A stretch of DNA of 64,000 nt from Cadophora sp. MPI-SDFR-AT-0126 (taxonomy: Eukaryota; Ascomycota; Leotiomycetes; Helotiales; Ploettnerulaceae): contig JAGMVK010000005.1 of NCBI GenBank assembly GCA_020747065.1, positions 2,108,001 through 2,172,000 of the forward strand, given 5' to 3'. Positions 1-64,000 of this stretch are shown in pieces (position 1 is the first letter of the stretch; each line of letters starts with the position of its first letter). The position numbers and the translations under genes are program-made. The notes under the pieces were generated by a model. It made no database searches. It saw only the letters and a program-made list of their open reading frames with translations, and was not told the origin of the DNA.

Positions 1-2272
1 GCTTTCTTGGTCTCCTGAAGAACCGTCAACGGGGAGTCATTCTCCTTAAAATATGGCAGGTAGGCCACAATGACTGATGGGCCGTCAAATTGGTCGGCTT
101 CAATCATAGCCTGCAGAACTTGGGTATATGAGCTGTACACAGCGACAGAGGCGACATATGCATTGCCGTAATTCATAGCGTAGAGACCGATATCCTTCTT
201 CCGTCGGGTAGCATCCTTGACATGTCCTTCCGAGTATGGAGTAGAGTCGATAATGAGCATATTAACGTTTTCACCAGATGCGATGACATGATGAACACCA
301 GAATTACCCAAATCGTAAGCCCAAGCATCGGAACCGACTAGCCACTGTGACTCTCTTCGAAAGAGACCCTTCTTTGAAAGTAGACTCTGAGAAAGCGGAG
401 AGCCATCAGTTTGCAGTCGCGCAATAATGTCATCTGCTAAGCCGCTTGCCTTTTCCTCGTCATTGACTACTGAAGCCCACTTGGATAGGAAAGGCTTCAC
501 GGACTCTGTGATAAACTCCTTTGAAGTTGCAGCCTGCTGGATCTCGCCAATGAATCGTTGGCGGTGCTCCTTTCTGGCAATCAGAGATCCAAATCCAAAC
601 TCGGGAGTCGATGCAATAGTCGTAGAGATGCCGGCATTTTGAGAACCCAGAGCATTGGCCAAGTACAGCCTCTGTCCAAAGATCTGATCCAAAATCTTCA
701 TGTAAGCGGACTCAACAGTTGGCTGGGATAACTTGTATGCCTCCAGCGAGCCCGCAGGTCCGTCCGAATTGCCAACCTCAAGGTTCTGAATCGGTTTCTC
801 GGATTTCAAATTCTGGAATACGCCACGGAGAGCTTGTTGAATAGTCTTTGCTTCAATGAAACCTAATTGGTGACCCACAATGGTGTCAACGCCGCCACCG
901 GGTCCAGATTTCAGGGTCGTGAGAAGATCCAACAGAAGAGGTCCCCATTTCGTGGTCTTTCTTCTGATCTGCTCCAGGACAGCAATTTTCTTAATTGACT
1001 TTGGGATTGTTTCGATGAGCTTAGATCCCAACCAAGGTCTGTATAGCCGCGAAGTGATTATGCCAGCCTTTGCGTAGACTTCGTTGGACTTGGCAGAACG
1101 GACTGTTTCGGTAAATACTCGAACGTCCGAACCGAAAATAAAAAGGGCAGTCTCTGCGTTTGATGGTCCGGAATACTGGAAGGGGGTATATTCGCGTCCT
1201 AGACCATCTTTAATCTGCGCCCAGATTGCAGTCACAAAATTGTAAATGTCATCAGAGGAAACGGGTCTAGCATTAGCAGCTTCAACTGTGGTTGCAGAGG
1301 AGGCACTAGTCTTGCTATCCACACTGCTTTCTCGTCCTGCATTTGATGACCCTACGGAAGATGCTTTCGAAACAGCTTCTACAGGTGTCTGGACTGCTGG
1401 AGTAGATGTCGCCTCAACTCCTTCCATAGCACCAGGAATCGGTGTGGCAGGAGTCTCTGTAATTGTCGCAGCACGTCCATCGTCGGCGTATATGCTTGTG
1501 CCGCCGACCTCGGTGCTTTGAAATGCTCGGACAGCATCAATATTCAAAATAGCCTTAACGGCGTCGATGTTCTCGAAAGGGATCGGTGTGTCCTGGGCAG
1601 ATGATCCAGCGTCAAAGAAATGTATCACACCCTTTCCAGACTTGATTGCTAGCGCATGAGCCGTCAATGCAATATCTTGCGCCTCTTGTAGGGTCTCAGA
1701 TTGGAGGAATGTGAAGCCAGAATTGCGAACCGAGGTGATCGCAGAGTAATCAGGATAATGCGCAGGCTGCAATGAGACGTGGATGACTATTGGGAAGTTT
1801 GCGAGTCTGTAGAGGTGGGGTACTGAGGAGACGAGAATGGAGGAGCTAGTGGTCACAGTGACCAGCTTGCCATTTCGAATGGGAGTGAACGCTGAGAGAA
1901 GGGGGTCGGCATTGTGTCTTGCTGCTTGGATCTGAGAAAATCATACATCAGCAAGGTCAATTGGATTCGGGGTGTGTACTACGAACCTCGGGAACTGAAC
2001 CCTCAGTTGTCGCAACGAGATTGGGGTCTCTGCGGCCAGCATATCTGTGCAAATGTGATGAGAATTCGGATTCGATTGATTGTGCTGGCTGTACAGAGAC
2101 GATCACATCGCTGGACAAGTATGCGATTCGTGCCACTATTGCCAAATGCTGTCAGCGAAATGTACGGAGAAGACTCGGCGACGGCGGGGTGCAAGAAAGT
2201 AGATGCGGCCGGTAGATGTTGGGACATACCAGCTTCTTCAGCAGTACGAATCTTATATGTGGGAGCAGCCAT
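1..2272 (-). CDS. MET5: Sulfite reductase [NADPH] beta (hemoprotein) subunit, N-terminal part
   Basis: Beta subunit of assimilatory s. reductase (sulfite to sulfide, cysteine/methionine synthesis, cytosol). Only the first ~707 codons are here; the C-terminal flavodoxin-like and siroheme/4Fe-4S parts lie beyond position 1. Exons 2272-2230, 1987-2135 and 1931 to the window edge; introns 2136-2229 (GTATGT donor) and 1932-1986. The start at 2272 (MAAPTYKIRT) follows a CT-rich 5' leader. Near the window edge the protein reads KKDIGLYAMNYGNAYVASV, typical of the pyruvate:ferredoxin-oxidoreductase-like region of yeast Met5/Ecm17. A Ser/Thr/Ala-rich linker lies roughly at residues 200-300. Family assignment is by remembered resemblance to the fungal Met5 family; exon phases close. 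Confidence 0.9.
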
Positions 2273-3562
2273 GTTTCTGGTTTGAGAATCCCTCCACTGC
2301 AAATGAGGGTGAGAGGAGGAGGAGGAGGAGGGAGAACGAGGAGGAGTAGAGGCTGAAGCAGAAGTAGAAATAGAGGTAGCTCTGCGGAATATGAAGGACA
2401 TTTTCTTTCAACTCTATTACACCTTCTCGGCCCTAGCCCGAGTTTCTGGGGCGATACTCGGAGAAGTGCAGGGGTTTCAGAGCTCCAAGCCAGCCAAAGA
2501 TGTCGCTTCAATTAATACAGCAAAGGTGACTGGTCCAAAACAGAGTGTATTTGCAGTGAAAAAGAGGGGATGGTGTGGGGAGAAGTGACACAACGGGCTA
2601 GATTTTCTTCTGGGCCGCCACATTCTCGCAGTCCCTCAATCACGCAATTACTATTGCCACGACCTCTGTAGATCCTGCTACACCACTCCGAACTTTCAAA
2701 AGCCGCGAGATACAACAGGCATTTGAATGTTTGCTAAAGCGGATCATATTGTACCGATGTAGCCGTGCCTTTGTAGCTAGCCGTGCCCTGAATGATACTT
2801 TTGGGAAGTCCGGGCATATGGGCGGGTTTGAGAACTTTGCATGTGCTTTATTACTTTATACTGCCAAAACGAACCAACACATACTGTAGAAAAAAAAGTC
2901 AAAACATAGTACCTTCGAGACTGAGACAATAAGAAATCAGAATAAGAAATGATTCTGTGTTCATTCAGTTCCAGGTGTATAGAGCTTTTCGGGATTTGAT
3001 GGTTCCTTGTCATCGACTAGCTGCATTGATAATACGCAGGTGTCTGCACGCAATAGTGAGCTGTTGGTTCGTCGAAGTCCCAGACTTTCCCTTGACAACT
3101 CTACATAACAACGGCATGTCACAACTTGTTCCTTTTTTCAAGGCGTTTTGCATTTCGAGAGTTGTACAAAAGAATGTCGTGGCTACTTCAAATCCAGGAT
3201 GAAGCAATTCAGCTCTATGGCCTCTCCGGAGGTCGTAAAAATACCTGTACAGACACCATTCCAATCATACACATTCCATTACTATCTAACTCATTATATG
3301 TCCGCCCACGCCGTGAGTTCTCCTCTTTCTACGCGAATATCCAAATATACACCTAGAATTGCTTGAGGTACTCGAAGCATCCCTGGATCTCCTGTAACGC
3401 CTATCACCACCAGCTACACCTGTCTCCTGCTATCCAGCCCATCTGTCATGAGAAGCCTATCTGTTGTCCCCAGAAAGCATTGCTGTTGTACATGAATGCC
3501 CCCAAGTCCTTACTCCTTCTGTAAATACCGTTCTATGCGACGAAGTACATGATCCTTGTCTC
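2273..3562. other. Intergenic: MET5 promoter and KEI1 3' flank
   Basis: No convincing gene. The MET5-proximal end (2305-2345) is a purine-rich (GGA)n tract, CT-rich on the MET5 sense strand as in many fungal promoters. Short open frames on both strands lack splice or family support. Confidence 0.5.
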
Positions 3563-4642
3563 CTAGAGCTTGCCCACGTTGAGTTTCGGAATGGGCGGTC
3601 CAGTACCACTTCTTGCCCGTCGTTCCCTCTCCAAAGTGCCTGGTGGCCCTCCAGACAGCTTGCTCGTCTTGAACCTTCCATCAAGGCCCTTGACCCAGTC
3701 ATCATCAGCCTGTCCACCTAGCCAGTAGCTCTCGCCAAACATAACCATGATTCTTCCCAATTTGCCTCTCCATCCAGCGCCTGCGGGCGATCCGACCGTA
3801 AATGGATTGTCCGACCTTCCCTCAGATACTCCATCCGTGTGTAGATGTAACTTCGCTGATGAAGTTGAGTACATGTGCTGTCTGAGAACTTGTCTTGCGT
3901 AGGCCATGACGACAAGAATGAAGTACAATCGGACCATGGTCAACATGACCACGACCATAATGCTCGGTATACTCTCTTCGATTCCAACGCCGTGTACCAG
4001 GCTTGGGTTTGCGGCTATCGCAGGTGCTGCGCCAGGCATCCCATAAGCAACAGCTTCCTGTCCCCCCGTGATCCCTTCGCCGGGAGTTGTCGACACGCCG
4101 ACCTTGCTCACGTTATATTTAGGGCTTGTGAAGCCAGCGGTTTCGCCAACTGTGCTCCCTCCAGGTGCGTTGCTCGGGAGGCTCTTGTTCGCATTATCGG
4201 CGCTTACGGCGAGGAACCAGGTGATGGCGAAGGCAGACGTAAATGCGGTATTGATGACCGTGTCGAAGAGGTAGAACCAAGCTAGTGCTAGGCATTCAAA
4301 CGGGCTCTGTTTTCGTATATGAGGCATCAGGAAGGAGATGAGGGCGAGCGCGCCAACGGAGTAGATGTACATCGAGAGCTGAAGAGGGGAGAGCGAAACG
4401 CCTGTGAGAATTGCGAGCAGACCGAAGAAGCCAGTGAGTTTGTTGAAGATTACAGAGAGCGATACCATCTCAACGCCTGTCCGCAGGCTCATGAGATACA
4501 GAAAAGTCTATTGGCATGATTAGCATCTTGCATCTTGTTGGAACTGCAAATTCAGACAACAATCTGCCAAGGGAATTCGATCGGGAAAGTTGCAACGTAC
4601 TCTTGGGCGGGGAACCCGTAGGTATCGCGATAGGATACCCAT
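3563..4642 (-). CDS. KEI1: Inositol phosphorylceramide synthase regulatory subunit Kei1 (DUF1753)
   Basis: Kei1 is the Golgi membrane partner of inositol phosphorylceramide synthase Aur1 in sphingolipid synthesis. Two exons, 4642-4601 (14 codons) and 4507-3563, with intron 4508-4600 (GTACGT donor, AATAG acceptor), give 328 aa. The short first exon supplies the conserved start MGILSRYLRVPRPR, joined to TFLYLMSLRTGVE. Four hydrophobic stretches are visible: about 25-50, 55-75, 85-115 and near 190-215. The loop between the last two is long and Gly/Ser/Thr-rich, and the cytosolic tail is basic and Gly-rich. Start choice rests on the splice phase and the N-terminal motif of fungal homologues. Neighbour of YPT6, another Golgi gene, on the same strand but 692 bp apart. 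Confidence 0.9.
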
Positions 4643-5334
4643 CTTGAACACTGTTTTCGCAATGAATGCTCGACAAATGGGTTGCAACAATTTTGTGATG
4701 GTTATTGGGTGAAGGAAGGAAAGGAGAAAGCGCGACCGGCATGTTCGGTCGAAAGACGATCTTCATCATCCATGCGACTTCAGGCGAGGTCTTGGCGCCT
4801 CTGGAAAAAGTAAGCTTGACTCTCCTAACAGACAGGAACCCGGATGATGACTTTTACGGAAAATAATCAAGGGCACATGGATGTCGATAGCCATTTTTGA
4901 TGCTAATGAAACGCGTGAACTTTATCTCTGTCCATAGATTGGACCCAAGGTTTCTGTCCTGAACCGCCAATAACTTCCTACCGTCCTCGGTCTTGGGCTT
5001 TTGTATCCAATCGTTTCTCTCAATGTTTGCTTTACAAAAAGCCGTAATGGGATATCACAAAGTCAAAACTCCAGTATTACTACATTACAACCGCTAAGAA
5101 GGAAGACGCTTTCTGTATCATACAATGCTTCCAAGCCATACAACGCTATGCTCATGTCCCTGAACGATCCCTATTAAACCGAAAAGTAAAAGGAACTACT
5201 CCAGTTCAAACCCACTGTAATGCTTCGATGGTCAGTTCTTGAGTCCAGTAAATGGACAACAAATTCTCTCCTCACACAAGCCGCTGGATCTCGAACGCTC
5301 GAGCATCATCTTTGGCCATATTTCTTCGTCAGTC
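4643..5334. other. Intergenic: KEI1 promoter and YPT6 3' flank
   Basis: About 690 bp with no supported gene; probably the KEI1 5' region plus the YPT6 3' UTR. Confidence 0.5.
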
Positions 5335-6215
<881 letters not shown>

Positions 6216-6546
6216 GTTGTCTGTGGTTGAGTGGCGATATCGTGGAGTGTATAGAGAGGCTGATGTACTGAATGGATTGAAGTATAGCCCGGGGTTTCGT
6301 GGAATCGTGAAGCTCAATTGCGGGGGTTATTATTGTTGAACCTTTGGGGCGTGTGAGCACTGAAAGAAAGGAGAGCCAGCATCACGGAACCAAGTCACTG
6401 TTGTCAGTGGAGTCGGTGTCGGGGTCGAGGCAAGGGCCGGGGTCTTGGCGGGCGAGACGGCTAGGCGATAAGATTGTGCCGATAAATTTTGGAATATTTT
6501 CAACCTCAAGCATCTCGACTTTCCACTCAGTCTACCACCAGCCAAC
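6216..6546. promoter_or_regulatory. Shared divergent promoter region YPT6/NOP53
   Basis: 331 bp between two divergent start codons, so it must contain both 5' UTRs and both core promoters. A CT-rich stretch (TCGACTTTCCACTCAG) lies just before the NOP53 start. No specific factor site is claimed. Confidence 0.5.
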
Positions 6547-7917
6547 ATGCCGATTATCAAGCCTGTCAACGCTGCTCCTAGAGCACCACAGCAACATAAA
6601 CAACGCTCGCGGAAAGGAAAGAAAGCTTGGCGTAAGAATGTCGATGTTACGGACATTCAAGAAGGTCTCGAAGAAGTGCGGGATGAATTAATCAAAGGGT
6701 ATGGTCTCACTCCAGGTGCGATTGGCATTTGATTAATTGATATTCGCAGCGGTATAATTGCTGAGAAGGAATCGGCCGACCTCTTTACCCTCGATACTGC
6801 TGGCGATGTTGGTATCCAGAAGAAGTACCTGAGAGGATTCAAACCGCTCAAGGCCGACGAAATTATTGCGCATCGATCGGCCGTGCCCTCGGTGTCGATG
6901 AAGAAGCGAGCTGGCGAAAACACTACAGACGGTATAATACAACCCAAACGGCAACGAACAAGCTATGTCTCCCACAAGGAACTCACTCGACTACGTAACA
7001 TTGCCGATGGTCGACAGAGCGAATCACTGGTTGAAGTCACAGAAGCCAACTACGATCCGTGGGACCTGCAAAAAGACATCGAAGAGGCAACGCAAGACCC
7101 ACGGTTCTCATTCCTCGAGAAGCCCAAGAAAAAAGTTGCCCCTCCAACTTTAAAGCACAAACCCATTTCCTTGGCAGCAAGCGGAAAGAGCATACCTGCA
7201 GTGAAGAAACCAGAAGGTGGCTACAGTTACAATCCCATGTACGAGGATTATGAAGATCGACTAGTCACGGAGGGCGAAAAGGAGCTTGCGGCTGAGGCGA
7301 AGCGTCTTGCAGCCATTGAAGCAGAGCGCATTAAACTCGAAGCATCAGCAAAATCAGCAGCGGAGGCAGAAGCAGCTGAAGCAAGAGCAGACATGTCAGA
7401 GTGGGAGGAGGATTCTGCTTGGGAAGGTTTCGAGAGCGGTACTGAAGGTGTCAAGCTGAATGCCAAGAGGCCCGAGAGAAAAACGCAGGCCCAAAGAAAC
7501 AGGATCAAGCGCCGGAAAGAAGAGGAGAGGAAAGCGAAAATGGCTGCGGACATCAAGAGAAAGAATGAGCAGACTGCACAGATAAAAAAGATTGCCAGGG
7601 CTCTAGCGGAGACGGAGTCCATGAAGTTGGCTGTTGTGGAGAACGATGACGACAGTAGCGAAGGCAATGACCTGGAACTCAGACGGCGAAAGCTAGGCAA
7701 GATCGCCTTACCTGAGCGAGATTTGGAGCTTGTCCTCCCAGATGAGTTGCAAGAATCGTTGAGACTCCTGAAGCCAGAAGGAAACCTATTAAAGGACAGA
7801 TACAGGAGTCTTCTAGTGAGAGGAAAGGTTGAGAGCCGGCGACCCATCAGCTTTGCGAAGAAGCCAAAGAGGAAGGCGACCGAGAAGTGGACCCACAAGG
7901 ACTTCATGTTGCATTAG
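6547..7917 (+). CDS. NOP53: Ribosome biogenesis protein Nop53
   Basis: Nucleolar 60S assembly factor that recruits the exosome helicase Mtr4 to pre-60S particles for ITS2 processing. Exons 6547-6698 and 6750-7917; intron 6699-6749 (GTATGG...GCAG, 51 nt); 439 aa. The N-terminus carries the family motif SRKGKKAWRKNVD. The second exon opens near ADLFTLDTAGD, matching the L-F-x-x-D arch-interacting motif expected for Mtr4 binding. A long charged coiled-coil with KRPERKTQAQRNRIKRRKEE follows at about 235-290, and the C-terminus is basic. The ORF before the intron would end early if unspliced, so splicing is needed. Confidence 0.93.
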
Positions 7918-8664
7918 ATGGCTGTGAATACGTTCAGAGATAATAAAGCTTGTGCTATGTCTGAATTCTGTATCGTGGACAAAATTGTCTACTATGGAGT
8001 GCTTGTGACTGCAATTGTCTATCTCTGAACATTTCTAGAATATACACTGATTGACGCTTCACAGAGGAAAGAGCCCACATTTACTAGGCTACACTGCTAT
8101 AGCTCCCAAATTCCAATCTATTTTACTGATTCCTTGACTCCGAGACAGAAGAAGATATCAAAAAGTCAATAGTAATACAGAAGTCTCACTATCTTGCGGA
8201 GTGAATCGCGGCCTAAATAGTCCTCGGCATACCCACGCTCCTATGTTCAGCATTGGCACCAGGTTCGTCAGGTTTCAGGGGCTTAAGCGAGCATATCAAA
8301 ACAAACCATAATAATTGGCATTACATCATACGCTTGAGTATGCTCGTCTGGAGGCCTATCGTTAATAACCAGTCATTAAAAGGTCTCTCTCTACCTCACG
8401 GAAGAGAGATATCCTAGAGAAAGTGACTTCCGGGTTAATGGCATCATTGCTCGTCGCTGATGCGACGACATTTGCGCATCAGCAACAATGGGCAGGCCGT
8501 ACTCGTAGGCCCAACATCAATCGTACTTGGAGTCACACTCGGAGTTTGTATGGCTCTTACAAAATTGCTCCAGTGAATGGCCGCGGATCTTCATCTATAT
8601 GGCACATATGGCATATCTTCAAAGCTGATTTGTCCCTGAGTAGGAACCGACATGGGGATGTCAA
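7918..8664. other. Intergenic, downstream of NOP53
   Basis: No intact gene. An AATAAAG at about 7941 could serve as NOP53 polyadenylation signal. Toward 8660 it runs into the tail of the decayed minus-strand LysM gene (a V-I-D-I-P run in another frame near 8655-8668). The 129-codon plus-strand frame at 8423-8812 is judged to be its shadow. Confidence 0.4.
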
Positions 8665-9099
8665 TCACCTAGCCCATTTAGATGATATGAGAGCTGCTAT
8701 GTATACCTTTCCAGCCACGAATACTTTAACTGTCTGGCCAAACGCAGCGGTCACTTTTAACAGGGTGATGACGGGCTTGACGGTTTATGCAACTTCATCA
8801 TTGGGATCGTAGACTGGAAACGTTAGGACTGACCCGCTGAGAATCGCGTTCGGATCAGGCATCGCTTCTCAGATCTTGCAGTACTGACAGGGAGATTTTG
8901 TACTTAATATTCCATAATATATCGCGTCCTCGGGTTGAACGGTATGGGTTTGCGCAAGGGTATTGATTACTCGGCCACTGGCGATCTCATCTGCGTTGAA
9001 CAGATTTGGGCTCACTGCTAACACAATAGCCGCTTCTACCCCATAGCTTCCAGCTATTGACTCCATAATACCCTTTAAATGTACCTCGTACTCAATGGC
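8665..9099 (-). pseudogene. Decayed LysM (chitin-binding, CBM50) protein fragment
   Basis: One continuous minus-strand frame from 9099 to 8665 reads as protein but is broken by three in-frame stops: TGA at 8871-8869, TAA at 8787-8785 and TGA at 8667-8665. Before the first stop comes a LysM-like unit, YEVHLKGIMESIAGSYGVEA followed by NLFNADEIASGRVI, with the usual Y-x-V..., ESIA-x-x-YGV and D-x-I-x-x-G spacing. A second unit, HTVQPEDAIYYG to PDPNAILSGSVLTFPV, spans the first stop and has normal LysM length (about 44 residues) only if the stop is read as a lost sense codon. C-to-T change at CGA or CAA would produce such stops, as RIP does. LysM proteins bind chitin or peptidoglycan and are often secreted effectors; whether this one was is unknown. 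Confidence 0.5.
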
Positions 9100-9256
9100 A
9101 ACTGGGGTTTACGAGTCTTGGGTGAACATTGAAGTCTCTACAAAATCGTTCTCGTCAAGGGACAGGTGGTGAAGTTGGTCATCCACTGCATTCGAATAAA
9201 AAGACGCAGATTTTGGCCACTTCAGTGATGAAATATTCATTTGGGTTGTGTTCTCA

Positions 9257-9655
9257 TACGATAATATGGCAGAAATGCCCTGCTCCAGGATCGTAGAAGT
9301 GGATTTCATTGGTATTGAACTTCAATTGTGTTTCATGTAGCAAAGCAGCGGCAATGCTTTCAGATTGCTCCATTGTATCAGGATCTGATTGCATGGAGTA
9401 GGTTTCCGGATCGAAAAGGTCTCCAGCGTAGAAATTAAAGTCAAAAGTGACCTCGGGCTCGGCGAAATCTAGGTGGATTTCTGAACAGTCACCAGAATGT
9501 CTTGATTCAATATCGCTTATCTCATGGCTTGGCTGAGTGTCTGGCCTCTCTGGTTCCGGACGCGGTGGAGAGAGCTGAATCTTGAGCCAGTCCTGGCCTC
9601 CATGTGTCAGAGCAGCTTTTGTTGAGGGCGGGAAAACGATGGGCGTGAGGCAGCA
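9257..9655 (-). pseudogene. Unrecognised open stretch upstream of the LysM remnant
   Basis: A 133-codon minus-strand frame open between stops at 9658-9656 and 9256-9254. It has no ATG near its beginning, so it is an internal exon or a decayed one. The peptide is acidic with protein-like composition (for example DLFDPETYSMQSDPDTMEQS) but matches no family I know. It may be the N-terminal half of the LysM gene, since it is collinear and ends 155 bp before that frame. The two frames differ and I found no clean intron joining them. Confidence 0.3.
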
Positions 9656-10507
9656 TCAAGCAGCTTCCCTGATTGCGTGATCAATGTTAACAGATTTTTT
9701 GAGATAGTCTGGGGTGCTTCGCTACTCTCACACCGGACGTAAATCGTGCAGTTTGCATGATTGTACAAAGGGACGAAAGATCTTCTCCTCTGACGCAAAG
9801 CCAAAATTGGCATTTAGTACTGTGCAAGGTGGTATTTAATTGCCCTTTATTGACTGCCCTGTATTCATGATGTTGAGGGTACCGCAATCAAGGCTACCAG
9901 TCAGGGAAAGAGAACTTGCCGATCCGAATGGCGGTTTATTTTCTTCGTCGAAAACCGAGGAAGCCGTCACTGCAGTGTCGAGTGGTGTGGCTGCGTTGCC
10001 AAGATCGAAAAAAAAGCTGCTGCTCTGGTTGGTAGTACTTCATTAATTCTATCAGGGTGGACTCGAGAAGTTGAGGGGCAGAGGATAATCTAAAGGACTG
10101 GAAATTGCAAGTTACGCCCAGCTTTGACGTAGCCACCAAAAACAGCCAGATATTCGCGAAGTGAAAATTACTGAACAACGACAGCCGGTTCGGACGATGA
10201 ATGGGTTCTCACGTGGCTATGGTCACAGAAAGACGTGGGCCATTGCATACACGGTCAAGTGTGCGTTTGGCGAAGGTCAAGAAGCGGCCATTCGACCATC
10301 GTTGGTTTCTGATGTTCAGATCGCAAGCACACGACCATAAACCATAGTACGGAAGCTGTGGTATCTGAAATCCGAAATTTGAGGCGGTGACTCAGTTGTT
10401 CCCGAGCCAATGATGTGTTCGCAGTCTTCTCCATCCAAGAATTTTTTTGAGACTCCTCGGATGTTTCGACGCGACCATGGTCTGTTTTCTGTCCCAATCC
10501 GAATGCG
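9656..10507. other. Intergenic, 3' of URK1, possible decayed coding
   Basis: Holds the URK1 3' UTR. On the minus strand about 9830-10030 there is a short protein-like frame (SLSLTGSLDCGTLNIMNTGQ) ending in a stop, which may belong to the decayed LysM locus. No intact gene. Confidence 0.35.
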
Positions 10508-12830
10508 TTAACAGCCGAAGTACTTCCGCTCGATCCACTGACATCATACAGTTAGCATTTATTATCCATGTCATTGTTGGGCACGTAAACCAGAGAAACT
10601 GGGACGCTAGGTGATGCTCAATCGGGACGGTAACATACCCTCTCCTCGAAATCGGCGACAATCATGCAAACAACTACCTTCACGCCCGGGAAGACTTTCA
10701 TCAACCTCATCAAGCCAAGTCGTCCTGCGAAGTCTACGATGAGTGGAAAATCAGCAGTCACTCATTTACTTTTATCTCGGAGCACTTTTGCGAAGGATAC
10801 ACTCGATTGGGAGGAGAAGGACGCTGCCGAACAACGTACAAGTGACAAACACGATCTTCTCTTCGGGAACTCCATGATCGACCAAGACTTGTACGGCCAT
10901 GAGAGCCGCACCACCACTACTCATCTAGCAGGCACAATGTTAGTGTCTCATACAGATTAAAGGCAAAGGTTGGGTTATCGCCGAGTATTGAAGCAGGGCT
11001 TCGGCATATGAATGCTGTGGAGCAGAGAAGCCTGCCCTACTCACTTGCGGGTCAAGTATCAAGACACTGTCATGATGTTTGATGTGTTCTGGTAATTTCA
11101 GATAGTGCAGTTCGGGTTCCCCGGTTCGAACATTGGACCGAATCAACAACCGGCCAGTACGACAGTCTGGAAGAACACGCTTTAAGCCTGTCTCAAAAGC
11201 AGCGCCAGCACGAAGAACTGCACACAAAGTAAAAGTCAGTCATGGAAGTTTGGCGAAAATAAAGCAAGTGCAAAGACTGTTTCGGCGGAAGTCGCCAATC
11301 CGTGCGAAGGAGTGATCGACCATTGAGAGCTTGTATAGACTTACTGACGACCGCACTAGTCTCTCCTGTCGCCTTCAAGCCATGGTATTTGTTACCGGTA
11401 GGGGTTTCTACAACCATCTCCTTGAAGTAAATTTTGTTCATAGCACTGCCAATATTGGTTACCAAGTATACAGGCATCGTCTATCGGATATTACATCGAC
11501 TTACTGTTCAACTAAGAGTGAGGATAAACGATCAAAGTAAAATATAAAGTCTTCGGTAGACGTGTCTATGTCCTGGATTATCGTGTTCATCCCCCGAACC
11601 TGTGAAGTTTGCTCTAAAAGAAGCACATTTTCGGACAAAGGTTGGTCTTCACTGTTCTAAATTCAAGTCTAGAGTCAGTAAACAATTACTTCTGCAGTAG
11701 TTCCTGGGCCGAAAACTTGGTTTATGGGAGTAGGGTATGAGTATCCTATGCGAGAAGCTATCAACGTACCTGTCCTAGCTTCTTGAGCTCTGCTCGATGT
11801 GCCTTGGACTTCTCGATCAATTTTCGTTCGATGTACTGAATCACCATTGCTAAATGAGGTCAGTTTGTGCATGACCCGGCGAAGCCGCTATACTAACTGA
11901 TGGCGACTCGATTCTCAACTCCTCGAGGGACGATTATATCTGCCAAATTTAGGAGGCAAATCATAGTGTGGTGCTATGGAGCATACCTGCTACTTTCCGT
12001 TGAGGCTCAACATATTTCTCAAAATTAGGTTTTACGTAGAGAAACCACTGTTTGATACAGCCTTCGATATCTCTACCGCGCTCAGAGACATCCCTTAGTA
12101 CTGAAGTCTTGTTAGCTAAAGTACAGGTTACAGGAAGTAGAGCATACTTCTACGAGATAAGCATGTGTCGGCGTCTGCTTCGCAGAAAATCTAGCCGTAT
12201 AATTCAGAATCGGAGCACGACACGTGGACGAGTTGGCATACCTTCATATCCAAAAGCTCAAGGACTCTTGGATCATACAATGCAAAGATTCCTTCCAGGA
12301 CAAGGACATGTGGAGAGTAGATAGAGGTTGTTTCTTTTTCTCTTGCATGCTTTGCGAACGAGTAAATCGGAATCTCAGCCCTCTTTCTGTGAATTGATTA
12401 GCAAACGTAAGTCCATGCTCGTGCAGAAGAGACAGTGCACGGCTGTTCAAGCATGAGCCCCGAGATTTTCCAATGAGATAGGAAGTGAATCCGTACCCAG
12501 CTTTGAGGTCACGCAATCGATCGACTAAAACATCAAAGTCGATGGCGTCCGGAGAGTCAAAGTCGTATTCATTTCGGAAAGCTTTGCGAGATGATTCCTC
12601 GTCCAATGATTTGTAGAACGAATCCTAGGCGATATCAACACTGAAGACCTACCGAGACTCGGTAATTCCGTTACCATGGAGAGAATAACGACCCAAGGCA
12701 GGCTCAGTTTCGACACAATTGCTTGAGATAGAGTGGATTTACCAGACCCAGAAGATCCAGCAATTCCAATGATGCTCACATCCGCCCATGGCGGTGAATA
12801 GTGAGCTCTTTTGCTCACGATGTCTGTCAT
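10508..12830 (-). CDS. URK1: Uridine kinase / uracil phosphoribosyltransferase-like Urk1
   Basis: Phosphorylates uridine and cytidine in pyrimidine salvage, with a C-terminal UPRT-like domain. Thirteen exons: 12830-12675, 12624-12497, 12386-12242, 12190-12148, 12100-11987, 11939-11898, 11849-11770, 11656-11505, 11445-11345, 11217-11045, 10924-10840, 10733-10639, 10537-10508. Total 1344 nt, 447 aa, every phase consistent. Walker A GSSGSGKS is at residues 25-32, followed by DSFYKSL and IPIYSFAKH. The UPRT half shows ETSAVVILRAGAAFETGL, then ILDPQMSSGGAALMA (PRPP-loop-like), FAGRLGLMRLMKVFPG and the end ERKYFGC. Long exon frames are never open for more than about 60 codons, so ORF calling misses the gene. 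Divergent from GID8. Confidence 0.92.
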
Positions 12831-13285
12831 TTTGCAGCAGTCGGAACGAGCCGCCTCGGAGCCGCCAGGCCTGCACAAGGCCTCCTGTCGTGACGGTTCG
12901 CGGGTGGGCTCTGATATGAAGCCAGATATGAGAACCGGGCTATATCATAGCGTGCGAGGATATTCAAGACTCGCAATCGAATTCGACAGAAAACTTGGCA
13001 GTGAAGCAGAAGAAGAAGCCGAAGAAGAGGAGAAGAAGTTTGGAAAAGATATCGAGCTCCAGCAGCCCCATCCTCACCTTCCTCAATTAAGTTAGCGGCA
13101 GTCGGGCTTCCCTTAGCTTCTCGCTTGGCCACTTTGACGTTCTTGAACTCCATAAAACCCGAAATCTCTACTCTCTTTCTCCCACGAAATCCAACTCACT
13201 GTCAACCACCATTCGTGAGTTTTGAAGGCGCAGTGCTGGACACTCGAGCGTATCCGCGCAACGGCTCGCGACATATGGAGACTAG
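12831..13285. promoter_or_regulatory. Divergent promoter region URK1/GID8
   Basis: About 455 bp between the two start codons. Contains a GAA/GAG-rich tract (13006-13042). A conventional gene is not visible. Confidence 0.45.
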
Positions 13286-14530
13286 ATGACGACCACAGCT
13301 GCGAGAATGGTGAGTTCGCTTCGCCCGAGCCTACCTTCCTGGAGGGGACACTGACCGTTCCCAAGGCTTCCTCTGCAGCTTCAACCACCACTCCTCTACG
13401 ACATGCCTTCGAGAGACGTGCGGAGGATGTGAAACCACTGAAAAGGTACGTTTTCCTGCCGCTATGGGGCGTTTGTCTATATGCTCGGCTTCTCTTCCAC
13501 TATTTCGTCAGCATCCAACAACATGATGACTTTCATCAACTGGGAATCTCTCCTAAAAATTACGCATGCGGAGAACAAATTTAGTTGTCTATCTGATATA
13601 TTGCTACGAAACCAATACGGCGGTATTGTGAGACTCAAATTCTGGGAACTCATGCTGACCTCGAATTGCAATAGCGATATCAATGCTCTCATCTTCGACT
13701 ACCTCACGACCGAAGGCTACCCGTCCGCTGCTGCCAAGTTCTCCAAGGAAGCGAATCTGCGACCACGACAGGAGGAAGAGTCACTGAGGGCTCGACGTCA
13801 GATACAGCAGTCCATCCATTCGGGCAACATTCAAGAAGCTATCGAGACACTCAACGAGCTTGAGCCTCAGGTCAGCATCCCCATACTCTGTCATGTTTAC
13901 CTCCCTTTGCTATGATTAGAAAGTTTCATGCACCACTCATATAGCCTTCGGGTCGGTGATGAGAAAAATTATCCAACTTCAGTCCTCAGTATGAGCAAAA
14001 TATCAATCACACATCATTTCGATTCCATCTTTGATGTGCCCTGAGGCTAACTCTGTCGATTTCAGGTTCTAGATAGTAATCCATCACTACACTTCGCGCT
14101 CCTTCGATTGCAACTGGTGGAGTTGATTCGAATATACAATGCGACCCCAGGAGGCGATATTACCCCAGCCCTAACCTTTGCCAGCACCCAACTCGCACCA
14201 AGAGCACCCACAAATAAGGAATTCCTGGAGGACCTTGAGCGCACCATGGCACTACTCATCTTTCCCCCCAATAGTCTGGAACCACCGCTTGCTGCGCTCT
14301 TACGACCGGAATTGCGACGTACAGTTGCTGATAGGGTCAATAAAGCCATTTTAACAGTTCAGAATGCGAGACGGGATGCTGCGATCAGGAGCCTTGTTCG
14401 GTTACGGGCTTGGGCAGAGGATACTGCAAGGCAAAGCAAGAAAGACTTACCCTCTCACATGGAGCTTGGACTTGATGCAGATGACAAAGGCACTTCCATC
14501 GAGAATGGACACGAGCCCATGATTACATGA
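13286..14530 (+). CDS. GID8: GID/CTLH ubiquitin ligase subunit Gid8 (LisH-CTLH-CRA)
   Basis: Scaffold subunit of the GID/CTLH E3 ligase, which in yeast degrades gluconeogenic enzymes. Exons 13286-13309, 13366-13445, 13675-13870, 14066-14530; 765 nt, 254 aa. FERRAEDVKPLKSDINALIF leads into a LisH motif (about residues 35-65), followed by CTLH (IQQSIHSGNIQEAIETLNEL) and a CRA domain ending near LTVQNARRDAAIRSLVRLRA. Introns 2 and 3 are long for this genome (229 and 195 nt). The first exon and the AAG acceptor at 13363-13365 are the least certain part: the more obvious CTGCAG acceptor 13 nt later would break the phase. Confidence 0.88.
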
Positions 14531-15215
14531 GCATTTAATGGAATGATTACGGCGTTGAAATGTAACATAAATGCCACTGCTACGACACTGGCGGGATGAT
14601 ACTATGGACATCGTTGGTTTGCATGGAGTTCTCTGGTATAGGGATACCCAGGGGGATGGGTCGGCGTTTAGGATCACAGATTGTGAGGATTATCTGCTGC
14701 GATAGTCAAGGCGGTTAGCATTAGTCTTTTGCAGTGACAATCTAACGGTTTGTGTACCGGTATCTCTGGCTTGAGCATGAACAGCCTTGGGAAGTCTGTT
14801 CATTTTAATACCTGTCACCTGCTAAGTAGGTATTCGATTTTGAGTGACCTCGACGTAGGCAGTAAATTGTGCGGACTTGCAAGGTTTATTCGTAGCTAGC
14901 TTTCAATTTTCCCCCATCTCTTTTTTTCGTCCTCTTTGTCCAGATCTGGTTGTGGTGGGTCCTCCGTCCGTGTCTTCCGTCGTAAAGCTGCACAGTGGAC
15001 AGTGACTACGTCAGATCAGAGGACGTGCTCCCGCGCTGGATAAGGAGCTTCAGAACGGCTTCATACTTTAATAGCCACCAACCCCCTTCCTGTCCGCCGC
15101 TGCCCCTGTTGCTTTATCTTCGCTCCTTATTGACTCTCATATGTATCTACTCCTAAAAACATGATCGGCGCATCCTGAAAACTCCTACCACTTTGATTGA
15201 CTTTCAATTGGCGCC
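14531..15215. promoter_or_regulatory. Intergenic: GID8 3' flank and NDE promoter
   Basis: About 685 bp, no gene seen. The NDE-proximal 150 bp is CT-rich, typical of fungal 5' UTRs. Confidence 0.45.
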
Positions 15216-17486
15216 ATGCTCAAGCAGCGCGCTCCCGCATGTGTTGCGCGGTTCGGCACCCTTGGAACAGCAACTCGCAGCTCTCTTCCCCTCCCACAAC
15301 GAATAAATACAAGATCCTACCATTGCGAGCGAAGCTTCCTCCGACCTTCGCCGTTAGTCCGTCAAGCACAATGGCGGCGGCAGCTTCTCTTCTCCCAGGG
15401 TACACGTTTTGTATCTGGTAAACCACTCCCACAACAACGATCCTGGCTCGTCAACTTCGCATACCGATCTGCTGCATTACTGGGTGGCTCTTTTATAGTG
15501 TTCGGCGTCGCAGTAGGGGCTTTCTTTCTGTACGATGCCTCGACATACCGGGAGGACCCATCATACAAGGACATTCAAGTCTCCGAGATCGCCCTGACCC
15601 CTCGACGAGGAGGCCCCAAGAACCTCCCAATCGCAGAGGTGCAGATCGACGACGATGACTGTGCCGAAATGCAGAGACAGAAAGATAAACCGAAGTTGGT
15701 AGTGCTTGGAGGTGGCTGGGGAAGTGTCGCGCTGCTGAAGACCCTGAACCCAGAAGAATATCACGTCACACTCGTCTCGCCTACGAACTACTTCTTGTTT
15801 ACTCCCATGCTTCCGTCTGCCACTGTTGGTACTCTGGAGTTCCGGTCTCTGGTAGAGCCTATCAGAAGAATTGTGACGAGGGTCAGAGGACACTTTCTTC
15901 GAGCATCGGCAGAGAATATTGAGTTCTCGGAAAAGCTTGTGGAGTTGTCACAGAAAGACAACGATGGCAACGAAGTCCGATTCTATCTCCCCTACGACAA
16001 ACTGGTCATTGGAGTGGGGTCAACTACAAATCCTCACGGTGTCACGGGCCTAGAGAACTGTCACTTCTTGAAAGCAAGTTCGATGTAACCACAAACTTAA
16101 GGACTTTCAATGCTAATTTTTGGATCTCCTGCAGGATATTGACGATGCCCAAAAGATTCGCAACCACATACTCACAAATCTGGAATATGCGTGTCTACCG
16201 ACCACGTCTGACGAGGAAAGAAGACGGCTCCTCTCCTTTGTAGTTAGTGGAGGTGGACCTACAGGAGTTGAATTTGCTGCCGAGCTTTTTGATCTCCTCA
16301 ATGAAGATCTCACGGCTCACTTCCCCAAGATCCTCCGAAACGAGATCTCGGTCCACCTCATTCAGAGCCGGGGACATATCCTGAACACCTACGATGAGGC
16401 GCTTTCGAAGTATGCCGAGGAACGTTTTGCCCGCGATCAAGTAGAGATCCTCACGAATTCACGAGTGAAGGAGGTGCGGAATGACAGAATTCTTTTCACG
16501 CAGAAAGGAGAAAATGGAGAGACTATCACGAAGGAGCTACCCATGGGGTTTTGTCTCTGGTCCACTGGAGTCTCACAAACAAAATTTTGCCAACGAGTCT
16601 CCGAGGCGCTTGGTTCCGTGCAGTCAAACCGCCACGCTCTCGAGACGGACACTCACCTCCGCCTCAATGGTACTCCTCTTGGAGATGTTTATGCCATTGG
16701 AGACTGCGCAACTGTGCAAAACAATGTAGCAGACCATCTGGTCACATTCCTTCGTACGCTGGCTTGGGAGAAGGGGAAGGACCCGGAAACTGTGCAAATC
16801 ACCTTCGGCGAATGGCGAGAGATTGCTCAGAAGGTCCGAAAGAGATTTCCGCAAGCTGCGGACCACTTGAAACGATTAGATAAACTTTTTGCTGCGTAAG
16901 TAACGAGAAAGCCCATGATTCCCAATTTGGAGACTTTATGGAGACGCACCGTCTCTCAATTGAAATGATTTCAGTACAGAAGTGCTAATAGTCTGATAAT
17001 TTAGCTATGATAAGGACCAGTCTGGCACACTAGATTTTGGCGAGATGCGCGAACTTCTGATGCAGATCGACAGCAAGCTCACTTCTTTACCCGCAACGGC
17101 GCAGCGCGCTCACCAGCAAGGACAGTACCTTGGGCACAAATTCAATAAGATGGCGCGGGCAGCTCCAGGATTAAAAGTCAACGACGTAAGCTATGGTGAC
17201 CTTGACGAGGCTGTCTATAAGGCATTCGAATACCATCATTTGGGTAGCTTGGCCTACGTTGGGAACGCTGCGGTCTTTGATTTGGGCGGAGGCTGGAATC
17301 TCACTGGCGGCTTGTGGGCAGTATATGCTTGGAGAAGTATCTATTTTGCTCAGAGTGTGAGCTTTAGAACGAGAATCCTATTAGCAATGGATTGGGCAAA
17401 GAGAGCTCTCTTCGGCAGAGGTAAGCTTTGAGATCCCCCTTTCACTGTTGACCTACTAACAACGATTAGATCTAATGAACTGGTAG
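15216..17486 (+). CDS. External alternative NADH dehydrogenase, EF-hand type
   Basis: Rotenone-insensitive type II NADH:ubiquinone oxidoreductase on the outer face of the inner mitochondrial membrane. Exons 15216-16073, 16135-16895, 17005-17420, 17470-17486; 683 aa. A basic Arg-rich presequence precedes a membrane segment (AALLGGSFIVFGVAVGAFFL). FAD-binding VVLGGGWGSVALL lies near residue 160 and NADH-binding VVSGGGPTGVEFA near 320. The EF-hand loop DKDQSGTLDFGE (about 542-553) suggests Ca2+ control, as in Neurospora NDE-1. Intron 1 (16074-16134) uses a GC donor (GCAAGT), which alone keeps HFLK|DIDDAQKIR in frame. The last intron (17421-17469) has a perfect TACTAAC and moves the end to RDLMNW. 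Confidence 0.93.
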
Positions 17487-17972
17487 CTGGGGAACTTGCT
17501 AAGACAGGAATTGAAGGGATGTGCCCTCTGTCCGGCGGACCGAGCAGACTCATAGGCGTTGGGTAGAGCTTTAGCAATATACCATCAGGGGTCAGGTGCA
17601 TGGTCCTGAGGTACGAGAGAGCTTTTGCTGTAGACAATTATGAATACACTGCAATTCCATTTCCAACCTTCTGACAGTGCTAAACAATTCCTGGAGGGTT
17701 CGAGCGACTGTCAGCAGCCCCGTCGGCATGACTCTTTGTGCTCACGATGTGCCTACAAGAGATACATCTTGAGTTTGCCCCTGCATGCTGTAGGACAAAA
17801 TTCCGAAGGAAGACTGTACAACCCAGCTCATGGCATGGCAGAATAGGCACGTGCCGTCGGCAAGAGGAGACTCATTAATTCATAAATCGTACAATGCTCA
17901 TGTAGATGAAGCGACTCGAAAGAGAATAGGTTCCTGCCTGGGTAAATTTGCTTGGGCGTCCAATGTCATCAA
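17487..17972. other. Intergenic between convergent NDE and Zn2Cys6 genes
   Basis: 486 bp of 3' flanks of two convergent genes; nothing else seen. Confidence 0.5.
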
Positions 17973-20122
17973 TCATGCCGGTGACATCGGCTCCGTGCTG
18001 CTATGAAAGACCTGAGGCCTAAGGATAGAATTAATGTTTTCATCCCACCAACTTTGCCGGTCAATTGGCCTCGACGCCGTACCAAAGGTCTTGCCCTCTC
18101 GCTCAATAAAATCCGAAGGATGCAACATCCTATGCTAGCAACCAATGTTAGTCGTATTTCTCATCACGTAGTCGTGGCCCCTTGGTCGAGCCGGACATCG
18201 ACAGGACATGGATTCTTACTCTGAGCGCAATCACAGCTTGACTAATACCGAGGTTTTCGGCAATGTACATCATCTTGCCACGAAGATATACCCGTTGTGA
18301 AGGCGATGCAAAGTCCGAGCTTGCGGCAACATACAGAGGCCAAAGCAGGAATATGCTTGCTCGAGCTTTCATCGATGCTTGAATGTCGGTGCTATGCTCG
18401 AACAGGCTGGCTGTTGCTGGACTTGTCATCGGAGTCCATCCGAAATACTACATGGCTCAAGATCAGAATTGGTTGATGAATATGGAGAATTGATGTGCCG
18501 TGACAGGCGTCTGAAATATGTGAAGCTCATGGGTGTATATGGGATGAATAAGCTACACTTACATATGGGATGCTCGACGTAATATCATTGATGAGAGTGC
18601 GGCACTCCCTCGAGCCTTCTATGTACTCATTCGTCATCATATACTCGTCAGGGCCAGTCAGCCAAGCTATGCACCGCAAGATCGTCGACCATATTAAGAT
18701 CCTGCAAGAGCGTGCCACGTTGTATTTATTTGCCATCCACAGATCTCCAAAAGTGAATACTCTGCCAGGATACACAAGTGATGTAGCTAGATCGGTAGGT
18801 TCAAATTCGCTCCAGTCGCTAGTTCGAACTACCCAAGAGGATGGCAGGGCTGCGATCCAGTCTGCGTATTGCTGTTCTAAACGCTCCGCTCTTCGTAAGA
18901 GATTGATGACGTTTTCAATGTTTTCTGTCGATCTTTCTGCAAGCTTTGTAGTTGCTTTGTTATCAACCTGTAATTTCGCCATGTCGAGGTTCAATTCCGA
19001 AAAGCATTTTTCCCGTCCCTCAATCCCAGACTCTATCCATTCAAATTCGGAGTCGAGTGGCAGTCCAGTTGCGATAGAAAGTGGAATCTGAAGTGATGTT
19101 AGACAGTTCTTTCAGATGTTTGTGCACATCATACCATTTGCTCTCGGACAGCAATCATAAGGTCAGGTCCATAAGGACTTTGATTCTGTGAGGCCGGTCT
19201 TGCTTTCAGAAGCGTCAATGCTCCGTCTACGTGAGATTTCCAGCCTCTGAGAGCCATCTCGGACGGTGTTATTTGCTAGTAGCAAGTCAGCACTGCAAAG
19301 TAAGCTGTCCCTAGCGGATTGAGCACTTGCCTCAAACTTCGCTAAAAGGAGAACAGAAGCCACTACGGAATCGTCTAAGGCCTGGGCGGGATCTCGCAAG
19401 GCAAGATTGATCTGGCTCAATGCTTGGAGATAATGCGATCGTGTCTTTGATAGAGAAATAGGCGAGTGTTGATATGTTGCAAATGCAGCGTGTGATACAG
19501 CCGAGAATGCAAGTGGCAAGCATCGGCTTGCGTTTGGCGCATTCAAAAGTGGAATGACAAAATCCAAATAGCCTTTACCAGGTCCAGCTTCCGCAAGTTT
19601 GACGAAATTGGCAATGAAAAAACACTCCGCTTGCTGATCAATTAAGGCCGTCAATGGTGTGTGAATCGTTATTTGGGGCGCGTAAGCCTGGCACGAGACC
19701 AGCGAAATCTCACAAGTGCCAGAGGCACAAGATCGAGGATATTCTGCTCCACTGCTCTGACTATTGCTCCGCACACGAGGAGCCAGAAGGCTTTGAATAT
19801 CATCTTCCGTCCGCTTTTTGCGTGGAGCTCGAGGTTTGTAGCGGAGCTTGTCATCGGGCCAATCTCGATACCCAGGGCATGGCTTCTTGTACTTCAGGCA
19901 TCTGGAACATTCCGGTCGTCCCCCATCACACTAGAAGCGATTTTTTAGGGCTATTATCTGATACATATCGCATATAAAAACATCAATGGGCGGGAATGAT
20001 GCACACCTTTATACGCCTTGTACGGCAGCGACCACATCCCGATGAAGGCTGTAATGTTGTTAATCGGTGAATTAACCGTGCCGTCTCAGAACAAGAGCAC
20101 TAACCTTTCCGGTATTCACCAT
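17973..20122 (-). CDS. Zn2Cys6 fungal-type transcription factor
   Basis: Seven exons: 20122-20105, 20048-20007, 19930-19331, 19275-19135, 19087-18563, 18447-18220, 18134-17973; 1716 nt, 571 aa. The zinc cluster has cysteines 11, 14, 21, 28, 31, 38 (C-x2-C-x6-C-x6-C-x2-C-x6-C) in GCGRCRTRRIK|CDGG; intron 2 splits it between K20 and C21. The opening MVNTGKPSSGCGRC and the later ITPSEMALRGWKSHVDGAL, IPYYFGWTP and LLWPLYVAASSDF resemble the Fungal_trans_2 type of regulator. Intron 3 (19276-19330) has a GC donor (GCAAGT); without it the frame leaves the conserved middle homology region. Target genes cannot be inferred. Confidence 0.87.
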
Positions 20123-21200
20123 TTCTGGGGAACGGCTGGGAGTATAGCAAATCGCGATGGTTTGGTGGACCTCGAAAAACACGGCTTTGTCTCAAATATG
20201 GCAGATATAAGCGAATCCCGAAAACCAGCGAACACTGACGTCTCGAATCGGAGGATTTAGCTGGGGAGGTTACCGGTTTTGTACGGGTTGTTAGCAGCTC
20301 GAGGGTTGCTGCAAATGGCCCATTTTCTCGTTTCAAACAAGCTGTAGAGATACAAGGTCATTGGCAGAGGTTTCTCGCCACAACTGGATCGTGTTCGTGT
20401 TTCAAGAAACCGGGTACATCCCCTCCGCGAATAGCTGAGACGTTCACAAGATCTCATCGATATTCGGTGGATAGAGAGCACGGACTGAAATCCAAAACCA
20501 TGTTTTCGCACAACTAGAAATTGAAGAGGCTGAGGAAACAGGGTTGGATTTCTGCTGCGCAAAGACACATGTCAAAGCCACATAACTTCAAATGCTCAGT
20601 GCGGCAGAGAGGACATGTCCGTCTGCTGCCTGTCGTTTTCGTGTCTTCAATTCTTGCGAAGCAATAAAACACTGCACAGCCACTTGCGAGGTATCTCCGA
20701 TGGCCATTTGGTGCCAGAAGCATATCCATTCAGATGATGTCTGGATAAGGTTTGTTCCGCCGAGTGTTTGCCTGGCATCTGCACTTGAAAACGCCTTCAG
20801 ATTCTGACGACACCGCAGCGACACGCCCGCTTGGACGGTACCCTGGACCTAGAACATCAAGACGAAGAAGATGATAAAGATAAAGCTTAGTTGAAATTAT
20901 TGCATCAATATAGCACGTCGAGGACGTATCTATTGACGAGTTTCCACAACCATAGGCCAGCTCTCTGCATGTGGCGGACAGATGTTGCCACCAATCAACT
21001 ATCACAACCTACTTGCATCTTCTTCCCACTTATGATTTGGGCTTACCATCCCGTGATGACGGGGTAATGCAGCCAAAGTTGTCCTGGTGCATTCGCAATC
21101 CGTGACATCGCCGGATGGCTAGTGGACGCAAGCCTGTTCTATGGCATTGCCGATGCCTTGTCCATGACCTAAATATTTTCAAAACCGGCATTTCTCTACC
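20123..21200. other. Intergenic: Zn2Cys6 promoter and eIF2B-alpha 3' flank
   Basis: About 1.08 kb. Two minus-strand open frames (20257-20568 and 20588-20824) have no family resemblance, no convincing start and overlap plus-strand frames; not called. Confidence 0.4.
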
Positions 21201-22463
21201 TTAATACCACATGCTAATCAACTCTTCACTGACTGCGCTAGGTGTCAAGACGCCAGTCTCAGTGATGAGAGCCGAAACAAGAGCTGGTGGCTGTATGGTG
21301 TTAGTACATTCTACAGTGCCAGATCTGACTCGAAGACTTACTGTGAAGTCAACAGCATCTACAACAGTGTTTGGTTTGGGTAGATCAATGTTTCCGAAAT
21401 ACTCGTCTGTTGGCGTCCGGTCCGCAAACTTCCTCTCATCCTCCGTCAAGTCTTTTTCGTCCTCAGTCTGGAACTCAATGACCTGCTGATCGATGCCCAA
21501 ATCATATTGTCCAAGAGGATAAAGTCGAACAAATTTATGACTGTGTCGGATTTCAGCAGCGGCATACAAGGTAGCCGTCCCAACCAGGATGCGAATGACA
21601 TGAAGCTCCAGGGGCCCCAAAGAAGATATAGACGTACCTTTCCGCAGCCACATAGAATGGTTTTCCTGCGGCCTTCGCCAGTAACGCAATCTGATAAGTG
21701 CCCAGTCTTGAGATAATGCCTCCATTCTCAACGACACCTTCAGCGCCAACGATAACCAAGTTGACCTTGCCCATCGCATAGCCTACGGCGCCTTCGCTAA
21801 TTGTGGCAACCGGAACACCCTTTGCCCTCAATAAGGACACAACAGCTTTGCTCTCTGAGCTTCGTGCCTCATTCATCACATAGATGACCTTAAATCTGAC
21901 ATTTCCTCCAGTCTTGCTCGCTTCTGCAGCCTTTCCTAGAAGCGTGCCCACAACTCTCGATCCGCCATGTGTCAAAACTACACTTCCATCGCGAACAAAG
22001 TCCTTTCCATATGCCGCAATTCTCTCTCTTGCAGCCTTTGCACGGCTCACGAATAGTCTCCCGTTGCTTAATAAGTGTTGTCGCACTGTCTCGAAGTCGC
22101 CGGTACTTGTAGGCTTCATTGAGCTGATCATATAGCGCTGGAACAAGTCTGTACCGGCGGACAGGGAAATGGAGTTGGGTATTCGGGACTTGAGATAGTC
22201 GGATTGGGTTTTGACCAAGTCCAGGAACTCGTAGACTGTATCCGCGTTCGATTGCACAAGAAGCTCAATCAAGGCCTCGATCGCTGCTACCGGCATAGTG
22301 ATCTCGGGGTCTTCATGAAGAAGGCGATTGTATGTTTCGACAATGCTATGCGAGGGATGAGTCAGTCATGTTTGCGCAGGTTGTGGGAGGGCATTTGATT
22401 TGGAGTTAGTTACTCGAAAGGTTTGGACTTGTCATTCTGGGGAATATTGCCTAGAGACGCCAT
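21201..22463 (-). CDS. GCN3: Translation initiation factor eIF2B subunit alpha
   Basis: Regulatory subunit of the eIF2 guanine nucleotide exchange factor, which senses phosphorylated eIF2. Exons 22463-22414, 22345-21638, 21540-21342, 21290-21201; introns of 68, 97 and 51 nt; 348 aa. N-terminal SKPFDIVETYNRLLHEDPEI is joined across intron 1. The Rossmann-like C-terminal half shows VLTHGGSRVVGTLL, VNLVIVGAEGVVENGGIISR, GTYQIALLAKAAGKPFYVAA, then SHKFVRLYPLGQYDLGIDQQ and a C-terminal GVLTPSAVSEELISMWY. The final intron (21291-21341) removes a stop-containing stretch before PPALVSALITETG. All phases close and the family match is strong. Confidence 0.95.
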
Positions 22464-23762
22464 TCTGGTCAATGCTGGAGGATGACCTGCTAACGGGGGT
22501 GGTGTTGTGCTTCCTTCGAAAATCTGGACTGTCGAAGCGGCTGAAATATATTCTCGTCAGTGAGGCTATGAAATTACAACCTAACACCACACCATCCGCA
22601 TCCACGCCAGGCTACTGAGAGCGCCGGTGCTACACTAGCTAGAGGGGGAGCAGAAGCGTGGACGGAAATGGGGCTTACTGGAGCTTCCGGGAGAATTCAT
22701 GGTGGGAGACGATAAATTGCAGATTGTGGCAACAAATCACTCTGAAAAAGAATTGACGCTCAAGCACTGCAGATATAATATGATTGAACAGCGATCGATG
22801 CAGCGAGGCAGAAAGTCAAGGCAGACAAGAAAGTTGGGTTGGGTTGGGTTGGGTTGGCATACGCATACTTATCAATTACAAGGATGTCTGTTATGTAAGC
22901 CCGAGTTGAGTAAAATACAGGTGGTACAGTAGGTACAAGTACAGTACTGTACAAGGGCTGCACCTCTGTACAAGTAGGTAGCTATGGAGGGAGGCGTGGG
23001 CCAGAATAACAGGGCTTATCAGGGCACTGGCAGGAAATCAAGCACCAGGCATGAGACCTTGGCTTGGGTTCTGTCTGACACTGATATGGGGCATGCATGG
23101 GCATAGATACAGTAGCATGCTCCCGGGATACTGTACTGTATTGTACTGTACGGAGCTACTGCACCACAACCATTCGCGGCTTAGAGAGGCCCGGAGGACT
23201 GGTCGCCCGCCCGCCAGCCGCCTGTGCCTGTGCCTGTGCGTGACCACTCCACTCCACTAATGGCAGGCGATGATGGGGAGATCGTCAATGGAAGTCAAGG
23301 TCAGTCAGCCTCAAGCTCCCAGAAGCTTCAATATGATTCCTTACTCACTAGATTGATTCCAACCTACCCCAACTCCAGATTCAACAAAGTACCCCTCCCC
23401 TCCCCCAACCGAATCACACCACGCCACACCACAGTATAGCAGAGTAGGGTCAACCACCATCCACTTGTACTACTATCAGTACTGACTGACTGCAACATCC
23501 ATGTGTGCCTGACTGTTGTTTGACTCTTCTGATGTCCGAATCACCCCTCGCCGGTCTGGATAATTGACAAGCAAGCCATTGCTTCCACAACAACCCTCGC
23601 TTCTCGCCTGCCCCAACCTATGCTGTCTCCTGAGCTTTCTCCTGACAACTAAGACCCTCCTGGTTCATCTCTTGCAACTCTGCGACCGAGCTTCCCTACG
23701 GGTAGCCATCCGCATTCCCATGAACCCTATGGCAGCTGCCTCGACAGTGTAGGCGCAACGAA
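22464..23762. promoter_or_regulatory. Long 5' region of the glycosyltransferase gene with short tandem repeats
   Basis: 1.3 kb without a gene. Contains four tandem TTGGG units (about 22834-22855), GTACTGTA-type repeats at 22920-22960 and 23130-23150, and a CCTGTG triple repeat at 23221-23238. A short uORF, ATG at 23720 to TAG near 23752 (MNPMAAASTV), ends about 10 nt before the main start codon. Confidence 0.5.
22834..22855. repeat. Interstitial (TTGGG)4 repeat
   Basis: Four tandem TTGGG units. Similar to, but not the same as, the common fungal telomere unit TTAGGG; probably a simple repeat. Confidence 0.6.
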
Positions 23763-25928
23763 ATGCCTATGCCACCACGAATATTCCCTGGCGATGTTGA
23801 GCTGGGAAAGAGAGACGATGACCATAGGCCTGGATCGAAGAGCGGCGTGGGATTGGGAATTGCCTGGCAGCACCGGCAGATGCCACATAGACCCCATCGG
23901 AGGACGTTGAAGAGGATAGCCCTAGGCATACTTGCGTTGATTGCACTGTACTATTTCTTTAAGAACATGCCGACAGATCTCGAGAGTCCAAGGCAACGGC
24001 CTAGTTACGGGCCTCCGTCGAGTGCAAAACCTCGTCCTCTCAACCCTCCCAAGGACAACACCGTGCCGAAGGCAGGGTCAAAGGATACGGTGGAAGTACC
24101 GCAGCATGATTTCAATGGCCCGATCAAATTCTATCACCTGGCCTCCAGTCTGCATGCAGTCTCGAGGACTAGGGGGTCTGAGTTGATCAATAACAATGTG
24201 GTATGCTATTTTTCGCATCTATTCGGCATGCAAATGCTAACATTCTAGCTCTTTGCTGCTGCGAGTTTGAAGAGCGCCGCAATTCTTCTTCCCATAGCCT
24301 GTGACATGGCAATCCGAGAGAGGAACTTTGTGCATTTCGCTCTGATGGGCAGAGATGAAATCCCGATGGATATACTTCAGTCTGTGAACGGCATTACAAA
24401 GGAGTGCAAGATAATGTTCCATGGTATGCCAGAGGCCATTCCTGAGATGCATTCTAATCCTTGTCAGATGCCCGCCCTGACTATTGTAGTCAAAGTTCTG
24501 ACTTCCGCATGGAAGTTAGCAGTGCAGCTGCTTTTGGACACATCAACACTTTCATACATCCCCAAGCAACTTTAATAGACGGTTCTGGGGAAGAAGAGTC
24601 TTGGTTTTCAAGAGGGGTCAAGGACCGTGCAATCACGCTGGGTAGGACAATAATTCAACTGCCTGATAACGCGGAGAAGAACTTGATGTGGCTGAACCTG
24701 CTGGACAGTGCTTCTTTGAGCGGTACGTGTCAATCCAAATCAAATCGACATGTGCTAATTTGTCTCAGCATGGAACAAATTAATGGTTGATATCGTAATC
24801 CATGCGCAGCCTTCGGCGTCTGGATCTTTGATCAGATTGCTCGAATCGCTGAAGAAGGCGGACTTCTCGTCGTCCGCGTTGCCTCGACTGACGATCGAAT
24901 TGCCTCACGATATCGATGAACCTTCCAGAAGATATCTCGAACATTTTCGCTGGCCACCGATTCCTGATCCCACAACAGGAAGCTTGCTCACCCTGCATCA
25001 CCGAATTCCACAACACGGCCTTACAGCAGAAGAAAACTCGATCCGCTTTCTCGAGTCATTTTGGCCTGCTGACCCATTTATGTCGCATGTTCTTGTACTT
25101 TCGCCAATGGTTGAACTGTCACCTTTGTTCTTTCATTTTTTGAAATACAATGCGCTGGAGTACATGTACTCAACCACTAGAGGAGACCTTCGGCAGTTTC
25201 TTTTGGGAATCAGCCTTGACTTACCATCAACATACTTGAATGATTCAAGTCTATTCACACCACCGGTAGCCAATTCTAAGATTGGTGAAAATGTTGTTGC
25301 TGCAGGTGTCACACCCTTCCTTTGGCAGGCACCTAACAGTAATGCGGCACTCTATTTTGGGGACAAGTGGGTGGAAATACATGACTTCATTGGACATTTA
25401 CTTTCTTCTCAGCATAGCCTACCGACACCCACAACACTAAATGAGAAATTGGTCAGTAAGACATACCCATCGTGGCTAGAACAATTTTTGAAGCTTGCTC
25501 GTGCGCGCGGATACTGGACGATATATCCGAATTTTGACAACCAACATTCTCTCGCAGCTCTTCACCACGACCTCTATCAGCCTCCAGAGGAATACTCGGA
25601 AGAGATGAGAGCAGTGGAAACCGTACCCGGGGAGCTGATTGCGGACCCCAAAGAGCACCTCTCGCTCAAGGATAAAGAGAAGACAATATTCAAGACGTCA
25701 CTTCTCGGCATCCTGCCAAATAAAGGCGACTTGCCAAAGCTGTCAGAAATGCCTCTGTTGACATGGGACGGCGAATTAACTGATATGGATGACTTTGGAG
25801 GACATGCTGTAAATTACAGCAGAGTTTTCAGGAGAGAAATAGGAGGGTGTACTGAAGATAGTGTCGAAAAGGACAGGGAGGGAATGTCTGCTGGTGATCT
25901 TTTCTGTCTGAATGATTCGAAGACTTAG
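23763..25928 (+). CDS. Type II membrane glycosyltransferase-like protein (fungal GT2-type family)
   Basis: Exons 23763-24200, 24249-24423, 24468-24722, 24769-25928; introns of 44-48 nt; 675 aa. Topology: short cytosolic tail with a basic HRPHRRTLKR, one membrane anchor at about residues 52-66 (IALGILALIALYYFF), a Pro-rich stem, then a lumenal domain. The lumenal part contains RDEIPMDILQSVNGITKECK, DARPDYCSQ, FGHINTFIHPQATLIDGSGE and HVLVLSPMVELSPLFFHFLK, which I associate with the fungal 'glycosyltransferase 2' family of Golgi enzymes. Donor, acceptor and linkage are unknown. The enzyme class is inference from topology and family memory. A uORF precedes it. Confidence 0.75.
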
Positions 25929-26387
25929 ATGCTGTATATCACTGAATACCAATTGTATTTTATTCTCGGTCTGTCTTAAGTCATATCGGAAAGATCGATG
26001 AAGTAGCGATGCTTCAGTAGACAATTGCTCAAGCAGTTTCCCGGTGCAGTTAAGTTTACAAGATCTCTTGGTATTGATAATTAGACGCCATAAGGCACTA
26101 AGCAGCATGGCTCTGGCCACCCAGATCGTGCAATTCTATTCCCGTCATGCAATAACTTCTTGGGAGGTTTCCAGGTTGGGTCCATGGAGTCATTGAGGTC
26201 ATTGAGCTGTACCCGCTGGTACTGTCCTTGGGCTGAGTCTGGGCGAGCTGGTGGGGCTAAAGAGGCGACGCCATGGCCAAGGCTAAGGCACTACTATGTA
26301 GCCTGCGTAGCGTAGCCGAGAGAGCAGGGCACACAAACTTTGGTTCTTAGTGATATTGAAATAAGCGCAACGAACGCATGACAACCT
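25929..26387. other. Intergenic upstream of tRNA-Val
   Basis: 459 bp: glycosyltransferase 3' flank and the tRNA 5' flank. No other gene seen. Confidence 0.45.
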
Positions 26388-26410
26388 GGTCGGGTGGTGT
26401 AGTTGGTTAT

Positions 26411-26461
26411 GTACGTTGCCTCGAACTACTGTGATGCATCTCCATACTAACAATTTCACAG
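26411..26461 (+). other. 51-nt GT-AG, spliceosomal-type insertion inside the tRNA D-arm
   Basis: Starts GTACGT, has TACTAAC at 26445-26451 and ends TTTCACAG, all fungal pre-mRNA intron signals, with branch A to acceptor distance 11 nt. Its ends are unambiguous: sliding the excision by one base either way changes the mature tRNA. With it in place the D-stem cannot form between neighbouring bases. Confidence 0.7.
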
Positions 26462-26476
26462 CACATCTCGTTAACA

Positions 26477-26505
26477 GTTTACTGTCTACATGGTTATTCA
26501 TACCG
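26477..26505 (+). other. Canonical tRNA intron (position 37/38)
   Basis: 29 nt one base 3' of the AAC anticodon, the normal site cut by the tRNA splicing endonuclease. It contains GTTA, which can pair with the TAAC around the anticodon (A-I helix). Confidence 0.7.
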
Positions 26506-26552
26506 CCGAGAAGGTCCTGGGATCGAGCCCCAGCCTGATCAATGTCAATCTA

Positions 26553-26565
26553 TTTTTATTTTTTT
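26553..26565 (+). terminator. Pol III terminator T-runs
   Basis: T5 at 26553-26557 and T7 at 26559-26565, 11 nt past the mature tRNA 3' end. Confidence 0.7.
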
Positions 26566-26965
26566 CTACTCCTTAATAGTAATCGGCACTCCTCTGTAAC
26601 TTTTGAGGGTACTTAAGTACAGCAAGCGAAAGTAGCTTCACACAGGGGAGTCGAGCATCTTCTTTTGTGCCGATGTTTTGCATCTGCGTTGGAGGGATCG
26701 GAGTACCTTAGGGGTGCCAGTGCTTTGAATGAACCACCTTCTCTTGCCATGTTAGCTCATCGGAAGCAAGCATTGGCGTGAAGTAGCCCGTTAACCCTCC
26801 TGAGAGGAATGTAGTGTTACATTTAGTTTGTCTCTCTCTCTCCTCTGATGCCCTGTAGAACTTGCCAGGCTCTCTGTTCTTGTTTTGGGCCCACTCTTGC
26901 ACCATCACCATCTACCACCCACTCTCCCTCCCCTCCCTCCGTCTTGTAGCTTTCATCCACTTTCC
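26566..26965. promoter_or_regulatory. Aminotransferase promoter region
   Basis: About 400 bp. A CT-rich stretch (26892-26962) runs directly up to the start codon. No gene. Confidence 0.4.
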
Positions 26966-28583
26966 ATGACGTTACCTAAAGCAACCAACTCTTCACTTCT
27001 CAGATCCGCAATCCCCAAAGCTACTAGTGTAGGCTGCTTCTCATTTCGTGGCAAACATAATATGTCGACAAGAAAACCCATAAATCTCCTCCGCGGCTGG
27101 CCAAACCCCGCTCTTCTTCCCACACCAGCCATACTCCGCGCAGCCCAGTCAGCACTCTCAGACCCAGCCAAATCAATCCCCGGCCTACTCTATGGTCCAG
27201 ATCCAGGCTACCAACCTCTTCGAGAGGAGATTGCTAGATGGCTCAGCGAGTTCTACAATTGTGGGACAGATGCAGATCGCATATGCATTACTGGAGGTGC
27301 AAGTCAGAACCTAGCATGTGTGCTTCAAGTATATACCGATCCTCTGAAGACCAAAGTGTGGATGGTTGCTCCGTGCTACTTTTTGGCTTGTAGGATATTC
27401 GAGGATGCCGGGTTGAAGACCAGAGCCATTGAGGAGGGGAGCGGCGGTATTGATTTGGTCACGCTCGAAAGGGAGCTGGAGAAAGCTAGTCTTGGAGAAA
27501 CGAAAGTGAGCAGATTGGTCATCTCATGCAACCATGGATCCTCCGATACTCTATACACATGAAGCTGACAATGACAGAAGCTGAAACGTTCAACTCCCTG
27601 GTCTAAAATCTACAGTAACATCATTTACTGTGTACCGACATTTTCCAATCCGTCTGGCAAAACCATGTCCCTTTCCACTCGAGAGTCTCTCGTGAGGCTG
27701 GCTCGCAAGTATGATGCTCTCATTGTAACAGACGACGTCTACGACTTCCTACAATTCCCAACCTCCTCCTCAACCTCGACTGCTTCTTTATCGAGGGCAT
27801 TGTTGCCTCGGCTGGTTGATTTAGATAGATCGCTCGAGCCAGTTCCTTCTGACGACAGCTTCGGAAATGCGATGTCTAATGGATCGTTTTCTAAGATTGC
27901 CGGCCCCGGAGTACGGACGGGGTGGTCAGAGGCAACTCCCAAATTCACGTATGGCTTATCTCAATGCGGCTCATCTCGGAGTGGAGGTGCTCCTAGTCAG
28001 TAAGTTATCATCTGTCCCACAAACCCCAGATTATCTTCGAGACGTTTGAGGCTCCGACCTCTCTTAACTCCTCTCGTGTCTGACACTTCTTAGGCTGGCT
28101 GCCACCATGATGGCCGAACTCCTCATGCATGGGGAGCTACAAACTCATATTGAGAAAATATTGAAACCAGCGTACAAGAAGAGATATGAGATTATGATTG
28201 AAGCGATCAAGAAACATCTAATTCCATTGGGGGTGAAGGTTGGAGAGGTCAGTTTCGAAGGCAAAGCTGTCTTCGGCGGATACTTCATCTGGCTTGAGCT
28301 TCCGCAGAACACAAGCGCGGAACTCGTTGCAGCAAAAGCCAAGCAGGACGAGAACTTGATCGTCGCCCCTGGTCCTATATTTGAAGTCTCGAATGATCCG
28401 AGTGTTCGTTTTCAAAATTCTCTCAGAGTTTGCTTCGCTTGGGAAGAAGAGTCAGACTTGGAAGAGGGGGTAATAAGATTAGCGAGAGTTGTGAAGAATT
28501 TCGGCGATGGTGCTTGTTCTTTGTCGAAGGAAAACGTGAAAGATCAACAGTCTGTGAAACAAGACCTTGGAGAGTTTCAATGA
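26966..28583 (+). CDS. PLP-dependent class I/II aminotransferase
   Basis: Fold-type I aminotransferase resembling the YER152C/2-aminoadipate-transaminase-like group; substrate not determinable. Exons 26966-27505, 27578-27999, 28094-28583; introns of 72 and 94 nt; 483 aa. Visible: LLYGPDPGYQPLREEIARWL, ITGGASQNLACVLQ (cofactor phosphate region), YCVPTFSNPSGKTMSL, VTDDVYDFLQF (the Asp and Tyr that contact PLP), and SNGSFSKIAGPGVRTGW with the presumed Schiff-base Lys near residue 286. The first 32 residues are basic and Ser-rich and precede a second ATG (27062, MSTRKPINLL). That allows a mitochondrial long form and a cytosolic short form. Confidence 0.9.
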
Positions 28584-29397
28584 GCCTGCCTTGGACATAA
28601 ATGAAAGTACAATTGTAGTCTAAAGTTATCGACTAATATTGTGAGGTCTTCCGTATGCCTACCAGTACGGCAAGTGTAATGTTATCAAAAAGGATATCAA
28701 ATGTAACTTAGCTATGGCCTGTTGCTGCAATGATAGAGTTACCTCCCAAGATTTGTTGAAGCTGAACAGTACCTCAAGTATTTTGTGGCTGGATGGAGGT
28801 GAAGCAATAGTCACGTATGGGATGTTCCATGCGACTTTTGGATGTTCGAAGTCATCTGCTGTGCTTAGGAAGGAAGAAGACATGACACAGGAAGACGAGC
28901 AAGAAATCGTAACAGTCATCATGACAAGACGGACTTTCGAATCATGCAGTATTTGTTGATGGACCAGGCTCAGAGACCGCGTCACGTATACTTCATTAAG
29001 TAAATGCGTTTTTAAGATGTTTCATTTTGTGCTGATTTTGCGTCTGGCGTAATCCTCTCATGGAGCTGCAAAGCCAGAGCAATATTCTGTATAGAATCAT
29101 CCTTACCAAGCAAAATACTCCGATTCTGCCTTGGTCGAACGCGCCAGCCCGATTGGCCACACCGGCGAGCCTCTAAAAAGCAAGCTCAAAACACCCAAAT
29201 GCAAAAATTTACACGCTGTGTGCAGGTTGCAACAGCCGTTGACGCGACAAACATCCGCTCATGAGATTCAGTTACAAGTGTAATGTGAAAGTGGGGCTGC
29301 GTATAGAAAAGAAATCGATCATTACAGTAGTAGTCAATATGTTCATTCCTCGTATGAGAAAAGATAACTCCCATGATCATGCGTCAAATGAGTTTGT
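28584..29397. other. Intergenic between convergent genes
   Basis: About 810 bp of 3' flanks. Small open frames on both strands (28659-28985 minus, 28714-28959 plus) overlap each other and have no family support. Confidence 0.45.
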
Positions 29398-32300
29398 TCA
29401 GGTGTGAACTGGCGTAGAGCTATGTCGGCCCCAGCTCGTGCCATACCCCCGGACTCCACGCCCACCTCGCCCGGAAGGGTTTGAGCCTGAAGCTACTGGC
29501 GCATTGTCGTTATTTGGAGTTGGGAATCCACTGGAAGATTCTCGTCCCCGGCCACCTCTCGGATGAGAAGATGATGTGTGTCGAGAGTTGCCACCTCGGG
29601 AACTACCTCGTCTTGGGTTACTTCGCTGCCGAGCGACGGAGACCGGAATAGAGACCTCCCTTGACTCGTTTTGTCCCGGAACCTTGATGGTGATGGTTTC
29701 ACTATTATTCGCAATTTGCTGAGGAAATCGGATTGGCTCAACGCTCAGGACTTGGGAGACTTGAAACTTCCGCGGTAAGTTTTTCGGTTGTGAAGGCGCA
29801 AGATCCCAAGCAAGAGAGGGTGCTGAGTTTGGAACCTTGATAACAGGTAACGATCCCATTTCTTGTTCCTCGAAACATGCCTCCGCTGCTGGTTTAGACT
29901 CGACAGCCCCATTATCAGCTACACCATCTCCGGAGCCCAAAGCTGGAAGTGAGACCGTGGCGCCAAATTGCCGATTTGTAATTTCGAGAGCGCTCTTGCT
30001 TGAAGAGTCGACTGCCAGAGCGTGAGACTTGGGCGGCGAGTTCTTGCGACCAATCAGCGAATTTATTCTATCTTGCCATCCTCCAGCCGTTGAAGCAGGC
30101 TCCTGTCGGCGCACATCTTGATAAGTAGAGTTCGTTCTTGCCGGGTACTCCTGGCGGGGAGGGTACACAGAGTTGTGTGAGACATGGGGAACTGCGGGTG
30201 ACTGCACAGCTTGAGCGAAAGATGTTGGTTTTGGGGGCCCAATTGGTGCTAGGACAGGAGCTGGTGGAAGCTTAACTACCGGAGAAGGGCGTGGAAGTGA
30301 TACGTGGGGATGAGCAATATCGCCATCGTATGCAGGATGTCCAGCCATCGTTGGTGGTGGGGGTGATGGAGAACCTGGCCGCTCAAAGTGACTGGCTTGT
30401 TCTTCTAGACGAACATCCCGGTTACTGGGAAAAAACCTAGAGCCACGAACCGGGGCAGCTGGATTGGCATTTGAATTTGCCTGTGGTCTCCAGGCATCAA
30501 CAAATGGTGGTTGATTGCTTACAGGATCAAGGTGGCGGCGACGGCTTGCATCCTGATCCTCAAATATGGCCCGTGTGGAAGACTCCTCCTGTGGCTGCTC
30601 GGAATGGCCCTTCCAGGGTTGAGAAGGATCGTGAACGGTTGTGAGATTTCCCTGCACTTTGCCTCGAGTACCATCTTCGTTGATACCCACCTTGCGCCAG
30701 GTTTCACTGATAACGGGGCCAGTGACCTCAGGGGGTGGGATACCCTGGTCTATCATTTCTCGTCTCCGTGCGAGTTCTTGATCGCGCTGTTGGGCACCTA
30801 GAGCATCTTCCTGGGCGAGTCTCTCTGGCAGACTACCCCAGCCAGAATTGGCCACTGCTGCTCTGTTTGCGATGTCCTGGCGTGACATTGGCAACTGTCT
30901 ATTTGGTGGTCCAATTGGCGCTGGTCGCGATCCGTATGGCTCTCGGCCGCGACCTTGCTGAAATTGATTGCCGCCACGATTCGAATGTGGTGGTCCGATG
31001 GGGCCAGGGTGCGAAGGTTGGTGAATATCAGGTAGCCTGCTCAAGTCTGGGTTGAATGTTCCATTGCCAAGTGTTCGGTCATTCGTAGGAGGACCCCAGA
31101 CGTTCATTGATGATGATTGAGGAGTAGGAGCAGCGCTCCACGACTTTATACGATCCGAGGTCGACGCAGCGTTGTTATGCCAAGATGATGATGAACGACT
31201 GTCCTGAGAGGACTGTTGCACCATGGGGCGGCTCGGGTGAGCACCGTTAACCAGGTTGCCCTCGTCCAGGGAACCATTATCGGTTGGATTTGGTTCTGCA
31301 GGGGCAACGACAGCCGCTTCCTGATCTGGATTTGCACTCTTCATCACCTTCCAGTCGCCTTCGGCTTGTTGACCAGACTCCTTTGGCTGTACAGGGGTTG
31401 CATTACTTGCCTCGCGGCTTTGAATTTGCGTTGGTGCTGAGGCGTCCTCTTTGGAGGGTTCCTTCTTCTTCTTTGTTTCAGGTGGAGGGCCCATGGCTTC
31501 AAGCTTGATACGAATCCGCTCCTTTCTCGCAGCGTCCTCACGTGTCTCTTCCTCGATTCTTCTCTTGATTGCAAGCTCACGAGTCTGACGCATGATCTTC
31601 TTTTGTTCCTCGATAGGATCCTCGTAGGCCACAGGCGGAATTTGATTTTGGCTATCAGATGTGACGGAGACTGGTGGTACTGTTTGTCCATGTGCGGACT
31701 GAGGTGAAGGATGACTGACAACAGGTGAAGCGCGAGATTGTGATTGCCACTGTTGCTGGTTCTGATAGCCACGTTGGCCATGCTGCTGGCCCGAAGGTGA
31801 AAAGTTTCGTGGTGAGGACGGCGCGTCACTAACGGCTGCAAGAGAAGCCCGGCGAATATTTAGCATCTCATGTGGCGGTGGCATTTCATGCCCTCTGCTC
31901 AGGCGTCGAACGAAGTTTCCACTGCCTCCGCTGACATTAGAAGAGGTTCGGCGACGACCATACCCACCTTCCTGACCCGCTCTGTGTGTTTGAAATGCTG
32001 CAGATGGTTCGGGATGCCCATCTTGCGAAGGTCTTTGGAGTACCGCGGGTTGGTGAGCGCGCGCATCGTTACGCATGGATGCTCTGCGAGTATCATTGAC
32101 AGGCTCGTATCTGCCGGACTGCGAGTTGTAGAGTTCACGGCTGGTGTTGGCCCCTTCTCTCCATGATCGACTAAAATCATCCGCAGCGATCTCTTTGGCT
32201 GGAGGTGGCATGCCATTGAAACCATGTGGATCTCTCTGACCGAATCGGCTTTGCTGAGGTGGTTGCTGCTGAGACTCGATGACAACAGGTGCAACTTTGT

Positions 32301-33433
32301 CAACAGGGGGTAACGGCGCCCATGGAGATTTAACAGGTGTAGGAGGTCCTGGAGGCTTCGCAACTAATGTAAGCTTTTCGCTCGCTCCCTTGAGAACCAA
32401 TCCAGCCCTTCCAGAACCAAACCCACTTGGCTTGACAGTTGGTGAAGCCGAGGCCTGAGCTGTGGGTGCTGGTGACTTTGGCTTTACGGTCTCAGTAGCT
32501 ACCGTTTCCTTCAATGTGGACGGTGGTGCAGGTTCAGGAGCTGATGCGGGTGTATCGTCAGCTTGAGGCAGAGTGATTTTCGTGCCGTCAGTCCATTCAA
32601 TTGTCTCTGGAGCCCAATCATCGTCATCGTCATCAATATCTGCCCAATTTGCTTGCTTGCCTGGATCGTCAGATTGAAGCCTAGTTGCAAGATGGATTCC
32701 ATAACGTTGCTTCAATTCTTCATCCGTAAAGCGCTTCGGTTCTGCGGGAGGTGCTGCTAATTAAGTGTCAGACCTAGCTTTTCCAAAATTGTTAGGACTG
32801 TAACGTACGTCTGTTCTTGTTCCACACGGCACTGGCATCCGGAGCTGCGCCGGCCTTTCCACCATTACCTGAACTTGCTGCTCGAGGTGCAGAATCACGA
32901 AGACCACTTCCAGTCTTTGCAACCAATCGAGGTCTCAAAGCACTGCTGGCAGAAGAAGGGCCCGTCTGAACTACCGTAGCTCCAGAAATGCCTTTGTCAC
33001 CAGCCTTTGTAGGTGCGGCTGCGCCCGAGCCTTTCGCGGCAAGAAATGTCTTATTGACGGATACAGGCTTAAAGGAGGCAAATTTCTTCACCGTAGACGT
33101 GGTTCGGACGTGTCCCTTTTCGTCGACTTGGCTTTTCGAGGCCTCCGCTTTGGAAGCTTCAGTATCCGATCCTCCACTAACGCTGACCTCCGCCGAGTTG
33201 ATATTTGTTTCCACATGCTCTCCATCTTGCTTTGTATCGTTTTTATCGGCACCTCCGTTTACAAGATGTTGCTCTGGAAGAACATCTTGACTTTGAATTT
33301 CATTGGGATTCTACGCGCAATTTAGCAAGGTGGTTAGACCATGAGGCGGAACTGCTGGCAGACGTACCAGATCATGATCGGAGGATATAGACGGCGTCGC
33401 AATGATTTCCGAGGTGGCTTCAGTTGCCATCAT
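29398..33433 (-). CDS. Large disordered protein with coiled-coil and RGG tail, possibly RNA/translation related
   Basis: Exons 33433-33368, 33310-32809, 32756-29398; introns of 57 and 52 nt; 1308 aa. Start at the first of two adjacent ATGs (33433 or 33430). The conserved-looking core is KRFTDEELKQRYGIHLATRL followed by an acidic WADIDDDDDDWAPETIEW. Long Ser/Pro/Gln/Gly-rich disordered stretches follow. A charged helix with EEQKKIMRQTRELAIKRRI lies near residues 575-640. The C-terminus is rich in RGG/RGR (for example NPRRGSSRGGNSR). RGG tails and this layout are common in RNA-binding and translation-associated proteins, but I do not recognise a named family. Function is inference only. Confidence 0.85.
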
Positions 33434-33886
33434 ACGTCTTCAGAGCTGTGTATGTGTGTATTGATAGGGTTCATGTGTTGTTCGACCCGCTGCTGTGGTA
33501 TTTCGAGGATGAGACAGGGAAAGGACCGAGCTGTAGCAGGAGGAGAAGGAGGAACGCAGTTTAAAGCGATTTCGATGAAGGACTCCTTTGTTTGAGGACG
33601 CAGCCGTCGCGATACTTGCGTGCGTGCGTGTGCTTTTGCGTCGGAGATGGATGATGAGGTTGCAAGTTCGAGGTGGAATAAACGGGGATGTTGATGGTCG
33701 GTTTTCAAGACGAGCTCCGAATCGCTTAGCGCCACTCCAAGGCTGAGGCTGCTTTTCAGAAGGCTTCACCTCTGAACTGTCACTGCTTCGAAACAGAAAT
33801 CGCGCTCTGCCAGCCACAGTAACAGCATTTACTCCTTATCTTATTTTCAAATAGCTAATCTTGTTGGGGACTAATAAGTACGGAGT
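33434..33886. promoter_or_regulatory. 5' region of the RGG-protein gene
   Basis: About 450 bp. Overlapping minus-strand frames at 33430-33817 look like non-coding leader rather than a gene. Confidence 0.4.
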
Positions 33887-34500
33887 CTATTCGTATTTCG
33901 TCTCAATGTTCCAAAGGCCCCTTTGGAGACTCATTACCTGGCTTCTCCAGCCGTTCTGTAGGTCAGAGCACACCAGCTGCCAGATTATGGATTCTGTCCG
34001 TCGTGCATAGTTAGACACAAGCATTTTCTCTACAAAATGGCAGACATCAATCATCAGTCGAGGCTGGCTGCTTGATATTTTGGAAGTTGGGTCAAGGTAT
34101 ATCTTGCAGCACCTGACATCGGAGTCATACTGCTGGAGCAAAACATGAGAGACCCGTCATGCCGACGCAACTGCATACAAGCCTTATGCGATGGAACTTG
34201 CCGTAGCTGAACAAGCTTCATTACTCGACCTGACGATAGCGATCCTGTATTCAGTAGTTGAAATGCAGCTCGCCCGGCCAATTCAGAGAAATCCTGTTCC
34301 GGCACTGAGTCCGTACCTGAAGTGACAACGAGTGGTAGCACGTTCCTACAAGTGCCTCATGTGGTCCTTACATCGTATGAACTGAAACCACTTGTGCCTA
34401 TACAATAACTGACCTGCTCGGTTGTACGAGGATCCCTCCTGGTCTCAATGGTCTCTTTCAGCACAGCCCACGAGTGATTCCAAGTGGCCAAATTTAGCAT
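33887..34500 (-). CDS. Hypothetical small protein, three-exon model
   Basis: Proposed exons 34500-34428, 34316-34198, 34132-33887; 438 nt, 145 aa, phases closing. Introns: 34317-34427 (GTAC...TTCAG) and 34133-34197 (GTTCC...CTCCAG, with a CATGAC branch-like element). The peptide reads sensibly across both joins (LKETIETRRDPR|TDSVPEQ and MKLVQLRQ|QYDSDVRCCKIYL) and is mixed helical with no membrane segment. I recognise no family. Alternative: a decayed gene, since a sensible frame also continues upstream of the chosen ATG. It starts 172 bp downstream of the ATP17 stop on the same strand. Confidence 0.35.
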
Positions 34501-34671
34501 GTGTCCAAGTCTCGAATTGATCCGAGAATCGACTTGGTATTTCCGTGTTATTTACATCGTTCGTAGTCTAACAAGCCTCCATCTAGCGCATTTCCAGTTT
34601 CCCTCCCCTAGTGAGCGTTGTTCTTGTGGTGTCCTGGTAAACTTGGTAAGCATGGGTATTTTTTGAGAAGG

Positions 34672-35182
34672 TTAGGGGTCATTACGAAGATGGAAGTAAT
34701 AGTTCTGGGCATAACCAACGGCGACCAAGAAGACAATAGCGTGAATAATGGCTAGGAATCGATCAGTATCTCGTTCAAGACTCTACCATGATGGCCTGAA
34801 CATACGTTTGCCTGTTGGATTCTTTCCGAAGTGCTTTGCTTGGTATCTCCCGAGAAGTCCCTTTGGCTTGATTTCAGGTGCAGCGCCGCGGGGAAGTTTT
34901 TCGTAGAAACTGACTACTCGTTGCATACGTGCGGCATCTTGGGCAGCACCTAGCCCCTACGTTCCGTCAGTCAGTCAATGTCCTGATGCAAGTATCGGTG
35001 TCCCGTTGTTCGCGGTATTCGGTAGAGCGCTCAATTGAGGTTGATACGAAGTGAATGAGAACTTACGGTAGGAGATGCCACCTAGAAAGATCGTTAGCTT
35101 TCATTCATGCAGTGCTATCCAGTATTGCGCGTACCTTGGGTGGGATGAGAGTGGAAAGGGCTCTGCGGGTAACGAAGCTCAT
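34672..35182 (-). CDS. ATP17: ATP synthase subunit f, mitochondrial
   Basis: Small membrane subunit of the F1Fo ATP synthase Fo sector. Exons 35182-35135, 35081-35067 (15 nt), 34956-34806, 34751-34672; 294 nt, 97 aa. MSFVTRRALSTLIPPK|VASPT|GLGAAQDAARMQRVVSFYEK, then LPRGAAPEIKPKGLLGRYQ and a C-terminal membrane segment IIHAIVFLVAVGYAQNYYF. The second exon codes only VASPT; both sides have good signals (CTAG acceptor, GTAAGT donor). No single frame exceeds about 50 codons. Divergent from the NDUFS4 gene across 302 bp. Confidence 0.93.
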
Positions 35183-35484
35183 CTTGATGACTTTTGGCCC
35201 GAGGTCAGCGTCAATGGCACGTAACGACAAAGCACAGCAACTCGCAGTACCTAACTTCTGGATATCTCACCTCGGAGGAATATCTTGGTGAGTTGTAAAG
35301 GGCGTGGCGTGGGATTGGGACGTTCAGAAGGCTTTGAAGCCGATCATTTGCGTCCCCGGAAGCTCCTTCCTCTAGCGTCGCTTACATAACGCTGTGGTTG
35401 TTGCGCTTTCCGTACAATACTCAACTTCACCTCGATTCGATACAATACTACAACAGAGCCTCGCTGTGCCGCAGTCAACACACA
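35183..35484. promoter_or_regulatory. Divergent promoter shared by ATP17 and NDUFS4
   Basis: 302 bp between start codons of two nuclear genes for oxidative phosphorylation subunits (ATP synthase and complex I). Co-regulation from one region is plausible inference. Confidence 0.5.
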
Positions 35485-36225
35485 ATGTCACTTCTGCGAC
35501 CTTCAATTGCAGGCAGGCTGCTCAAGACAGGCGCGCCATGTATTCGAAGATCGACTCCCGGCGCTGTCCGATTCGAAAGCCAGACAGCATTAGGGACGCC
35601 CCTCACATCCACGACTCTGGCCGCTTCACAAAACACAGGAGAATTCGAGGAGATCAAGGTTAAACATAACCAACCAGAATATACAGCCGAGGTTGATCAA
35701 GCGTCCTCGTATGCTTTCCTGTGACGACTGGCAATGAAGCCATGACTGACCTTCCTAGGCAATTCTCCCCGGTCCCGAAACGAGTCATGAACGGCAGTGA
35801 GGCTGGTGAGGTTCTCGCAGCTGCTGTTCTTTCTGGGGCACCAATCGAGCTTCAAGCAAGAACAGTTCGGTATTGCAGCTTTTCCCTCCATTTCGAATGC
35901 TCTAACAGTCAGCAGCATCTACCGTCCAACTAAAACCGCTACACAATCCGGAGACTGGCACGGCCACCATTGGCGCATGGACTGGGACATTCTCTCGAAG
36001 GGACATCGGTGGGAGAACCCATTGATGGGTTGGCAATCATCGGCGGATTTCATGCAAGGCACACACTTGAATTTCAAGTCAAGAGAGGACGCAATCAGAT
36101 TTGCAGAGAAGCAGGGCTACGAGTACTTCGTCCAAGAGCCGAATGTTCGCAAAATCGCCCCTAAGGCCTACGCCAACAACTTCTTGTGGTCTGATAAGAA
36201 GTTGAAGCATATTCGGACGAAGTAG
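35485..36225 (+). CDS. NADH:ubiquinone oxidoreductase NDUFS4-like subunit (complex I, 18/21 kDa)
   Basis: Peripheral-arm accessory subunit of mitochondrial complex I. Exons 35485-35708, 35759-35869, 35916-36225; introns of 50 and 46 nt; 214 aa. An N-terminal basic presequence (MSLLRPSIAGRLLKTGAPCI) precedes the ETC_C1_NDUFS4 domain: RIYRPTKTATQSG, WRMDWDILSKGHRWENPLMG, WQSSADFMQGTHLNFKSRED, AIRFAEKQGYEYFVQEP and the conserved tail YANNFLWSDKKLKHIRTK. Start chosen at the ATG giving the presequence; upstream in-frame codons are 5' UTR. Confidence 0.94.
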
Positions 36226-38138
36226 CCTGTTGGCAAGTTGTACATATGTTAATCACGGCGTTCATAACAATAATTGGGTCAAGCAGTGCAATTGTGCTGC
36301 AAATCACACGCTGCAGCCCTTTAGGGATATAGGTGCGATACTTTCTCCCTCTGACCCAAATGCTTACAAGTAGGTTGATCTGGGGATCAGCTATGCTATC
36401 TATGGCACGAATGAGATTCTCTCCTAGACAACAAAACTAGCCCCGCTCATCATCTGGCATTCCGGGTCCTATCGACAGCACTTGACCACGATTAGATGCT
36501 TGACTATCGCCTAAGGTCAAAACATGCGCGGACATATGCGGTTTACAGTAGTGCTGAAACCAATGCCATCTAACAAGCTCACTTTTGTTTCTTGGTTTGT
36601 TTTGTTTTGTTTTTGCTTCCAAAGAACTTTTCTGCACCTTCTACCCTTTGCATGACAACCTCTGAAACGGACGCGTTCGCATCTACGCTCCAACCTCTGC
36701 CCAATTCATTTCAGATGCTACAACAGTGTGTTGCGGATTACAAGCTACAATGCTGAGGTAAGCTAGTTTCCAACTCGATTTGGCTGTGCTCCACCTTAGA
36801 TTGCAGATACTGCGAGTTACTTACGTCTGGCCTTGTTGGACATTCAAGGCTTGGGAGATTGATGCCTTGCTGATAATATTCGAGGGTCTCGCTCCGTTCC
36901 TTGATCACGCCAAGAAGTATGCTCTCCATTGGAACATCATACTTTCTCCTTAGACGCCCCTCATCGAGACGAAGTTTCTTTCCGCCCTTTGCTTCGCTTT
37001 TTTTTTTCTGGTATAGGTGTTGTGCAAGGCTCACATGTGTCCTTCACCAGCCAGGAGAATCACGACCGACGTCATTCGACGGTTTTCGAGTAGCGAAGCA
37101 TACGCATAATAATAGACATTTACAGCGAAGTTGAGAGGAGACTCGTTAGTTACAAATCTCCCATGCCCCGTTGACAGGATCGCAGCCCCCTACAAGGATC
37201 GGTAATCACCTGTGCTTCTTTTCTGATCGCAATCGCCACCTCATTTTGTTGATTTGACAAAAGCAGAGCGAATTACGATCTAACGGTCAATTGGACGTGT
37301 CTATTAATGCGCAGTTCTTCCCCAAGGATGAGCTGTGCATATTCAATGCATCGCTTGCAAAGCGTCATGGTAGTCCCAGCTTTCTGGTCTAATCTTGTGA
37401 TTGGTCAAAATTTCTCGCTTGTCAGTTGGAAAGTCTATTCAGGATGTTCCGTTTCAAGTGGACATGCATCCGAGGCTCTGAATGTTTGACCTCACTCACA
37501 CGTCCCAAAGACCTATGACATCAGTAGTATATCAGTTATTCTCTTTGGAGACTCCAAGGCTTTAGTGCTTTCTCTGTGCCTTCGGGTCCTCGCACATGAC
37601 CAAGTGAAGATGCACCCACTTGGAGTGTAGGTACAACCTTCCGGTCTAGCAATCGAAGCAAAGTCATATTATTCTACAATAGCTTTGCTGGGAATTCCTT
37701 GCCCTGGGCGCCCAGTCAAACATGGCTTGTAGCAAAAGAACTTATTTGGTCTGGTTTTTGCGAGCAAGCACAGCTCAGCCCCAGTCCATCATCCAACCAT
37801 CCCACAAGCTTGCCATAGTTCGGATGCTCGTTGTGTCATGTTTCCATGCTTCGCCTCCTTTAGAGAATCCAATCAGCTCCGGAAAGATAATCTACCAGCA
37901 TATTGTGCAATGTCCTTGTAACAAGCTAGGTCTCCGCGAGATGGCAGGCAGTATAATAAACAGCATAGATGCCTCCGGAATTTTTGCTGATCACCACTCC
38001 CAAAGCCAAACTCTTTCACATTCGCTTTTCAGCATTCTTTTCATCCATCCAGCTTGCGCTCTTTAAAAGCTGCGTTGGTCATTCGTTTCAACTTGGCTCT
38101 CCACTTAGGGTGTCACCCATCTATATACTTAATCAGCC
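36226..38138. other. Intergenic, 1.9 kb
   Basis: No supported gene. One minus-strand frame (about 36810-37034) reads like protein (RLDEGRLRRKYDVPMESILL), ends at a GTAAGT that could be a splice donor, but lacks an ATG; left uncalled. AT-richer toward 37200-37300. Confidence 0.4.
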
Positions 38139-38858
38139 ATGCGTTTCATTCTCCTTATAATAGCAGCAGTCTCTCTCTCGCCTGTTTGTGCTACCTTCGG
38201 TCCCTCTGATCCTTCGTACGATAAGGACGGAGTTGGATGGGGTGCGTGCGATGAGGACGGAAAAAACTCCAAATCCAACAAAAGAACCGGGTCCGATCTC
38301 TGGGGTCACGGCGGCGAGGGCGATGGCAAAGATGGCGACGGCAATTATAGCGACCACAAGTCCAAGCTCTGCTGGACAAAGACACATCCCCCGAAATCAT
38401 ATCAAACCTATCATGTCCCCAAGACTTGGACGAAGCCTGGCAAAGATCACAAAACTATCACCTACAGCGACACACCCAAAGTCCCCCTGCCGACTACAGT
38501 GGACACGCCCCCAAGCTATGTAAGTCAATTTTTGAGTCCTACCTTACATTCGGCTGACACAAGCTTGAAGACGATTGTCCCTCAGCAGCCGAGCACAGAA
38601 ATAGTCGCCTCAAGCACCGTGCCAGTAGTTGTCGGTCCAACTCCACAACCAGTGACATCTCTGATTCCAACCACGCCATCCACTACACTCACACCTGCTA
38701 CCACGCTTAAGCCTTCCACTACATCCCCCCCCCAACAAGGCAATTCCACGGTGCCGTCACCTCCCATATTTACTGGAGACGCTACGTCGCTTACCATCGG
38801 GCATTTTTCTCTTCTGGTCACTGTCGGGGTTGTCGGGCTAGCCACGCTTCTGCTTTGA
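38139..38858 (+). CDS. Putative GPI-anchored, Ser/Thr/Pro-rich surface protein
   Basis: Signal peptide MRFILLIIAAVSLSPVCA, then a Gly/Asp/Lys-rich hydrophilic part and a Thr/Pro/Ser-rich stalk (TTPSTTLTPATTLKPSTTS) suited to O-mannosylation. The C-terminus has a hydrophobic tail (FSLLVTVGVVGLATLLL) after small residues GDAT, as for a GPI signal. 239 aa as one exon. A stretch of 66 nt (38520-38585) starts GTAAGT, contains CTGAC and ends CCTCAG. It could be spliced out without changing frame, giving 217 aa. No enzymatic domain; one Cys outside the signal lies before the Trp-rich segment. Probably lineage-variable. Confidence 0.7.
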   Translation: MRFILLIIAAVSLSPVCATFGPSDPSYDKDGVGWGACDEDGKNSKSNKRTGSDLWGHGGEGDGKDGDGNYSDHKSKLCWTKTHPPKSYQTYHVPKTWTKPGKDHKTITYSDTPKVPLPTTVDTPPSYVSQFLSPTLHSADTSLKTIVPQQPSTEIVASSTVPVVVGPTPQPVTSLIPTTPSTTLTPATTLKPSTTSPPQQGNSTVPSPPIFTGDATSLTIGHFSLLVTVGVVGLATLLL

Positions 38859-39720
38859 AAAAGAGTTTGCGCACTTGAAGGAAATTATGACATATCGCCA
38901 AGTGCACTGTTTGATGTCTACACATATATTGCACTGAAGAACTTGTTTTGGTTGAAACAGGCTGTTAGATCTGTCGCTGTCGTCCCGAAGCTGATAGACA
39001 TACTACAGAACGGTTTCTTGGATAGTTTGGTATAAGGTTAATCAGTGAATGCAAACACACCTTTAATGAATAAATACCTCTTGAAATAGTCTGGGGACGC
39101 AAGATTGCAGCGTAGGGACAGTCAAGCCAACCTCTAATTCTTTTGCAGCATAGTAGCCTAGGACGTTGTCAATCGAGTTTGAGTATTATCAGCCATCGAG
39201 CCTGTTGCCTTCTGGGAGCTTGACTGTAATTGTTACCCTTGAAAGATAGGGTCCCTAAACCTTCTTTGTCACCTGGCATCTCTTCAGGACATAGCTGTTT
39301 GAATGCCCAGAGGTTCGGAGCAGAAAATCATGTACCCAACTAGGAAACTGGCTCCTAAAAGGCATCTCTTTCAACTGGTGTGATGATACCCTGATACATT
39401 AAGAGGTCTTAGATAGCAGCATGTGCATATTTGACAAGTCTATCCAATACAATGGGGGAAGGTGATATTTCATAAAGAATATTGGCCCATTGAGTGGATT
39501 CAAGCCAATGGACTTGTTTACCTTCACTTCAGTCCGGCCCGGCTATGCAATCGCGGGGCGACCGTGATTTAGCCGAGTTTACTCCGTCACTAGCGTCAAC
39601 CCAAAATATGTCTCGCACCTTGCATGAGGCTGAATAAATCTTACGAGTTGCCGCCTCCGACGAGGCCTCGAAATCCATCTACCAAGGGGCAGCTGTTCTT
39701 GCACCACGCAACCCGAAAAA
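38859..39720. promoter_or_regulatory. Intergenic: PRP22 promoter region
   Basis: About 860 bp with no gene. The minus-strand frame 39579-40433 is a shadow of PRP22. Confidence 0.45.
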
Positions 39721-42700
39721 ATGGACGATCTTGAATCCCTTGAGCTTCTTTCGTTGGTCTCCAAGGTGACATCGGAACTCCAGAACCATCTAGGAATCAG
39801 CGACAAGACGCTAGCGGAGTTCATTATAGCGCAGCACTCAGAATGCAAGTCCCTCGAGGAGTTTCGGACGAAGCTAGATACTATGGGTGCGGAATTCCCA
39901 CAGAGTTTGATAGAGAGCGTGGATCGTTTGGTGCGGACTATGCATCCAAAATTCAAGGGTGCGAAGAGGATAGGCAGGGAACAAACCTCGAATGGGTCTC
40001 GAAAACTGGAGGAAAAGACAAAGGTTTTTAAGGGGCTTGCAATGCCCGACTTGGAAATACCTTGGCAGGAAGATGCGACTGGAGAACTTGCAAATGGAGC
40101 TGCGAATCCTGGGACGGATGCAATCGACGACACCTTGGCGCTACTAGAAGGTCTAGAGAGCAAAGCAAGAACCGAGAGGCCCACCCAGTCCAGTCGTAAA
40201 CGAAGTCGAAGCCCCAACGATGAATACGATCGAGGTAGAAGTCGGAAGGATAAATGTAGATCACGATCACGATCTGTGGAGGGAAGACGGCGCAGAAAAT
40301 CCTTGTATGGGGAAGAAGATGAATATGGCCGGTCAAGAACTGGGCACAGAAGCAGCCGGCGGAGAAGGGAAGAAGACGACCCATTCAGGCGGCCACCGAC
40401 GCCGGAAATCGATGATGCGCCAATAATTTTCAAGGTCTATGATGGACATGTTACAGGAGTGAAGGATTTCGGCGCATTCGTCAATATTCATGGAGTCAAA
40501 GGTAAGGTTGATGGGCTCGTTCATGTGTCAGCTTTGGTGGAAGGTCAGCGCGTCAATCATCCATCTGACCTGGTCACAAGAGGCCAGCCAGTGAAGGTCA
40601 AAGTCACCAAAATAGAAGGCTCGAGGATTGGACTTTCAATGAAGGAAGTCGATCAGGAGACTGGAAGAGATCTGGCTCCCCAGGCGAGAATACAATCCGG
40701 TGCCAACATGGAACAGATCGGAGGAGGCAAGGACGAGTATAACCTCGTAGACGATAAGGTCCTCGTCTTCGAAGGTGACATGACGAACAATTCCCGGCGA
40801 CCAAAAAAGAGAATGACTTCTCCAGAGCGGTGGGAGATCCGTCAACTTATCGCATCCGGAGTTGTGAAAGCCTCAGATTATCCAGATCTGGATGAAGACT
40901 ACAACGCTACACTCAATGGCGAGGGCGAGATGGAGTTGGAGCAGGATGTAGATATCGAGCTCCGAGAAGAAGAACCGCCCTTCCTTGCTGGCCAAACGAA
41001 GCAATCATTAGAGCTGTCTCCCATTCGAGTGGTTAAGGCTCCTGATGGTTCTATGAATCGAGCTGCTATGGCTGGAGCTACCTTGGCGAAGGACCGAAAG
41101 GAATTGAGGTCACAGGAAGCACAAGACAAAGCAGCTGAAGAGGGCTCCAAGATTGATTTATCGGCGCAGTGGCATGATCCCATGGCAGACCCAGACGAAA
41201 AGAAGTTTGCCAGCGATCTCCGTGCCATCAAAGCAACTCCGGCAACCGAGGCTATACCAGAATGGAAAAGGGCCACTCAAAGTAAGGATCAATCCTTTGG
41301 GCGACGAACAGACATGACCATCAAGCAACAAAGAGAGTCCTTGCCCGTGTACAGATTTAGATCGGAGCTGATCAAAGCCGTACACGCGAATCAGTTGCTG
41401 ATTGTCGTTGGGGACACCGGATCTGGGAAGACGACACAGCTAACTCAATATCTGGCAGAGGCTGGATTTGCTAACAACGGCATGATTGGATGTACCCAAC
41501 CACGTCGCGTCGCTGCTATGTCAGTCGCGAAGCGTGTTGCCGAGGAGGTCGGATGCGAGCTAGGTCAAGAAGTTGGTTACACAATCCGATTCGAGGATTG
41601 TACCAGTCCTGCAACAAAGATCAAGTACATGACTGACGGCATGTTACAACGTGAGATCCTGATGGACCCCGACATCAGGAGATACTCCGTCATCATGCTG
41701 GATGAAGCCCACGAACGTACGATTTCTACTGACGTCCTCTTCGCATTGTTGAAGAAAACGATCAAACGGCGGCCGGATTTGAAGGTCATAGTAACCTCTG
41801 CGACTCTGGATGCGGACAAGTTCTCGGCGTACTTCAATGAATGTCCCATATTCTCGATCCCTGGTCGGACTTTCCCTGTCGAGGTTATGTATTCGCGGGA
41901 ACCGGAATCTGATTACCTGGATGCTGCTCTGGTAACAGTAATGCAAATCCACCTGACAGAACCTCCGGGAGACATCCTTCTCTTCTTGACTGGCCAGGAA
42001 GAGATTGACACTAGCTGCGAAATCCTCTTCGAGCGCATGAAAGCTCTTGGCCCAAGCGTCCCGGAACTCATCATTCTCCCAGTGTACTCAGCATTGCCAA
42101 GTGAGATGCAAAGCAAGATCTTTGATCCTGCGCCTCCCGGGAGTAGGAAAGTCGTAATAGCCACAAACATTGCTGAAACATCAATCACGATCGATCACAT
42201 CTACTATGTTATCGATCCTGGCTTTGTCAAACAGAACGCCTATGATCCAAAACTAGGGATGGACTCGCTTGTCATCACTCCTATTTCACAGGCCCAGGCC
42301 AAACAACGTGCCGGGCGTGCTGGGAGAACCGGGCCTGGGAAATGCTTCCGTCTCTACACAGAATCTGCTTTCCAGTCGGAAATGCTGCCAACCTCCATCC
42401 CCGAAATTCAACGACAAAATTTATCACATACTATCCTCATGCTCAAGGCGATGGGGATCAACGATCTCTTGCATTTCGACTTCATGGACCCTCCCCCGAC
42501 AAATACCATGTTGACAGCCCTCGAAGAACTTTATGCCTTATCTGCATTAGATGACGAAGGTCTGTTGACCCGGCTCGGTCGAAAGATGGCAGATTTTCCT
42601 ATGGAACCCTCGCTCGCCAAGGTTTTGATAGCGGCGGTTGATCTTGGATGCTCTGATGAGATTCTAAGCATTGTTGCAATGTTGTCGATGCCATCTGTCT

Positions 42701-43338
42701 TCTATCGCCCCAAGGAGAAGCAGTCACAAGCTGACCAGAAGAAGGCCAAATTCCATGATCCACATGGAGATCATCTCACTCTGTTGAACGTATACAATGG
42801 CTGGAAGCAGAACAAATTTGCGAACCCATGGTGCTTCGAAAACTTCATCCAAGCTCGGTCAATGCGCCGCGCAAAGGATGTACGGGATCAGCTCGTCAGT
42901 ATCATGGACAGGTACAAACACCCTGTTGTGTCGTGCGGTCGCAATACGCAGAAAGTCAGGCAAGCTCTGTGTAGCGGATACTTTCGTAACTCGGCGCGAA
43001 AGGATCCTCAGGAAGGCTACAAGACCCTCATCGAGGGTACACCAGTTTACCTGCATCCAAGCTCGGCGCTTTTTGGAAAGCAGGCGGAATGGGTAATCTA
43101 TCACACGCTCATCATGACGAGCAAGGAGTACATGCACTGCACTACTTCCATTGAACCAAAATGGCTCGTCGAGGCTGCTCCGTCATTCTTCAAGGTCGCA
43201 CCGACAGACAAATTGAGCAAGCGAAAGAAGGCCGAAAGGATCCAGCCACTGTATAACAAGTTTGCTGCCGAGGATGATTGGAGGCTTTCTTCACAGAAAC
43301 GTCAAGGCAGGGGTGGCGGGGGTGGAACTTGGGGCTGA
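39721..43338 (+). CDS. PRP22: Pre-mRNA splicing DEAH-box RNA helicase Prp22 (DHX8)
   Basis: Releases mature mRNA from the spliceosome. Single exon, 1205 aa. The N-terminus holds an RS/charged linker (about 150-220), then an S1 RNA-binding domain at about 235-305 (VYDGHVTGVKDFGAFVNIHG). DEAH helicase core: GDTGSGKTTQ (about 563-572), CTQPRRVAAMSVA, DEAH (about 660-663), SATLDADKFS, FLTGQEEID, TNIAETSITI and QRAGRAGRTGPG (about 861-872). HA2/OB domains follow, then a Gly-rich end. Length matches fungal Prp22 (about 1150-1250). An intronless splicing factor among intron-dense neighbours. Confidence 0.96.
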   Translation: MDDLESLELLSLVSKVTSELQNHLGISDKTLAEFIIAQHSECKSLEEFRTKLDTMGAEFPQSLIESVDRLVRTMHPKFKGAKRIGREQTSNGSRKLEEKTKVFKGLAMPDLEIPWQEDATGELANGAANPGTDAIDDTLALLEGLESKARTERPTQSSRKRSRSPNDEYDRGRSRKDKCRSRSRSVEGRRRRKSLYGEEDEYGRSRTGHRSSRRRREEDDPFRRPPTPEIDDAPIIFKVYDGHVTGVKDFGAFVNIHGVKGKVDGLVHVSALVEGQRVNHPSDLVTRGQPVKVKVTKIEGSRIGLSMKEVDQETGRDLAPQARIQSGANMEQIGGGKDEYNLVDDKVLVFEGDMTNNSRRPKKRMTSPERWEIRQLIASGVVKASDYPDLDEDYNATLNGEGEMELEQDVDIELREEEPPFLAGQTKQSLELSPIRVVKAPDGSMNRAAMAGATLAKDRKELRSQEAQDKAAEEGSKIDLSAQWHDPMADPDEKKFASDLRAIKATPATEAIPEWKRATQSKDQSFGRRTDMTIKQQRESLPVYRFRSELIKAVHANQLLIVVGDTGSGKTTQLTQYLAEAGFANNGMIGCTQPRRVAAMSVAKRVAEEVGCELGQEVGYTIRFEDCTSPATKIKYMTDGMLQREILMDPDIRRYSVIMLDEAHERTISTDVLFALLKKTIKRRPDLKVIVTSATLDADKFSAYFNECPIFSIPGRTFPVEVMYSREPESDYLDAALVTVMQIHLTEPPGDILLFLTGQEEIDTSCEILFERMKALGPSVPELIILPVYSALPSEMQSKIFDPAPPGSRKVVIATNIAETSITIDHIYYVIDPGFVKQNAYDPKLGMDSLVITPISQAQAKQRAGRAGRTGPGKCFRLYTESAFQSEMLPTSIPEIQRQNLSHTILMLKAMGINDLLHFDFMDPPPTNTMLTALEELYALSALDDEGLLTRLGRKMADFPMEPSLAKVLIAAVDLGCSDEILSIVAMLSMPSVFYRPKEKQSQADQKKAKFHDPHGDHLTLLNVYNGWKQNKFANPWCFENFIQARSMRRAKDVRDQLVSIMDRYKHPVVSCGRNTQKVRQALCSGYFRNSARKDPQEGYKTLIEGTPVYLHPSSALFGKQAEWVIYHTLIMTSKEYMHCTTSIEPKWLVEAAPSFFKVAPTDKLSKRKKAERIQPLYNKFAAEDDWRLSSQKRQGRGGGGGTWG

Positions 43339-43435
43339 TCTATGGTTGCAAGGAGAAAAGTAGTTAATTGTACTAGATATATCCAATTGATCGGAACTCA
43401 AAAGTCCTTCCCTCTATTGTATCCTAGCGCAGTTC

Positions 43436-43868
43436 TCAGTATTCTGAGGCTACCTGCTCGTTGAGGCGCTTGTGAGCATCGTGCTTCGCCCTCTCCCTGT
43501 CGACGAAGTTGAGACCTCGGGTCTCGAATTCTCTGTCGATGAAAGCTCCAGCGAAGCCGGCGAGGATCTCCTTAGCTTCCGCGTGGCTCGCGGGCTTTCC
43601 ATTCTGAGCACAGTGCTGCTCGTATGCCTTTGCGGCCTATAGGTTCTTCAGTTAGCTGATGCATTTGAACAAGAGACAGCTGATGTAAGGACCTCGTATG
43701 CAGCAGCCCCTCCAATAAGCTCGTGTGAAATCTTCGCCTTATGCTCGTCAGGGGTGTTTTGGTACTGGCGACGGTCAGCAAAAGGGTGCCTGGAAGTGTT
43801 ATGGTTCCAGGTCAAACTACCTGGTCGAAAGCCTGGGCCTCGTTGGAATCTCCTCCGAACCATCCCAT
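43436..43868 (-). CDS. CipC-like protein (DUF3759)
   Basis: Small cytosolic protein of the concanamycin-induced CipC/DUF3759 family, biochemical role unknown. Exons 43868-43821, 43764-43693, 43636-43436; two introns of 56 nt; 106 aa. MGWFGGDSNEAQAFDQ|YQNTPDEHKAKISHELIGGAA|... then AAKAYEQHCAQNG, EAKEILAGFAGAFIDREFET and DRERAKHDAHKRLNEQ are the family hallmarks. Phases close. It lies 97 bp beyond the PRP22 stop, convergent with it. Family members are often stress induced; the sequence itself shows no regulatory site. Confidence 0.9.
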
Positions 43869-46607
43869 GATGATGAATATCTGAAGATTCTAGTGGTAGA
43901 TTTGAAGATGTATTGTTTGATTGAAGCTGTTGGTGACTGTAATCGGTAGGCAGTGTGAGAGTCGATGAGAAAGAATGGACGGACAGGAGAAGAGGGGTAA
44001 AGAGGCATTTTATCTCTGAAGCACCAGGTGGTCTAGTCTACCTTCTGCCTCGTACTATTATTAGTGCCATGTCCTGCGGGCAATAGGATACTTGCAACGC
44101 CAGACTCGACTTCATCGAATTGGTTTCAAGTGGCAACGCCGGCAGCTGTTTAAGGTAAGCTGCGACGAGGTTGACGAGGGCTTTCATGCCGTTCAATCCA
44201 ACGAGAAGACTAGGAACACAATATACAGGGTTGCTGGTGGGCGGCAGCACAATCAAGGTCCCCGCCAAAAGCTAAGAGAGCCAAGGAGAAACAAGCCTTT
44301 CTGGCCCGAGGGAGGGAGACAGGGGCCTGGGTTTGCAGCAGAGAGAGGGATAGGATAGGATAGGATAGGCTCCATCAAGTATGAGCTCATGCCCCCACAA
44401 TTATTCGTCTCCCGTCGTCTCGCCTTTAGCTCGTGTGAACTTCGTCCAACGAGCAGGATGGATGGATGGATGGGTCGATCGATGGATGAAAGAATGAAAG
44501 CACGAATGATTGAATCCGAGTAGCAGATTGAACATTTAATCCAGGGGTGTTCTGGGTTTCTGCAGAGTCTTTCTGATCCGTTTTGTGTTTGATTTCAGAG
44601 CAATAGAAAGTAAGTCCGTATCTACTGGGCTCCTTTCATGTTATGCAGCAAGCATTTCTAGACTTGCCAGGCGGGAACATCGAAGCTGTAAGCTTGGACC
44701 TCGAGACCTCTTGAAGGCCTGTTGAAGGCCTCTAAATACATTTTGCTTCCCTGGGTCGAACCTCGGACTGTGATTGAAGAGAGGAGATGCAGCAACACTT
44801 CTGGAAAAGGGCCTTACCTTACCTTACTTACCTTACCTCAGATGCTGCTGGAACGTGCTGGTATTATTCGCATCACGTGAGCAGGGTCCTGTTGATCGAG
44901 CTGCCGCCCTTTAACTGTCGCCTGAGTGAGTGACGTCGATGCAGATGCAGAAACGCCTACCGAGACCCGAGGATCTGGATCTTCTTGCATATGTCTACTC
45001 TGCCCCAGATCCAGGCGATTTATACCGTACTCTATAAGCTGCAGGCACCCATTATTGGCAATCATGGCGTTGCTAAGCATCACGTTTCACTCGGCACTTC
45101 TCTTCTCCCCAGGAATTTGGGTGGAGAGTCGTGGCAGAGGTCTACGGGATGCAGATAACAAAGGGTCTGAGGGTATCGACGCCGTTCTAGATTCTAGATC
45201 TCCGCCGCTTCTTCATCTTCGTCTTCATCTTCATCTTCATCTTCATTTTCATCTTCACACGCAGACTCCAGCTGTGGCCGCGCCCCCAACCACCTGCTCC
45301 GAAGTTCGGGCCGTGGCAATAACGGTGCTGGGTGGTTGGTTAGTTGTTTGTTCGTGCTGTTGTTGTTAATGTTACTGGCCGCGGCTGCCGTCAAGTGAAG
45401 TGCGCCGCGCCTCGACCACCACCAGCGCTCAGCTCAGCTCAGCTCAGCCCAGCCGACCAGCGCCCAGAATCAGCACTTCACACGTCGCAGTGCAGCGTAC
45501 CCGACCAGCCTAACCCACCCTATCCTATCCTATCTAGGTAGAACAGAGCTGGCTGACATCCGAACCATAGGCGAGGCGAGCCCGAGGAAAAATAGCCTAA
45601 GCGTTCTCAATGTCACCACTATGAATAATGACATTCATATTCATTATTCAGTGTCTCTACCCTTCGCTCGCTCTGTAAGTATGACTCTGGCATTCAAGCA
45701 TGACTGACTCTCGTCACGACATGATAAATCGCAGCGTCGTCTGAATCGATTGAATGAATAAAGATGATTCCTAACAATTATCATTACTGTTAATGTCCTT
45801 ACCTGCGCGACTCGCCGTGATAAGTAGTGCTTTTTAAATATATTATCTTTCAGCTAATCTTGTGCCGGAGATCTTTCTTTCTTTTTTCCAAGATATCGAT
45901 TTTGAGATACAAACGATAAATAGGCTGTGAACAATGCTTAGGGAGCACGACATTAGTACGGCATCTAAGGCTATTTTCTTCTTATCTCTTTCGATTCGCA
46001 AACTAGTGGTTCAAACATCATGAGAAATAGCTCCAAGTCAATTTAGAAGCTTTCAGACGTCCTATGGTGCCCCCTCTCTCTATCTTGGCTCTCGGGACGT
46101 CCGATTACCTGTGGATATGAGACGGCCATTTTGATTTGTCGAATCGCTTAGGAATGCACTTCTGTTGGTGGGCCAAGGCATCTCCCCCTCCCACGCGTGG
46201 TGATAACAATTCCCCGCCATTTTTCTTGATCTTGACCTTATCTTCTGACTGCGTGCATTCCCGCCGCACATTGGCTCGATCGATGCCACATCCTGAAAAA
46301 CTCTCTTGATAGCCTGCCGTCTCTGACCTCTGTAGGGTGACTGATGGTCTTTTAAATACGGTAAATGGCATGGGCCGCGGCGCATCTGTCTGATCTCGTT
46401 CTATTTCTTATCTTCTTTTCGCTGAACCCTTCCTTATTATACCTAGCCTTACTTACCTCACTTCACATCAACAAAAACTCGAGTATAAGAAAGGGCAGGG
46501 CACTCTTAGATCATTCCGCTTTTGCCACCCAACGAGCGCACCCGAGGTCTTCCAGACATCATCGTACCTACCTACATTTGAATCCATCGCAGCCTTAATT
46601 CCCTACA
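43869..46607. promoter_or_regulatory. 2.7 kb gene-free region with many simple repeats, upstream of the NCS1 permease
   Basis: No gene recognised. Contains (GGATA)n at about 44347-44369, (GGAT)n at 44457-44473, TTACC repeats at 44815-44838, a TCTTCA/TCTTCG hexamer tract at 45205-45257, AGCTC repeats at 45430-45449 and TATCC repeats at 45519-45533. From 45600 it is AT-richer. The end, 46440-46600, is CT-rich leader of the permease gene. Confidence 0.5.
45205..45257. repeat. TCTTCA-type trinucleotide/hexanucleotide microsatellite
   Basis: Nearly perfect array of TTC-based units. On the minus strand it encodes an Asp/Glu run in a short spurious frame (45194-45394), not called as a gene. Confidence 0.7.
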
Positions 46608-48930
46608 ATGTCATCCGATGATGAGAAGAAGGGGGTCTCCCCAGCCACATCCGCCTTTGACGCGCCCGTCTCAGAAGGGCAGGTCGTCAAAAGACGCTTT
46701 CCTGGCTTCAGCTTGGAGGTCCGTCAAGAGGAGAGCAGTTTTGCCACTACGAAAAGCGCAAGTAATGCTGATTTCGACCCAATTCCTCCTTCCAAGCGCA
46801 CATGGAACTGGGGTGCATATGTGGCGTACTGGATGGCCGATGCCTGGGCTGTATCAAATTGGGAAGTCGGTGAGTGGAGATATTTTCACGATCGTCTATG
46901 TCTTGAATCGCAATGGCGACATGCTAATACTTGGGCACAGCGTCCTCCATGATAGCCGTCGGTCTCGATTGGAAAATGGCAATTGGTGCATGTGTTCTTG
47001 GCAACACTATCATGGGTCTCGTCATTACCGTCAACGGCCGCATGGGTGCAATTGTCAGTACCTTGCCCCCTCACTTCGCTAAGCGAGACTTATGTTGATC
47101 AGACCCACGCTCCGTTTCCCGTCCTCTCACGTATGCCATTCGGGTATTACTTCAGCTACTTCGTTGTGCTCTCACGCTGCGTACTTGCCATCGTTTGGCT
47201 CGGGTCGGTTTTTCCCCTCTAGTCATATCGGTTGGGAAAACTAATTAGGCCAGGGTCCAAACCACGACGGGCGGTCAATGCATGTCCGTCTTGCTGACTG
47301 CTATATGGCCCAGCTTCGCAAACATCCCCAATCATATCCCCGAGGATCAAGGTATTAGTACCTCGGGCATGATTGGTTTCCTGCTCTACTTCCTGCTTCA
47401 ACTACCATTCTTGTGCATCCCTTACACCAAGGTACTTCCATAAAATGGGTAGCTTTCCTTCGTGTCACGCGACTAATCGCTCCAGGTTCAATACTTCTTT
47501 GCATTCAAGAGTGTCATTGCTCCGGTATGTTGCACTTCTCTCACCAACCTTTTTCATTATGGAACTCAGCATCTTGCCGATTCTTCTTAGTTCATTGAAC
47601 AGAGACCTTTGCTAAGACTATGATTAGATCTGTTTTCTCTGTATTTTTGGAGACACACTTCGTAGAGCTGGAGGCACAATCAGTCATAGTATAGTCATTA
47701 CCGAGGTCTGTCTATCTGTCCCTTTGGATTCTGATTGAGCTGGTGCTAACACGTCATAAAGGGCACGACCAAAGCCGGATCGGCACTCACGTGGGCTTTC
47801 TTTGCGAGTAAGTAGTATTCTACATCGACTTTGATGTTCTCAAACTGATTCGGCTTCTAGATCTTAACGGTGTCTTGGGAAATTACGCCACTCTCGGTCT
47901 TAACATAGCAGATTTTAGTCGCTACTCAAATAAGCCCAGTGCACAGAACGTCCAGGCCCTTGTCATTCCTTTCATCTTCACGATTGTTGGCCTGCTTGGG
48001 ATCTTCACTGCTGCCGCCGCCGAATCCGCTTACGGCCACGTCATCTGGAACCCGATCGAGATCATCGAGTTGTGGATGGAATCAGGGTCCCATGGAGGTC
48101 GTGCTGCTGCTGCTTTTGCAGCCATAGGCTTGATCATCGTCACTCTTGGTATCAACATCTCAGCCAACTCTATCAGCGCGGCCAACGACCTGATGGCGTT
48201 CTGCCCAAAATACATCAACATCCGCAGAGGACAACTCCTCGCTGCGGTTATTGGTAGCTGGGCCTTTGTTCCGTGGAAGATCCTCGCATCAGCGGCGAAG
48301 TTCTTGGCTTTTTTGGGCGGCTACACCATTTTCTTGGGTCCCATGACAAGTATTCTCATGTGCGAGTACGTAGCCCAAAGTGTCCAGAGATATTCATGAC
48401 TTTCACGTCGATCCTCACTAACATTACTCACAGCTACTTCATCGTGCGCCGCGGCAATGTGTCCGTGCCCGATATGTACAACTTCCACGGCATGTATCGA
48501 TACTCGCCTAAATATGCTACAAACTGGCGTGCCGTCGCAGCCTTCTTCATTGGTTGTGTTCCACCACTTCCTGGCTTCGTGAACAATATTGTCGTTGCCG
48601 GCTTTGGCACAACTGGCGTCTCAATCGGAGGTCAACATTTGTATGTACATCCACCTGCAACTTACTACAAGGTGGTCCACATACAATATTCAGAAAGATA
48701 CTGACATTTTCGATCATAGGTTCGCCATCGGATATGTGTATTCATTCTTCGCGGCTGGGACATTTTATTGGGTATTCAACCGATTCTTTCCACACCCAGA
48801 ATCTATCATGGACCATCCAGAGCTAGGCGAAGACATTATTGCTGAGAATGACCTCAAAAACGTCGAGAAGAAGCGTGCCGATCGGGCAGCCAAAAAGACA
48901 AACGTCTTTACCCGGATCTTTGAGGTTTAA
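46608..48930 (+). CDS. NCS1-family nucleobase/allantoin-type permease
   Basis: Plasma-membrane nucleobase-cation symporter of the Fur/uracil-allantoin type. Ten exons: 46608-46869, 46941-47053, 47103-47203, 47254-47431, 47486-47524, 47628-47705, 47762-47807, 47861-48365, 48434-48640, 48720-48930; 579 aa, all phases closing. PPSKRTWNWGAYVAYWMADA begins the first membrane segment. Family stretches follow: SSMIAVGLDWKMAIGACVLG, GTTKAGSALTWAFFANLNGV, GNYATLGLNIADFSRYSNKP, INISANSISAANDLMAFCPK and YINIRRGQ, then CDYFIVRRGNVSVPDMYNF. About 12 hydrophobic segments. The N-tail is charged and the C-tail lysine-rich. Substrate (uracil, allantoin, uric acid or related) cannot be settled. Unusually many introns. 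Confidence 0.92.
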
Positions 48931-49536
48931 GAATTTGGCATACCTGCGCTCGCTTACCTATTGTTTGTTGTTTAGGAGTGTTCAGCGATCGTGTCTGGTG
49001 AATAGTCAATCTGCTCATCTGACTGGCTGAGAGAAACTCTGCAGTGTCATTATATATAATTGCCTACGTTCTTTATCATAGTAGATGAGCATGAATCTAA
49101 ACAAATATTTGCAACCAGGTTTCTGTCTATGATGTTTTTGCTTAAGTCTGCATGCTTAACATGCTAAGCGAGCATTCCTCCTAACGTAAAGTTCCCTAGC
49201 TGTTAATAAGCAGTCTGGATCTGGATAGCCGGAAATCTTACTCTCAAATGCCAGATAGGAAAGCAGATTTACATGTCAGAACCTGCCTCTGTGGTTTTGG
49301 TTAGATAGCGACCGCATTCTGAAAATCGGGACCACAGGAGTTCGATGGCAAAACTCGCAATTGATCCAGTGGCTGAGGGCTTCCCAAAATTCATGGTATG
49401 CCGGAGGTTTGGATACAATACAATATTCAAGCCTTCAAACCTTTGTCTACTTTGCACCTCTTGCTTCTGGGTTCATGCTAGCGGATTATGCGGGAATAGA
49501 GAAGTTCATGAGAAAATAAGTCACAAGCACACACAT

Positions 49537-49574
<38 letters not shown>

Positions 49575-49648
49575 TCTTGAGCTTGCTTTGTATGCCGAGC
49601 AACGGGTTGTCTACAATCGCCTTAAACCCTATGAACCACAGACCAAAA
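48931..49648. other. Intergenic between convergent genes
   Basis: About 720 bp of 3' flanks, with a (CA)n microsatellite at 49539-49570. No gene. Confidence 0.5.
49539..49570. repeat. (AC)16 microsatellite
   Basis: About 16 uninterrupted AC units preceded by imperfect CACA runs. Confidence 0.85.
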
Positions 49649-50107
49649 CTATCCAGATGCGCTTGCCATTCTCAAAATGCCATCCTTATCGCAAAACTCG
49701 ACCACCTTGTTGACTTTAGATCCATCCTCGGTGAAGTACAAGAACCAAGCTTGCTCAGCGTAGTACCACTCTCCGGTTTTATCAACGTGCACTTCATCTT
49801 TGGATGTAAAAGAGGCCATGCGCGTCTCAGTGTCGATGACCAAGTTTGAAATAACTGCGTTCTTGAATTTCAACACCTTGATATCCTTCGCAACCGCAGC
49901 CTCGTAAGTTGTCGGGTTGAAGAAGAAACCTTCTGGAAGATCAAAAGCTTTCAGCACGGATGCAGGCGTAAGGTATCGAGGACAGTCTGCGGTGACGACG
50001 CGGTTGATGAGGGAGGAGTCACCCGATGTAGAACACTCTTCGAAACCCGACAAGAAAGCTCGGGTTGTAGCTTCAATGCTTTGTCTGAGGTTTGGGACCG
50101 AAGCCAT
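49649..50107 (-). CDS. NTF2/SnoaL-like small protein
   Basis: Intronless, 152 aa. The pattern (N-terminal helices with ATTRAFLSGFEECS, a DCPRYLTPAS loop, then strands AVISNLVIDTETRMASFTSKDEVHV and GEWYYAEQAWFLYFTEDGSK) fits the cone-shaped NTF2-like/SnoaL fold, common among fungal polyketide-modifying and orphan proteins. No catalytic dyad can be assigned. No signal peptide. Reading frame and start (MASVPNLRQSIEA) are clear. Next to a DUF3425 bZIP gene with a 930 bp divergent region between, so it could be a target, but that is inference. Confidence 0.75.
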   Translation of the reverse strand: MASVPNLRQSIEATTRAFLSGFEECSTSGDSSLINRVVTADCPRYLTPASVLKAFDLPEGFFFNPTTYEAAVAKDIKVLKFKNAVISNLVIDTETRMASFTSKDEVHVDKTGEWYYAEQAWFLYFTEDGSKVNKVVEFCDKDGILRMASASG

Positions 50108-51036
50108 TTTGCAGTAAGTTTCTGAGCGGACTTGTACGAAGTCAAGTGAAATCGGAGTGGACCGGCGTTCCTCGATATGCTGTGGTGTAGCAGAAAAGAA
50201 GAGTGATAACTGTATGTCTCATTGGGCTTATCGACTATTTATGTTCGATACAGGACGACGTTATTACTCCCCCACATGAACTTCTTCCCCTGTCTTACTT
50301 CGAGCGATAGTGTTTCCCGGCGTTAGGAGTAGACCTAGAAATTAATGCCGTCCTTTGCATGATACTTCACGGACAAGATCACTCAATATGTGCCTGTGTA
50401 CTAAGTTTCACCGTCCGAAGTCACCGATCTTTGGCTCCCCTCATGACAATTTTCCCCTTTCCGGCATGGTGTGTCTCATAGAAAAGCTTAACGGGCTTCC
50501 ATGGCTTCATCCTAGCACCGGTTGGTGACATTTTCCTCTACTCTTGGCAGCTACGCCCAAAGTCTGAGCTCGATGAACTCAATCGCTCATCAACCCTATG
50601 ACTGTCGCTGACTAAATTCAAGGCTCGGCTCTGGCTTTCGAAGCGACTTTGAATCTCTGGCACGAGTCAGGGAGGAAGATCCCCAAACCCCTATGCTCTA
50701 AGAGAACCATTCTACATGGGACTAGGAGCAATCCCTAGTGCAGCAATACGTGTATCGGCGAGAACCCGGAATGCGCGATTATCAATTTAACCCATAATCC
50801 CTTTTACGATATTTTTTTGGGGGTCTTGGGTGGGATCAGCCCCGCACATGTATCTCCAACCCGTTTGCCGATGATAACGTTATGTTTAACCCAAAAGGTA
50901 TAGGCGCATTCCACAAGTGTGATGTGAAGGTTCGGATGTCTTTTATAACCTTCATATGATTCTCATCATACAAACAAGCGCTCACTTCTTCGCATTTCGC
51001 GGATTATTTGACATAACGAGAGGCACGAGAGGCATA
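50108..51036. promoter_or_regulatory. Divergent region between the SnoaL-like and bZIP genes
   Basis: About 930 bp, no gene seen. Confidence 0.4.
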
Positions 51037-52148
51037 ATGTCATCCGAAAAATTATCTGTTCCGCATGGCCCGGACCGTCAGCGAATTCTCAATGTGCTCG
51101 CCCAACGGAGATATCGTAAAGAAACCCTACATGTCACTTGTCATCTAGTACTCACAATGTTCAGGTCAGCGCAAACGGGAGCGGCTCCACTCTCTGGAAA
51201 GGAGTCTTGAGGCCAGACTGGTCACAATAAACGCCGCGCCCGCTTCTGGTGGAGAGATACAGCTTCAGCACCTAATGCAGCCTTCACGTATGGAACCAGC
51301 CGATCCTGGCACGTCCAATGACCTTTACTATAACCCGTCTCCAGATTTCATCACTAGACCTTCAAATGCGTCCTCTATGTACTTTGCACCGCCATCTGAC
51401 TCGGCGCGGAGTACGTCGTTAGGGAGTTTGCCATCGTTTATGATCGATCAGTTCGGAGTCAACGCTTCTTTGCCTTATAGTATGCCCCTTAGCAATTCGA
51501 AAGTCCCACTTTGGGTATTTGTGCTAACTGGGTTGATTTGTAGACAGTACATCTTACAGCTCTGAGTCAACGGCCGATCCCCAACTGTCAGCAGAACTTC
51601 AAGATTTGGAAACTTCTCAATTTACCTTCCTATCAGAGCATGCAATTGAGGTCCCAAATCTCAAAACGTTGGAGCTCACACTCCGGTTTGCACACATGCT
51701 TGGGCTTGCGAACGACTTGGTAGACCTCAATATAAGCCGCGTCTTAGATATTACGAGAATATCCGTGCCCTTGGGAGACTTGCCCGGAAACTTACGTCCA
51801 ACGGAAGCACAGCTCTTGTTGCCACACTATCCGGTGATAGACGTCCTTCCCTGGCCATCGGTGCGGACAAAGCTTATTTGTCTTTTCAATCAGCCGGACC
51901 AGCTTAGACCGCCAATCGCGAGAGGCCCTATGGCTATTGTGCAGCTAATGCATGCTCTTGATGATGAATCGGAGGGACTTCGCGCTACATTAGATGTGAA
52001 TGGGCATGGATATGATGAGAAGAGCTGGGAAGTCGGACAGATTGTCTTCAAAGACTGGTGGTGGGTGCTAGATCATGAAATTGTCTCTAACTCAAACCGA
52101 CTAAGATCCATAAGAGGAGCTCCCAACTTGCAGCTGTCAATAACATAA
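51037..52148 (+). CDS. bZIP transcription factor with DUF3425 domain
   Basis: Exons 51037-51115, 51165-51479, 51544-52148; introns of 49 and 64 nt; 332 aa. The basic region spans the first intron: RILNVLAQRRYR|QRKRERLHSLE, with a short leucine-containing zipper after it. The C-terminal DUF3425 part is recognisable from LKTLELTLRFAHMLGLANDL, PTEAQLLLPHYPVIDVLPWP and SVRTKLICLFN, and by the end SWEVGQIVFKDWWWVLDHEI. Such regulators are common in fungal stress responses and secondary-metabolite clusters. No nearby backbone enzyme (PKS, NRPS, terpene synthase) is seen. The stop falls normally for the family. Confidence 0.88.
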
Positions 52149-54660
52149 CAAGGATACCGGTATTGGAACCATTAAAATCTGTGCTGTTTGCTTATGGCGT
52201 TATCGGTGGAGGTACTAGTTTATTGAAAGGAGGGTTAGATCTTAAGGCAGAAGCGTGCAGAATGGGTGAAACCGTGAGTGAGCTGCCGAAGTTTAGTCGA
52301 CATTCCAATGTTATCTATGTCCATCAACAGCTTTTAGGCCAGATTATTCGATACCACTCCTTAATACAACTTTGATTCATGCCGTAGTGGGGCAGGGAAA
52401 CGGATAGAAATATAGCACCAACCTCGACCCACTACAGACTCACTATGCCATCAAACTTTTTGGTGCAGGTGGAGGACATTTGCAGGGGGAGCACAGCCTT
52501 AATATGGCAAATTAGTGATCCCTACTTCGATTCTGAGCATATTAATTCGCTGGATATGTATGGACACGCAACATCAATATGTACTAAAACCGAATGTATG
52601 CGCGACATTGCAGCACATCAAAAAGCGAGCCACTGTAGCCATAAACACAAGAAGTGGTCTTCCACACTTACGGACTTCATTAAGCGTCTAGGATGAGGCC
52701 CTTATCGATACAACGAGGTTGTTGAGTTAGAGGATGGTTTGGCGCTATACCCACATCGACCGATAACCGATGGATTTCAATGTCAGCACTATCCAATCAA
52801 ACTTCAATTTTGAAGCTTGAAGTAGCTTATCACCATCGACTCAGATACCTAAGTGTAAATAGTTACATGGGAAAATGTGCGGTCGGGATTCGATTAGAGT
52901 CTAGAGAAAACCATGCGGTTCAGTTAATGAGAGTGAGTGCAGTCTAACATCTGGGGATACAAAGCAGGGTTCAGACGATTGCGAGAAGAAGGAATTATAT
53001 CAGCAAATAAATAAACAGGCAAATCGGCAAATCGATGATTCTCCTGCGTATTGAGTCGGCACTGTAAGTAACATTCCTGTTTGAGACGGCTGTGGTCGGG
53101 TTTCAGTAGAGCTACTAGGACAAAAGGAATACATCGCGATAGTAAAGTTTCGACTTCAAATATAGCGCGAAAGTCGCAAGAACGAACATTTGTATGAAAT
53201 AATAGTAGATAGGAATACTCGTTTAATAGTTACTATATGAAATAGAATGCTATTGCATTGAAACGCCTAAACTTCAATTGCTTAAGACGAATATCGTGCC
53301 TCGTTTATATATAGTTGCTAAAGTCTCATGAAATCTTTGAGAATAAGTACCTCATAAGCTCTTGCTTCCTAACATAAAGTAAGTCACTAGTTCACGATAA
53401 ACATAGACAACAGTAAGAATTGCGAATTTAATTACTCATAGTTTTTTATTAAAAAGAGTTTATATAAGTTATGTAATAGTAAAGAAGTAACGTAGAGTTG
53501 GGACGGCAGAGCGAGTCTCATCGTAGGGTGGATACTCCATTTCACCGCAATTTCCGAGTACTTGTATCCACCAAACCGATCCTAAGCGAGATCAGCTCCA
53601 GCTCTCCCTGTACATTACCTCTTTCCTTCCATACCTCTTTTCTCTATATTTATAGATTCTAAGAGACCTTTGATATCTTCACGTACTTCCCCTTCGTTAT
53701 GTGAGGCTGTTACTACACGTGATAGCTGTCTTATAGAGCAAGAGCGTCACAATTTCAACTTGAATAATACGGGTCACACAGGCCAGGTGGCAAAATGTGC
53801 CTAATCCAGTTTCTACCACGATACTGACATGGATGGGACCTAGATATTTTAATAAGAAGATAGGGGAATGTGTGTACATGGTGCGAAAATGACGAATAAA
53901 TAGTATTGATTGCATAAATGTTATGGGTTTCTAGAGACTTTGGAAATCACGAACTTAGCATGGGTTCAGCTTGGCTGCTATTCCAGAATGCACTATGGGA
54001 TTTTTTGGCTCCTACCGGAATCAGGACTGGATGGCAAAAAGGAGCTGGTAAGTGCTTTAATGGTGAATGGTGGAAGCGGGACTGGAGGCAAGAAGTGGCC
54101 TCCGCGACAAGCCCAGGCGGCCTGAGCAGCCTGCTACTCAGAAAGAGGAAATTTAAGGACACGTGGGACTGATGAGTTCTGAGGATGGCTCTGAGAGTGT
54201 CAGTTTGACTGAAATCTTGAAAAGGAAGGGATGAAGCAAAGTGTATTTGGCTATTCGGATTTTTACTGCTATCACACTACTCTTGTCGCCCCCCAATTTG
54301 TCTCGGCGTTTTGCAGTCTCAGTCGTTCGTTGGGTGTTTATTTCTAATCACTATCACACAATTAGTCACTCGGTATCATTTTGAACCTTCATTTTGCAAC
54401 CCTGGCGATGAGTCTTAAGCTTTCCTTTGCTTCGCGCTATGTCTACTGCGCTGGGGTGGCAGGGCATGGCGTAATATAGGGCACAGAAGGGATAGAAGAC
54501 GTGTTCCATTGCATATGAACAGATTAGATTGCACTCTCGCTAGATTGGAAAGCACAGGAGCAGAGGTATACGAACAGACCTCACAAGCTGCCAACTATTT
54601 ATAAGCGAGCATAATGTCCCTGCCTAGGTAAGCTCACCTCGCCAATAGTGAAATTATTAA
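52149..54660. other. Gene-poor, AT-richer stretch
   Basis: 2.5 kb without a supported gene. The part at 52850-53500 is markedly AT-rich with scattered TA-rich words, possibly an old RIP-affected insertion. Short frames at 52163-52375, 52445-52696 and 53910-54172 resemble no family. Confidence 0.4.
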
Positions 54661-55571
54661 TTAAAGTCGCAATCGGCCGACGATCTTAGAGAAGTCTGGG
54701 TTAACAAGCGCCTTGAATAGATTAATGTCGTGTAAGAAGTCATCGCGAGAAGAGATACCGCGGAGGTTGATCGCCTTCTTTGTTGCAACTAAGCCTGATC
54801 GTGGGAATGTGGAGACGTGAGGTGAGTTTATCGGTATGTGCGCACACTCCCTGCGAGAGTCGAAGGCTTTGTCGATCCAACTAATCCTCTCTGTTTCCTT
54901 TGCAGTGATGTCCCGAGAGCTAAGAATATACTCTATTGCTAGGCCCCGTCCGATCAGGCGAGGGAGGTGCTGGCATGTCCCAGCCACCGGGAAATTGCTA
55001 AAGCCGGTCTCAGTCTCCCCTATCAATACATCCTTCTTGATTGTGAACCGCATGTCTAAAGCCAACAATAGCTCGTGTCCTGCTTTGCGCAACCTTCCTT
55101 TAACAGCGCCGATAGTGACCTGAGATAAATTTGTGATATTTATCAAGAGTATCGCGTAATTATCTGTGAACTTTTCTAGATCGGAGCATTAGCGGTGGGT
55201 CATTAAGGCTGCACTCCGGAAATCTACTTGCTAATCGCAAAGACAGCAGGATCAAAATGATTACAGAAAAATCTCGGGACGTCGCTCTTGAAGATGACCA
55301 CCTTAATCTCGTTGTCTTCCTGAAGCCGTCGTACGATGTCCGTCATTCCAAAATGCGTATCCTGACTCCAAGCATGACCATTGATGTGGGATTGTGCAGC
55401 GATGTCTATTATGTTATTATGCTGAGATGTCTTGAGTCCTGCATATCCAATAAGTTCCAGTGCGAGTGCGCTGGGGAGGAGTATCTCAGCTAGAGCTTGG
55501 ATTACAAGCCACGGTAAATGCATTTGGATCGATGATAGTGGGTCAAATGTGGTCGAATACCTATGAGACAT
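54661..55571 (-). CDS. Enoyl-CoA hydratase/isomerase (crotonase) family protein, divergent
   Basis: Two exons, 55571-55232 and 55175-54661, 284 aa; intron 55176-55231 with a GC donor (GCAAGT) and CTAG acceptor, the only join I found that keeps phase. Family features: VRRLQEDNEIKVVIFKSDVP, INITNLSQVTIGAVKG, HELLLALDMRF, QHLPRLIGRGLAIEYILSSR and ITAKETERISWIDKAFDS. The oxyanion-hole loop reads GRLRKAGHEL where relatives have more glycines. The segment after it reads FPVAGTCQHLPRL where a Gly-rich stretch is usual, so activity is doubtful. The N-terminal 60 residues match the family poorly. It could be a fast-evolving or recently inactivated gene. Confidence 0.6.
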
Positions 55572-57289
55572 CTGCAAGAGACTATAACAGAGATGTAGGT
55601 TTGGGGGAGGGGGGGGTCACTTTCCGATCACTATGAGCTCGCCGTTGTTGTTTATGTTTCTTCGGCGAAAGGCGCCAAACCATGCATGTAAGTTTCCCAT
55701 CGGAACGTTTGTCAAATGGAAACTATTGATCACATCAAAAAATCTCAAAAGGATCGGCTCGTGACCTTACCTCAAACGGGACGGGCTTTATCAAAGCTAA
55801 TTATATACTCGCTTGGTCATCTTATGCGAAAACTGGTCCGTTCTTCGGTTATAAATCATCGTGATCGAACTAAAATCCGAAAGAGCAAAAGGACAACTGA
55901 CAACCAGGTAGTCTCATCAAGTCCCAAAACTGTAACCCGTTCACATCTTTTACAGAAGTGGAAGCCAATTTTTCGAAGTGATCAAGTTGCATCTGGTGGG
56001 CGAGTGCGGGTTGAAGTTGTTGTGAGAGTTGAGGAGGTATTGGAGGGATGCAAACTTGGAGTGGCAGGATGATCTACAACCGTGACTGCAAAACTGGCTC
56101 CTCGAGACGAAAGCCTATGAACCAAACACCCGGGGCATCACTGGTATTGCGGGTATTTACGTGAATACGGTATTGAACAGATGAGGAGGGTTTTCTATTC
56201 TATCTTTTAGGGGGCACAGCGGGAGTCGAGCTGAAGTTACGAATTACTTTTTGTGCTAGTCAAAGTTCACATCACATTCAGCTCGCCCCCGCCCCCCAAA
56301 ACCCCAAAACCCCAAAAATGAATGTTGCATTCAACCCGTCGTGTTGTTTATCGACAGACGACTAGAGCAGATTTTAGGAACCAAATAGTATTAACCATAT
56401 ACACGGTCACACAGTCAATCTTTGAATTGCACCGCCGCCGTCGGGGGTGGCTCTAGAATGTACTGCCAAGAGGACGGACATTTTTACTCGTTTCCACCGA
56501 CTTTCGACCGAGACTCAAATCTTGGTCTTCACGGTCATCCATGATGAGAATACAAAATTAAGGGATCTATGGCATGATGTAGATATCAAGTAACCCGAAC
56601 TCTTTCATGAATTTAAGACTATAGAAAACTTCACAGCACTGCGTTCCTACTATGTGAGTGAAATTAATCTTACTTGCTACTCAAGGCCTCGTGAAATCGG
56701 GGCAAGTCTTTTAAGAGTACCTGTCCTTTCGAACTCATCGGGGCTAACAGCGCCTCTGTCTAAGTAATTATACCTAGTAGAGCTGATAAGAAAGTTGGCA
56801 ATATCGGTCTCACACAAGACCGTGAGTTAAGGGTCATAATACAAATTTCGGTGCTAATAGCTTGTTCAAGAGTGCCAATCTGAGCAGGTTCGGCTCTATT
56901 GACGGCATTCAGGATACCACACACGGCATCACTCAAATACTCAAGATATTGAGTTTGATCGACGCCAAGGACCGTACCCATATTCGTATTAGTTATTTCG
57001 GCTCTAACAAACAACTTGCCTGAGTTCGCTTCTGTGATACTTTCAAAACCCGACGGAGTTAAGGACTTCATTAGAAAATTTTCCAATCAAGCGCCTAATT
57101 GTTATTGCAGAGCTGAGATCCGCGACACGATGATTGTTAAGCCTCGAAGGCTGTCCCAAGAGATATATTATAAAGTTGAAATGTCCCGAAAGCAATCAAG
57201 GTGGTGAGTGCCAGCATATCAAGATCACCGCAAACAAACTCTCCGCAACTTTTACTTCACCTTCGTTCAACTACTTATCGTGCCTGGTA
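55572..57289. other. Intergenic between the crotonase and SDR genes
   Basis: 1.7 kb. Two unassigned frames: plus 55716-56072 (118 codons, basic, ATG start) and minus 56760-57071 (104 codons, ATG start, protein-like composition with LEYLSDAVCGILNAVNRAEP). Neither matches a known family; either may be a fragment. A poly-C/poly-A stretch lies at 56286-56318. Confidence 0.35.
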
Positions 57290-58221
57290 ATGGCTTCCTA
57301 CCTCATCACTGGCTCGTCTCGGGGTATTGGCTTGGGCTATGTCAAAATCCTGGCTGGCAAAGACGGATCTGAAGTTGGCAAAGTATTTGCGGCTGCTCGC
57401 TCGGAGAATGCCGCGCTGAAGAAGATCATCTCCGAATCTTTTGGCCGCGTCGAATTCGTTCCTCTTGAGGTGACATCAGAGGAGAGTGCAAAGGAGGCGT
57501 TTCAACTTGTTGAGCAGTCCCTTGGTAGTAAGGGTCTCGATGTTCTCATCAACAACGCTGGCATTCCGAGCCATACTGAAGGTGATATCGAAAACATGTG
57601 CGTACCTAAAAGTCTAGTATCTCTGGTGTACTCAATAGACTGACCCGTACTAGGACTGATCTCACCGAGGTCCTAAACGTCAACGTCTTTGGAGTACACA
57701 ATGTCACAAGAGCCTTCTTGCCGCTCCTCAGAAGGGGTCAACTCAAGAAAATTGCAAATATGTATTCTCAATCAACTCTTGTAAGAAACAAGGTCAAGTC
57801 CTTGCTCTCTAACAAGTTCACAGTTCTTCGTCCCTAGGCTCAATGACCTTGTCGGCCATGGGTAAATTTCAGCCTACCCCAGCTTATAAGGTGTCTAAAA
57901 CTGCAGTCAACATGCTCACCGTACAGTGGGCGGAATCGCTCAAAAGCGATGGCTTCACGGTTCTTGCCATCTGTCCTGGGGTAAGTAGCTTCTATCTCAA
58001 CCTAGTATCCAATTACTCTACTGATAGTGATGGAACAGTGGGTGAAGACAGACATGGGAACTGATGCAGGTTACCTGACACCGGAAGAAAGCGCAACCGG
58101 TGGTCTCAGTGTCCTTTCTGGTCGTACTGCAGCAGATAGTGGGAAATTTTTCGTTATCAATCTTCCTGACAAGGATATTGGTGGTCAGAAAATCTACGAT
58201 GGCTCCGCTCGTCCGTACTAG
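57290..58221 (+). CDS. Short-chain dehydrogenase/reductase (C-factor/carbonyl-reductase-like)
   Basis: Classical NAD(P)-dependent SDR, 251 aa. Exons 57290-57597, 57654-57761, 57824-57980, 58039-58221; introns of 56, 62 and 58 nt. Motifs: cofactor TGSSRGIG (about residues 7-14), NNAG (about 90), and the active site with Ser in SSSLGS, Tyr and Lys in the YKVSK-type sequence PAYKVSKTAVNML. PGWVKTDMGT follows. Substrate unknown. Splicing into SSSLGS uses a GTATTC donor. Start MASYLITGSSRGIGLGYVK fits the family. Confidence 0.9.
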
Positions 58222-58458
58222 ACTTGAATGTACTATTACGAAATTGATAACAATAACTTCTATATTGCATGAGAATATTCTCTATATACTTAAATAAATG
58301 TCAACTTGAAACCACCTCCACTGGAACACTAAGGTTTTAAAAGAACAGAATCATTTATATTATGTATTCAGTTAATTATAAAATCATTTTTCGTAAGACT
58401 GGTATTATTATAAGAGAAAGAATGACTATCACTCCTGCCACTTATAGAAAAGACCACC

Positions 58459-60268
58459 TCATCCGCCTCTAATAGGCCCTCCATCTCCAATAGCATTTTC
58501 TCTGTCCCATATCGCATCATCCAGTTCAATAACCTCAGCACTTCTCTTCTTCTCCCTGCCCCCTCGAAGAACATTCGTGCTCTCCTGACTAGCTCTTTCC
58601 CCTAAGACCCCACTATTATGTCCAACCCTCGAGTCCGTCGAAATCAACCTCAGACCTGACCTAGTACCATTCTTCGAACCCGAAGAGCCGGACCACAAGG
58701 GACCGGCTTTCGTCATCCACGTCTGTCTAGAACCATAGCGACCCCTTCCAGATTCAGTATCAGAGTCACGAGTCGATGGAAACAGTACTGGGAAGCACTT
58801 CATGAGGAGAGGTCGGATAGCCATTAAGCAAGAGCAAATGACTGCTGTATATGCTTCGAGATCGGACCAGATGACAGCATCCACATTGTACCCTAGTTAT
58901 CCATTGCTATCAGTGATTGACTTGATTTACCCGAGAGAGACTCGAACATCGAGCGTACGAAAGAGACTCACAAGTATCATCGATCGTAACTTTATAATAC
59001 CAAACATATTTCAACCGGATCATACTGGTGACACAAGCACTATACTCGTCAATCTCCAAGTCTTGCCAATGCGGAGGGAATAAAACTTACACGGATCCCA
59101 GAGCAAACATTGCACACAACGCAGTCCTCTTCCTCTTACTCATTTTCAGTCCCTTCAATTCCGAAATCGGCAACAAGATAATAAAAATATCTTCGAAGAT
59201 ACTGAAAAACGCCCCTGAAAGCACCATGGCGCGCAAATCTACACATTTTCGATCTAGAGTATAATGCCATGCAGATTGCACTGGCGAGCATTGGAATATG
59301 AGGATTGATATATAGATTATGGTATGGATGAGCTGCCATATGATTGCGCATTTGGTGACGACGCGAAACTTTGCGCCGGGGAAGATGCGGAGGTAAAGCA
59401 AGAGGATGGAGAGTTTGGCGAGGTTTTGTACGAGGACGTAGATTATGGTGGCGATGAAGTAGAGCTGGGGACTGTTAGTCGGGTCTTTGATGGTATAGAA
59501 GGTTTGGGGATGTTACGAGTTGTAATTGTTGGGAGTTTTCAGCTGGGATATTCCAGATGTGTTTTCCTAGGCCGTGGTATGAAGCTGTGCTGTGTTAGCC
59601 ATTTTCGCAATGTAAGAAGATGGGATAGAACTATACTGTAGATTGGTATAGTTGACATTGGAATCATGAGAGTCTAATTTTTTTTCTTCTTTTAGTACTG
59701 GTACCCTAAGAATCGAGGGAGTTCTTACGCCTGAAAACAGCACCATCCAATCATCCCACCACACTCTTTGGGCGATCCATACTCTCGATATCAAGCGCAA
59801 AGCGATCATGGGAAAGGTGAAAGCAGCAAGGATGATTTCGGCGCGGACGATCTCGCTACTTCGAGACGGATAGGGAACATCTTTACAAAGCTGTTCACGA
59901 AAAATTTCCGACGCAGCTAGAAGGTAGATAATATTAGCCCGGATAATATATAGGGAAGAGTAAGAGTAGTTTGAAACATACTAATTTGTTCGGTCTGGTT
60001 GCACGCGCCGAAAACGCACAATGATAGATCGTACTGTAAGGTGTCGTTGGTGCAGAGACAGTTAGGAATATCTGTGAATTCACAGCCTGCACGATCTAAA
60101 CTGACCAAAGTGCAATTGACCTGGAATTAGTCAATTGACAGGAAACGCACGAAGATTTCGTGATTTACTTACCGAGCAAGCAGGTGCCACCTGCCCCTCA
60201 ATTCGCTCTGCGTGGGATACAAGCAATATCACGAAGGAAGTCCAGAACCAGAAGTAAGGCAGAATCAT
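58459..60268 (-). CDS. CFEM-domain Pth11-like (rhodopsin-type) receptor, probable frameshift
   Basis: Surface receptor type used by filamentous fungi to sense hosts and surfaces. Exons 60268-60173, 60120-59982, 59916-59729, 59635-59517, 59464-59091, 59024-58972, 58892-58459. Signal peptide MILPYFWFWTSFVILLVSHA, then a CFEM domain with regularly spaced Cys (APACS|VNCTLVSL, GCEFTDIPNCLC, CVFGACNQ). The seven-helix Pth11/rhodopsin region follows (IVRAEIILAAFTFPMIALRL, WWDDWMVLFSG, LAKLSILLLYLRIFPGAKF), then a hydrophilic tail. Exon 4 is 119 nt while its flanking introns are both phase 0. The frame slips near 59570, between ANTAQLHTT and GLGKHIWNIP. One missing base there explains it, so this allele may be null. 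Confidence 0.75.
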
Positions 60269-61569
60269 CTTGACGAAAGCAGCGACGCCTCAAGTCAACT
60301 CTGCTGAGGACGAAAGACTTATAAAGTACATAAGGACTACTTTAATATATTGAAGAGTCGTGGCAGATGGAGACTAAAAGCCAAAGAAAGAGGTAGAGTG
60401 GGAGCGTGGGGCCTGTGTACATAGTGTCACAGGAGGAAATGTGCCATGCAAGTTCATGATCGCAGGCATTCCAGACAAGAAGGGGGCGCTGTCACAAGGG
60501 CATTTGCCCTGTTATTCTCCTTTCTTGTCCTATGAGTCGAATACAAAGCCCCGCTCGATCTCGAACCAGCGCAAGCCACAGCAAAGGCCCCTAGCCGAAT
60601 ACAAGTCAGGAACCGTTTCCAGACGCGAATCATACCATCAGAGTTCTTTCGCACCTCTTTTCACTATTAGTTCATAGAAAACTTCTTCTCGACAACCTTT
60701 AAGATGGATTGCTTTTACGACAGTATTAAATGACCCACCGACCTTGAAGCGGAACACTTCCTATCCTGCTACTACATTCTTTCTCCTCGCGATTTCAAAC
60801 AACCTGGCATTGGTGCACGCCACCATCGCATTGACTGTCTCCTGTGAACGCACGTTCCTGAACCCCGTGTCATCTGATACCATCGCGTCCTGTCCCATCC
60901 CACTCACCGGGTCAAATTAATTCATTCAAGACTCGATCGTCGATATATACTACGCAACTATTGGTGGGAATCCAAATTTCAAGCCATTCAGGACTCGTAC
61001 AAGGATCTTCCGTAGGAAGTGCCTTCTTTTGGTACAGGTGAGGTTACAGGAACCTCATCCCGCCTCGCTTCGGCACTGCACTTGATGGCGTTCTGACCAC
61101 ATCGCTTAGATGCAAGATCCCCTGTCAGTGAATCCTGACGGGCTGTATGGAGTCCTGTGCCTTGATCTGGTTCGAAGATGGAGTCCGAATGGGTTCTCGC
61201 ACGGACCTGATAGTCATCAGAATGTATGCATGTACACCTCCGTATGCAGCGTGATAAGCGATGAGTGACACTGGAATATGCGGAGTAGGAATCAAACTTT
61301 CTTGGTAGACTCGGAAACGTCGTGCAGGTGTGACAAGATTGCCAGAACTTGTTGAATGCTCGAGAAGTTGGGATCTTAGGACTTGATGAGTTTGTAAAGT
61401 AGTGAAGGTGGTGAGTACCAAGGAATTGCTCCGCCGCGAGTAATAAGTCGGGCTAGGAGACAAGAGGGGGAGGGATTGAGGGCAGATTTGCTTGGTTCTT
61501 TCCAGGTACGGTGTTACTCTGTGCTACTTTTCAATTATATCTAGTTGAAACGTCAAGGGGAGGAATTCT
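60269..61569. other. Intergenic, receptor promoter and boundary to AT-rich block
   Basis: 1.3 kb of normal base composition, no supported gene. The minus-strand frame 61125-61463 lacks family resemblance. Confidence 0.4.
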
Positions 61570-64000
61570 AGATGTGTATAGCCCGGATATCTCGAGATCA
61601 AGCGGTAAACTAGTCGTTTTCATAACTAGTTTTAGTAACGCGAGCTACCTAGGTTACTTAAACGAAAATCTAATTTTCTCTGTTTACCTTTTGCTTACGC
61701 ACGCTCCTATCTACTCTATCTTTAAATACTTATAATAATAAATACCTTGAGAAAATAATAATTAAATATATAAATTTTGATTTTATGCTATTTATACTAA
61801 TATTAAAAGTATACTTATAAAGAAGTAATATTTATTTTTAAGTAAAGTATATATCCTAAAAAATTTAGGAATTAAAGCAAAGATAAAGAAAGAATAAAGA
61901 AGAATTATAGGCTTTTATAATTCTTTTACTTTAGAAAGATAGTTATTATATATTCCCTTAAGCTATAAAACGCCTTTTAATATCTTAATAAGTTCTCTAC
62001 TTAAATTAAGAGTAAATAAAGTACTATATCTTAGTAAATATTAAAGTATTATGAAATACTCTTAAAAATTCCTTTAATTGTATTATTTAATATTATTCTA
62101 CTCTTTTTTAAATTTTACTATTTAGTAATAATAGAAAAGATATTATAACTTTGTAATATATTTAAATCTTATTAATTAATTTTTTAAATAACTTATATAA
62201 GGTTTAATTAAACTTAAAGGCGAAAGTAATAATATATATAATTTTAAACTTAATTATATTATCAATTAAACGTACTATAATCTTTAAAATATTATTATTT
62301 CTTATAATTTAATTCCTTAGTAATATATTAATAAAAAAATTTAAAAAATTAACTTTTAAGATATTAATATAAAGAAAACCGAATTAATATCTTTTATTAA
62401 ATCTAAAAAGAATATAAAGAAGGAAATCTTTTATATTATATTTAATTAGCTACTTTAAAAACTCTTAAGTATTTGTAAATATAGAAAATTATAGTTCACT
62501 AGAATATAATCAATAAGATACTAGTAGTTTTGTCGGTTCAATACCGAATATAAGCCAAGAATTAAACGTAAATATCATATATATGCATATCAAGCTTAAT
62601 AGTATGGAAAATCTATGTATTTCTAAGAGGGGGCGGGAGATACTAGACTATATACTGCCTCCGAAATGCTACTAAATCGCCTTTATAAGTGGTCCTACCC
62701 CTTATTCTAGCTGAGACATGTCCTATATAGGCCTATAGACTAACACCGGTAAATCTTCTTTTAGAAAGATAGTTTCTAAGCGAATCTCTATTATAGAAGT
62801 GAATCTCTATTCTAATTATAAAAAAAGTTGCAAAGAGTAACTATATAAGTAAAGAAGGTAAAATAAGTGTACTAAGTACAGAGCTACAGAAGTACTATAG
62901 TCCGAAAGACCTTTAGTTATAGCCTAAAAGCTATACGTTGGAAGTAGTTAATACAGCTTATTAGAAGATAATAGTAAGTAAATAAATACTAAGTGAGGCT
63001 ATTACTAGCTATATAAAACCGAGATCTCTCTCTATTCTGAAGCTCTCTTTCCTTAAGTAAATATTAAAGAACTACTTATAAGTATATAAATCTTCGATCT
63101 TAAGAAATATTCGCTAATATTTTACTATAGTCTGTACTAAATCAAATAAGTAAAAGTAAGTATAGAAATTTAAAAGAATTATAAGTAATTCAGTAGTAAA
63201 ACAGATACTAATATAAATAGTACCTACACTAATATTATTCAGAGCTCTCACTACTACTCACTGAAATTACTATATCTGTTATATTCGACTCTTAGTGAAG
63301 AAATCGAACTACGTCTACTCCTTTAATAAGTAAGAGAGTAAGAAATACTTGTACTATACTAAAAAGAAATCCTTATATAATCCCGTAAGTACCCCCCCTC
63401 CCTTTTTCTAATCCTAAATTCTGAATTACCTTAAATATAATCCGTAACTAACTTATTTATAGATCCCTTAGTTCTTAAATACCGAGTACTAAGAACTCAC
63501 CTATACCCTTGCTAGTGAGGATATTACTGCTATCTCTACTACTATTATAGCTATTAATACAGAACTCCGGGTTATAGCTACCGAACTACTAAAGACTCGG
63601 GATAAGATAAGTTTAGTATTATTAGAGAAGACTCGTACTCTCTATACTAAGATAGTAGATCTTACTTAAAGTTAATTCGTAAGTAATCCCCTTTTCTTTT
63701 ATTCTAAATCTTTATTAAATATACTTTAATTCCTATTTAGCTAAAACTTCTATAGGACTATAAGTAGATCCTCTCTTGTATAGAGAAGCGAGTTAAGGAG
63801 GCTATAGCTTCTATTATATCTTATTATAGTAGTGTTAAGTATAAGACCCTTATAGAAGATAATAGAGATAGAGATAGAGAAGGTTTAAGCCCTTAGGTAA
63901 AGAGAAATCAGGGTGGAAGTTACTTAAGTAGCGCGGGGGAGAAGGAATTTAGTAATATACTAGTTAATCTAAGTATTACTTATAAGTAGGGGAATAGGCC
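61570..64000. repeat. Extremely AT-rich, RIP-like degenerate block
   Basis: From about 61570 base composition changes abruptly to very high A+T with dense TA steps and almost no GC-rich words, continuing to the window edge. No open frame of gene size. The pattern is what repeat-induced point mutation leaves in transposon copies; the original element cannot be identified. A short frame near 63510-63670 could encode an alpha-helical run (NTELRVIATELLKTRDKI), perhaps a relic. Confidence 0.7.

Follow-up and report, generated by a model that had tools for sequence, protein, structure and literature searches.

Spliceosomal-type introns in tRNA genes of a Cadophora genome, including the D-arm of tRNA-Val(AAC)

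Our data identified 21 spliceosomal-type introns, 47 to 74 nt long, in 19 tRNA genes of the Cadophora sp. MPI-SDFR-AT-0126 genome. The host tRNAs belong to nine amino acids (Val, Thr, His, Asn, Ile, Arg, Met, Ala, and Pro), and the introns interrupt the acceptor stem, D-arm, variable loop, T-stem, and T-loop. One of the 21 is a 51-nt insert in the D-arm of a tRNA-Val(AAC) gene within the stretch of 64,000 nt that we analyzed (the window), which belongs to a 54-Mb genome of 38 contigs. The original prediction had described this gene as a single odd case; instead, the insert is one instance of a feature shared by many tRNA genes of this genome. Judging from the sequence, it is very probably a spliceosomal intron, carried by what is probably an RNA polymerase III (Pol III) precursor on which the spliceosome would act before the Sen endonuclease acts at position 37/38.

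The Val(AAC) gene occupies positions 26388..26541 of the window on the plus strand, as do all of its features described here, and was recognized by direct reading, by genome BLAST, and by ARAGORN run on the joined exons. Exon 1 (26388..26410), which is the same in all four genomic copies, supplies the 5' strand of the acceptor stem and the D-arm to base 22. By direct reading it contains TGGTGTAGTTGG (26395..26406), which we take to be the A box and which sits just upstream of the insertion, as had been predicted. The D-arm intron (26411..26461; 51 nt) begins with GTACGT, has its branch site, TACTAAC, at 26445..26451, and ends in CACAG, with 11 nt from the branch A to the intron end; an equivalent site and equivalent signals recur in the three other copies. 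Exon 2 (26462..26476) completes the 3' strand of the D-arm and the anticodon arm to base 37, with the anticodon AAC, and is followed by an ordinary 29-nt tRNA intron at 37/38 (26477..26505), both being evident from direct reading and from the paralogs. Exon 3 (26506..26541), again the same in 4/4 copies, runs from base 38 to base 73 and includes GGATCGAGCC (26520..26529), presumably the B box. By our reading, 125 bases separate the start of the A box from that of the B box. Upstream, an AAATAA element common to other tRNA genes of the genome is found 29 nt 5' of the gene (26359..26364), and downstream, runs of five and seven T residues (26553..26565) form Pol III-type terminators.

Once joined, the exons yield 74 nt that ARAGORN calls tRNA-Val(aac) with a score of 111.9, bearing out the predicted combination of a D-arm insert and a 37/38 intron. 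In its unspliced form, the gene escaped detection: ARAGORN found no tRNA in the window, even with introns of up to 70 nt allowed, and Rfam returned no match in the window at the gathering score. When the threshold was relaxed, a single Rfam match overlapped the gene, to the snoRNA Afu_304; it was dismissed as chance (E 0.74; 17.3 bits versus a gathering score of 35).

In the window, GGTTATGTNNGT..CTAAY..AG has a single match, compared with none in 100 shuffles. Across the whole genome this pattern has nine matches, the four Val(AAC) genes among them, versus seven for the reversed control, so that in 54 Mb the pattern by itself is unselective and its location inside a tRNA is what matters. Position, paralogs, and decoy motifs together rule out a chance occurrence.

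The paralogs were obtained by BLAST, independently of splice signals. With the window gene as the query, four Val(AAC) copies were retrieved from four contigs, each aligned over positions 1 to 154, and an intron-free Val sequence returned these four alone among the best candidates, the only ones scored by the tool. The proposed check for other Val(AAC) genes thus turned up three more, all with the insert, in addition to one ambiguous locus (see below). The 74 exon bases are identical in all four copies, and each is called Val(aac). Between bases 22 and 23, every copy carries an insert (47, 51, 53, or 58 nt) with GTNNGT, a CTAAY 9 to 10 nt from its end, and a terminal CAG, while the 37/38 introns of the other three copies measure 18, 17, and 17 nt. 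In the six pairwise comparisons, the insert cores between these signals share 50 to 62% identity versus shuffle means of 47 to 56%; one pair stands 2.75 SD above its shuffles and the other five less, which counts against full divergence. Conserved exons and conserved signals surrounding intron bodies that have mostly drifted are what one would expect to see if these were functional spliceosomal introns.

To survey the genome, we read 128 regions, drawn from 52 Rfam tRNA matches, from sites that matched B-box patterns, and from the copies of the Val gene. The sites read included 77 of 86 for GGTTCGAWTCC and 19 of 87 for GGTTCGASYCC; GGATCGANNCC has 420 sites, of which 100 were listed and very few were read. 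Pieces of 40 to 80 nt conforming to GTNNG..CTRAY..AG (290 candidates) were excised, and a tRNA spanning the junction resulted in 18 of the 128 regions, whereas three decoy motifs (150, 227, and 265 candidates) gave such tRNAs in 1, 3, and 1 regions. Seventeen of the 18 were kept, the junction of L065 lying at the gene edge. A second Asn(GTT) gene emerged from a further genome pattern with four matches, three of them tRNA genes, versus three matches for its reversed control.

In addition to the four Val(AAC) genes, the intron-bearing set includes two His(GTG) genes interrupted in the D-arm, two Thr(AGT) genes interrupted in the D-loop at sites one base apart, and two Asn(GTT) genes interrupted 3' of the D-stem. 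Three Ile(AAT) genes carry their introns in the acceptor stem, at two sites one base apart, as does Arg(TCT), past the sixth or seventh base; in Ala(AGC) the intron lies in the T-stem. In Arg(ACG) and Arg(TCG) it lies in the T-loop, where it splits the B box by 50 to 54 bp (L110, positions 155-208 of its region, plus strand; L067, minus strand). A genome pattern search for further B-box-splitting introns found only these two Arg genes (two matches, both tRNA genes, versus three in the control). The most heavily interrupted gene, Pro(CGG) (L103, minus strand), requires three excisions, in the acceptor stem, in the interval between the D-arm and anticodon arm, and in the variable loop, and also contains a 37/38 intron, giving five exons over about 245 bp. 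The Met gene, with an intron in the variable loop, is the weakest case, since ARAGORN favors another donor (111.7 versus 109.5) and names the spliced form Leu; by eye, it is Met(CAT). All 19 spliced products were called tRNA by ARAGORN, and decayed exons, as expected of pseudogenes, were not seen. Among the genes read, 19 of the 68 readable tRNA genes carry a spliceosomal-type intron.

The interrupted genes could in principle be pseudogenes, spare copies that were hit by introns or other DNA while other genes supply the cell. Compatible with this explanation are the intron-free paralogs that exist for Thr, Ile, and Arg, the possible silence of the two Arg genes with a split B box, and the partial nature of the tRNA inventory (68 readable genes). 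Yet every one of the 19 spliced products is recognized as a tRNA, the Val exons are identical in four copies with diverged intron cores, and the genes read include, locus L160 aside, none for Val(AAC), His(GTG), or Asn(GTT) that lacks such an interruption. Moreover, GTC is a common Val codon, accounting for 28 of the 67 Val codons in the Prp22 ORF of the window. GUC is decoded by Val(AAC), and His and Asn are each served by a single tRNA, His(GTG) and Asn(GTT), respectively. We therefore regard decay of these genes as very unlikely, and the suggestion that the window gene is a recently inactivated copy is disfavored on the same evidence, namely, the insert in 4/4 copies, the identical exons, and the signals kept in diverged introns. 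L160 is a Val-like locus with good acceptor and T-arms that ARAGORN names Val(aac), placing a 14-nt intron at an odd position; its anticodon arm is unreadable by eye, and it may be an AAC gene without a D-arm intron. Another tRNA-like locus, L100, likewise has good acceptor and T-arms and an unreadable anticodon arm.

GTNNG, CTRAY, and AG are present in 21/21 introns; the searches that yielded most of them required these motifs, but the four Val genes came from a BLAST search free of this requirement. The distance from the end of CTRAY to the intron end is 8 to 12 nt in 20 of the 21 and 16 nt in the remaining one. A GT 5' splice site with the fungal consensus and a branch CTRAY near the 3' end followed by a terminal AG are the features of U2-type introns. 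In length and signals, the tRNA introns (47 to 74 nt) also resemble the protein-gene introns of the window (46 to 74 nt), for which joining of reading frames yielded eight candidates at six places versus one and one in the decoys. Only frame joining separated signal from background here: a stricter mRNA-intron motif applied to the window without the frame test gave four matches versus five, three, and six for decoys.

How precisely can the borders be placed? The claim that those of the window intron are unambiguous holds for the sequence, in which no equivalent shift exists, and the splice signals and three paralogs make them exact; structure alone leaves a slack of a few bases. When 10,755 deletions of the window gene were scored without regard to motif, 22 others outscored the GT..AG deletion (maximum 105.8 versus 104.5), and the four of these that were listed lie one or two bases off its borders. 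Extending this motif-blind scan to all deletions of 36 to 80 nt in the 18 single-intron genes, we found that the GT..AG deletion ranked top, alone or with sequence-equivalent shifts, in nine, and in the second Thr gene it was one of 16 tied best. It was not top in the remaining eight (the four Val genes, the first Thr gene, both Asn genes, and Met), owing to slack from D-loop length or from the 37/38 intron; for Met, 585 other deletions outscore it. Uninterrupted paralogs offer a separate comparison. Two spliced Ile(AAT) genes match an uninterrupted Ile(AAT) gene at 74/74 bases, and both spliced Thr(AGT) genes have in common with an uninterrupted Thr(AGT) gene a 28-base stretch spanning the join. 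The genome also contains uninterrupted Arg(TCT), Arg(ACG), and Arg(TCG) genes.

A different machinery could in theory remove these inserts. The original prediction had considered a new substrate of the tRNA endonuclease, and ectopic and multiple tRNA introns are indeed described for the red alga Cyanidioschyzon merolae and for archaea (PMC3978253). Sen-type introns are moreover in use in this genome: outside the 19 loci, ARAGORN called 49 distinct tRNAs (some of them misnamed), of which 33 bear an intron label. Still, all 21 introns lie elsewhere than at 37/38, and a fully paired 4-bp central helix of a bulge-helix-bulge motif, in both of the versions sought, was formed at 0/21 junctions. Shifted borders gave zero to two, indicating a low background for this test, which considers fully paired helices only. 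What the inserts do have in common, GTNNG, CTRAY, and AG, is needless for an endonuclease. Cleavage of ectopic introns by Sen is accordingly the least credible of the explanations considered, and highly improbable, and removal by the spliceosome is strongly favored, its signals being found again and again (21 introns spread over 19 tRNA genes, at many places) and U6 genes carrying an intron of the same kind.

Other types of mobile or catalytic DNA were also discarded. Group I and group II introns have a catalytic core of hundreds of bases; self-splicing introns are ruled out by lengths of 47 to 74 nt and by zero Rfam matches in the window at the gathering score. An introner element is ruled out as well, the introns sharing only short matches of 8 to 16 nt, many at the branch site, and the paralog cores being at or slightly above shuffle level. 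In contigs from viruses, the intron pattern had no match; in genome contigs it had two, both in contigs of bacterial metagenome-assembled genomes that on reading contained no tRNA.

Introns of this kind also interrupt U6 snRNA genes of the same genome. Rfam identified four loci (L111, L112, L113, and L114), three above the cutoff and one below it (E 8e-7). Two of the four contain 51-nt introns of the form GTAAGY..CTAAC..TTTCAG at two sites, one after AGCATGGC and one after TTTGGTCAAT; by reading, one of the remaining loci is uninterrupted and one is degenerate. Three of the four are situated within 4 kb on contig C38. The 5S rRNA matches listed (26, with 47 candidates scored) are 119 to 121 nt long and are, by this length, intron free. 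Canzler in 2016 is cited for reportedly describing mRNA-type introns in fungal U6 and U3 genes. Such introns are known in fungal U6 snRNA, and a paper from 2017 names U3 and U6 as the sole small structured RNAs in which an intron is known to occur often (PMC5832005). The introns described here are likewise short GT..branch..AG introns of spliceosomal type inside small structured RNA genes, whereas their hosts are tRNAs of nine amino acids.

Which polymerase transcribes the interrupted genes bears on how the spliceosome would reach them. Spliceosomes normally work on RNA polymerase II (Pol II) transcripts, and the spliceosome might act here on read-through or dedicated long Pol II transcripts instead of on Pol III precursors. 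The window gene would be suitably placed, on the same strand as the upstream ORF, 460 nt past it and about 340 nt ahead of the next ORF, and the split B box of two Arg genes and the missing nearby T-run of both His genes also fit Pol II transcription. Against this stands the upstream and downstream organization that most intron-bearing genes tested have kept in common with other tRNA genes. AAATAA occurs within 75 nt upstream of 11/18 intron-bearing genes (Pro left out, and four of the 18 with short flanks), 21/31 other tRNA genes, and 7/124 background windows. A looser upstream pattern, picked after viewing the sequences, is found in 27/31 other genes, 13/16 intron-bearing genes (those with flanks shorter than 40 nt left out), and 13/124 background windows. 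A T-run follows within 60 nt in 13 of the 15 intron-bearing genes tested, all but the two His genes, and in 35/35 genes of a further set that includes the four Val genes. In addition, U6, which is transcribed by Pol III in known fungi, is intron bearing in this genome too. Dependence on Pol II thus appears unlikely, if somewhat less so than the other two alternatives, and the intron-bearing tRNA precursors probably derive from Pol III. The two B-box-split Arg genes also lack the common upstream element and may therefore be silent or use another promoter; together with the two His genes, they are perhaps not expressed.

On the basis of these data, we propose a model for the maturation of Val(AAC). 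First, Pol III would synthesize the precursor, from which the spliceosome would remove the D-arm intron. Only then could the cloverleaf fold, and the Sen endonuclease and a ligase would subsequently take out the 37/38 intron. This order is suggested by the fact that Sen requires the tRNA body to be folded; likely contacts of Sen54 are the D-arm and acceptor stem (PMC3978253). A 37/38 intron accompanies the new intron in 13 of the 19 genes. Because every readable Val(AAC) (four), His(GTG) (two), and Asn(GTT) (two) gene contains a spliceosomal-type intron, the cell should depend on splicing, barring an unread gene or L160. We thus consider it somewhat probable that in this lineage the spliceosome has become an obligatory tRNA maturation enzyme, making translation splicing dependent, with many Pol III precursors passing two unrelated splicing machines in succession and with introns having spread to most tRNA arms and even to the B box.

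In the textbook view, the machinery that splices mRNA plays no part in making tRNAs, and here it seems to be needed. If correct, tRNA precursors would be possible routine substrates of the spliceosome (at least 20 introns with full signals in one genome) and translation would be coupled to splicing capacity. The original prediction knew of no such case in ascomycetes, and in the literature searched, we too found no tRNA gene reported to contain a spliceosomal intron; reports may exist beyond it. Spliceosomal introns occur in nuclear rRNA genes of lichen fungi, which likewise places them outside Pol II genes, although in Pol I-transcribed rRNA and not in tRNA. Unlike nuclear 37/38 introns, the inserts described here are located elsewhere than in the anticodon loop and bear spliceosomal signals, and none of their junctions forms the central helix of a bulge-helix-bulge. 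With the ectopic introns of C. merolae and archaea they have in common that several may occur per tRNA gene and outside 37/38, the D-arm being named for archaea, but those introns are tied to a bulge-helix-bulge and the endonuclease (PMC3978253). As late as 2026, tRNA splicing was reviewed as spliceosome independent (PMC13149111).

These introns may also account for tRNAs that appear to be "missing" from annotations: tRNA finders look for introns at 37/38, and ARAGORN is blind to the unspliced window gene. Interrupted and uninterrupted paralogs in one genome, furthermore, constitute a natural system for studying the entry of introns into new genes.

Some further observations concern the surroundings. 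Three tRNA-like loci (L104, L105, and L141) have good T-arms and T-runs on the 3' side, and by eye their acceptor stems pair in the inner four bases only. Within the window, the Prp22/DHX8 spliceosomal helicase is encoded by an uninterrupted ORF (39721-43338), and a Kei1 protein (3566-4492) is 91% identical to a protein of a Leptodontidium sp. and 88% identical to one of Rhynchosporium graminicola, which, judged by this single protein, places the genome in the Helotiales. The last 4 kb (60001-64000) has a G+C content of 34.7%, versus 43.7 to 50.6% in the other 4-kb windows.
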